From Chrysoperla carnea (Eukaryota > Arthropoda > Insecta > Neuroptera > Chrysopidae): 64,000 nucleotides of DNA. The stretch spans positions 29,279,501 to 29,343,500 of the forward strand of contig NC_058341.1 in the NCBI RefSeq assembly GCF_905475395.1, given 5' to 3'. Below are positions 1 through 64,000 of the stretch, one piece after another. The first letter of the stretch is position 1, and each line of letters starts with the position of its first letter. The translations under genes and the position numbers were made by a program. Below the pieces are notes generated by a model. That model was not told where the DNA came from, did not search any database, and worked only from the letters and a program-made list of their open reading frames with translations.

Positions 1-237
1 AATGAAAACTGGTAGCCAAGTAAAATAAGTTCCAAAATTTTTTAAATTGGAATATATTCTTCAGCTATCATAACAATACATAACAATAATAAATAATTAA
101 GTATAATAAATAAATACCTAATAATTGAGGCATTCAAAAATTTATTGTGACAAACTAAAATATTTTTTAACATGTGTTAGAAAAACAAAGTGAAGAAAAC
201 TGTTATACATGAAAACACAAATAATTTTTAATTATTT
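1..237. other. Upstream flank of silk gene 1
   Basis: AT-rich DNA with no open frame or repeat that I recognise. It leads into the promoter of the first silk gene; more distal regulatory sequence probably lies outside the window. Confidence 0.5.
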
Positions 238-334
238 TCACGAAATTGTAATAAAAGATTATGTGATAAGAGCGTTATTATCACGACAAAATGCATATAA
301 AAGCAGCTAAAAATTAACAAGTATCTTTTCAACT
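238..334 (+). promoter_or_regulatory. Promoter of silk gene 1: two TCACGA boxes, TATA box, initiator-like site
   Basis: TCACGA occurs at 238-243 and 281-286. TATAAAAG lies at 296-303, with an initiator-like TCAACT at 329-334, which would give a short leader of about 17 nt before the ATG at 348. The second TCACGA begins exactly 15 nt upstream of the TATA box. The same two boxes, in the same order and with the same 15-nt spacing of the second, are found upstream of silk gene 2 although the surrounding sequence has diverged. Assignment as core promoter is by motif and position; the role of TCACGA is inference. Confidence 0.6.
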
Positions 335-347
335 ATAAACAAACAAA

Positions 348-3226
348 ATGAATATCAAATTTGTACTAATTGTGGTAGCTGCCGTACTTATACAGCTATT
401 CAATTATCAAGACAGTGGATGCAATGTGATCGCCTACCCAACTGCGGTAATATTTCATCAAAAATAATAACATTTAAAAAATAATGAATTTCTGCTTATT
501 GCGTTTTGTTACTCCAAAAACAGTCCTGTGGTGATTCTGATTCAGGATCAGGTTCAGCAAGTTCAGGCGCTGCGTCAGGAGCTGCATCTGGTTCAGGAGC
601 TGCATCTGGTTCAGGAGCCGCTTCTGGTTCAGGTTCAGCTGCAGCATCTGGAGCAGCTTCTGGTTCAGGTTCTGCTGCGGGATCAGGAGCTGCCTCTGGC
701 TCAGGTTCTGCTGCGGGATCAGGAGCTGCTTCTGGTTCCGGTTCTGCTGCAGGATCAGGAGCCGCTTCTGGTTCAGGTTCCGCTGCAGGCTCGGGAGCTG
801 CTTCTGGATCTGGATCTGGTTCATCTTCGTCGGGATCCAGTTCATCGGGAAGTTCAGGAGGATGCGGAGGAGGAAGTGGTTCCGCATCGTCTGGAGGATC
901 ATCAGCATCCGCAACCAAAAATTCTGCCGGAGCTTCGTCTAACGGGTCTTCTGCAGGAGCATCGAATGGTTCAGCAGGTGCGTCTTCAGGAGGCTCTTCA
1001 GCATCAGCAACCAAAAACTCTGCGGGAGCCTCATCTGGAAGTTCGTCTGCTGGAGCATCTAATGGCTCAGCAGGTGCTTCATCATGTGGATCTTCAGCAA
1101 CAGCAACCAAAAATTCTGCCGGTGCCTCATCTGGAGGATCTACTGCCGGAGCATCTAATGGTTCAGCAGGTGCCTCATCTGGAGGATCGTCGTCATCAGC
1201 CACCAAAAATTCTGCGGGTGCTTCATCTAACGGTTCATCTGCTGGAGCATCAAATGGTTCAGCAGGTGCATCTTCTGGTGGATCCTCATCATCAGCAACC
1301 CAAAACTCTGCTGGTGCTTCATCAAACGGATCATCTGCTGGAGCATCAAATGGCTCAGCAGGTGCATCTTCTGGTGGATCTTCATCATCGGCAACTCAAA
1401 ACTCTGCTGGTGCGTCTTCTAACGGATCTTCTGCTGGAGCATCAAACGGTACAGCAGGAGCATCGTCTGGTGGTTCATCATCATCCGCAACGAAAGAATC
1501 CGCTGGGGCATCATCTAATGGATCAACTGCGACTGCAAGTAAAGACTCAGCTGGAGCATCTTCTGGTGGATCATCAGTTGGTGCAACTGCTTCTGGAGCG
1601 GGAGCAGCATCAGGTGGTTCAGTATCATCAGCTACTAAAAATTCCTCAGCTGCATCTTCGCAAGGATCCAGTGTTTCGATTTCAAATGGAGTTGTAAGCG
1701 CAGCATCAAATGGAGCTACCACGAGCGCTGGTGCCGGTTCCGCGTCTTCAGCATCAGGTGGATCCTCCGCAAATGTAGGAGGTGGATCTGCATCAGGATC
1801 ATCCAATGGAGCAACTTCGAGCGCTAACGGCTCCTCGGCATCGGGATCATCTGGAGGATCAAGCTCTTCGGCTGGTGCAGGAAGTGCATCTGGTTCATCA
1901 GGAAACTCCAGTTCATCTGCCAGTGGAAACACCGCATCAGGATCATCCGGAGACTCCAGCTCATCTGCTGGTAGTGGAACAGCATCAGGATCATCTGGAG
2001 GGGCCACCTCAACTGCTGGTTCGGGATCAGCTTCGGGTTCGTCAGGAAGTTCAAGTTCATCTGCAGGTAGTGGTTCTGCATCTGGATCATCTGGAAACTC
2101 TAGCTCATCAGCTAGTGGTGGAACCGCGTCAGGATCATCTAACGGAGCTACCTCATCAGCTGGTAGTGGAACTGCATCTGGCTCATCTGGTGGCTCAAGC
2201 TCTTCTGCTGGAAGTGGAACTGCATCAGGCTCATCTGGAGACTCCAGCTCTTCTGCTGGTAGTGGAAGTGCATCTGGATCTTCTGGTGGAGCCACTTCAT
2301 CTGCTGGTTCGGGATCAGCTTCGGGATCGTCAGGAAATTCAAGCTCATCAGCTGGTAGCGGATCGGCATCGGGATCATCTGGAGATTCTAGTTCATCAGC
2401 TGGTAGTGGAACTGCATCTGGATCTTCTGGTGGAGCCACTTCAACTGCAGGTTCGGGTTCTGCTTCGGGGTCGTCAGGAAATTCAAGTTCTTCAGCTGGT
2501 AGTGGATCGGCATCGGGATCATCTGGAGACTCTAGCTCCTCAGCTGGTAGTGGAAGTGCATCAGGATCATCTGGTGGTGCTTCCTCATCTGCTGGTTCCG
2601 GATCTGCTTCCGGCTCCTCAGGTGGATCTACTTCAGGAGCTTCTTGTGGATCAGCTTCTGGTTCATCTGGAGACTCAAGCTCCTCAGCTGGAAGTGGAAG
2701 TGCGTCAGGATCATCTGGTGGTGCTTCCTCATCAGCGGGTTCTGGATCTGCTTCAGGTTCTTCAGGTGGATCTACTTCAGGAGCTTCTAGTGGATCAGCT
2801 TCTGGGTCATCAGGAGGATCCAGTTCCTCTGCTGGTAGTGGATCTGCATCGGGAGCATCTGCAGGATCGAGCTCAGCTGCTGGTTCAGGATCTGCATCGG
2901 GTTCTTCAGGTGGATCTAGCTCTGGAGCTTCTAGCGGCTCATCAGATGGATGTGGCTCCGGAGGCTCTAGTGGAGCAGCTTCAGGAGCAGCCTCTGGTTC
3001 AGGATCAGCTTCTGGCTCAGGATCAGCTTCTGGTTCAGGAGCAGCTTCTGGCTCAGGAGCAGCTTCTGGTTCAGGAGCAGCTTCTGGCTCAGGAGCAGCT
3101 TCTGGCTCTGGATCAGCATCTGGTTCAGGATCAGCTGCAAGTTCTGGAGCTGCCTCTAGTTCAGGTTCAGCTGCTGGATCCGGATCTGCTTCTGGTAGTG
3201 GATCTTCTGATGATTGTTCTTGTTGA
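348..3226 (+). CDS. Egg-stalk-type cross-beta silk protein, gene copy 1 (2 exons, 933 aa)
   Basis: Exons: 348-446 (33 codons) and 524-3226, joined in phase 0 across a 77-nt GT-AG intron; stop TGA 3224-3226. The start is fixed by exon 1, which encodes a signal peptide (MNIKFVLIVVAAVLIQLF, then polar residues). The repeat exon has no suitable ATG at its own 5' end. Layout of the precursor: about 34-140, GSGAAS-like hexad repeats; about 155-425, 16-residue repeats of type GSAGASSGGSSASATK alternating with NSAGASSNGSSAGASN; about 430-840, 16-residue repeats of type SGSASGSSGDSSSSAG; about 850-925, hexads again; tail SSDDCSC. Cys at 25, 35, 147, 221, 741, 843, 931 and 933. Almost wholly Gly/Ser/Ala. 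Lacewing egg-stalk silks have 16-residue Gly/Ser/Ala repeats that fold as 8-residue cross-beta strands, are made in the female accessory gland and are drawn into stalks. The family call is from memory of that architecture. The alternative is another insect Gly/Ser silk or a glue protein. Confidence 0.87.
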
Positions 3227-3247
3227 ATCGGTGCGAAAACCTCAAAG

Positions 3248-3320
3248 GTAAATAAATACATGAATAAAAAATAATTGTTCATCATGTTTGAAATACTAAT
3301 GGTGTTTGTTTTATTTTTAG
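3248..3320 (+). other. Possible 3'-UTR intron of silk gene 1
   Basis: A donor (AAAG|GTAAAT) lies 21 nt after the stop codon, and an acceptor (TTATTTTTAG) ends at 3320, giving a 73-nt intron close in size to the gene's first intron. AATAAA motifs also occur inside it (from 3251), so the transcript may instead end here. The second silk gene has an equivalent donor/acceptor pair in diverged sequence, which favours the intron. Confidence 0.4.
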
Positions 3321-4944
3321 TATACAACTTGATCTTATCTTCAACATCTTATTTTTTGACGATTGGATTGTTTTTAATATTTGTTAAAGAATTTATTTTC
3401 AATCTAGTATTTATTTTCTGTAACTTATCTCATGTAATTAGATTATAGCCGAAATATAATTATTAAATGTTCATGTAATATTGTATTATATATATATCAT
3501 CTCCTACATTCCACTATGTTTCGCTTCCCTATCAATTAGATTTAACCTTAAGTTAAGAACATACAAAATTTAGATAACATTATTAAGAATATCGGCGTAA
3601 TATTTAAGTTATTTGAAAATACAAAAATTTTTTCTTGCTTATTAGCAATAAAATAATAAGCGTTGGAAAAATGCTCGTCTTGCGTTTCACGGCATTATAA
3701 TGCAACTACGAGATAGATGCTGATAATTATGTTTAATAATTATACAGAGATTAAAGGAAAACTCTAAACGAAGAAAATGTTTTTAAATTGTCGTAGGATG
3801 CTTCATTATTGATCACGCACGGTTTATCGAAGCACCTATTTTAGAAGTTTCGAAAATTTTGATTTTTTTGCAACAAAAATATATCATTAAGAGCTAAAAT
3901 TGAGACCAGAACGGATTTCCTGCAGAGTCATACAAGCCGAAAAAATAAGTGTGGAAAAACGCGACACTTTCTTGACAAAACCATGTTTTCTCGAAAATTT
4001 TCGTACGGGTTTGAATTTAGCTAACCAATTATTTTTTCTTTGCTTCACAACCCTCTGTTATTGTTTTTAAGTCTTTTTACGTTTTTCGCACATTTCCGCT
4101 TTTTTTAAACAATTTCCTACACTCCGAGTTTTTCCAAAGTATATTTTTTACGCACTATTTTACTCCTAATTATCTCGTTGAAAAAACCAGACCGGATAAT
4201 TATAAAAAATTTTAAATTTTTTTGCCTCTACTATATGTGCTAATCGTCTATTTATGTTAGTGAGTGTGTTCCGTCACTGTGATTAAACGAGTTATTGGAT
4301 CTCGATTTATGTGGTATCGTTGAGTTATTTCACCCGCTCAAAACGATTAAAAATGTTAAATATATTCTGTTTGGAATCCAATGAAAGAAGAACTTAAAAA
4401 GTACATTCTAATTCTATAGCATTACGAATTTTTCAAAATTAACTCTGCCTGTGATGCCTCATAAAGTAGTAGGTAGATTTAAAAATTTTTATCAAATTTA
4501 AGATATTTTAAGCATATTTAAAAGAGAATTTAGAAATTGTACTTAGTCATCAATACCGTTAACAAGGTGAAAGCTTAAAACTTTGGAATAGCTATATTTT
4601 TTTAAACAATTTTTAATTAATTATAGTATGAATAATTAAAATTGTCTGATATTAATTATTAGGGGAGTTAATAAAATAGTCCAGAAACAATTTGACATTT
4701 ATCCGACTTCCATACCTTTTTTCAAATATTTTTAAATATTCGATCCCGTGATAGCTTCTAGATGCAAAGTATAATAACAAATAATGATGTGGGTGGCCTC
4801 TGTTATAGACGTATATGTCAGAGAAGCGGAGGTTAAACCCCTTTCTTTAAAATGTGTAAACACTCTTGGATATAAATTCAACGACCTGTCAAAATATGAA
4901 TCCATCTAGTACTTTTCCAGTTTTGAGACCATAAAAATACAAAA
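3321..4944. other. Spacer between silk genes, 5' part
   Basis: AT-rich, no coding frame of note. ATTAAA near 3462 and AATAAA near 3648 could serve as poly(A) signals for silk gene 1. I see no tRNA, no structured RNA and no recognisable mobile element in it. Confidence 0.4.
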
Positions 4945-5172
4945 GCTAAGCGTCCTTAGAGCAGGGTCATTTATAAATATATGGTATTAAATTATTATTT
5001 AAGTAGTATTTAATCGATAATAAAGTGAAAAAATCGTATAATAGACAGGGCCAATCGTGAATCCCAGTCTATTATGCGGTTTTTTTCCTTAATTATTCAT
5101 TAAATACTACTTAAATAATTATTCAATAACTTATATTTATAAATATTGACCCAGCTCTGAAGTACGTTAAGC
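4945..5172. mobile_element. Fold-back MITE with about 100-bp imperfect inverted arms
   Basis: The left arm (from AGCGTCCTTAGAGCAGGGTC at 4949) is matched in reverse complement by the right arm (ending at 5168, reverse complement ACGTACTTCAGAGCTGGGTC). The similarity continues inward through ATTATTTAAGTAGTATTTAAT to the centre near 5055. TA flanks both ends, as in Tc1/mariner-type insertions. No coding capacity. Confidence 0.65.
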
Positions 5173-6481
5173 TGAGTGCATCTTCTGCGCCCTCTATTTC
5201 AAAAGCGGTACAAATACATGTTTTAGAAAAATTTGTAGAAAATTGTATCTTCTACAACTTTTATAATGAATGTTAATGCGATTGAAGAAAAAAAAAAAAA
5301 AAAACGAAATATTCACAAAAAAATGACTTGCACGACTTTTGACCTTGAATATATAAGGACGTGTTCGCGGTACCATTTGTGACTTTTGAGATAACATTTG
5401 TACTATCATAATGAAGGTTTGTACAAAAATTTACCTTATCCCGTTAGATTCCTTAGTGAAACCCTAAGATGTTTGGTGTATTACTATATAATACATTGAA
5501 ATGGCTATGCACGTGGAAAAAATAAATAAAATCACTTTATACCTTTTTTTGTTAAGCGAATAGTTCCATCAGAACTTCAAGAAAAGTGATTCTACTCTTT
5601 TGTAAAACGGCAATTAATTTCAACAGAAAATATGATGAAGACATTAATTTTGACCTTGACGTTAAGATACAATGTTATTTATTGAAAAATTATTTTATCT
5701 AAATGGAAAAGCTCGTTGAACTCTCATTTGGGTACATATTTGAAAATGAAATATTCCATCATTTTCACGTTTCATATTTTGAGGGTGGATTCTGAGCACA
5801 ATTTCTCGACTTAAACCATTGTTTAACTCGTTTAAGAAATAACACACAAATGCGATTCATCTCTTCCTTTTAATTGCATTTATGTGCAAAACGAGTGTCT
5901 TTCTTTATAGCAATTTAATTTTCTTTATAGCAAAATATTTTTCATACTTTTAACAAAAAAGTATGAATTTTCCAAATTATTCTTTAGAAAATTACCTTGT
6001 TACATAATGAAGAATTCCTTTAAAAGCTCTATAATATAGGATATAAGTTAAAAATGCAAACTTAACAGCTCAAATATTTAAAGGACCCCGCACGATAAGA
6101 CAGGAAAATGAGTTTATGTGAAACTTTTTCATACCGCAAGGCCACAAAATTTTTAATGAATAGTTTTCTAATTACGGACGATCAAAGCTACACATATATT
6201 ATATTAATAGTATATGACTACTGTCTTAATAATGATACAATACAACAGTTTTGTACGAAGAACGTACAACACTGACTATCAAGGCAATGAAACATGATAA
6301 AACTATACAGAAACACACACGTATTAACACCTGTTGAGGAAATGAGCAAATCGGAATCACGCTAAATTCACATTTTTCAGCCTGTTTCTATGGCAAATTA
6401 CGTTATAATACATTGAAAACAAGTTTAGGAAAAAACCATTTATCATTTGCAAGTTCTTTATTAAATTACAATTGTAATATA
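5173..6481. other. Spacer between silk genes, middle part
   Basis: AT-rich sequence with a poly(A) run near 5287-5303 and no supportable gene. Short frames here lack any recognisable domain. Confidence 0.4.
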
Positions 6482-7120
6482 TCACTACATAATATAAAAC
6501 AAAGTCGCTTTCTCTGTCCCTATGTCCCTTTGTATGCTTAAATCTTTGAAACTACGCAACGGATTTTGATGCGGTTTTGATTTTTTTAATAGATAGAGTG
6601 ATTCAAGAGGAAGGTTTATATGTATAATAACATCCATTAAATAGTGGAGAAGTACTGCTATTTTTGAGGTTTCTAATGTGATGTCGTAAATAATTACATT
6701 TTTTTCGCTTACATTGCAAACGCAGGCTGAACCCTACTAGTTTTATCAAAATAATGTACTAAGTATTGTACACATTGAAAAGGTCTACAGAAAAGTCCGT
6801 GATGGTATATGTCTATCTCTTATGGATAATCCACAATAACTTTTTTTTGTCATTTACTTTTTACGACAAATAAGATAGCAGGAAATCTTCATGGTATAAA
6901 GAAAGGGGAATTGTTTTACTCCAAATTTAACGCTTGCGGGCCACGGGCAGTAATGAATAAATCAAAACTACTGGATCGATTTTAATCACATAGGCTATAT
7001 ATTTTATACCCGTGCGAAGCCAGAGCGGGCCGCTATGTTTTTAGATACAACGTTCACAGTTTTTCTGTAGTGTATTTAGTATCAGCATTGCACCCGTGCG
7101 AAGCCGGGGCGGGTCGCTAG
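6482..7120 (+). mobile_element. Non-autonomous Helitron, 639 bp, complete ends
   Basis: It begins with TC (TCACTACATAATATAAAACA) and ends with CTAG preceded by the GC-rich terminus GAAGCCGGGGCGGGTCG. It is flanked by A on the left and T on the right, the signature of Helitron insertion between A and T with no target duplication. An internal degenerate copy of the same GC-rich terminus lies at 7009-7033 (ending CTATG), suggesting an older end or a composite element. No coding capacity is visible. Confidence 0.75.
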
Positions 7121-7508
7121 TATTTAATATGAAAAAGTGTTAGGTTCATTTCTTCTATTCTTAATGCCTGTCGTCCCTATAGTTATCTGGTATTTCACAC
7201 TATAAAACATTAAATTTCAAATTAAATTATAATTATAATTTAGTCGATTTAAATGAGGTGGTCTAATTAAAATGTATTTTTGTATTTAATTTTTATTTTT
7301 TATTTTATACTTTTTAGTTGGTTTTTTTTTCTTGTGTCAATATATTGTTTTGTTGTACGACTTACACCTGTTCTATCTTTTAGATATCTATCTATTCTAA
7401 TAATTTGTACTGTACTCGTACTGCTAGAAAATATTATTAAACATTATTTTGCAAGATAATAAAAAGAAATATGAAGATAATAAAGCAATGAATTAATGTT
7501 TTTTATTT
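7121..7508. other. Distal upstream flank of silk gene 2
   Basis: AT-rich, with T-rich runs near 7290-7340. No gene and no clear similarity to the flank of silk gene 1 until the first TCACGA box at 7509. Confidence 0.4.
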
Positions 7509-7628
7509 TCACGAACTCATAAAATAAATTACACGCTTAACGTATAAGCTATAACGTATTTTTACTATATCCACATATCACGACTAAATTCATATAAATG
7601 TAGCGAAAATTTTGAGTAAAATCAACAA
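7509..7628 (+). promoter_or_regulatory. Promoter of silk gene 2: two TCACGA boxes, TATA box, initiator-like site
   Basis: TCACGA at 7509-7514 (in ATTTTCACGAA, as in gene 1) and at 7578-7583 (in ATCACGAC, as in gene 1). TATAAATG at 7593-7600 starts 15 nt after the start of the second box, the same spacing as gene 1. An initiator-like TCAACA has its A at 7624, 31 nt from the TATA start. The inferred leader of about 50 nt is longer than in gene 1 and unrelated in sequence. Confidence 0.6.
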
Positions 7629-7673
7629 GAAGTTTCTTCAACACATGATCTATAACAATTGCATACAAGCAAC

Positions 7674-10633
7674 ATGAATATCAAATTTGTACTAATTGTG
7701 GTAGCTGCCGTACTTATACAGCTATTCAATTATCAAGACAGTGGATGCAATGTGATCGCCTACCCAACTGCGGTAATATTTCATCAAAAATAATAACATT
7801 TAAAAAATAATGAATTTCTGCTTATTGCGTTTTGTTACTCCAAAAACAGTCCTGTGGTGATTCTGATTCAGGATCAGGTTCAGCAAGTTCAGGCGCTGCG
7901 TCAGGAGCTGCATCTGGTTCAGGAGCTGCATCTGGTTCAGGAGCCGCTTCTGGTTCAGGTTCAGCTGCAGCATCTGGAGCAGCTTCTGGTTCAGGTTCTG
8001 CTGCGGGATCAGGAGCTGCCTCTGGCTCAGGTTCTGCTGCGGGATCAGGAGCTGCTTCTGGTTCCGGTTCTGCTGCAGGATCAGGAGCCGCTTCTGGTTC
8101 AGGTTCCGCTGCAGGCTCGGGAGCTGCTTCTGGATCTGGATCTGGTTCATCTTCGTCGGGATCCAGTTCATCGGGAAGTTCAGGAGGATGCGGAGGAGGA
8201 AGTGGTTCCGCATCGTCTGGAGGTTCATCAGCATCCGCAACCAAAAATTCTGCCGGAGCTTCGTCTAACGGGTCTTCTGCAGGAGCATCGAATGGTTCAG
8301 CAGGTGCGTCTTCAGGAGGCTCTTCAGCATCAGCAACCAAAAACTCTGCGGGAGCCTCATCTGGGAGTTCGTCTGCTGGAGCATCTAATGGCTCAGCAGG
8401 TGCTTCATCATGTGGATCTTCAGCAACAGCAACCAAAAATTCTGCCGGTGCCTCATCTGGAGGATCTACTGCCGGAGCATCTAAAGGTTCAGCAGGTGCC
8501 TCATCTGGAGGATCGTCGTCATCAGCCACCAAAAATTCTGCGGGTGCTTCATCTAACGGTTCATCTGCTGGAGCATCAAATGGCTCAGCAGGTGCATCTT
8601 CTGGTGGATCCTCATCATCAGCAACCCAAAACTCTGCTGGTGCTTCATCAAACGGATCATCTGCTGGAGCATCAAATGGCTCAGCAGGTGCATCTTCTGG
8701 TGGATCTTCATCATCGGCAACTCAAAACTCTGCTGGTGCGTCTTCTAACGGATCTTCTGCTGGAGCATCAAACGGTACGGCAGGAGCATCGTCTGGTGGT
8801 TCATCATCATCCGCAACCAAAGAATCCGCTGGGGCATCATCTAATGGATCAACTGCGACTGCAAGTAAAGACTCAGCTGGAGCATCTTCTGGTGGATCAT
8901 CAGTTGGTGCAACTGCTTCTGGAGCGGGAGCAGCATCAGGTGGTTCAGTATCATCAGCTACTAAAAATTCCTCAGCTGCATCTTCGCAAGGATCCAGTGT
9001 TTCGATTTCAAATGGAGTTGTAAGCGCAGCATCAAATGGAGCTACCACGAGCGCTGGTGCCGGTTCCGCGTCTTCAGCATCAGGTGGATCCTCCGCAAAT
9101 GTAGGAGGTGGATCTGCATCAGGATCATCCAATGGAGCAACTTCGAGCGCTAACGGCTCCTCGGCATCGGGATCATCTGGAGGATCAAGCTCTTCGGCTG
9201 GTGCAGGAAGTGCATCTGGTTCATCAGGAAACTCCAGTTCATCTGCCAGTGGAAACACCGCATCAGGATCATCCGGAGACTCCAGCTCATCTGCTGGTAG
9301 TGGAACAGCATCAGGATCATCTGGAGGGGCCACCTCAACTGCTGGTTCGGGATCAGCTTCGGGTTCGTCAGGAAGTTCAAGTTCATCTGCAGGTAGTGGT
9401 TCTGCATCTGGATCATCTGGAAACTCTAGCTCATCAGCTAGTGGTGGAACCGCGTCAGGATCATCTAACGGAGCTACCTCATCAGCTGGTAGTGGAACTG
9501 CATCTGGCTCATCTGGTGGCTCAAGCTCTTCTGCTGGAAGTGGAACTGCATCAGGCTCATCTGGAGACTCCAGCTCTTCTGCTGGTAGTGGAAGTGCATC
9601 TGGATCTTCTGGTGGAGCCACTTCATCTGCTGGTTCGGGATCAGCTTCGGGATCGTCAGGAAATTCAAGCTCATCAGCTGGTAGCGGATCGGCATCGGGA
9701 TCATCTGGAGATTCTAGTTCATCAGCTGGTAGTGGAACTGCATCTGGATCTTCTGGTGGAGCCACTTCAACTGCAGGTTCGGGTTCTGCTTCGGGGTCGT
9801 CAGGAAATTCAAGTTCTTCAGCTGGTAGTGGATCGGCATCGGGATCATCTGGAGACTCTAGCTCCTCAGCTGGTAGTGGAAGTGCATCAGGATCATCTGG
9901 TGGTGCTTCCTCATCTGCTGGTTCCGGATCTGCTTCCGGCTCCTCAGGTGGATCTACTTCAGGAGCTTCTTGTGGATCAGCTTCTGGTTCATCTGGAGAC
10001 TCAAGCTCCTCAGCTGGAAGTGGAAGTGCGTCAGGATCATCTGGTGGTGCTTCCTCATCAGCGGGTTCTGGATCTGCTTCAGGTTCTTCAGGTGGATCTA
10101 CTTCAGGAGCTTCTAGTGGATCAGCTTCTGGGTCATCAGGAGGATCCAGTTCCTCTGCTGGTAGTGGATCTGCATCGGGAGCATCTGCAGGATCGAGCTC
10201 AGCTGCTGGTTCAGGATCTGCATCGGGTTCTTCAGGTGGATCTAGCTCTGGAGCTTCTAGCGGCTCATCAGATGGATGTGGCTCCGGAGGCTCTAGTGGA
10301 GCAGCTTCAGGAGCAGCCTCTGGTTCAGGATCAGCTTCTGGCTCAGGATCAGCTTCTGGTTCAGGAGCAGCTTCTGGCTCAGGAGCAGCTTCTGGTTCAG
10401 GAGCAGCTTCTGGCTCAGGAGCAGCTTCTGGCTCTGGATCAGCATCTGGTTCAGGATCAGCTGCAAGTTCTGGAGCTGCCTCTAGTTCAGGTTCAGCTGC
10501 TGGATCCGGATCTGCATCTGGTTCAGGATCAGCTGCAAGTTCTGGAGCTGCCTCTAGTTCAGGTTCTGCTGCTGGATCCGGATCTGCTTCTGGTAGTGGA
10601 TCTTCTGATGATTCTGATGATTGTTCTTGTTGA
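7674..10633 (+). CDS. Egg-stalk-type cross-beta silk protein, gene copy 2 (2 exons, 960 aa)
   Basis: Exons 7674-7772 and 7850-10633; stop TGA 10631-10633. The signal-peptide exon and the 77-nt phase-0 intron are identical to gene 1. The repeat exon differs by scattered substitutions (for example Asn to Lys in one type-I unit) and by 27 extra residues near the C terminus: one added copy of a 24-residue hexad block (SAASSGAASSSGSAAGSGSA plus four residues) and an added Ser-Asp-Asp, so the tail reads SSDDSDDCSC. Cysteines keep the layout of gene 1 (25, 35, 147, 221, 741, 843, 958, 960). Same predicted role as gene 1: a secreted structural fibre protein with 16-residue cross-beta repeats. The intact frame through 2.8 kb of repeats argues for an active gene and not a pseudogene. 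Confidence 0.87.
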
Positions 10634-10650
10634 ATCGTTTTCTAAAGTTT

Positions 10651-10721
10651 GTAAGTAACTTATTTAAATAAAATATTTAACATTTAAATTCACCATATCT
10701 AAAACTTCCTCATTGTCGTAG
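10651..10721 (+). other. Possible 3'-UTR intron of silk gene 2
   Basis: A consensus donor (GTAAGT) starts 18 nt after the stop and an acceptor (TTGTCGTAG) ends at 10721, giving 71 nt. AATAAA at 10667 lies inside it; another at 10873 would serve a spliced transcript. Position and length match the candidate intron after gene 1. Confidence 0.4.
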
Positions 10722-11357
10722 GTACAAACACAAACCCACCTTTAATTTCATAATTTATGCCGACCGAACTGTTTTTACATTGGATATGTTTTAATTTTAA
10801 ATTATTTTGCATTTAGTTTATAATTTTGTGTTTTACCACATTCAATTTATTATACTCAAAACATAATTTTGAAATAAATTTGCAAGCATAAATTTTTTAA
10901 TTTTTATTTTGATTTTTGTCCAATATAATACGAGAGTGAAAAACTCTATTAATGCAAACATTTTTCATTTAAATAAATATGTATTTTCATTTAAGTAAAT
11001 AAGAGCCAACGAAAAAATTACCAGAAATTACACAGAAGCCGTGACTCGAACCCGGCTCTTCGAGATATTGGGTATAGAACTTTGTCCCCTGTCGCAAATT
11101 CTATTAAACAATTCATGTGATTAAACAATGTTTGGCATTAATAGCCACTGGCCTTAAATTTTCGATAATTTTTGTTTCAACTTTTTAAGAAAATTTTCAT
11201 TCAGAGGATTGAACTTTTGTAAGAAAATTTTCAAAATTTTCAACTTATGCTTAAAAACCAGGAAAATTTCAATTTTTTCCACAAAAGATAGCATGCAAAA
11301 CAGTAATAAGAGAGAAACTATTATATGAGTCCGTAAAGATATACACAATTTTAATTA
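10722..11357. other. Downstream flank of silk gene 2, with a tRNA-like B-box
   Basis: AT-rich. On the minus strand at about 11037-11057 there is a T-arm-like sequence (CCGGGTTCGAGTCACGG, four of five stem pairs). No matching A-box, anticodon arm or acceptor partner could be found around it, so this is at most a SINE or tRNA relic. Confidence 0.35.
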
Positions 11358-11916
11358 AAACAAGGGAAAATAAGCAATTGATTGAGTTACTTGTTGAAAT
11401 ACCATGTATAGACAGTGTTGAGTACGCAATCGTTTGTGTTTTTTACGTCATGTAAGTAGAGAAAGACTTTTTTCTCACTTCCTCAGTGAATATAATATGT
11501 ATATGCTATAACACAAACATAATATATGTATAACGTATAAATTTTACATATTTAATTTGCGCTTTCACGGATAAACAGTGATGTTTACGGAAAAAATTAT
11601 GCAAACAAAAATTGTTTATTTTTTTATAAGGTCTTTTGTTCTATCTCGAACGGTTTATAAGATCGGTGATACAGAATCAAAGCAAAATGGAACTATATCG
11701 CTCATTTACGAACTCGACCTCACTTTTTACGTCCTGAGTATGCTATGAAAACTTCAGTTTGATATCATTTTCGTTTTTGAGTTATCGTAATCACATGTGA
11801 TTATATGATCACCAATAGTGAGTTAGTTTGTTCGTGGCATCAATATTTTTAAAGCGTTACAAACTTGGGACTAACCTTAGTATACCTTGATATAATTCAT
11901 ATATACATGGTATAAA
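11358..11916 (+). repeat. Interspersed repeat family A, copy 1
   Basis: One of seven copies in the window. Landmarks in order: AATTGTTGAAATACCATGTA-like 5' end, TAAACAGTGATG, GTTCTATCTC then AACGGTTTA, GCTCATTTACGAACTCGACC, TTTTTACGTCCTGAGTA, ACAAACTTGGGACTAA, and a terminal CATATATACATGGTATA. No protein-coding frame is preserved between copies. The class is unknown. Confidence 0.7.
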
Positions 11917-14900
11917 AAGAAAACAAGTCTCTTGAAATAAAAAGATTAGAACAAATAATGCTTAGCATGTAAAGGGTAGCATTTTGAAAATGTATGTTTT
12001 TATGGTTTTATTTCATTACTATGATAATATTGCACTTATTTAAATTTTAATGTTTTGTTTTTATCATAAAATAATAAAGTTTAATAGATAAACAGTAGGA
12101 AAAGCACAGGAGGTTAGGGTTTTAATTGAATACATTGTTGTATTAAACATAAGTCTTGATTCTCATTTGTAAATTTTTTTTCAAAACTCTTTTCTATTCA
12201 TGTTTTTTGTTAGTAATAATAAATGGACGTTACTGTTTTTATTATTTTTATTACAATTTATATAATTTAACTACTTCTACATACTCTTTCTTCCTTACAT
12301 TGTTTAAACTGATTATTTCTACTGAGTTGTTCATGTGTATAAATACAGTAGCTTTAGTAATAATTTTCTTTCTGCCAGTTTTAAAAGATAATTTTAAAAT
12401 GTCAAATTTTATTAACCAGAAATGTTAAAGCACAGGACAAAAAATTTCCCGATTTTACATGGAAATTTTCGAGTTCTTAACATAAAAAAGTTTAATATGT
12501 CAATGTAGGACTAATTGCTATGAAGCATTGTGAAAAATACTATTTCACATTTGAAAAATAATTTCGGTATACAGTCATTTTTCCTACTTGGATACAATTT
12601 TTAACTAACTCAATCATTTTACATTTTATTACTAAATGCATTTCCAACCAATTAAATTAGCCCACTGTCAAAATTTAAGCTAAAACTTATATATAATAAT
12701 TCCATTTTTGTAAAAAAAGAAGAAAAAAATTTTATAATTCAAAATTATCAATGTTATCATACATCGTGGATGCCGAAAATTAGAGAAGATTCTCAACTTA
12801 AAAACTTGCGCTTTTTGGGGGGTGAAATGTTAACGAGTTTCCGGAGTCAAAAAGACGACCATTATTTAAATTTATATATATATATATATTTCAAGCGCGA
12901 GCTTTTAGTTTCGTACAATGAACAACTAAAAGATAGGCGATGATCCTCAAAATCAGTTCAGTTGGAATTTTGTAAATTTAACTTGTTAACTTTATACATT
13001 CTCAATACAGGACGGTGCCTTCTTGATTGTGATTGTAGGTAGGGTGATTCAGACAATGAGTACCTATTATTTGCTATGTATTAGGAATTATTGTTTTAAA
13101 TAAATAACCAATAATGTTTATTTATAAAGATTATGTGAACACAAACGTAATTTACCGTATATGCCATAATTTCTTAGAAACTGATAAAATCTTATCTGAT
13201 ATAAGTTTAACATGCATAAATAAATATACAAAACTAATGCATTTATTATACCATAGTTTAATTAGGTATATTAAATGTATAACAAAAACTGTGATGTGTG
13301 CCTCACAAAACCTCTATGTAAGGATAACGTAAACATTTCTACTTTAGAATGGACAATTGGACCAAATATAAATTTTTTTTATTTAAATACGTGAACGAAT
13401 AAATGATTTGGCTCATACCTTCATTCCCGCTACACGTAAAGATCAAGCTTTCTACTTTTAATAGCAAATTTATTATTGTTTAGACCGTTCAATCATGAAC
13501 TAGTTGAACGCTCGCTAAATGTTCTGTCTTTTGACAGTTTAATGATTGATAGTTGGCAGCGCGTACAATTCGAATACGTTTACAACTAATAACCGTAAAA
13601 ATACGTGTTGCTAGCTCATAATCATTCCTGTTCGTTTTCTGTGTTGGCTTGAGACACTTGGTCTCAACCCCATTTTTTTAAGTGAATTTCAAGTTTAATT
13701 TCAAGTTTATTTCAAGATTTATCGTTTATTCGTTGGAGAAACATCTTTTCTCCAACTTTAATTCAATTTAATTAAAGTGTTTTTCCTTATATCAATTTAT
13801 ATTTTTGTGATTTTTGTGTAATTTTTGATTCTAAGAAGTGATGTGTTCTTCGAGCCATTCGTTCATTCCACGTGCATAACCTGCGAGCCGTTGTGTTTCG
13901 ATATTAACTATTAATCCATTCAAAGGCTTACAACTTAAATGAATTGTGTAGTTTTATATTCTAATCTTTACAAATTTGAATTCCGTACTTAAACATTGTG
14001 TTTTTGAAATCACCGACGTGAAATCATGTGCAGCGTTCAAGAAACATCCAGCAGCGAGGTTTGATCATCTTTAGAGATATTTCTCTCATTTCCAACCTAT
14101 TTTTCTGACCAAACCTTATTGACACGCAAATAACATCGAAACACATGTGAGTACATTTTTAAATCCGTCCACTGTCTCATTCCTTTTTTTTTTTTGGGAA
14201 TACCCCAACAATTATTTATAATAAAACTATGAAATTTTGTTAGGAAAGTCAAACCAGCTTTTAAATCAATCAAGGAAGTACTTATTCTGTTTCCAAAAAG
14301 AAAACCTGTAACAAAAAAGAAAAACAATTTTATAAAGAATAAGTTTCCAATGTACAGTACTCCTTCACTTTGGAATTAATATCGAAGAGCTTTGGAATTA
14401 ACATCGAGAACTAACATCTTACATTTGAACATATCTTTTATTGACAGATTATTCTAATTTACAACAAAACAAAACTTTTACAAGTATTTCCTGAAATTTA
14501 TTATGTTTATATAGATCATTTGATATAAATAAAATTCTTATAGAGGACAAACTCATTCAAAAGTTAAATAGATTAAAAGCAAATAATATTAAAAGGTTGT
14601 ACTGAAATATGAAACCAAACCATCTCTTCTTTATCTAAAATTAACTTGTTAACAAAACACCTGTCTTATCTGTAAATTAGTTGGCAACCAAAGAACAAAA
14701 CAGAGTGATGAGCGTGTCTGAAAAAAGAATACAGAAAACAAAAAAATGAAATAAAAACAAACTTTTAAAAAGGCTAACTAAAAACATACACACAGCTTAT
14801 CATTTATAAAACAAACATATATTTACCAAAATGTATATAATAAAACAAGATCCTTTAACTTTTAAAACAATGATGACTTTTGATTACCTGCAATTTTAAT

Positions 14901-15369
14901 ATATTAAAAATCAACTTTTTTAAATGCATAAGGGTAATTTATAATGTGTACAGATAGTTCATCAAAATTGTTCCACGAGATATTAACAGCAAACAACTTT
15001 TAACGATAATTACCCCCACAACGTGGCGTTGTAACAGCTCCTTTACCGTTATCTCGAAAATAGTCTAAGCAAAGTAGAAGACTAGGGCAAAGCTCAGAAC
15101 CTATCTTGAAAAAGAATGAGTTTTCTACTTCGAAAAAGTCAATAATTACGTCTTAGGAGATTAATTTAGGGAAAGAAAAACATCGGTGTGTCAAAATAAT
15201 TTAATTTCATTGAAAGTTTCCTAAATTTTCCTAAGCCTCCGTAACCTAAAATTGAATATTAGTGGGGAAGTTTTACTATAGTGGTTTACCAGTTTGTCTT
15301 GAAGCTGAAAGATGCTGAAAATATTCGATAAAAGATGATTCATTTTGTGTTATAACTTAATTATAAATA
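11917..15369. other. Gene-poor stretch with a possible first exon near 13.5-14.06 kb
   Basis: Mostly AT-rich. A TA-dinucleotide run sits near 12875-12890. The interval 13480-14058 is less AT-biased and carries two short perfect hairpins (TTGAGAC/GTCTCAA at about 13649-13667; GGAGAAA/TTTCTCC at about 13735-13753), followed by an 11-codon ATG exon-like segment. Nothing else is supportable. Confidence 0.4.
14026..14058 (+). other. Candidate first coding exon (11 codons), unproven
   Basis: The ATG at 14026 opens MCSVQETSSSE, followed at once by a GT donor-like dinucleotide (GAG|GTTTGA). It sits at the end of the less AT-biased leader-like segment that starts near 13480. No second exon could be identified downstream, so it may equally be chance. 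It is listed because base composition and hairpins set this interval apart. Confidence 0.2.
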
Positions 15370-15375
15370 TGTCAT

Positions 15376-15735
15376 ACTAGCTTGCTACCCGCCAGCTTCA
15401 CTGGGCGTAAAAGAAAAGGCCACCGATTTATAGCAAGGGGCAAGAAAGAGCTTTTATCATGCGGTTTTATGTTGAAGAAACAGAGCCACAAATACTTCTG
15501 TTCAATAAAACTAATAGAAACAATATTTTTTTTACTTGTTATGTCTGCTGGAAAAAGTTTCTGTAAAACCTTCCTTCTAAAAAATTTTTCGTGCAAAGAA
15601 GATTCAAAGTGTGCTTCAGGTGAACAAGAATACACCATCATCGCGCACAATTCCTTTGCACATAAAGACTCAGATTTCTGGATGAATTGCAAGTATATGT
15701 AGACAAGGCTAAGATCCGTTCTAGTTTTTGTCATT
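15376..15735 (-). mobile_element. Helitron-like fragment, 3' end on the minus strand
   Basis: ACTAGCTTGCTACCCGCCAG at 15376 reads on the minus strand as a GC-rich terminus ending CTAG followed by T, the form of a Helitron 3' end and similar to that of the 6482-7120 element. The other boundary is not defined; the listed end is where the less AT-biased block fades. Overlapping open frames of 106 to 120 codons on both strands here have no recognisable domain and I treat them as chance. Confidence 0.45.
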
Positions 15736-17076
15736 TTTTTTAAGAAACGAACATTCCTCTGGTTATTATTCGTTTTTTTTGTACACTCTGTAAGAACACT
15801 ATATATAATTTAAAAAATTATATATTTTTATTAACAAGATACATTCTATATAATGATTAGGTATCAGGTAGATTAAAGAAACAAGATGTATCGTTAGCAA
15901 AAACCACACAATAATACCTACTTTAGATTAGATGAACAAGGGTTATAATGATTATAAATCAATTATAAGATAAGAGATAATGTTTCTAATTTATACCTAA
16001 TACATCAAATACAGTTTTTATTGTTTATTCTATAATGCGTATAGTGTTTTGTTAAAAGTGACACTCAAAGTATGGGTTTTATTTGTTTTGTGTTATTTTA
16101 TATACTTTATAATAAATAATACATTGTTTTTTTTAATCTTAGAAATATTATGGAAATTTAAATACCCTCTTACTCGTTTTCTGATTTTTCTAATAAGCAT
16201 ACAAAATCGTTGAGTCCCCAAGTGAATTCAGCTGGTTAAAGCATTCAATTCCGCTTTATTTTATTTCTGTAAATTGGATGGAAAATAAAGAGTTAATATT
16301 AACTTATCGTTGATGAAAGATTTTAGAAAAAATTAATTAATTGTAATCTATAGCCGCCAACGCAAAATAATTAGAATTGTCGGTTTCAGTAAGCTTATCA
16401 AGATGTTATTATAATGGCCTTGAATCGAGTTATTCTATTTGTTAAGCAAGTTTTCATAAATCATAAATTGTGATTTTAAAAAAAAACTTTGTTGTAAGAT
16501 TTTGTACAACTATTGCCAGTGAGATATCAGAGAGTACCACAAACTATTAATTCTATGTACTAAATCCAACATTATAGCCAAAGTAAAATATTCATGCTCT
16601 CTTTCTTGAAGGGAAAAAAAGAAACAAAAAGAAAAACATTCTTTTAATCGCCTTTAATCATCATCGTGTTTAATCGTCAAGCCAGTTTTTTTTCATAATT
16701 TGAGAACCAATGGACTAATTTCGACGTTTGTTTAAAATGCTAGAGTAAGATTTAAAACGAAAGAAAAGTTTTCCAGAAAGTTGGTAATAATAAAACGCTA
16801 TTTCTCAAGCATACCAACAAAATAAAAACCGTGGTCCAACAAGTGTTTAATACAAAGGTTTAATGGCGTATGTATTTGGCTTTTAGACAAGTTTTTTTTG
16901 GCAGATTTGTACTGTAGGTATAGTAGGTTAGGTTAGGCTGGCACATTTAATATAAATTTCGTAAATTCTGAAAATAATAAGTTCTATACATACATATTCA
17001 TACAAATATATTTTTAGCTCCCCTTCGCGATACGGGAGTAAACCAGGTACATACTTGATATTACCTACTTGCGATG
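15736..17076. other. Gene-poor AT-rich stretch
   Basis: No gene, RNA gene or mobile element that I can support. A TTAGGTTAGG near 16928 matches two units of the insect telomere repeat but is far too short to be a telomeric tract. Confidence 0.4.
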
Positions 17077-17084
17077 GATAAGGC

Positions 17085-17351
17085 CAGGCCTGGGCTATTT
17101 ATTTTAAGTCGGAGTCACCATTGTTATAACTTTATTGTGTGTGTCTTTATCCAAGACCGCATTGCTCATAGAGGAGAAAGCGAGGCGGGTATACGAGTCT
17201 TCTACCTATCTCAGTTTCTCTTATAGTAATGAGAAGTAGAAAAAAAATGTTGTCTCTCTGTCTTACTCGTATTTTTGGTTGTCACTGTCTTACTCGTACT
17301 TTAGATACAGAAGTATGAGGGACTTCTTTACGCCATGTTTTCCCATGCCTG
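17085..17351. mobile_element. hAT-type MITE, 267 bp, with 8-bp target duplication
   Basis: Terminal inverted repeats CAGGCCTGGG (left) and CAGGCATGGG (right, reverse complement) start with CAGG as in many hAT elements. They are flanked by 8-bp direct repeats GATAAGGC (17077-17084) and GATAAGAC (17352-17359), which match at 7 of 8 positions. The interior is less AT-rich than its surroundings and encodes no transposase. Confidence 0.72.
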
Positions 17352-17359
17352 GATAAGAC

Positions 17360-18340
17360 CAAATTCAAATTTTTACACGATTATTACAGTCAAATTTTGT
17401 ATATTTTCTAAATACTGTTACTTGCTACCTGAATTCGTAAATCCAAAATTTGTCTCTTAACCTTTTATTGTTTATATTTTTAATTATATCTCTTGCAGAC
17501 GAGTTTTTTGTTGAATAAATTAAAAATATTAAGTGACTCCCTTTATTTGTGTAATAAAAGTTTAAAATCTCATTTTTTAAAACAAAAAAATATCTACCTG
17601 ACTACCCCTATTAAATTTGATGATTTTTAGAAATCCACCTCTAAAAAGTTAATTAAACAAAATAACAAAAAAAAAGAAACTAAATCAAACATGAGTCCAA
17701 AATATTAACAAAAGTCAATTAATTTTTTAATATTTTTAAAAGAACAAAACAAACTGTTCGTAATTCTGAAAAATATGAAACAATTAATGTCGAAAAAAAC
17801 AATAAATAAATAATAAGTTAAAACAAAAATAATAATTTTCAATTTTTTATTCAAGTTTCTTAAGAAAACTAATAACAAACATAATAAAAAAAAGCAGAAT
17901 AATAATAAAGAATCATATATTGTTATAAGATATTCAAAATTAGACTACATTTTTATAGCCTTATTTGTTCTTTTTAACGATTTCTGTTATGTTTCACCTG
18001 ATCATAAATTAAATAGGACACCTACATTATACAATTTATTTAATAATATATATTGAACATATATTTCACCTGTCTATATGTATACATAGTTAGTACTTCT
18101 ATTTTTTTAACAAGCTATTTTTATTTTAACAATTTTATTACGGCCTCTAAAATACAGCAAAGTTATTCTCAGCAATCATATGAGTAGGTTCTGAAGATAG
18201 TTAATCAAAGAAATCATAAAATTAACGCATGTAGCTGGATTAAAACTTTCCACAGCTACCCCCTTGGTTAATCTTAATAATACTAAATTTCAATTAGATG
18301 AAACTGGCTATCGCCCCTTATAATGGAAACGGTATCACAC
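17360..18340. other. Gene-poor AT-rich stretch
   Basis: Very AT-rich, with many A-runs between 17580 and 17900. No supportable feature. Confidence 0.4.
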
Positions 18341-18904
18341 AAAAATTCACAATTTTCCGTATAATTACAAACTGTAGTTTATCTAATTCCGAGTCAAAAT
18401 TTTTTTCGATATTTACAAAGGTAGGTATCTTAAACAAATTTTAAAATATCGAGATATATTTTGTATTCTCGATTTCGATAAAAGCCTGCATATAAGGTGA
18501 TTTTGACAAAAAATTACAAAAATCGGGTTCATTTAACGATTAGGCAAGTAGTTTTTGAGATATCGTGAATTTTGAAGCTATTTTCAGTGATATCTAGAAA
18601 ACTCTCAGTTCAATCGTTAAGTACATTCGATTTTTTTAATTTTTTGAACCAAAATTACCTTGCAAACTGTGTTTTATCAAAATCCGAATCAAAAAAAAAT
18701 TTTTCGATTTTCTCGATTTTTTCAACGAGGTACCCCTTAAAAAATTCATAAAAATCGAGAAATATTTTGTATTGTCGATTTCGATAAAAGTCTGCACATA
18801 AGGTGATTTTGACCCAAAAATTACACAAATCGGATTCATTCAACGATTATTCAAATAGTAAAGGTCAACTACTGTAAACCATAATAAAGGTCAACTACTG
18901 TAAC
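18341..18904. repeat. Two diverged direct repeats of about 310 bp plus a short tandem
   Basis: The block around 18460-18545 (TCGATTTCGATAAAAGCCTG, then ATAAGGTGATTTTGAC) recurs around 18775-18850 with about 310-bp spacing. The sequence resembles the interior of the Helitron-like element at 36830-37391. At the end, TAAAGGTCAACTACTGTAA occurs twice (18859-18877 and 18886-18904). Short frames read here are chance. Confidence 0.55.
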
Positions 18905-20182
18905 TATATTTCAGAGTATAGTACAGTCTAATCACAAAATATTGCTCAACGCTTTCGTGTTTCTTCGCTAAGAATTTACGTGTGGGAAATATGACGAACG
19001 AGATCTGGCAGCAGAAATAGCAGCATCTTCTAATTGATTTAAAAATTTTTATTAATACAAATATTATTAAATTTGTATTAATACATAAAACAAATCTCCC
19101 CTATTTTTAGGATTTTGAGTCACTATTATTGGGACATAAAATAAATCTTTCGAGTGGTTTCTGTTTTTGGTTGACTTGGATGGAGTTCAGTCAATTTCTT
19201 GTACTTGATAGAACTTGGACCAAATTTACTCATGCTAACTATCCACGTGTCCGAGAACAAAAAGAAATCAATACATCAAGCAACAAACAAAAAAAATGAT
19301 TAGAAATTAGTAAAATAATACCGAGTAATTTATGTGATATATCATGATGGCCTTAAGGTTTTTCTTTTAAAATAATAACTTCAAATTTTTATTTTTTCGT
19401 TATCTAATTGATAATTTAAAAATAAAAATTCAATTTTAAATTGATTTTAATGAATTCAAAAAGGAAATTATTATTGCCGACTAATCAATTTTTCAAAAAA
19501 CATTTTTTCTTTTGAATATTAAATGCGTATATGATCTTCGTAAACTAATATGTCATTATGTATTTAATAATAGTGAAAATGACCCTTTAAGGACAGACTA
19601 ATGATTTTCAGTTTATTTTATTGTGAGGTGTAATGAGTTCTATAAAGATCTAGTGAATCAAAACAAGCAAGCAGATTTCAGGTCCTTCATACGTTACTAT
19701 GTTCTTATTCAAGATCAAGTTCATGTTTTAATACTTTTGTCAAATGCAACTCTTATTCCTATCACTTTCAGATGCTAGGCTCTTCTTCTTGACCACATTT
19801 ACCGATTCATGATTTTACGGTCTGATACAATTTTAAAAAAAGTTTGTTTCATTTCGATTTTCTGAATTAACACAATAAATTTCTATCAGAAAGTTCATAG
19901 AAACGAAGTAACAGTACCTAAAATATATATTTCGTAGAAAAAAATTAACCTTTTTAAAATTGAATAACAATTTTAAATATTTATGTTCCATTCCATTACA
20001 TATTGTTTTTAAGAGTCAAAATGGATGTAAGTAAATAAATTAGTTTTTATTTTATACAAACAGAAGAAATACTTATTTTACTTTTATTTTGAATGTATTT
20101 TTTTACTTTGTCTTCGGTAATTGTAAGAGTTTATTATTAAGCTTCATGTAGCAAAGAAACGGGCGTTGGTAAATTCAATGAC

Positions 20183-20322
20183 TATAAATAGCTATACAAT
20201 CAAGCACTTGCACCTACCTACATACTGATGAGAAGTACAAACATTTTTTTGTAATGCCTGAGCACAAAATGGCATACGTGGTGAACAGCTACGAGTCCTA
20301 CAAAATTTTCATTAACGTGTAA
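20183..20322 (+). other. TATA box followed by a 22-codon ORF, candidate only
   Basis: TATAAATAG at 20183-20191 is a strong TATA match. The ATG at 20254 opens MPEHKMAYVVNSYESYKIFI plus two residues and a stop at 20320. Several codons end in C or G (AAC AGC TAC GAG TCC TAC), unusual in this AT-rich DNA. It could be a micro-peptide, a first exon with a donor at 20317 (AAC|GTGTAA), or chance. No family is recognised. Confidence 0.25.
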
Positions 20323-21081
20323 CATTCCCGATCGCCCGGTAGTTAGAAAAGCCAATCAAAAAGACCAGTGAAATAATCTGATTTGTTAAATAAATATTGC
20401 GATACCTCCGTGCGATACCCCCGCTACTTCTACTTTTAATGAGTCACCAACATATTATGACCACTAAATAACAACACTGTTATCCCAGGAAACAAAAGAT
20501 TAAGCAAATAAAACAAAATTAAGGTCATATAACCTGCACTAATTGCTGCATACAAAGTATTAAACAATTTGTTGAAAGAAAATTTCTTTTTCAACTAATA
20601 TAATATTCTTTTATTATTTATTATTAATTTATGAGATCATTCAAAATTAAAATCATCACGCAATGAATCATGGATATACATACACATACCTTGTACTATT
20701 CATTACCAGCAAAACAGAAAAGGTGTTAATCCTCCGGCATAACTTACCGTATTTGACTTTTGAAACTATATTAAATTTATTGTATTAGGTTTAAGGCCAT
20801 ATTACCAATAGCATCCAATAATATATAATACCTACATGTATAAATATATTTTAATATTGGTTTTGAAAAAAAAAATATTATTCTTGACTGAAATACATCA
20901 TTATCTTACTTTATCTTTGTGTGTAGGATGTATCAAAATATCGCAATATACCTGTACCGCACTAAAACCCTTTTTTCTGTCGACTACATAGGTTTGTCAA
21001 TTTCCCAGAGGAATTTATCGTAATGGGGCTGATTTTGAAAATCTCCTGTTTTACATATTACCACGGTTTCAATGTGATGTA

Positions 21082-21104
21082 TGTGTGTGTGTGTGTGTGT
21101 GTGT
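21082..21104. repeat. (GT)n microsatellite
   Basis: About eleven uninterrupted TG units. Confidence 0.9.
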
Positions 21105-21921
21105 ACGTATGTGCGTATATTTGTTCGGATTCTTTCGCCTCGATTATCTAACGAACCAATTATGACATTTACACGTGACTGAGCTTATTCGACGCGTAAT
21201 CGCGTATTTTAGAACTGAAAAAGATACTTTTTGGCAGAATTAGTTGAGCCGTTTTTGAATGGTAATAAAAAAACTGGAAAAAACTGAATAAACAGAATCT
21301 GAAAAGTGGATAAAGCACATCATTTATCTATGGAGTTAATGATTGTTCCAGCATAAGCTGCAGTACATGTTTGCAGAATAATCAATGAAGACTAACAAGA
21401 CCTTTTTTTTAATGTTTTTCCTCCTCTGGGAAGTTAGTCGTGTAGACCACAGGGTTCGCACTCACACGACTTCAGTTCCACATCGACTATGTACTGTCAA
21501 TTTATTTTATAACATTAGCTATTATACCCAAAATTCAAGTTCCTTGTTCAAATAAAAGTTCCTTGTCTAACAATTGTAAACTGGGTGCAAGACCAAGAAG
21601 AAGAATAAAACAAGGCTAACTGTGTAATACCAAGACTAAGACCAGCTGGTATTGGTCCTGATGTTGATAATTAACCTAATAGTTAGCAAATCAAATATTT
21701 AGTACAGTTGAAGTACACCTTGTTAAAATGAGTAGTAAATTTAGTATCTCCTTCAGAAAGAAAGTCTCTTGAAGTTGAAGGATCCTATTGTTAATTCAAA
21801 ATGATAGTAAAAACAGGTTTTATTACTTTTCATTCATAAAGAATTGAATTTTGCTCTTGTCGGCAAAATTAACTCCGATACAGTCATAAAAGTGCCTCCA
21901 TTTACAAGCGCAAATGCCCAT

Positions 21922-21973
21922 GTTCTATTATGGAAACTGTCTATTATGGAAACTGTTCTATTATGGGAACTGT
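21922..21973. repeat. Three-unit 16/17-bp minisatellite
   Basis: TTCTATTATGGAAACTG is repeated three times with a single G substitution in the last unit. It lies inside short frames that I regard as non-coding. Confidence 0.8.
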
Positions 21974-22686
21974 CGCCATCCATAAATTTAAATATGATGT
22001 GGTTAATCGTAGTATACGCTTCTTTCATTTTCACATTCCTGTTTGGTGCGGTTTGACTGCCTTTATTTCAGTGCGGCTCAGGTTCATAACCGTAAAAATA
22101 TATACTGAGTGTTATATTATTAACCAAATTTGAAATGGAGAATAGAAAAGTGAATAGAGTGTGTTGTAAATAAATTAATAAAAGAAAAAAAATTGTTTAT
22201 TTAATTAGAGTTCATTAATTCTACATCTGCTCATATTTTATTGTTTTAGTTAATTATTAGTTTGTTTTATTTGTATTATAATGATTGATTGATTTTGTTT
22301 CTGAAAACAATAGACACAGTATAAATTTGATACGAAATTGATTCAATCAAGTAGTATTTAAGTAGTTGGGTACTTTTTTTTGCATAGAAGAATCGTTCTT
22401 TGAAAAGTATCAAAAAAATGAGTAACGAAAGGTTAATTTTTTTTATTCTAATTGAAATTGATATTTTGCCAGGTGTTACTGCTTAAATTCATGCCCAAAA
22501 TGTAAATGTGTAAATAAGGCTCCATACACTTACGTATAATGTATACGCATAAAAAAATTATTTTATGTTCAGCATTAAATATGATTTAATGCCGATGTGC
22601 ATTATAATATGTATTACCGAAGAAATTGACAGTTTTGTATGTCAAAATGTAGGTAAAAAATCAAATATGTTCAATAAGTTGCTATA

Positions 22687-23185
22687 AAACAAGTTAAAAC
22701 AAACAATTGACTGAGGTAATTGTTGAAATATATGTAAAGACAGTGTTGATTGTCCTGTCACATTACGCATACATACATGTCACACATATATAACTGATAT
22801 GCCCATATAATACACTATACAAATTGCGCATAATTTGCGCTCTCATGGGTAAACAGTGATGCTTACGAAAAAATCTTTCAAATAAAAGGTGTTATTTTTT
22901 TGATAAGGAACATTTTTTTCATTTAAACTTTTGTTCTATCTCTAACGGTTTACAAAATGTGTGTAAAGAACCCAATCCCAATTGACGTATGTTGCTCATT
23001 TACGAACTTGACCTCTCTTTTTACGTCCTTAGCATGCTATAAAAATTTCAGCTTGATACCTCTTTTCGTTTTGGAGTAACCGTGATGACAGACGGATAGA
23101 TAGACGACAGACAGACAGACAACCGGAAATGTGCTAATTAGTATGACTAAACTCAGTATACCTTGGTATATTTCGTATACATTTT
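22687..23185 (+). repeat. Interspersed repeat family A, copy 2
   Basis: Carries the family A landmarks in order, from AATTGACTGAGGTAATTGTT to CCTTGGTATATTTCGTATAC, with a GACA-rich microsatellite (about 23090-23120) at the site where other copies carry GGACGGACGGAC. Confidence 0.7.
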
Positions 23186-24699
23186 TAGATCATGTAATAA
23201 GTAAAGGAAGAATCGATAATAATCTTATTGATACCAAAACCAATCAATTATTATAATGAAAATAAACTTTGTGTGTGTTGTGCCTAAGCAATTTTTAGTA
23301 GGTACCATTAATAGAATTATAATGACCGATTATACGTAAATGTGTCGTAAAATAAATAAATAATATAATTTAGGTAATAAAATATTTTATTGCATCCCAT
23401 AGATATATATACATTTTAATACGAAGATATAATAATAATAACATTCACAAATTCTTAATTAATTATCTACTTAAAATAATTATTATGATACAAGCTAAAG
23501 TGTAATAATTCTAAACAATAGTGATATACTTGAATGAACCTACAGTGCACCATTCATATAAACCGAACTCTAGCCCCAACCGCATCTCTGACATCTCAAA
23601 GTCCGGCCTTATAGTTGTTCAAGTTTTGATCTTCGCTCTTACAAACTTGTCAACTAATCTCACCAACTCGTCAGTATGTCTCATTATACAAACATTAGTT
23701 ACGACACATGTGGCATAAGAGCATTATTAATGTACGCATGCGAAATTTATACAAGTGCATAGCACTTGTTGGGAGATCTCAGAAAAACGTTAATAAGGCG
23801 TTATCACAAGTGTATCTTACAAAAATAAAGAAGGACTCTTTGATGTGAAAATAAACGGTAATTATAATTTAAAATTTATATGAGTTATTGAGAAAACTAT
23901 AACATTAAAAAAGGTACTCGAGTAACTTGTTTTTAGTTTAGATTTTGACAGAAATTTGACTAATAAGATTGGTTGAACGATAATGGGATAATGAAATTTC
24001 GAGCCAAAATAGGATTGAAAAAAACTACTATAATATCGAATCTATGGGCACGGTGACTTAAAAATGAATTACATATTATACTTATAAAAAATATACTTCT
24101 GTCGATTTTACAATATTTTATCTATGTGTGTTTAGGTATGAATTACTTGTAGTTTCTATAAACTTTGAATTTTCTGAAACAAGTGCCATTTATTTTAATT
24201 AGATTATGTAATGTTATAATAATAATGAATGTAAATGGACTCTTGAACTATAAACAAATGTAATAATGACATAGTTATAAATTTGAGATAGTTTTAATAA
24301 AAATAAAGAACACATATAATATAATTAAGTAAACAAATAATACATATTCCAGTCTTGTTCGTAAACTTTGTAAGTTAAAACTAAAAGCTGTCAGCACGTT
24401 GGATATATGTTTTCTTCAACATGCGTTTTAACAATAATTAAAAGAAAGGTCAATCTAACAAAATGTATTTCTTTAAAAAGTGCGTTTTATGATTTGTCCT
24501 TAAGAGTTAAAGCTCTTTAATAAGTTTCACCTAGCAAAATTTGAAATTTAAAGATCAGTTATTGGTAATTTAAACTAGTGTTGTTCAAGAAAAGTTGACT
24601 GAAAATTTTAGAGGCATCCTCCTCCATCTTAGATTTTATTAAATTTGTAGTCAACCTTTGTTTGTTCAAAAATGACTTCTTTGATAAGTTCCAATCAAA
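23186..24699. other. Gene-poor AT-rich stretch
   Basis: No feature that I can support beyond short ATT/AAT runs. Confidence 0.4.
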
Positions 24700-25020
24700 A
24701 AGAGGGGTTTTATAAGTTTAACGTGTCTGTGTGTATGTCTCTAGTCTCGTAGCTCCTAAACAGATGAACCCATTTTAATTTTTTTGTTTTAAAGGTAATT
24801 TTATCGAAAGTGTTCTTAGATATATTTTCAGTGCGAGATTAGGGTTTCGTACCCGATAACAACAAGAAAAGAGGTGATGAACTTTAACGTCTAAGCAGAT
24901 ATTCTTGAAAATAATATCTGAGAACACTCTTGATCACAATACCTTCCATATACACAAAAACAAAAAACAAAATTGATTCGTCCGTTTAGGAGCTACGATG
25001 CTATAAACGAATCGAGCATG
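24700..25020. repeat. Interspersed repeat family B, two inverted partial copies
   Basis: Minus-strand copy about 24700-24885, plus-strand copy about 24915-25010. Family B landmarks on its own strand: GGTACGGAACCCTAAACTCG, CACTTGAAACATAGCTAAGA, ACACTCTCCATTAAATTACC, TCATCCGTTTAGGCGCTACG, ATGCCACAGACAGACA. The class is unknown. Confidence 0.6.
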
Positions 25021-25710
25021 CGTATTTTTGTGAGCATTGTAGTTCCTAAACGGATGATTCGATTTTTGATCGGTTATGGTTTTATTAATTTATAACAAAG
25101 TATTGTAATAATTCTATGATAAATTATTTAAAGCTACTTAAAATATTTATAAACTATTAATACATACTTACATTTTTAATTAAATAGTTTTGTTTAAAGT
25201 TTTTTTTTTTTTCAATTAATTAATTTTTTGTGTTTAAATGTGTTAATTTATATTGTAAAATTATGTTGATTACATTTTGTAATATAAGTAGTAGTTTTAT
25301 ACTTAAATACAGTTTTTAATTTATTTTCAATAACTCTTAACGTACAGCTCTTAAAAAATGTGAGCCAATAAATTTTTTAATTAAAATAAAAATAGTTATA
25401 ATATTTATTTTTATGAAGATGAAAATGGAGCGTATAGGTATATCTTTTACCTTTAAACAAACTGTATTAATAAACGAGTTTAAAATTGTTTGTGATAATC
25501 CAGGGCTAGGAAGTTCTAAAGATTTAATAAAATAACTGGCTTAAGTCTTCTATAATATATGTACAAAAAAAATAGTCTTATCCAATGGGAGCACAAAACA
25601 TTTAAGTGAACTACCATAGTAACTGTATAAAGACTACAGAAAACAAAAAATTAAGACTGACAATATGTTCGGTTGGCCTGATACTCTTCTGTACAAACCA
25701 GTGAAATTTA

Positions 25711-25911
25711 CAAAATTTAAAAAACCCCCGAAAAATTTTTCGATTACGAAACCCTAAGCTCGCACTTGGAACATAGCTAAAAACACTCTTTATTAAATTA
25801 CCTTTCAAAGGAAACCCAAATTGGTTCATCCGTTTAGGCGCTACGATGCCACAGACAGACACACACACATAGCTGTCACACTTATAATACTCCGTTTTTT
25901 AAGCCGGGACT
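25711..25911 (+). repeat. Interspersed repeat family B copy
   Basis: A nearly full landmark set, including GTTCATCCGTTTAGGCGCTA and the ACAGACAGACACACACACAT tail. It ends near a C/G-containing TTTTTTAAGCCGGGAC. Confidence 0.65.
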
Positions 25912-26462
25912 TGAAAATAATTCCCAACAACAGTCCATCAATTAGCTCGATCTTGTCCTTTGAAACTCCCTCTTTAGAATTTTGCTCCCATCAAGGCTTT
26001 CTTTACATCATACAATGATACAAGCGTGTATGGAATTGGCATTCACGGAAAATTCACTAAAAATTAGCTGAAATAGAAACATTCACCTTAGTGGATTTCA
26101 TTTTGTCTGTATTCCACCAATTATCCAAACGATGATTGTACAACCTTGAATTTTATAAACAAGCTTTTTGAAGAAGTTATAAAATTTTGCGCACATAAAT
26201 ATTATGATGTCTTCTTGTTTTATTAAGAACGTCTAAGAATTTTCAATTTATGTCTAACACCTTCATATAATCCAAGATAGATATATTTATTATTTATGTT
26301 TAATAAATCAACATTTAAATGTTACGTAATTCAAACACAGAATCCAAGTTCATTAGTAGTAGGTAACTTTGTCTATTGGAGAATACACACAAACAAAAAT
26401 TAAGAAATTTAACTATTTGTTATAAATGAAATAATTTAAACTTTTCTTCCATATAATTTTTT
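25912..26462. other. Gene-poor AT-rich stretch
   Basis: Nothing supportable seen. Confidence 0.4.
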
Positions 26463-27037
26463 TTAGTCCCAAGTTTGTTACGCATAGAATTATTGATAAG
26501 AAAAAGTCCATTTCCGGCTGTCCGTTCGTCCGTCAACACGATAACTTAAAAACGAAAAGAGATATCAAATTAGCAACATAGGTAATTGGGTCTAAGGTCC
26601 GTCGGACGCATCTTGTAAACCGTTAGAGAAAGAACAAAAGTTGAAAGTTGAAAATGTCAATATCAAATAAACAACTTTTTTTCGAAATTTTTTTTCATAA
26701 ACATTAATATTTACTCGTGAAAATTAGGACATAACTCTAGTGTCCATTTTCTCCTAAACTATAAAAGAAAGTATACAGGGAGCTGAAAATAAGCAGGTAG
26801 CTTCAACTAGTTAAAAATTCTCAAAAAACGAAAAAACATTTAGAAAAAAAGTTTTGAAATTTACGAAAACCAAATAAATGGCAGCATGAATGGCACAAAG
26901 CCGCAATAATTGTATTGGTGTTTAAACTCTTCTAATTTATAAAAAACAATTCAAGCACAGATATTCACCACTTTTTGTACAGGGTATTTCAACAATTAAT
27001 TCAGTCAACTGTTTGTTTTCACTTGTTTTTAATATAC
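26463..27037 (-). repeat. Interspersed repeat family A, copy 3
   Basis: Minus-strand copy running from AGTCCCAAGTTTGTTACGC to GTTTGTTTTCACTTGTTTT. The central part (about 26756-26985) does not match other copies and may be an insertion or replacement. Confidence 0.65.
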
Positions 27038-27884
27038 TCTTTATTATTGATAATTATATAAAATCTGGTAACGTCACGAAAAAGTTGATTTCAAGACGAT
27101 TGAATTTTGGATATTTCTTTTCTTATTGAAACTATTGCCACAGGATAACAGTTGGCTACGTTTAAAAGTGCGTTTTCATGAAAAAACTGCAAAAATTGCT
27201 GATTTTAGCCACCGCTGGTTTCTTCCTATCGTACTCGGAAAATTATGGATTTTCGGAACCAGTGTAGATATTTTGAAGAACAAATTTTGAGGAATACTAA
27301 AATTACACGATTTAATATTAAATTTAAAACTTATTCGTTCGAAAACAAGTGCAACTCCAGCTCTTCAATTTCTGTTTACAGTGAAATTAATTCAGGACAA
27401 TCACTAATTTTTTTGCCATTTTTCAAATATTTGAAATTTCAATTTCCATGGCCAAATTTTGAGTCATAGTATTTAGTGGTGCACATCTTATGCTCACTTC
27501 TTAAACTTTAAAATCAGCTGTAATAAAACTCAAAAAGATCAAGAATAACAAAATTACACGTTTGCACATATTGTGGATTTTTAACGAAAAAAGTCTCTAT
27601 TTGTATATAATGTATTTATAAAGTAAAATGCTTTCAATAATCTATGAGATATCAACAAAGGTGGTGTGAGTGTTTCACACCAGTCTTTTTTTAAAAAACG
27701 TATTGTAATGCACATATATAAATAAATAAGTATATTATTATACGTTAAAAACTTCTTCAAACTCTTATTGTAAACCATAGAAGAAGTATAATAAACCGAG
27801 AGCCGAATAAGTTTTGTGTAATGGGAAAATAAATCAACCCGCATTACTTGTACTGCCTCTTTGGAATATGTTCTATTACATGTG

Positions 27885-28230
27885 AAATTTACAAAGCCCC
27901 CGAAAATTTTTTACGGAAAACTCGCACTTGACACCGGTACGGAACTCAAACTCGCACTTGAAACAAATCTAAGAACACTCTCCATTAAACACCCTTTTTC
28001 GTTAAAGTTGCTTCCAAACTGAGCTGTTTTTGAAGCTCATCGCCAATTTTTAGTTTTTTCGGGATACGGAATACTAAACTCGCACTTGAAACACAGCTAA
28101 GAACTCTCTCCATTAAATTACCTTTCAAACGAAACAAAAAATCAAAATTGGTTCATTCGTTTGGCGCTACGATTCCACAGACAGACAAACAAACACACAG
28201 CCAGACACGCTATTAAAGTTTCAGAGTGAT
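27885..28230 (+). repeat. Interspersed repeat family B, compound copy
   Basis: Two head-to-tail partial units (TCGCACTTGA at about 27900-27975 and 28080-28100), followed by the ACAGACAGACAAACAAACAC tail. It abuts a partial family A copy. Confidence 0.65.
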
Positions 28231-28231
28231 C

Positions 28232-28361
28232 TTTTTTCGTTTTTTATCTTGTTGACGGACGGACAGACTTACGTCGGACGGACAGACTCCGGAAATAGAA
28301 GCGTTACAAACTTGGGACTAAACTTAGTATACCTTGCATATTACATACATGCATGGTATAA
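28232..28361 (+). repeat. Interspersed repeat family A, copy 4 (3' end only)
   Basis: Only the last 130 bp or so are present, from CTTGTTGACGGACGGACAG through ACAAACTTGGGACTAAACTT to CATGCATGGTATAA. The 5' part is replaced by family B sequence. Confidence 0.65.
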
Positions 28362-29544
28362 CAAGTGGCATCTTTTTATTTTCCACCAGCTCTTGGTATA
28401 TAAATAATATACACAAAAAGGTATGCACTATAATATGATGGAACGGAATTAAATAGTTATATGTTCGTTTATTATAACAAGTATATGTGTATATAATATG
28501 TGTATTGTATTTGGTTAGTGTAGTACACACTTGAAATAGCGAGTCAACCCGTTGACGTCTACCTAGTTATCTAGTTAGCTTCAGATTATTTATGAGTTAG
28601 GTCACGCGAGTTATACACAATATACAATGTTTCATAATGTATTGCCTTTAAAAACTAATGAAAGCTAAGTAAAATTTCCATTACTCAAAATTCCCGAGCC
28701 ATCGATAGTTTTAAACTTTCTAAAAATTTGGAAAATGGTATTTCTTGAATAGTAAAACAAAAGTATCAATAGCATCAAAGTACAAAAGTACAAAGTTTTC
28801 GAGATATTTTATTTAGAAGCTCAACATACAATGATATATATGATTAAGTACTACTTGAGGTTGTAGAAAATTGAAGTTTAACCTAAAACTGTTTTCCATT
28901 AACATTGCGCAGAATGCACGATTAATACAATAAATTAATATTTTTTATGAATGAGTGTTACATTTTTTTATATTACTTTTTAAATAGAATATAAGAAAAA
29001 ATTTTGACTTTGAATGATTATTTTCAGTGGATTTCATAAATGATACTTTTCGTGAATCAATGATTCTTTTGGAGAATCTACCTTTACATCACGTATCTCC
29101 TCTATATACTATATTTCCATCTCTTTGGAAAATAACGCGTGTGCTCCTTTAAAAAATGACACTGTATCAAAAAGTGATACAGTAACCTCTTGTCTTAAAA
29201 CTAGATCACGTATATAAATTTTTACATTTCTCACTTTAAAAATAACAGAGTTTCATTTAAAATTTTTTTACTACTCCTTGAAGCCCTATTTCAGCTCCTT
29301 GAAAGATAAATTTTTGTTAAATAGTCATTATGACTATTGACAGTTGACGTATTATGGTCAACTTTTTTCTACGACGAGCTCAATTTAACATCTTAAGAGA
29401 TGAATTTCCAAAAATTCCTTCTTTAGGTGCATCTTCCACTCACGAAGTTTTAAATCTTAAACGCACGAAGTGATCAATACATACGATCACTTCACAAAAT
29501 GAATGCTTTCTCGTGGGCTAATATACACACGTACAAGACAATTT
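28362..29544. other. Gene-poor stretch with a cluster of short hairpins
   Basis: AT-rich. Four short perfect inverted repeats lie between 29161 and 29493 (see findings). No coding sequence recognised. Confidence 0.4.
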
Positions 29545-30840
29545 TACAAAATTTAAAAAGCCCCCGACAAAGTTTTTGGGTACAGAACCCTAAATTCGCA
29601 CTTGAAATATATCTCAGAGCACTATCAATTAAATTACTTTTTTACTTTTTTTTTAAACTGAACCGATTTTGAGTAATCCAATATTATTATAATCCAATTA
29701 ATATAATCCAATATTAATTACTAGAACTCATTGATTTCTTTGAATCTTAAAAACACGTTTCTTTTATTTTGAAACAAATATAAAATGTTACTTGGTTCAT
29801 TATGACTCTACCGTACCCATTTTAATTATTTATTATATATTAAGGACTATTTTTTGATTTGAACTGTAAATAATAATGTATACTATAAGGAAAGTAAAAC
29901 AAATGTATTAGTGGAGTTAAATTGCCGTTTATATTTTATTATACAGACATACACTGCTCACTCAAATACAGACACACAATAAGGCAACAATTCATTCATA
30001 GTTTATTGAAGATACAAATATAATATTAAATTAAAAATTATAACAAACCCCTGACATAAAATCAGGTTGTGGCATCGTGGTTCTTGAACGGTAAGTTACA
30101 AGGTATAGCTTAGAACAATCTAAAGCAAATTACCTTTAACAAGTGAAAATTAACAAAAATTAAAAAACCAACGACAAATTTTTCGGATACGGAATGTTAA
30201 ACTAGCACTTGAAACATGTCTAAGAACACTATCCATACAATTACCTTTTTCCTAACCGCATTCTCACAATTGAAACCATTTTCAAAATCATCGCCTATTT
30301 TTTAGTTCTTTCGGGTACGGAACCCTAAAATCGCACTCAAAACATAGCTAAGAACACTCTCTATTAAGTTACCTTTCAATCGAAACAAAAAAAATCAAAA
30401 TCGCTTCATTCATTTAGGCGCTACTATGCCACAGACAGACAGACACATACACATGGCGGTGAAACTTATAACACCACTTTTTTTTGTTCGGGGGTTAAAA
30501 ACAAAAAAATAAAAAACTGTTCGTTCGCTTAGAAACGATGCCACAAAATCAGGTCTGACCGAGTCGTTTATGGCATTTTAGCTTCTAAAAGGATAAACCG
30601 ATTTTTGTGTGTGTATTTGAATGGTAATTTGGTCGAAAGTGTTCTTAGCTATGATTCAAGAAAATCTAAACTCACACTTGTAACATAATTCAAAACAGTT
30701 AATAAAATTACCTTTTAAGCAAACAACCAAAAAATTAAATTGGTTTATCCGTTTATTAGCTAGGATGGCACAAACTAACACCCAAATTCACAGGTACGCA
30801 AACACGCTAATATATATCACCCCTCTTTTAAGTCGGGTGC
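29545..30840. repeat. Cluster of family B repeat copies
   Basis: Partial or near-complete copies lie at about 29545-29650 (+), 30145-30497 (+), 30570-30680 (-) and 30665-30840 (+). They are recognised by the CGGAACCCTAA, TCGCACT(T/C), CACTCTC(C/T)ATTAA and GGCGCTACNATGCCACAGAC landmarks. The sequence between copies is AT-rich and empty. Confidence 0.6.
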
Positions 30841-31474
30841 TAAAAATCCATTGTGTATAGGAACTATTATATAAATAATATTAACAATATTCTAGTATGG
30901 ACAGACAATCTTCCAAGGATTTTCTATCATTAAAATGTTTCTTAATTATATGAGGATTTTATTTATTTTTTGTTTTATATACGTAATAAAGTAATATATT
31001 TTTAATTTGGTCATTATTTTTGTTCGCTTTAAATCTTTAGTAAAATCTTTAACTAAAACACTCTCAAATCATTTCAAATGGCAAGCAAAAAATTTTTTTA
31101 GTTTTTAAGTATAGTAACTGCTACATCGCAATGCTCTCGGTAAGATGCTTCATGATGGCCGTGTTCAAACAATACTATCACACGGAAAATCAATCAAATG
31201 GGTACAAAAAATGCAATGATACTTTCATTTTGAAAAACACATTTAAGTTTGAAAAACACATTTCAATTTACTCACTTATGAAACTCAATTTATCAGTATT
31301 CCAAAATCCAAGTTTTAAGGTGCATAGGAATTTTCACTTTATTATGTTCTATAATCACATTCAAATTGTGTTCTGATTACACGAATTTCGGAAAATTGTC
31401 TCCAAAATTCACATAAAATTGCTTGCTTATATATAAGAATTATTCAAACATTGATTTGTATGAACCAACTAAAA

Positions 31475-31600
31475 AAAATCCCCAATTGTCGTCTATGGAT
31501 CCCTAAGCTCGCACTTGAAACATATCAAAGAATGCTTTCTCCTAAATAACATTTTTCCTTAAAGCTTTCCCCAAACAGAACCGAATTTGAATATCGACAA
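31475..31600 (+). repeat. Interspersed repeat family B, partial copy
   Basis: CCCTAAGCTCGCACTTGAAA and the following CATATCAAAGAATGC match family B; the 3' half with the CACAGACAGACA tail is absent. Confidence 0.55.
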
Positions 31601-31920
31601 ATTTTTGACATACTTACAGATTTTTTAAAAACAAAAAATTAATTTATTAAATGATTTTTGTCGATTTGACCTTCAATGCAAATAGAAATAGTTTTAGTAA
31701 AATAATATGTATTTTTTACAAAATATAGAACAAGTTGTTAACTTGTTTTTATTATCTGTAATTATATAATAAGCAAACAGTATATAAACCTGTAAAATTT
31801 TTAATTTTAACTTTATGTTCTGAAGATAAAATAGATCGAATACATGTAAAACAATTAATTTTTCATTTGAAAATTTTTTTTAAAAAGTGGATTATGCAAA
31901 AATAAATAAAAGTAATACAA

Positions 31921-32498
31921 ATACCATGTATACATATATGAAATATACATGCCTAGTATATAAAGTTTAGTCTCAAGTTTCTAACGATTAAAAATATTGA
32001 TTCTACGAAAAAAAAATTTGGTATAAGTGTTCATAGAATCATTTAATTAGTCTATTTTCGGTTTTCCGTCCGCCCGTCCGACCATCCGCCCGTCTGCCTG
32101 TCAACACGATAAATCAAAAACGAAAAAATATATCAAGCTGAAATTTTTACAGCGCACTCGGGGCGTAAAATGTGAGGTCTTGTTCGTAAATGAGCAACAT
32201 AGGTCAATTTGGTCTTGGGTCTATAGGACCCATCTTGTAAATCGTTAGAGCTAGAACAAAATTTTTAATGTAAAAAATGTTCCTTATAAAAAAATAAACA
32301 ACTTTTGTTTGAAACATTTTTTTGTAATCATCACTGTTTATTTACATATTAGATGCAAATTTTACAGTATGTATTAATATGGAATTATCAGTTATGTATG
32401 TGTGACATGTATATGTGTGATATGATGGAGTAATCAACACTGTCTATACATAGTATTTATCAATTAACTCAGTCAATTGTTTGTTTTCACTTGTTTTA
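31921..32498 (-). repeat. Interspersed repeat family A, copy 5
   Basis: A full-length-looking minus-strand copy from ATACCATGTATACATATATG to TTTGTTTTCACTTGTTTTAA, with all internal landmarks in order. Confidence 0.72.
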
Positions 32499-35400
32499 AT
32501 TAAATTTAGTTATTATTTTATTCTTAGAGACTCATTATTTTCTACATGGACTGTACGGTTAACCAACAAATATTTTAATTAATTGTTAAATTACTGCCAC
32601 GATTTATAATAATGCCTTTTTTTCAAAATATTTGATAATAAGTATTCAATGTCAATTAAAAAGTTTATTGAACGTTATTCAATAAGTATAGGACGTTACC
32701 TACTCTCAAGGTATATAATATTTTGATTTGACTGACCTATTGTGTATGATGAAGTTATTCTCATCGTTTGGATAATAATGATTCGTGATTGCTGATTTAA
32801 TTATGTTATATTATTATACATTTATATATTATACAAGAATATTATTTTGAAAAAAAAAAATTTTTTTTTTTAATACACACACAAATAATGACCAACATTG
32901 TTATTATTTATAAATATGGTTTGTGATTGATTATACATTAATGGTTGTAAAAATTGACCACCCAAGCAATCAAATGTAATGTGCTCCTACCGTGTTGCAT
33001 ATTCGATTACATCAGTACTCATGCGTCGATTCTTTCTGGACTAATTAATTTGTTATCTCGATGTTGCGGAAAACGAAAAGTATGTTCAATTAGTCCTAAG
33101 AGTCACTAAATCAGTAAATATATGAAAATACATCAGTTTAATTATACAGTTTTACATCAGTTCAATTCTACTAAGTTTTTGTGGGGCTTATGCTCCATCG
33201 ATTTTTACTTTATAACTATTGCATAAGGAGACACCAGCAAAATGGTTTTGGTACCTATCTTTGACCAAAAATAAAAAGTAAACTCAAGAATTAAATTTTC
33301 AAGGCTATGGTATGTCTCTTTGTCTTTTGTTCTATACAAGTGTTTCTAAGGCATCATTATATGTTAGTCTGTCTATCCAAACTTCAAACCGATTCCTTCA
33401 AAATCCAGTTAAATCCGTTTATATTGTAATTTGCAAGCCACAACTAATGAGGTTTTATAATAAATTACTGTTATTTAGTCGAGTTTAGAACTATAGTTAT
33501 GTGAACTTCGATTCGAACCACTGTGTCTATAAACAAGAAATGCGATGTTTTTTTTTCATACTGTTATTTATTTTATTCACAAATAATAACTAAATCATGG
33601 ATCTGATTTCTGTTTTGTTGAAGTTTTCAATCAAAATTATTAATCTAATTGTTTAAATTTAACTGTACCCATAATATTCTGTTGCTTAATTTTATATATA
33701 GGTAGAAGTAAAATATAAAATTCAAAAATTAATTGAAAAATATTTACTTCATGTTTGTTTAACAGCATAATATATCCGCACTGATAAACCTGAATTTTAT
33801 CTTTAGGCATTGTAGAAAAAAATATCCATAGCTATGCTTTTTGAAGTTATATGATTCAAATTATGAGAGATGCAAATATTTTTCGACATATTTTTTGTTT
33901 TTTGTTTTTGTTTTTGTTTTTTTTTTTTTTTTAAATAAAAGTTTGGTACTCCGGATATTAATTTCAAAAACAATTTTCAGTTATACTGATTTCAACTTTC
34001 ATTTTGAAAAGATATTGGGCTGAATTTGAGTATATGATCCAGTATAAAAATTTTCAATTAATAGTACCTAGTAGTGTGTGCATGCTTCGTCTGTAACTAA
34101 TAAGACACTAAATGAAGGGGGGAAAATTCGTTAATAAATAAAAATGGATCTAACAGTTTTTTTCAAAAATCTTTTTATAAGCACTTGTTATACCCTCAGG
34201 AGGCTACACCGCGCGATTTGCATAGTTTCTTTGGTCTCTGTTTTTAAATTTGATTTGAAAAATGAGATAAAAATAATTGTACCAGAAAATTTTCGGAAAT
34301 ATTCCGACAAAAGGAGACAAACACTTTTGTGATGGCAGGGCAAAGTTTCGATTCCAATGATTGACTTAATACTGCAGATTGTTAAAACAGTTATTTTTGT
34401 AGAAACTTCCTGTTTGACTCTACAATTGAATCATTATTACCCCTCCGATTTGCATTCAATAATAATTAATTTAATTTTAAAAACAAATATATAAATTGTA
34501 TACTTCCTGATTCTTAGTATTTATTTCAGCAAAATGATATATAATTACATACAAATACGCACTCATATTTGGTAAGATCCATAATTATTATTGAATATTA
34601 TAACATCCTATTATGGAGTTTTTATCAGTAACTAAAATAAACTTTCTTAAAAAAAAGATAATTATTTTAAATTAATCGTTTAATATCCATAAATATATAT
34701 TTTAACGGTATTTTGTAACATAACTTTTTTTATATTATATCGAATTTAATTTTTTTACAAATATTATTTACTAAATAAACACAGAAGATACGGCAAGTTT
34801 TGTTTCACTAATTTAAGTGAGTTATTTAGTAAATATTGTACAGAATGTAACAAAATAAATGGTCAGTATTTGAGGGGCTAATAGACTACGCACCAACGAT
34901 CATTTTTGTGTAATAAATATGTTTCCGGCAACGATCCCCTTGGAGCTACAGACCTCTAAACTTGGAAACCTTACAAATAGAGTAGTTTTCCGACATTCCC
35001 TAACAAATATTACCAACAATTTTCGTTTGAAATTTTTTTATATTATGAAGAAGAGCATAAACACGAAAGAATGTGCGATGAGTTTCCGATTCTCGATATA
35101 CCTCCAAGTGGTAGCATCTTTAACAAACGGTTAGAGAAAGTTCACAATTCTAAGTTACATAAATGTTTTTAATAAACATACGAACAGCATGACGTCGAAA
35201 AACATAACTTCCAAAAACGAGATAGATTCGGTACAAATTAAAAAAATTATCAGATCTGTAACTCTGAAGGCAACTGTCTATTGTGGGACACATGCAGGAT
35301 ACATGTTTATATCATCAAAATTCTTATAATGGCAAAATCTATCAGCCACTCGAATGTTCTTCATTTATTCTGCTACACCCGGTATACATCATTTTTTAAT

Positions 35401-36829
35401 AATTATGGTAAATTATTTTTGAAATACATTTACCGAGCTAGTCAGAAGAACTAACAAGGTGCTATATCCAAATGCAATTGACCGTTTCAAGCTAAAGCAA
35501 GTTTATATGCGTGTTTGAGGGGTATTTTTCTCGAACATTTTCGTATTTATCAAGATCTACTTAGTTAATTTTTGACAAAAAAAAGTTATAGATAGACATA
35601 GCTGTAAATAGATTAAGGAATTTGGCCAAACGACGTTGAACAGTGAAATATTTTCTGGTAATTAATACATTTTTATTTTCGAGGGTAAATAAAAGATTTA
35701 CCATTAAAAGACGAGACAAAAAAAAAAATTAAATACTCCAATTCGTATAAGTCAAAATTCAACACATTACGTTTACAGATACATGTAACCTTATGGGCAA
35801 TTTAATTTGGAACCAAATATGTTTATCTAGATATTTTTTTTTATATTTATAAATGCTGAATATAATAACTCTCACTTGATCCGCATTATGGACCTCAAGA
35901 ACAATTTTTTTAGCAATTCAACATGCTCTCGAGTTCGAATTTTGACGACACTCGTTTGACGACACTGAAATGGAAATTTATTATCAATTCTTCTTTGTTT
36001 TTCGATCGAAATTAATTAATTAAATGAAGTGTTTTACGTATACAAAGGATGTGTTGTCTTTAACCCAGATTCTTTTATATAAATGATCCTTCGATATTGT
36101 GGAAATTTGTTGACTTTCCTGAAATAGTTATATAGAATAAATTAAATATTTGCTGTTATTTAATTTATTCCAAATAACTTTTGGCTAATTTGTAGTTTGA
36201 AATTTCATCTACAGAATATAACATTAATAGCTAATACAGAACCAATATTAACGTATAGACCAGAGGTATTATAGGTATTACTATTATATTCTAACTCAAT
36301 ATAATGTGTATATAATACACAATACTAAACACATATAATCAAGGGGAAAGTGTATTACCAGGGAAGCAAATTTACATTTATATTTTTTGAAAGACCTTTT
36401 TTGAAATATCACTATGAAGGTCTCCGCTTATAGCACTGTTATTCCTCAACATTGTGTAATTTGGTGTGATCCATGGAACAAGATGTGCGATCCATGATTT
36501 AATATCAAAAAGTGCCAAGTACCACGCCTTAAGTACTCAGAATCACGCTGACCAATTGTAATCTCCACTGTTTACTGTATGGAAAAACATCTTATAATGT
36601 ATGTAATTGAAACATCTTACTAATTTCTCTAATTCTACCAAATTCTAGAGTTTACCCATTATCTAGTACAGCACGTTGCTTGACCTGTGCATGTCGGTAT
36701 ATCTTAGTAAATGTAACTTTTGTAACATTTGACATTATGTTTAAGAATATGGTAAAACAAATTACCAACCAATAGGTTGTGTTTTGGTGAAATTTGATTT
36801 GGACCACAAAACACAATAGTCAACTTGTA
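32499..36829. other. Gene-poor AT-rich stretch
   Basis: No supportable gene. It contains an A/T run pair near 32850-32871 and a T-rich (TTTTTG)n tract near 33889-33932. A minus-strand GGTTCGAATCG near 33510 resembles a tRNA B-box, but its flanks do not pair. Confidence 0.4.
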
Positions 36830-37391
36830 AATATATATATAAGAATGAAAGCTGACTGATGGATCAACACACAGCTGAAACCAGAAAGTCCAGACGCCAA
36901 AAATTTCTTTAAGAGGGTAACTACTTAACAGATTTTAAAAATTATTTCACCCATAAATAGTTACAATGCAGAGTTTCTGAAATATCGTAATATTTGGATC
37001 GAGTTTAGTCCGTATCTCAAAAACTATTCGACCAGTCATCAAATGCTCTCGATTTTTGTACTTTTTTTGTCAAAATTACCTTATATACTCAGTTTTATCG
37101 AAATTATAGATAAAAAATTTCTCGATTTTTTGCAATTTTTTTGAAAGGTACCCCTTTGAAAAAATCGAGAAAAACGCAAAAAAATTTTTGTTTTTGAATT
37201 TGATGAAACTCGGTGGATGGGGAAATTTTGATCCAAAAAGAATAAATATCAGGTTAATTTAATGATTTTACCTATAGAAAGTTACAATGTCAGCGAGTAT
37301 CATGGGCAAAACTTCATTTTCAAAAAATTAAAATCCTTAAAATTTTGAACAATAGGGAAATGTCCCAGCAAAGCGGGAGCGTATCTGCTAG
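36830..37391 (+). mobile_element. Helitron-like non-autonomous element
   Basis: The start is marked by TATATATATAAGAATGAAAG followed by GCTGACTGA, as in many insect Helitron-like elements. The end is CCAGCAAAGCGGGAGCGTAT then CTGCTAG and a flanking T. The exact 5' boundary is uncertain because of the TA run. The interior resembles the repeats at 18341-18850. Confidence 0.55.
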
Positions 37392-37395
37392 TTAA

Positions 37396-38703
37396 TAAAG
37401 GGTGTTTTTTTTTAGAGGTATAGAACTTTTAAATGGAATAAAACAAAGATGAGTTTTTTTATTGATATGAAATTTACTTTATTCGAAAGACAATCTTCTG
37501 GCATTATAATTTAAATACGATTTCTGGCATATGACCGCCACGGCTGGCTCGGACGTAGTCTAATCTGGAGGTCCAATTTTCGATGACTTTTTCCAACATT
37601 TGTGGCCGTATATCGGCAATAACGCGCCGAATGTTGTCCTCCAAGTGGTCAATCGTTTCGGGCTTATCGGCGTAGACTAGCGACTTCACATATCCCCACA
37701 GAAAATAGTCAAGCGGCGTTAAATCGCACGATCTTGGAGGCCAATTCACGGGTCCCAAACGTGAAATTATGCGGTTACCAAACGTTTGCGTCAATAAATC
37801 AATTGTGGCACGAGCTGTGTGACATGTTGCGCCATCTTGTTGAAACCACAAGTTCTGCACATCATGGTTGTTCAATTGATGAACGAAAAAGTCAGTAATC
37901 ATCGCTCTATAGCGGTCACCATTGACTGTAACGTTCTGGCCATCTTCGTTTTTAAAGAGGTACGGACCAATTATTCCACCAGCCCATAAAGCACACCACA
38001 CTGTCAGTTTTTCTGGATGTAACGGTGTCTCAACATACACTTGAGGATTATCATAACTCCAAATACGGCAGTTTTGTTTATTGACGTATCCATTCAACCA
38101 AAAGTGAGCTTCATCGCTAAACAAAATTCTCTTATGAAAATCGGGATCGACGGCAATCTTATTTTGGGCCCATTCACTGAATCTACGCCTTGATAGGTGA
38201 TCGCGAGGCTTCAATTCTTGCACGAGTTGGATTTTGTAAGCACGCAAACCAAGATCTTTCCGCAAAATCTTCCATAAAGTGGATGGACACATATCCAATT
38301 CCTGTGCACGATGGCGGATAGACTGATTCGGGTCTTCCTCTACGCTACGCTCTACAGCAGCAATGACTTCGTCTGTACGCACTGTACGACGTCTCTGTGG
38401 ATGCGTATTATCATTTAGAGTAAACGTGGTGCGAAAACGTTCCATAGTTAATCGAATTAATTGCTCTGATGGACGATTATGTTGACCGTAAAATGGACGT
38501 AGTGCGCGATACGTATTTCGAACAGAACCATGATTTTCAAAATAAATTTGCACAATTTGGAAGCGTTGTTCAGGCGTCAGTCTATTCATGTTGAAATGCC
38601 AAACCAAACTAAACATAAATCACTTGACAGCTGACAAAATGGCCGCCAGTTAAAAAAGTGTTGCCAACTTAAAGTTCTATACCTCTAAAAAAAACACCCT
38701 TTA
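37396..38703 (-). mobile_element. Mariner-family transposon, DD41D group, apparently complete
   Basis: The element proper is 37398-38701 (1,304 bp). The left inverted repeat 37398-37432 and right inverted repeat 38669-38701 (AAGGGTGTTTT, then AGAGGTATAGAACTTT) differ only by a T-run indel and one T. TA target duplications lie at 37396-37397 and 38702-38703. It encloses one uninterrupted transposase gene. It sits 4 nt beyond the CTAG end of a Helitron-like element. Confidence 0.9.
37504..38616 (-). CDS. Mariner-like transposase, 370 aa
   Basis: Cut-and-paste transposase that would bind the element's inverted repeats and insert at TA. Residues 14-44 (TPEQRFQIVQIYFENHGSVR and on) form a first helix-turn-helix; about 80-135 a second (PNQSIRHRAQELDMCPSTLW). 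The catalytic triad is Asp168 (ILFSDEAHFWLNG), Asp261 (WFQQDGATCHTA) and Asp303 (DLTPLDYFLWG). The last two are separated by 41 residues, hence DD41D. Length is normal for mariner (about 340-370 aa), with no stop or frameshift. Met1 and Met10 (MNRLTPEQ) are both possible starts; Met10 sits closer to the usual N terminus. The frame lies between matching inverted repeats, so the copy may be recent or still active. It is not a host gene. Confidence 0.93.
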   Translation of the reverse strand: MFSLVWHFNMNRLTPEQRFQIVQIYFENHGSVRNTYRALRPFYGQHNRPSEQLIRLTMERFRTTFTLNDNTHPQRRRTVRTDEVIAAVERSVEEDPNQSIRHRAQELDMCPSTLWKILRKDLGLRAYKIQLVQELKPRDHLSRRRFSEWAQNKIAVDPDFHKRILFSDEAHFWLNGYVNKQNCRIWSYDNPQVYVETPLHPEKLTVWCALWAGGIIGPYLFKNEDGQNVTVNGDRYRAMITDFFVHQLNNHDVQNLWFQQDGATCHTARATIDLLTQTFGNRIISRLGPVNWPPRSCDLTPLDYFLWGYVKSLVYADKPETIDHLEDNIRRVIADIRPQMLEKVIENWTSRLDYVRASRGGHMPEIVFKL

Positions 38704-41700
38704 CATAGGAAAAGGCAAATTTTGGTACTTGAAACACAAAAAATGTTATTTCTATTTGACTTGAAAACAAACTTCCATGGATACTCAATATTTACGTTGC
38801 TTACTTTTTAGTAAGTAAACTTTCTCTCCATTTAATTTCTATCAAAAAGTTTTAGTCTGTTGAGTGATTCAAGGATCATTGTATCCGGGATACTACACAT
38901 AACCCTATATATTATACTCTCATTACTACATTAATTGTTGACTATTAAATGCTATTAGGCGATTTATATCATGAAATATTTAAATTTCTATTATGTATCT
39001 AATCTATTGTATGTGTGTGTCAATTATACCAATTCATTAATAGAGCTCAAACAGGATCTATAGGCAAATGAAGAACACTATTAACTACCTGTTTAACTGA
39101 TAAAATAATCAATATAAGGTATTATCTATAACGTTGTTATTTTGGTACCTGCCAATCTATTCTTTACTGAGTAAAATCATTGGGTGATTAAATGGGTATT
39201 ATACGTTTTTAATTTGAAATAAAACAAAACGGTATAAGATTTGTAGTATAATCGTATAATCTTTTTTTGTATTATCGTATATTTGAAAACGAAAATTGCC
39301 TTGTTTGTTATCTCGGAGAGGCGTTCATTTGCAAAAAAATCATTGCCTTGTAGATTGTACAAAAAAAAAAAAGGTATTCAGTCATGGGGTCTGTCGACGG
39401 AAGTGAAAAAAAACTTAAAATTTTGAACTAACTGTTTCTTTTTAAATTAATTATGGCATAAATAATTAAAATTTCATAATTTGTTAATTGAAATTATTAA
39501 CTTGTGTATAAAAAAACTCTTATAAATAATAAAAAAACAACAACAGCATACAGTGTTTTCAAGCGGTTATCCATCCTCGAACTAAGTGTTCTAATTGCTG
39601 CTTACCTTGATCGGGTGAGAAGTGTTGTTCTTAATGTGAAAAAGCGTGACGATGACGCAAGTTTCTTCGTTTGTGTTCACCCAAAAGAGTGCTCAACGCC
39701 CCTAAAGAAGTTTTCACTTCATAAATTGATGTGATCTAAAAGTTGATGAAAAAAATTTGAATCCATAAGGCCCGAGTGCACCTCTTGTCAAAAATATGTT
39801 GTTTATGAACTATGAAAACAGGTTTAGAGTAGTTTTAAACGCGAAAATACAATTTATTATAATTAAATACAATATTAAACAATTAGTTTAGAGTATATAT
39901 ACAACTATTGTACAGAATTATAAGTTAATATTTCGTAAAGTATATCGTAATGTTCTGACTCTCTATTCGCGTAGCAAATCTAGCGAAACATTCTACTAAG
40001 ACGACAGAATATATATATAGAATATAATTCATATACACTTGAGAGTTTTCATCATCTATTATTATTTTGTAAATATATTGTTATATAAGTTCAGAAAAGT
40101 TTTAACAATAATAAAGCTGCATTTACACTTGTGGGCATTCTAGAATGCTTGAATCACCTTAGATAGTTCAGAGACAACATATATTTCGTCAAATGATGTC
40201 TTCCACCTCAAACTTCTGGGACCTCAACCTATTTGGACAATTTTACTACAGCGAATACTTCAAGGTACTGATCTATTAATAGACTGTCAACCATTTATGT
40301 GTGACTAAAAGTAAATGTGAGATCAATCCACCTTAAGATCACAATTTGTTGTCATATCTACGCCAAGAAATAGTATGAGAGTTTTTTTGCGTTAGACAAA
40401 CTTAATAATTCTAGAAATATATCGTGTAAACTTACCTATAACTAAAAAAATATAAAAATAGCCGAAGGATATCACTACTGAGTCTTCTAGATTAGTAAGA
40501 ATGGACCACTATGGCATTCAACTATTTTATTAATAAATCGTTACACATTGAAAATTCTTTACTGGTGTGAACGTGCCTCTCTATTTTTCTTATTGTACGT
40601 ATTTTAAAACTTTACATAAGTACAAACTTTAACTAACTCAATAATCTAAATTTATTTTAATGTATTTATTTTAAAAATCATAACGAATATGTTGGAATAA
40701 GTTGGACAGATACTATTAAATTAGAAAATGTTCGAATGTCATGATACCAAGTATCATCACCGAAGAAGATATTTGCGAGGGGTAATTATAAAGCTAAGGC
40801 AGGTTTGAATGGATTAATTTATGAATTATCGTAAAGAATCCGACAAAAGTTTATTGTAAATGAGAAACTACTCACAAATTATCCTCAAAACATAACAATG
40901 CAATAATATCACAAAGAAAAATGTTCCATGACAAAGCATTCCAAGTAAAAATAATCCATCCAAAATTTACTATGAGAACGGCACTTCTTTTCGTTTCGAT
41001 TCACGACTGTTCTTTGTGATTTTATTTTCAATTTCGCTATTTGAAATGTGCCAAAAAGTTTTCATTAGGACTAACTTAGAGAGATTTTAAAGAATGCCTA
41101 ACTGGAAATTTTCAAAAATTGCGTACGATAGCTATAACGAAGCCATACCTCGTCAATGATACGGATCGGATCCAACACCTGTAAGAATCTTTTTGGGGGT
41201 AATTCGTTGAAAAATTGCATATCTCTGCTTGAACTCATCGAAGACATACTGCATACCTTTTTCAGAGAAGCAAATCTTTTTTACTCGTAGAATAATTATG
41301 ATGTGTGTAGGAATATAAATTTATTCTTTACCTACGCTTAACTATACAGCATAAAAACTCAACCTGCCATCACACTGATATTAAAAGTTTTAACAATATA
41401 ATGTAATGTACAAGTTAACATATAGTCGCTGTTATGAGAGATTGGTACATGTTAACTAACAGACCTCTTTCTATAAGATGTTAAGATGCCCCACGACAGC
41501 TTCATTTCGTTTTTCTTTGTATTAAAGAAGTATATTAAAATGAATTGTTCAATTAAAATTTATTTGATGTAATGAACTTTAAAAAGATCGTCGAATTTTG
41601 CAAATCAAACACGTGATTTCATGTCATGTATGAAAACACATAAATAATTTAAGAGGTCGATTTCCTTTGAGGTACCTATCACTGTTTTCACTTTTTTATA

Positions 41701-41881
41701 AAAGGTTGTCTCTGGTTTTGTGTATCAATACACACTAAGGTATGAAACGGATACATAAGAATTAAAATCTCAGGCATGAGCTATAGCAAAATTAGACAAG
41801 AATGTAATAAGTCGGAAAAAGGGCTATTATCCATTAAAAATCATTCTTGAAAATGTAATTGAACAGTGTTACAAGCGAAAT
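38704..41881. other. Gene-poor stretch
   Basis: Mostly AT-rich. A block at about 39560-39730 and another at about 40980-41290 are less AT-biased and carry short frames without known domains. Nothing is supportable as a gene. Confidence 0.4.
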
Positions 41882-42210
41882 TTACAAAAGTTAAAAAACC
41901 TTCCACAAATTTTCTAGTACGGAACCCTAAACTCGCACTTGAAACATATCTAAGAACACTCTCAATTAAATTACCTTTTACCTTAAAGCCTTTTTCAAAC
42001 TGATCTGATTTGGAAGTTCATCGCTCATTGTTTAGTTCTATCGGGTACGGAACCTTGAACTTAAATACTCTCCGTTAAATAACCATTCAAACGAAACAAA
42101 AAACATCAAAATCGATTCACCCGTTTAGGCGCTACGATGCCACAGACAGACAGAGAGACACAGACACATAGCGGTCAAACTTATAACACCCCTTTTTTTA
42201 GTTCGGGGTT
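41882..42210 (+). repeat. Interspersed repeat family B copy
   Basis: One of the fullest copies: AGTACGGAACCCTAAACTCG, CACTTGAAACATATCTAAGA, CCGTTTAGGCGCTACGATGC, ACAGACAGACAGAGAGACAC, then a T-run and AGTTCGGGGTTGAAA. Confidence 0.7.
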
Positions 42211-42639
42211 GAAATTAAAATTTTTTGTCTGACTGCGTGCGGTTCATGTGCGGAACTAGACAAAACCGAGTCAAAATAATGTTGAGGAAACAAGGCTCTT
42301 CATATCACAAACTTTTCACATAAACGTTAGTTTTAACCTCATTTGTACAAAGTACTATGATGACGTTATTACTTTAGTTAAATATCTGAATAAAATTTTA
42401 TACATTTTATTTTATTAAAACAGTTTTAATTTATCAAATGAAGTTTGTTTATACATGATGCATAAATAATTTTTAGTAATTCATTTGATTGAGTGATTTA
42501 TTCGGTGTATATATACTTAAATAAAATTATGTTATTTATCAAGTATTCATATTAATATATAATTTAATAAGTAGTGGATGATGTTTATATTTTAAAAAAA
42601 CGTTATTGGTATATAATTATAAAACGCATTCCATACAGG
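42211..42639. other. Gene-poor AT-rich stretch
   Basis: No gene or repeat recognised. Confidence 0.4.
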
Positions 42640-43035
42640 CACACACACAAACACACACACACATTGGTCATGCATTTTGATTCATATTGGATACATTCGA
42701 AGTTAAATGAATTTATTAGTTAAAATATACCTAATCTTGTGTCAAAACTTCATTACTTCAATGAAAAGATTATTGTAACTCTCAGTTACTAAAATAATAA
42801 AAAACTTATAACACAAAACAAAACCAACTTCTAAAAAGAAATTATTATCGTCCATTTGTCGTGCACATACTTAATGCAAAAAGACTTGGTTTTCTCATGG
42901 ATGCCATTATCAGATGCTCAGTTCAAACAGAATCATCAAAATTGGTTCACCCAGTCAAAAGTTCTGAGGTAACAAGTATAAAAAAATACAGTCGAATTGA
43001 GAACCTCCTCCTTTTTTGTTTGAAGTCGGTTAAGA
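42640..43035 (+). repeat. Dispersed repeat ending in a TTGAAGTCGGTTAA tail
   Basis: ACACACACACACA run (about 42645-42663), later AAATTGGTTCACCCAGTCAA, CAGTCGAATTGAGAACCTCC, then TTGTTTGAAGTCGGTTAA. Tails of this form are common on insect retroposons (from memory). A similar TTTGAAGTCGGTTTTGTTTT occurs at about 51210-51235. The 110-codon frame starting at 42861 overlaps this repeat, and I do not consider it a gene. Confidence 0.5.
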
Positions 43036-45419
43036 AAAACAAGAACAAAAACCTCTTTATCATACAAATGAAATCACCAGTTCCATCTATCTACCAACAC
43101 CAAATCACAATCTCAAAATCTCAATCAGGAGGAAGATATAAGCTCACAAAATTTAAAAAAATTCGTAGCGCATTAGCTGCGTTAGCTAATTAGCCTCAGA
43201 TATTGAAAAAATAACACATTTTTCATAAAATTGAATATTGTATTTTTAGTTTTCCAAGAATTTTTATTTCGAAAACTAAGTGTCTAGAGTAAAAAAAATC
43301 ACAAGAGTACTCTTTTGCTTAAAAATGATTTCAAAATTTTGTATTTTGCACCGAAACCCTATGATAACGATGGATCTGTTGATCAATTTTGGTTCACCAC
43401 ATTGTTGAAAATAGTGAGCGTTGTTTATAAATAGATGGAAATAATGTCACTAAACTGGGAAATAAGCATATATTTTTGTATGTTTCGATCTCGCCTACCC
43501 AAAAGACAGTGTAGTTTGCATCTAGGAATATATTACCTAAGTTAAGTTTCACACAGATACTTGGGCATATCATTTTATTTGATCATTAGGTGTCATCACT
43601 ATAATGGCGATCACCACCGGTACTGTGTTAACAACCAAGTAAACTTTTATACATGAAAAGTTACGAATATTGAATGTACAACCTGTTTATTAAATTACGA
43701 TCTTTTTTATATACAGACGTATAAAAGTTTTAAAAAATATCCATTTATTTAATTATTGCATCAATTCAATTTAAAACAAATTTTTAATTTAATATGGAAG
43801 TGACTGCCAAAAACCACTTTAAAAAAAAGTATTCCGCTTTAAAATGGTAAAAAAATACCGATGCTTGAGTAATTCAGTAATAACCCATTCGTGTAAGAAA
43901 TACTGTCAATATATGATCCTATACATTATTTCTTTGGCCTGTTTTTCTCCTTTATAGCCACAGGCACTCCACTGCGGAAATTCCTCACGGATCGGTTTTA
44001 TGTAAACATCCTTCAAATATTAGGATACTATTATTTTCCATAAACGAAATGTTAACATTATTTTCATTCAAGCTTACTTCATTCAAGCATTATCAGAGTC
44101 CTCAAAGAACATCGTAGGAATTCGACAAAAATCATATTCTTATGTATTAAAATATTATTTTAGGCCTATTTTAGCCTCCCTACAAGGATGTCGCGAAGTT
44201 AAAATGTATTCGACTTGTGATTATCGATATTGTGTCACAATATTCATCGCAAAGAACGATATATATTTCGAAACACGTAAATCATATGAAGGGCACAGGG
44301 GAAGAACATGCTATGTCACATGGATATTGAAGATATTTGTAACTAAATCCTTCCTAAAACGTACTTTTTATCATAAATGTCAATTTTAATATTTCCCCAT
44401 ATAATAGTGTATGTTGTACACGACCTTGAACAAGGCATGCTTTTGGACGGTCTTTGTAGACGGACATAGCAGAGCACTTTTACAAGAATATTTTTCCTTT
44501 GCTAAGGTTGTTAGCACAAAACATATTTCACCATAGCATTCGATACCACAGACAAACTTATAATACCCTTTTTTGGTTCGGAGGTTAGAAATAGGGCATT
44601 GCATGTTCTGATCCGGTACGCTTCATATGTTAAAAAGCACCCAATTCTCTTAATTCGTTAAGCATCAAAAGGCTTTTTGTTGCGGAATTATAAATGGGAA
44701 AATATTGAATAATATTTTTAAGAAGACTTTGTTATTTTATTTAATCAAACGGTTGTTTTCAACTATTTACTCAACTGACTGTTACTAATGGCTGCTGGAC
44801 AAACGGTAGGTTGTACAACTAAACATCTTGTTTCGTAATTAACACATACGTTAGAGAATCTACAACACAGTATACCTTCGTTTTACAACAACAACAATAA
44901 TAATTATAAAACATATAATAGAATGAATGTTTTCGTTCAAAATTGTAAGTAACTAACTGTTTTATTAACAAAGTCTAGACTGTTTTTCTATAATATAAAT
45001 ATTGTTTTATATGTTTACATGCATGTTTTGTACTATAAGTACGGAACAACCGAATGCAACATTGATGATACAAGGTGTATAAAATAAGAAAAAGTTTGTG
45101 TAATAATAGTCGGATAAAGGAATACATAAAATAGCCATTCTTAGGGAGTCCTGAATAACAGCTCCGATTTGCATGATTTTATTTTAAATGTTCCTTTTTA
45201 TATATTGTTTAAAATCAGAAACCTTTCAAAGGGGGAAAATTATCTGGAGAGAAGAAAATTTAGAAATTTCGAGAGGTTATTGGTTTTGTACTGTAGGTGT
45301 CATTTAAAAAATGATTTTTCGAAATTTATCCCCTAAAACGGTGAAATAGGGGATCAAATTTTGTATGAAAATATATACAAATCTTCATCCTTAAGTTCTC
45401 AACTCAAACGATTTAAAAA
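43036..45419. other. Gene-poor AT-rich stretch
   Basis: A short family B tail fragment lies at about 44540-44592 (CTTATAATACCC then TTTTTTGGTTCGGAGG). No gene supportable. Confidence 0.4.
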
Positions 45420-45590
45420 ATTCCCATTTTAGAACATAGCTAAAAACACTCTCCATTAAATTACCTTTCAAATAAAATAAAAGCAATCAAAATCGGTTCA
45501 TCCGTTTAGGCGCTACGGTGCCACAGAGAGACAGACACACACACATAACGGTCAAACACCCCTTTATTTTACTTCGGGGGTTAAAAAATG
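45420..45590 (+). repeat. Interspersed repeat family B, 3' part
   Basis: ACACTCTCCATTAAATTACC, GTTCATCCGTTTAGGCGCTA, ACAGAGAGACAGACACACAC and the terminal TTCGGGGGTTAAAAA are present; the 5' landmarks are missing. Confidence 0.65.
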
Positions 45591-47830
45591 AACCACAACT
45601 CTTACGTAACACTGAAATTTTTGCATGCATTTGTATTTAGTATTACCTTTATTAATACAATAAAGTTTTATGCAATTCTGTTATTGGTAAACTAAAATTG
45701 GCTCGAATAAAAAAAAAAATTGGAAATCTTTGTGTTTATTACAAAATCAACACTTTCCGTGTTAGGTGTCCTATATTTGTTTATTAAATTAATAAACTTT
45801 TTTTACACTCAGACCATGGGTACATAATAAAGCAAGAGTTTCCGTAAATATTTGGATCCACCTTCTTGACAATTGATAAAGGTTAGTTAAGTAAAAAAAA
45901 ATACAGTTTTGATCATGGCTCGAGCTTTAAATTTATGAAATCGACACTCAACTCACGATTAAAATTTTTAATACCTTTACTTCCAGATGCATCTTTATCA
46001 ATACAAAAATAATTATGAAAATTTCCCTTTTGTTATAGGCTCGCGGTCTATCTATTATTAAGTAGATATTTTTATTTCCATCGGTTGTTTTCACGATTCT
46101 CTTTTATTTTTCTATTTCCAAATTAAAACAGAAGCGACAATGTGAATTTTCTCTATCGTGAAAATCGTTTATCCAAACAAACCTCATTATCCAATCATTT
46201 TGAAAAAATAAAAATTTTTCTGTGCACCAATTTACAACTAAATTTTAAAAAACTAAACATCAACTAATAGCATGCCAAAGGTGGAATATTTAACTTTTAT
46301 AATATTTACTCACAAAATCGAAATTTTCAGATCATTGTAAAATGGCTCCTTAATCGTATAGTTTAATGATATTACCATGTAATAGAATTAAAAAACTTAA
46401 AAATGAAATAAAAAGAAAAAAAAAACCAATATGATTGAATCTCTGTTACATTAAATATTGCAATAATGTTATCTTCTAAGTAAATAAAAATAAATTTTTG
46501 CATTTTATGCATTCCAAAATCATTGATCAGATTGTGATGAAACTCTGTCAAGGTTTAGAGAGGGATATAAATAAATGTCTGTAGCAAGCTAAACTCGATT
46601 TTATCATACCTATTGAAAAGTTATCACTAATTTGATTGCTTTGTAGTTACAATAAGTTTTATTAAAAAGTTTCAACGAAAATTGTTAAGCATAAAAAGTT
46701 TTGCTGATTCAGCATTGTGAGGTTGACCTGGACTAACGAGGTCTTTTATTAGTCAACTCTTGTTCATTTATGGTAAGAGATGGAGGCTTAATTTGAATTG
46801 GAAAGTTGTTCGTCTTAAGAATCCCTAAAATATTTTTTCGTAACATTTTTATGAATGATATATATATAAATGATTCTCTATTTCCCTTGGTCATCGCATC
46901 AGGCGTGAACGGATGGAACAATTTCGCCACTTTTTTTTTTTTTTGTTCATTATTTTTGGAATAAGGTTCGAAAGAAAGAAAAAATAAAGGACAAGAAAAA
47001 ATTTAGGAAAAAATGTTCAATGCAATAAATGGTAGAAACGCGTATAACTAATGCATTACATTCGAAAACTATGTACTTATGTATTTATTTGCGCTCCCAC
47101 CATAATTATCTAGAATTTTGAACAGGTATTTGAATATTATTTAGGTTGTTATTCAGGTATTGTGTAGTAAAAATTGTGTGTTAGTGTTGCCCGCATTATG
47201 GTATTTCTAGGGATTTGAGACCAAAGTAGTTTAGCACTACATATTCTAAAGAACTTGTTTTCAACGAGATAATTTTTTTTTTAATTGTAAAACCATTGGC
47301 CGTATGTTTTTACTAAGCCAACTGTGTTTTGTAGGTACTTGCTCAAGTGTCGGGAAACTTCTGACTTATTCGTGTACGTACCAGATGGAAAAACACTAAA
47401 TATTGTGTATCAAAAAGCACTTCAATAAACAGAATATATAACTAAAAACTCTTTTACTTTATGTGGCATTGCAAGTAATACCATGTTATGTCAAAGGATA
47501 AAAAAATATATTTTGACGGTATCAAAACCTGATGCTTGTGGTGTAAGAATGACATAATTTCAATGTAAAATGATCAAGTAACAATATTTACTGAGAAAAG
47601 TATTAGGTATTTATTCCTGCGGTGGTCTCAAGATAATTGTTGGGTACTTACTTTGTTTAAGATACAGATACAAGATAATTACATAGTTAACCGTATGTGG
47701 GTATGTGTAGTACGTGTATCTGTGTTTGTATGTTTTGTAGTTTTTACCTCCATGTACAAGCTTAAACAAATTATGTAAATATCCGAGGTAAAAAGCTAAG
47801 AAAGTTAAATTTTTTACTTTCAACTATTAA
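45591..47830. other. Gene-poor AT-rich stretch
   Basis: A T-run at 46931-46943 and short frames without domain features. Nothing supportable. Confidence 0.4.
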
Positions 47831-47834
47831 TTTT

Positions 47835-48095
47835 TCATTTATTTGTATCTTATTTTCAACTTTAACGATGAAATTTGTTATAACTTATAAATGTAGACGA
47901 AAAATAAAAATAAAATTTTTCGATATCTGCCTTGGTTTTCGAAATATCAAAAACTAAATAATTAAACAAAATTAAAATTTTCCATATTTTGAAAATTACT
48001 CCAGATATCGAAAAAATTTATTCTTATTTTTTGTCTTATATTTTCTATTCACATTTTTCATTTTCATAATTCATCGTTAAAATTGAAAAAATATT
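47835..48095. repeat. Fold-back repeat (family C), about 260 bp
   Basis: The left arm (TTTTCAACTTTAACGATGAA ... TTTTTCGATATCTG) recurs in reverse complement in the right arm (CAGATATCGAAAAAATTTAT ... TTCATCGTTAAAATTGAAAA). A related single copy lies inverted at about 55490-55670. MITE-like; no clear target duplication seen. Confidence 0.55.
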
Positions 48096-49864
48096 TCTTT
48101 TTTTTAGTTTGTGTTCCTCACACATCTTTAACTGACGGTTTTTTGCTCGTACATACTTAATTATTCAAGTAAAATAATTTGTTTTTTACTTTTACAGTTT
48201 TTGTAAAAACAAGAACAGTATGAGCAGCGAAATGTGTGTACAGACGTTACATGACGATCTCAAGAGTTTTTTTTTTGTTGTTTTATATCTTCTATAGATT
48301 AATTTTTTTTTAATACAGCATCTCTGCGATAATATTATGTATTGCGTATATGCGTATAGTATGACTCTGTGCTAGGTAAAATACACTGAATAACTGCTAA
48401 AGTATATACATTTTATAATTATATTTTTATAATAATCTCGTTTGTATTTATATTTTTTTTATTAAATCGAGAAGCCTATCATTATCACATCAACAAGTTT
48501 AGAGCATAAGCAAATTATTGTAAGACTTATTTTAATAGTTTCTTGAGTTTGTTTGGTGCAAAATTGTGCAAAACTGTGATAGAATTCTAATGGTCATAAA
48601 TGTTTTGATGTATCTAAGGTAATGTAAGATTTTAGGGACTTTGTCCGATAAAGAGCTGTGATGTTACTTGGAGATATGGGATTCATAGTGCGACTTACAA
48701 AATACTCAGCAAAATTATTAAGGCAACATTCTTTTAAGAAACAATTTTACTAAAAATTTAAACAGAAATCATCGAATTTGGAAAAGCAATAGCCCATTTG
48801 AAAGTTTTGTTTTTTCTAGCTTTGGATTCTCTTCTCCAGCCACCCCTTACCATTTTATACGGAGGTTTGAAAAAGTGAGAAATATTTTTCCCTATTTTTT
48901 ATATAAAGTTTAGAAGCGCACCAAAATTGAAAAAAATGAAAATTATGTTAAGATCACTTAGGGGTTTGTATGTTTTTCTTTAAAATGAGCTTTAAAAAAT
49001 CCCGTATGAGCTTTTGGAATCAAGATTTTCTATTTCCAAGCAAAATTGATATTTAAAATCCTCGAATCTTTAGAAATAATCATCGCCCTGAAAGTCATCG
49101 AAATTCATTGTCTGACTATGAAGTGAAAGAAAAAATTAATTCTTCGATTTGAGTTCAGATCGATTGCAATAAGTTCCCTCCTTATACTCGGAAGTTAATA
49201 ACCTCGAATTATAAAGTTATAGCTGATGTAAAACCAAATATTAGTCACTTTATAAAACTGTAAACATTTCGTAAAACTGCTGTTAATATTTTTATAGTTA
49301 GTTATACATACCTATCACGTCATAAAATTAATCCGGGATTGTGTATTTCATGCTGCTTGCATAATACAAATTATATTATATCTAATAATCTGAGTTACCT
49401 GCTGCAGTACGTCCAGAGATAGTCATTTGACACTTTTCATATTAAAATTAAGTATACTTAACATTCGATCATTAAAAATATATCTAAGATAGAATTAAAT
49501 TCAGTGTTTTTGTTTTAAATTTGAGTTGAGAAACTTAATTTGGATCATGTTATTTTTGAAAATCTATATTTGTCTCAAGTATCGTGTATGGTGAGAGTAG
49601 CAAAAGTTTATGATTGATCTTATTGAGATATGTATTTCCGAATCATGGAAAAAGTGTATCTACGCGACTGATGTATAGTCTGTTACACACATACACAATC
49701 ACCTTTATACATGTATGTACACACACACTGGGTAATATGTAAATGGACATTTCACATGCCAAACATTCATTAGAAACAATGTGTCGTTCTTGAAAAAAAG
49801 GGAATTAGTAACCTTGAAACAGTTATCAAAAAAATAAAACTTATATATTTCAATTATGTTCACT
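48096..49864. other. Gene-poor stretch upstream of the carboxylesterase
   Basis: AT-rich with short CA-containing microsatellites near 49690-49740. No coding exon identified. Regulatory sequence of the esterase presumably lies at its 3' end. Confidence 0.4.
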
Positions 49865-49872
49865 TATAAAAA
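49865..49872 (+). promoter_or_regulatory. TATA-like box upstream of the carboxylesterase
   Basis: TATAAAAA begins 43 nt before the ATG at 49908. In such AT-rich DNA this match is weak evidence, and no convincing initiator lies at the expected distance. Confidence 0.25.
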
Positions 49873-49907
49873 TTTACAAAATAATAAGTTTCTATCATTG
49901 TCAGAAA

Positions 49908-53445
<3,538 letters not shown>

Positions 53446-55489
53446 GTGAAGTGAAGAAAATCCTTAAATATATTTTTATATTAGAAGAAAAGTTAATTCT
53501 TTTTTATTGGTTTCTTTAACAACTAGCCATTTTAATCAAATTACAGTAGCCTATAATTGTAGACAGAACTTTTTTTAAACAATATAAAGAAGCTAGTACA
53601 AGAAAACTCGAATAGTATTAGCATAAATAATTTTCAAAACAATGAAGGCAATGCTATACGAAGAAAATTCTACGTTGGCACTTTACAGAGTATTTTTCTT
53701 GGCCTATTATGCGGATTTAGGATATCTTCAATCTTAATTTTCATCTGATTCGTTTTTAATAATCCGGACAATTAGAAGAGATATTCATAATTAAAAATTA
53801 AATATCTTCATAATTACATTTTTATACGCAACTTTTACAAATTTTCTCTGATAGATTTTGATAACTAAATGATTCAAACAGTTTAAGTATAATGCAATTT
53901 AAGAAGTTAAGCAGAAAAGAAAAATTAAAGTTTAACGTATAAAAAACGCGATAAAAAGTAATATGCTTTGAGATTTTTTATTGAGAAAAAAAGTAAAAAT
54001 AAAAAATCTTATAATCACCACTTTAAGAAAATAATAAAGTTTTAATAATACCCAAAAGAAAAATGAAAATACCACTAGTTCTTTAAAATTTGCATTTCTT
54101 TTCTATGTAATTTACTTAGGAAAAAATTATTAATTTAGATTTTTATTCAATTTATATTTAATAGAATATCTATCTGGTAGAAATTTCTAGGGTATTTCAT
54201 TTTCGAGTATTAAATTGTACAAAACAAAAATAAAGCCGATTTGTAATTATATTTTTGCAAACGTACTTATACAGGAGAATATTGTGTAGGTATACCCGTT
54301 GTAGGCCGGCAGCAATTTTGGAAATGTAGTACGGACTCTACGGACTATGTTTGAAGGTTCAATCCTATAACGAAACGCCAAAATATGGTTCGAGACAATT
54401 TTTTTTATATTCTGTAACACATTTGAAGCGTATTTTGTGACAAATGGATTCTCATAAATTTGATGAATGTGAGGCGGTGTGATCTATGAAGGTTGTAAAG
54501 CCTATCATGAACTTCTTCACGATAAATAGGGACTGTTTGGATAAACTTTATTCTTTTGAATTTTATTATACTCCTTGAAAGAAAGCTATATACAATTGTC
54601 AAAACTATGTTGAACCTTGATAGCCTTCCCATATTACGTATCATAGAACAGAAGAGCTTTTCTACTAAATTATTTTTACAAAGAACAAAGTTTAAGTTTA
54701 AATAGGTAATGAGTAGTAGATATTATTTGGGGTTTCATAATATTTTACACGTTTTGTGAAAATTTGTCAAGTTATTAGTGTCATAAATTTATACAAAAAA
54801 TTCCACGCCGCGACAGAATGACGCTCTCCTGAGATATATTACTAAACCATAGAATAAAGCTTTTGTCAGTCAAGTCAAAATGATATAAATTGCATACATC
54901 GCAAAGTTGTTTTCTATACGGATCCTGGTTAGTTGAAAGTTAATTCAAAATCAGATAAACTTTATGCAACAAATACCTAATTATTTAGATAACAAATTAA
55001 TTGAAACGCTTTGACAAAAGATGAACGTACTTTCGATTTCAATCTCATATATATAAAATAATCAGAATTTTTTATTGACAAAGTGTCATAATCCAAATGT
55101 ATTATTCTTATTTTTATAAAATCGTGAATATAATTTGTTTCTGAGAACAAAAAATTTATTCTAAATATTATTCTTTTGAGAATATTAAACGACATTATAT
55201 AAAATAAAGAATGGTATTTAAAGATAAAAGTTTATTATATTCTTGTAAGATATTTAATGGCCACCTCAAAAAGTGTATCTGAAAGCTAGTAAGTAAATGT
55301 TTTTATTTTATGTAAATTATTATTATAAAATTTTATGTTATTTCTGCTCCATTACTATACTTTTTAATTATATAAAAGTCTGTAAAGTTTTTTCCTACAC
55401 TTATTGGAGTGTCGATAATATTCTTTAAGTGTATTATATCGACGTTTTTTTAATACGTATACCGGGTATATCAATAAGTCACATATATT
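53446..55489. other. Gene-poor stretch downstream of the carboxylesterase
   Basis: 3'-UTR of the esterase followed by AT-rich DNA. No canonical AATAAA lies within the first 150 nt after the stop, so the transcript end is not located. Confidence 0.4.
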
Positions 55490-55670
55490 TGGAGTAATTT
55501 TCAAATATATCGAAAATTGAAAATTTAGTTTAATTATTTAGCTTTCGATATTTTAAAAACCAAGGCAGATTTCGAAAAATTTTATTCTTAATTTCCGTCT
55601 ATATTCATGAAGTTATAACATAATTCATCATCAAAGTTGAAAATAAGGTACAAATAATTTCAACCACAAT
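55490..55670 (-). repeat. Repeat family C, second copy
   Basis: GGAGTAATTTTCAAATATAT, AACCAAGGCAGATTTCGAAA and CATCATCAAAGTTGAAAATA match, in inverse orientation, the fold-back repeat at 47835-48095. Confidence 0.5.
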
Positions 55671-58600
55671 TCTTAACTTGGGACTACGTTAAGGAAGTAC
55701 TAGCAAGATAGAAATATCACAAAGTATCATCAAGATTGAAAATATAATTTTTTTTTAAATGAATTAAAGTCTAAATTTTCGTCGGATATTTTTTGTTATT
55801 TTCCACGGTCTAATCCGTATGAAAATGACCAAAACATCTCCCTTTTCCTCAACGCCAATGTTAAATATGCATATAAATACTTCTAAAGTCAAATGTTGAT
55901 TGAAATAATCGATCCAAATCTGCTCACAGGTACATTAATTTATGGATTCTTCTATCGTTTGATTATAGCCCCATAAAGAACCCTCTATAGAAAATATTGT
56001 CATTCTTGATTTTCGACTCATTTTGACCAGAGGAATGCATTCATCCTGACAAATGCCGTAGCTTATGATACACCCAGAACCAATATACGTTAATTGTTAA
56101 TAATATTAAAAAATTATATAACATAGAATATTTATAAGATTTTATCAAGTTATTTTCCCAGAAATAGGTATTGGAAATAAAAGTACGCTAGGCATTAACT
56201 GAAGTTTCTATTCAGCAATATTGCGTTGTTTATAATCAATAATTAAGTATTTTTCATTTAAATTTTTATCCCTAAAAGAAAAACATCACAATATTAAGTA
56301 TAGTTTTGACAATACATAGTTTTACAAATTAAGAAAATAAAAGTAAATGGAAATTTTGCATCAAAATGTAGGTCTCAAAAACTCAAATCGACACAAAATT
56401 GTATTGTCAATGGTCCTTGATAAGTATGCCAAATTTCGAATTAATTCGACGTTTTGATGGGAGTTAAAATCATATTCAAAGTTTCCGTTACATACTAGCA
56501 TACTAACATACGTATGAAGCTAATAATGACGTGTTCAAAAATATTTTTGGCTGTGTCAGCTCTTCAATTTGGTTGCTTTTTGGTTTTGTTAAGGACTTTA
56601 AAGACTCTTTTTGTAGACATTTCAAAGACATCAAAGGACAAAATTCCACTTGAATAAAAAGCATTGAACAATAAGAAATGTTAAATGAGAGGGAAATATG
56701 ACTTAAGTGACGGAGTTCTGCTGCTCTCGAGTTTTTTAACATGATTTATCTGTTTTTATTTTGAATACACTATTTTTGTAATTAATAAAAATATGGGCGC
56801 CAGATATTTCTTAAAAGATATACATGTTCATATTGAAAATTAAAACTATTTTTGGATATGTTTATATAAATAAAAGAATATTAAAACCATATTTTTGTTT
56901 AAAATCAACTCCTCTCATGTCGGCAAACTCAACCCAAGCAACTCGTAATTACAACAAAACTCTGGGTCTATAAAATTTTAGGTCTGTTTTTTCTGGGTCT
57001 ATTTTTTTCGATTACCATTTTACTTGTGTAAAACAATTCCTATCCCTATTTCCAGTGTAATGGAACGGGGATTAGTGAGAGCAAGGAATGTACAAAAAAG
57101 ATAACTTTTATAAAACTAGAATTTCTTTTTTTTTCCCGCTGTAGTTTATTCCAAGTCAATAATTCTACAATTCGTTGGTAACTATATAAAAACATGAAAG
57201 TTTTGAAAAAATTTATGTTTTTTTAAACGAAATTATCTAATGTTCTTTAAAAAATACAACATTTAATATATGTTTCAGGTATGTGAATTGTTAGTTAAAT
57301 ATTAAAAACTCGACTAAACTTGTACTCGACCTAAAAATATATAAAATGCACAAAAACGTTTTTTTTTTTATAAACTGTGAATTTATTTTAGCGATTCACT
57401 AACATAATCTACAAACGCAGACTGCAAGTACATTTTATCATACACAGAAAAATATTTTATAAAAATTTTATGATGAAATGCAAATAATATTTGTACTACC
57501 ATATAGTGTATATTTGAATATGTTTATTTATTTATTATTCATAAAAATTATGTTTATTTTTCATGAGCCGAAAACCAAAATTGGCCGTATGATTTAATAA
57601 ATAAAAAACTCGACTTTTTAATTTTATTATGAAAGCGGTTCTTTTTTAATGTACAATACTGGACAATAAAGTTGAACTCTTATGTTAGAATGAAATCGTA
57701 TATTAAAAATCAAATCGTAAAAACCCCGACTCGTATGTTCATGGTTTTTTCGAAATAGTTTCTACATAGTCCTGTAACGGGTCTAGTATCTTAGGCACTA
57801 TGGGGAAGTAAAGTAAAAAAAATTTGCAGAGAAAAATAAAAGAGTTGTGTGACATATTAAGTGACTGTTGATAAAAAATACGGAACCGTGGGTCTTAGGG
57901 AACTACATGTATGCAAAAAGTGTATTTAAGAATAAAAATAACGCTAGCTGATAGGAGTAGTTTTCACTTAAGCTGGTTGTTGGACTAAAGCACACATTTG
58001 TTTATTTGTAAAATAATTTTTGAAAGCATTCTGAAAATCTGTATCTCAGAAGTTGTCATTTAGATTGCAGCAAAAATATTCGTGTAATTTCAAAAGTACC
58101 TATCTTTACTTTCATCGGGATTTGTATTTTTTTCAAATTACTGTCATTTCTATAAGTATAAATATTGATTTATCTAACGATATGTGCATAGAAATTTATG
58201 ATTTATTTACATATGTTAAAGAATTTATAGAACTATTAAGTAATTAGAAACTCTCCACTGACTATAATCGTACTGATATTTTATTTATGTATAAGGTGAG
58301 ACATCATAGTACGTTTTTTAAATTTAGATATGGATGCCAAAAATATTTCTCAGTCATTACTACTTTATTTTTAAGAGTAAACCATCCGAGTAAGAGTGGA
58401 ATACCATTTCATTGCCTCGACTTTCTATGGATTATCCCATTCTAATAAAACATTTTCAGTAGGTACTTTCATTCATAATGATTTGAACCACTCGTAACTT
58501 GAATTTAATATAGGACTTTGTCCTGATTTCAATGTATATTTCGTGAAAATTTGAAAATGTGCGATAATAGATGACAAGATCTGAAATTAAAGTCGATTGA

Positions 58601-59284
58601 TAAACATAAAAGATAAAAGAAATTAAATAATTTTCTTGTTCTTGCAAAACAACTTTTGGTATGTAGTCTCTATGACAATTGCAGGTTATGGGACGTTACC
58701 AAGTCTTGTTTTCCTTTCTTTCTATTTATACCTTTAAGTCCTTCATATTTTCGGAGTTATTAATGTTATCCAAAAACTGATTTCACACGATGTTTTGGCT
58801 CGATAACGAACGTTCTTCGAAGCAAGAAACAAAATTTTAGGACAAAGGCTCATTGTCTCTAGACGATTAGCAGAATTTGGTATTTTAAAAGACCATCTTA
58901 GAGCTGTGCAAATTAACCGCTGGTTCAAAAACGTACCAAACCATTCCTCACCCTTAAAACAATAGAAAATTACGATCAAGTAACATATATAATGTACACA
59001 ACTTGAACATATTACGTGATATTGCTATGATATTAATGAATTTTGATTATCAATTTTCCAAACTCGTAAATTTATTTGAAAATTGTATATTATATAAGAG
59101 AAAATGGACTGTGTATTATATATGCATTTGTGTATATTAATAATGTTTTAAATGAAGTTAGAACATTGTTATTTTCCTCAGATGAAATACAAATTTATAC
59201 AGGGCTTGAATTAGAAATGAAGTTGAATAACCAACAATACCTCCTAATGAAAAACTTTTTTAAAGCTTCTAGTTCTGGTATCTT
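55671..59284. other. Gene-poor AT-rich stretch
   Basis: No gene supportable. A 52-codon plus-strand frame at 58807-58965 is noted under findings. Confidence 0.4.
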
Positions 59285-59435
59285 TTTTATTTTTAAACCG
59301 CCCATCAAAAAAGGGGGCGCTATGTGTGTCTTTTTGTCTGTGTAGTTGTCTGTGGCATCATAGCACACATAAAGTAATTTAATGGAGAGTGTTCGTAGCT
59401 ATGTTTCAAGTGCGAGTTTAGTGCGAGTTTAGGGA
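59285..59435 (-). repeat. Interspersed repeat family B, minus strand
   Basis: Reads in reverse: GGGTTCCCTAAACTCGCACT, CGAACACTCTCCATTAAATT, GATGCCACAGACAACTACAC. The GGCGCTACG block is degraded. Confidence 0.6.
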
Positions 59436-60280
59436 ACCCTAAAGATATCATTAATTCATTCAAACGTTCGTCATTATACCCAAGGAAAGAACCGAAACTC
59501 CAAAAAGGGGTTTAAATCCCTCCCCTCTCCTTGAGTAGTCTATTTTTCTGTAGGAATTTGTTAAACCAAATAAATATCTGTTCCATAAAATTTCTCATGA
59601 AGCTATAATAATATATCTAGCTTTTAGTTCAATAAAAATGGGGAAACCGAGTTGAAAAAAACAAAGTGGGGATTTTCTGTCCTTCTTGAGGGAAACAGGT
59701 AGGATTAATCAGACTTGACAGAATTTAGAAGCGATTGTAGGTATGGATTAGCTTTAGGTTGATAAAAAAGACCTATTTCCCAGACTTTCGACTCCTCTCC
59801 ATTACAATTACTGACTGTTACTTCTGTAAACGGTCCAAAATTACATCCCGTATATAATTTATAACCAACGACAACTCTATACATTTCCCAACCATATCTG
59901 TCTAGTCTCGTATATAAAACTGAGTTAACCAAACACAAAGTACAACCAGAACCATATACTTTACTCCCTTATGTTGAATGTAGTAAGTTTGCTAGCATAT
60001 ATATTCCATTCACTAAGCTTAAAACCAACTACCATTACCAATTAGAAGTTTTCAAATAGTTATTGTTTCAAATTGTTATTAACGTCGAGGAAATAATATC
60101 TACTTGTTTATTAGTTCTGTATAGAATTATTTAAAAGGTTATCAGTTAAAGCCAAGCCATGCAACACAAAGTGGTAGTGTAATTTGTTTTACCATTATTT
60201 AATTTTTTTTGTTTTACCTGATTATTTAAATCAATTTCTTTTTAAGATTTGTTTAAGTTAAAGTGTATAAATTCTAAATG
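59436..60280. other. Gene-poor stretch
   Basis: AT-rich. A minus-strand 77-codon frame (59705-59938) is open but has no recognised domain or signal. Confidence 0.35.
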
Positions 60281-60820
60281 AAAACAAGTGAAAAGAAACA
60301 ATTAACTAAGTTAATTGTTGAAATACCATGTATAGACAGTGTTGATTACTCTGTCACATTACACATACATTTATGTTACACATAACTGATAATCCCATAT
60401 TAATACATACTATAAAATTTTCAGCTAATGTGTGCCCTCGTGAGTAAACAGTGATGATTACAAAAAAATGTTTCAAAGAAAAGTAGTTTATTTTTTGGTA
60501 AGGAACAGTTTAACTTTTGTTCTATCTCTAACGGCTTACAAGATGGGTACCCCAGACTCAATCGACCCATGTTGCTCATTTACGAACTCAACCTCACTTT
60601 TTACGTCCTGAGTGCGCTGTATAAATTTCAGCTTGATATCATTTTTCATTTTTTAGTTATCTTGTTCACAGACGGACGGACGGGTAACCGAAAATGAACT
60701 AATTAGATGATTCTATGAACACCTATACCAAATGTTTTTTCGTAGCATCAATATTTTTAAGCGTTAGAAACTTGGGACTAAACTTAATATACTAGGTATA
60801 TTTCATATATATATGGTATA
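60281..60820 (+). repeat. Interspersed repeat family A, copy 7
   Basis: A full-length-looking plus-strand copy from AAACAAGTGAAAAGAAACAA to CATATATATATGGTATA with all landmarks, including GACGGACGGACGGG. Confidence 0.72.
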
Positions 60821-63800
60821 TAAATGTGCAAGTAACGAGATAAATTCGTGAGTACCGTTTCAGCATCCAGTCCTAGATGGCGTACCCGTAACTTAGTATT
60901 CGGTACATACGGTTTGTTTAAAAATCTACATGTACGATGGTGAAAACTAAAAGAGAAATGTTTTATGATTTAAGAAAATATATTTTAACAAAATACGCAG
61001 ATTTTTAATGGTCGATTAATTTCTGATTCAAAAACACTAATTTTTTATGATCTATGCCAATTCCACTTTAACAAAAGTTTGAATCATGTTTGATTCACAT
61101 AATCATGTTTGATTCATACGATGAAAAATTTATTTGATAAAATTATAAAAATTTTAATATTAATATATTTAATACATTCGTGAGTCGTTTAATAAAAAAA
61201 CTCGTAAAGACATTTTTACAAGTATTACAAGTTGTGTAGACATTTAAAATGGAAAAACTGTCAGCATGAAATAAATAATATTAAACAAAACGTGTTGCAT
61301 ATTATATAGTACATCTCTTTTTAATAAAATCTAAAATACTATGTGTATTCACCAAAAAAGACGAAAAGAAAGTTGATGAAAAAATTCCGGTGAAAAATGA
61401 GATTTTTTTTATTTGTCAAATGTGACATTTTTGTTCTATAAGGGAAAATGAACTTATTAGTTTAATTAAACATATGTTTTTGGTCCATATTTTTCGTTTT
61501 TTCCGTTTGTTATTCATCAGTTCCATACATGAAAATATATTATTTTACACTAAAATAGTGTAATGGTGCAAGAACAGGCTGCTAACAAACTAACAAATGT
61601 ATATTTTTTAACAAATGTATAAAATACGTTTATTAATATTTTTTATGTCGAGTGACTCGATCGAATTCGATGAATGATCAGATGATTGAGTCTCATGACG
61701 TGAAACCCATACCGGTTGGTGATACCTGCAATACTTCTAGTGGATAGTCCTATTGAATACTGTAATATTACTTATGCTTACATAAATACTATAATATCTA
61801 TCTCTGTACCATACAAGCATTGTAGTTAACGCATTTCGCACATACATTTCTTACCGTGTACGAGTAAAATTGTTGTCTATATGCATTGCTTGTATCGTCG
61901 AACACTTATGTGAATATAGCATTAACCTAGATACGAAGCACAAAAAGTATTTCAATAACAATTTATGTTAATACTTTAAAAAGTTTTAAAACAGTTAAAA
62001 AAGCTTACATACACACTGAAATTGGTACAATATATCGTGGTTTAAAAGATTCTTTCTCTGTATAAAAAGAATTTGTTTTAGTTCGAAAAAAAAGAATACT
62101 TAAATTAATAAATAAAATGATATTTTTTATCTTTTAAATGTATTCTAGTCTACACTCACTTGGCCCCAGTCTTTTCAATCAACGATTTTGAAGAACTATC
62201 CCGATTTTACTTGTAATAAAACTTTTTTTTATTTGAATTTAATAGAGCCCAATGCATACAATCGACCAATCAAGCAAAAAGTTATTGAAAAAATTACTTT
62301 GTTTAAAGACAAAATATCAAATAAATTTTTGTTATTTAACGCTTTCGTGTTGAGATATCTATTGCCTTTTATTTTTAAAAAAGATTTTTGACGATATTAC
62401 ATCCGGCAATTTGCCTAGAGTTATGTTGTTTTACAATCTGTTAAGATTTCATTAAATTGGCTTAATAAAAAAAAATTCTTACAAGATAAGTTACCAACCA
62501 ACACACCTCTATTTAAGTTATGACTCTGGTATCTGGACAAGTGGTTCGAAGTAGCAAACAGTTTACATGGGTATTGAAAATATTTGTATGTACATTGAAA
62601 AATTGGTTTTACAGAAAAAAATAACCAGGGGATGAATGATTGTCTAAGAAATTTTCAGTCCTCTTAATATTAACAAATTTCAAGTTCAATTTTTCTCCTC
62701 TATCCATCGCCCTAACTTCTATGCACTATTTTTGGTAATCTTTACAGAAAATCTTGATGTTATTACGCAACGATTGGAGTAAATTCGAGACTTATATTAC
62801 TTTTCATTCAAGGGAAATAATTAACCAAAAAAATTTAACCTAACACACAAATTCTTACAGCCATCAACCTAAAAGTGGAGTTGATACATTGTCCTGACCA
62901 TAAAACGTAGTAAAATATGCTGAAAATTTCGATTTCTATTCTTGGGTCGAAATTAATAATAAAATCAATTATAGTTGTTGTACTTATTTATTATTTCTTG
63001 TAAGGACCACACTTAGGAATATAAATATTATCCGCTACAGTGAGAAATTTTGTTGACATAAATGGACTTAAATATAAATGCAAAAAACGAGGTGTGCGAT
63101 TTTGCTAATATTTGTTATATTTTTTTGTTATGGAAGGCCATAGATAAATCATTTGTGAAATAAAATAGAAAGAAAATGAGCATAAAAGGGATAAAATTTA
63201 GAAAAATAGCTTACATTGTTTTCAATTTCTTTATAAAAAAAAAAAAAAAAACGGTTTGACTAGCTGCTTATTTCGTGAGCGTATTAAAGCATTGTACAGA
63301 CCTTTGATAGAAGTCTAGTATATAATTGAATTTATATAAAAACCAATCTTGATATTCGAAGAATGTTACAATTAAATTTATAGAATGATATACTGAACAA
63401 AATTAATTAATAAATATTTTAAATATTTAGTTTAGAGTGTTAGTATGGTATCTTACTGTTTTTGCGGTTCAATGTGTGTAGTAATAATATAACTAACACA
63501 AATCAAACATTTCTTGTTTTGTTTTATAAGTTGGGTTGTTGCTTAAATAAGTGAAAAAAACCGATGGCAGATATTTATACCAGATATATAGATAGCTATT
63601 TATTTGTCTTTTTAGTCATTTATTCTACGAAAATAGAAACTTATTCACTGTCATCAACGGTCAAAGATGTGGATTGTAAATACGATTTTTTTAAATTATT
63701 TTTTCAACACAAGTTATATATTTATCTGTTTTTTTTTTTAAAGCCGTGCATTAAAATATCACAATGAAAATTACTCACTGTTACTCCTCAACAATATTTT

Positions 63801-63825
63801 TTGAGAATTTAAATATTAAACCAAT
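60821..63825. other. Gene-poor AT-rich stretch
   Basis: A-run near 63235-63251, otherwise AT-rich with no supportable gene or repeat. Confidence 0.4.
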
Positions 63826-63857
63826 TTATGATGCTGTACCATGGTACAGCATCATAA
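63826..63857. repeat. 32-bp perfect palindrome
   Basis: TTATGATGCTGTACCA followed directly by its exact reverse complement TGGTACAGCATCATAA, centred on CCATGG with no spacer. Confidence 0.95.
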
Positions 63858-63914
63858 TGTACCATAGTTCTCACCCAAATGTACCTAGGACTAACTCCAA
63901 TTGAATGTAAAAGG

Positions 63915-64000
63915 AACTCATTTTTAACCCGCGATCCAAAAAAGAATGTTATAAGTTTGGCGCTATGTCTGTCTGTCTGTCGCTAGATGCCAGCGCCTGA
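63915..64000 (-). repeat. Interspersed repeat family B, cut by the window end
   Basis: AACCCGCGATCCAAAAAAG, ATAAGTTTGGCGCTATGTC, TGTCTGTCTGTCGC match the family B 3' tail on the minus strand, continuing past 64000. Confidence 0.55.

Follow-up and report, generated by a model that had tools for sequence, protein, structure and literature searches.

The window analyzed here, a stretch of 64,000 nucleotides, lies on chromosome 5 of the green lacewing Chrysoperla carnea (C5:29279501-29343500). Lacewing egg-stalk silk is among the few natural cross-beta fibers and is a model for fibers made without a spinneret. Two silk genes, C (933 aa) and D (960 aa), stand side by side on the same strand of the window (Table 1). 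They had been described from the letters alone, in the earlier note, as a tandem of complete genes, each with a tiny signal-peptide exon and one giant repeat exon. This arrangement is seen in both genes, and the coordinates and lengths proved exact, with splice sites and frames in agreement and no internal stops in the reading frames of C and D. The proteins also bear out the description "secreted Gly/Ser/Ala": Ser, Gly and Ala together make up 86.8% of protein C and 87.0% of protein D, and the first exon of both genes is hydrophobic, with a putative signal peptide judged by eye. Predicted masses, including the signal peptide, are 74.2 kDa for C and 76.4 kDa for D. The repeat protein fell into no Pfam family at E up to 0.01, and the sole match in a PDB sequence search, OCM3 (9ufe, E 0.0004), was taken as compositional. 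Long open frames of up to 643 aa also run antisense over the silk exons (496-1206, 1396-3327 and 7822-8532, all on the minus strand), which arises from the codon pattern of the repeats.

Table 1. Features of the silk gene pair, in window coordinates.
Feature	Position	Strand	Basis or remark
TTTTCACGA upstream of C	235..243	+	part of a 10-mer common to the four chromosome 5 genes
TATA box of C, TATAAAAG	296..303	+	motif by eye
Near-identical tract in C, read as a gene-conversion tract	339..3196	+	2849/2858 identical to 7665-10522
Gene C exon 1, 33-residue signal-peptide exon	348..446	+	translation, splice sites, frame
Gene C intron, 77 bp, phase 0, GT..AG	447..523	+	predicted from sequence
Gene C exon 2, repeat exon	524..3226	+	933 aa together with exon 1
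Gene C core 1, residues 150-395, 16/32-residue repeats, Lys/Asn at turns	872..1609	+	borders by eye
Gene C core 2, residues 440-835, 16-residue repeats, acidic	1742..2929	+	borders by eye
TTTTCACGA upstream of D	7506..7514	+	
TATA box of D, TATAAATG	7593..7600	+	motif by eye
Near-identical tract in D	7665..10522	+	matches 339-3196
Gene D exon 1	7674..7772	+	identical to exon 1 of C
Gene D intron, 77 bp, phase 0, GT..AG	7773..7849	+	predicted from sequence
Gene D exon 2, repeat exon	7850..10633	+	960 aa together with exon 1
Gene D core 1	8198..8935	+	borders by eye
Gene D core 2	9068..10255	+	borders by eye
Two adjacent 72-bp units in D	10451..10594	+	70/72 identical; one such unit in C

Each protein contains two repetitive cores, separated by about 44 residues if the borders are drawn by eye. 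The self-match of the four cores reaches 0.61-0.75 at a lag of 16 residues and 0.76-0.87 at a lag of 32, while in 500 shuffles per core the top self-match over lags 2-39 was 0.36-0.42, and the 16-residue repeat is therefore far above chance. The claim that the proteins consist almost entirely of 16-residue units, however, was too broad: these cores are real, but they account for 642 of 933 residues, or about 69% of the 933-aa protein, and the N- and C-terminal regions are made of 18-, 36-, 54- and 72-bp repeats, that is, 6-residue units and their multiples (e.g., 12 residues). Residues other than Gly, Ser, Ala, Thr and Val are confined to two of eight phases in core 1 of each gene (28/28), and 13 of 15 such residues occupy two phases in core 2. 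This two-of-eight pattern would be expected of 8-residue strands with turns between them, the fold itself lying beyond it. At the C terminus, the pair carries an Asp/Cys motif that reads DDCSC in one protein and DDSDDCSC in the other.

The accessible part of PMC5485732 reports three egg-stalk proteins from C. carnea, ChryC1 (78.2 kDa), ChryC2 (48.7 kDa) and ChryC3 (30.3 kDa), expressed in a ratio of 43:8:1. ChryC1 (KY906176) is described there as Gly/Ser/Ala-rich, with 16-residue cores, two repetitive domains with a short non-repetitive stretch between them, and an Asp/Cys C-terminal motif, and MalXB1 of Mallada signata (Weisman 2009) is said to share 78% identity and the two-domain layout with ChryC1. 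C and D resemble ChryC1 in species, Gly/Ser/Ala composition, 16-residue cores, two domains, Asp/Cys tail and, roughly, in size, and they share the two-domain layout of MalXB1, a protein from another genus that is compared here by description. The cores, layout and tail support the egg-stalk silk identity that had been proposed for the pair, and C and D probably encode the main egg-stalk protein, ChryC1, which they match in its published description rather than letter by letter. Their predicted masses lie 2-4 kDa below that of ChryC1, a gap for which differences in repeat number would account. ChryC1 is known as cDNA; its genomic copy number, promoter and conversion are absent from the accessible part of PMC5485732.

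Low-complexity Ser-rich proteins are known to converge, and the absence of a Pfam family and a comparison with ChryC1 by description leave some room for a different secreted repeat protein, such as a sericin-like glue, chorion or mucin, that merely resembles egg-stalk silk. We consider this very improbable, because the register is a strict 16 residues with period-8 turns and because the Asp/Cys tail, the two-domain layout and, roughly, the size are those published for ChryC1 of the same species. Six repeat peptides had no occurrence in the literature searched; in the accessible parts of two further papers, the word silk is absent from PMC12758981, and PMC10889211 has silkworm only.

One DNA and three protein searches of the 559-Mb genome (337 contigs) found five further genes of the same build, giving at least seven: four on chromosome 5, two on chromosome 4 and one on chromosome 1. 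This count is a lower bound since the search scores only the best candidates. The chromosome 5 genes lie on the same strand in the order A, B, C, D, with B to D occupying 16.05 kb and A placed 44.6 kb before B; gene A (L009) encodes 360 aa (29.7 kDa) and gene B (L014) a Lys-rich protein of 691 aa (57.0 kDa). Genes E (722 aa, 56.1 kDa) and F (685 aa, 52.7 kDa) stand on the same strand of chromosome 4, 4.3 kb apart. Gene G on chromosome 1 (L019 3657-5313 = C1:85799657-85801313; 470 aa, 40.4 kDa) joins 16-residue Gly/Ser/Ala/Lys units to a Pro/Tyr/Gly-rich tail and may be another secreted material, e.g., a glue or coat. In all seven genes, a signal-peptide-like exon is followed directly by a phase-0 intron, 63-77 bp long in six genes and 244 bp long in G, and then by a single repeat exon. 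The four chromosome 5 genes also carry cysteines at like places, namely close to the start of exon 2, at the border between the N-terminal end and the core, at a core turn and at the C terminus; the core-turn context is GASS-C-GS in all four, and the C-terminal motif contains CSC in A, C and D and reads CDDYYDYEC in B.

Two other candidates, C4:44449173-44450923 and C1:122935268-122936330, were rejected as family members, being other repeat strings. The remaining weak matches of the gene B search, 15 in all, were likewise set aside, as none has a comparable 16-residue unit; 14 are mostly simple Gly-Ser repeats and one is a six-residue repeat, and eight lie on contig C6. Those eight are Gly-Ser-coding simple-repeat open frames at 32.3-37.5 Mb (L025, L027-L029, L033, L034, L037 and L039), often preceded by a GLGWVRLGWV-like string, and they look like a satellite-like family that is found on other contigs too. 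The size of contig C6 fits the X chromosome.

The other family members can be set beside the remaining published proteins. Gene A is like ChryC3 in mass (29.7 versus 30.3 kDa) and in 16-residue periodicity, yet its core shares 79% identity with core 1 of C and D, whereas ChryC3, compared here by description, is presented as assignable to neither ChryC1 nor ChryC2 (PMC5485732, accessible part). Gene B is like ChryC2 in its positively charged 16-residue core but unlike it in mass (57.0 versus 48.7 kDa), and it contains one Trp and three Tyr. We take it, from standard values, that a coefficient of 18,450 for ChryC2 would need about two Trp and five Tyr. That figure is the calculated extinction coefficient given for ChryC2 in the accessible part of PMC5485732. 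Gene F comes close to ChryC2 in mass, yet with one Lys it differs from ChryC2 in charge. Genes E and G match the masses of ChryC1, ChryC2 and ChryC3 in no case.

The near-identity of C and D had not been mentioned in the earlier note. Their shared tract of 2858 bases contains nine differences, two just before the ATG, six at 898-1492 and one at 3190. The six internal substitutions all fall at third codon positions, five of them silent and one an Asn/Lys exchange, and they are more clustered than evenly distributed substitutions would be, with p = 0.002 for the span and p = 0.03 for the largest gap. Upstream of 898, the site of the first coding difference, the genes are identical over their first 157 codons, and point substitutions are absent between 1493 and the stop. 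Taking one 72-bp unit and 9 bp out of the tail of D yields the tail of C without any substitution, so the difference at 3190 belongs to the 72-bp unit change; the unit and the 9-bp step make up the entire difference in length between C and D. From ATG to stop, intron included, the two genes thus differ by six substitutions and two repeat-length changes. That a single one of the six alters an amino acid would suit an explanation in which selection on the protein alone keeps the copies alike, but the non-coding introns are identical (77/77) and silent sites are nearly unchanged. We therefore reject this explanation, whose probability we regard as negligible.

The promoters present a different picture. 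Local matches between promoters, in a stretch that holds the TATA box, extend over 31/37 positions for C and D, 24/28 for A and C, and 77% over 70 bp for A and D, so that the promoters of C and D are about as far from each other as either is from the promoter of A, a gene whose core-1 DNA is identical to that of C at 467 of 594 positions. The corresponding local scores of 44 (C-D), 36 (A-C) and 40 (A-D) were matched by 7, 9 and 8 of 2000 random intergenic pairs, respectively, and the random pairs that reach the C-D score probably share repeats. Although the homologous C-D stretch is short (37 bp), its 6 differences set against 0 of 77 in the intron give p = 0.0009 by Fisher's test, and against the whole tract p = 1e-8. 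Global promoter and 3'-flank identities were rejected as proof because unrelated AT-rich pairs also reach 0.63-0.79; a Fisher test on such identities (p = 2e-7) was consequently replaced by the local matches, the random-pair controls and the local-stretch test. Downstream, the global identity of the 3' flanks of C and D, 187/277 (0.675), does not stand out from 19 random pairs, which average 0.64 and reach 0.69 at most, and their local score was matched by 15 of 2000 random pairs. Evidence for conversion is thus clear at the 5' boundary and weak at the 3' boundary. The chromosome 4 pair forms a contrast, with E and F differing already in exon 1 (67/72 identical), intron (45/66) and promoter (89/119) and matching best in the core at 92.8% over 1172 bp; judged from these identities, it would be an example of an unconverted 5' end.

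A 10-mer, ATTTTCACGA, lies less than 250 bp from the ATG in all four chromosome 5 genes and was not found within 250 bp of the ATG in E, F or G. Its part TTTTCACGA has six copies in the window versus 1.2 expected, and none of 100 shuffles had as many. We treat the motif as a lead only, since four of the six copies are distant from the silk genes.

Because coding region and intron are nearly identical while the promoters are about as diverged as either is from that of A, the pattern argues for gene conversion over the coding region. We consider it highly probable that C and D are old tandem duplicates of a ChryC1/MalXB1-type silk gene whose coding parts were recently homogenized by gene conversion, with promoters that are still diverged; by this pattern they would not be simple recent copies. 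Conversion as the mechanism is what we infer from one pair in one genome. A recent duplication of the gene body alone, into a site that already had a similar promoter, would also yield nearly identical copies with weak 3'-flank homology. Such a copy would not be a retrocopy, given that the intron was kept. Homologous, diverged TATA promoters stand directly before both ATGs, and the insertion would have needed a ready-made relative of the promoter at the exact spot, which makes this course of events unlikely. The second copy might also be an artifact of assembly, either a haplotype duplication or a false homogenization by polishing. Reads from near-identical copies can be misplaced, and the accessible part of PMC10116181 mentions curation of the assembly for haplotypic duplications and short-read polishing; the same source, however, gives a long-read assembly with hifiasm. 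Here, 4.4 kb of unlike DNA separates C from D, and the flanks of the two copies are diverged at either end, whereas a haplotype copy would carry like flanks, and we therefore rate an artifact as highly improbable, more so than the convergent repeat protein considered above.

Under the preferred explanation, conversion between the old tandem duplicates would have homogenized them from ATG to stop, small intron included, with the promoters keeping their older divergence, and the conversion tract would end where homology runs out, near the start and stop codons. Each gene would make a secreted, Gly/Ser/Ala-rich chain, presumably in the colleterial gland. By analogy with the work on ChryC1, this chain may be disordered in the gland, and as the stalk is drawn, its 16-residue units may form antiparallel cross-beta sheets of 8-residue strands. 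Cysteines at the turns and ends may cross-link the chain, and with two identical copies, driven by TATA promoters related to each other, more of the main stalk protein would be made. A similar case has been reported in spiders: in the accessible part of PMC9779670, the histories of flanks and coding parts in an Argiope MaSp2 spidroin cluster are discordant, which was read as intergenic gene conversion. As with C and D, the Argiope silk genes are clustered, and the history of their coding parts differs from that of their flanks, but they encode unrelated proteins, are intron-rich and were compared across several species.

The pair also offers a testable reading of published transcript variants. 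According to the accessible part of PMC5485732, ChryC1 has four transcript variants, with "certain variations" of the Asp/Cys tail, and one of them, ChryC1s2, is a variant without the second domain. The repeat part of C and D is one exon, and ordinary exon skipping therefore cannot shorten it, so some ChryC1 variants may be different genes or alleles. The difference between DDCSC and DDSDDCSC would suit the published tail variations. Neither C nor D encodes ChryC1s2, which could stem from an allele or a further locus, or be a product of PCR. Since C and D are identical over the first 157 codons, N-terminal primers would read both, and the 43:8:1 ratio bears re-reading for the same reason. A wider reading, which we offer tentatively and think somewhat more apt to fail than to hold, is that in lacewings recurrent conversion bounded by start and stop codons holds the coding sequences of two old main egg-stalk genes identical, which doubles the silk dose while promoters diverge, that the variants are largely paralogues or alleles, and that six or more genes, not three, supply the stalk.

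The proteins are of a known kind; what is new lies in the way the genes are arranged, in their probable conversion and in the additional members of the family. The locus shows how the main egg-stalk silk gene is organized and how its uniformity may be kept, and where three proteins had been published, the count now stands at no fewer than six genes of stalk type and one outlier. Among the papers listed by searches of the non-subscription literature, none describes the locus, as judged by title and beginning of abstract.

Several other features accompany the silk genes. Rfam (at gathering scores) and ARAGORN gave no matches within the window. Between C and D, at 4944-5173, lies an imperfect 230-bp palindrome, 80% self-complementary, which is perhaps a small inverted-repeat transposon, and between B and C there is a long inverted repeat (L014 8440-8960), the ends of which presumably recall a mariner-type element. 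Downstream of the pair, an open frame of 371 residues (37507-38619, minus strand) carries a DUF4817 helix-turn-helix domain (Pfam) and looks like a mobile-element transposase. A dispersed repeat of about 0.4-0.6 kb occurs at 22685-23091, 31934-32504, 50486-51050 and 60272-60824, with 79-82% identity and in both orientations. Among the tested frames, a single further cellular gene was recognizable downstream of C and D; it belongs to the carboxylesterase family, with exons at 51254-53442 (plus strand) and COesterase matches in four pieces, one of them below the curated cut-off.
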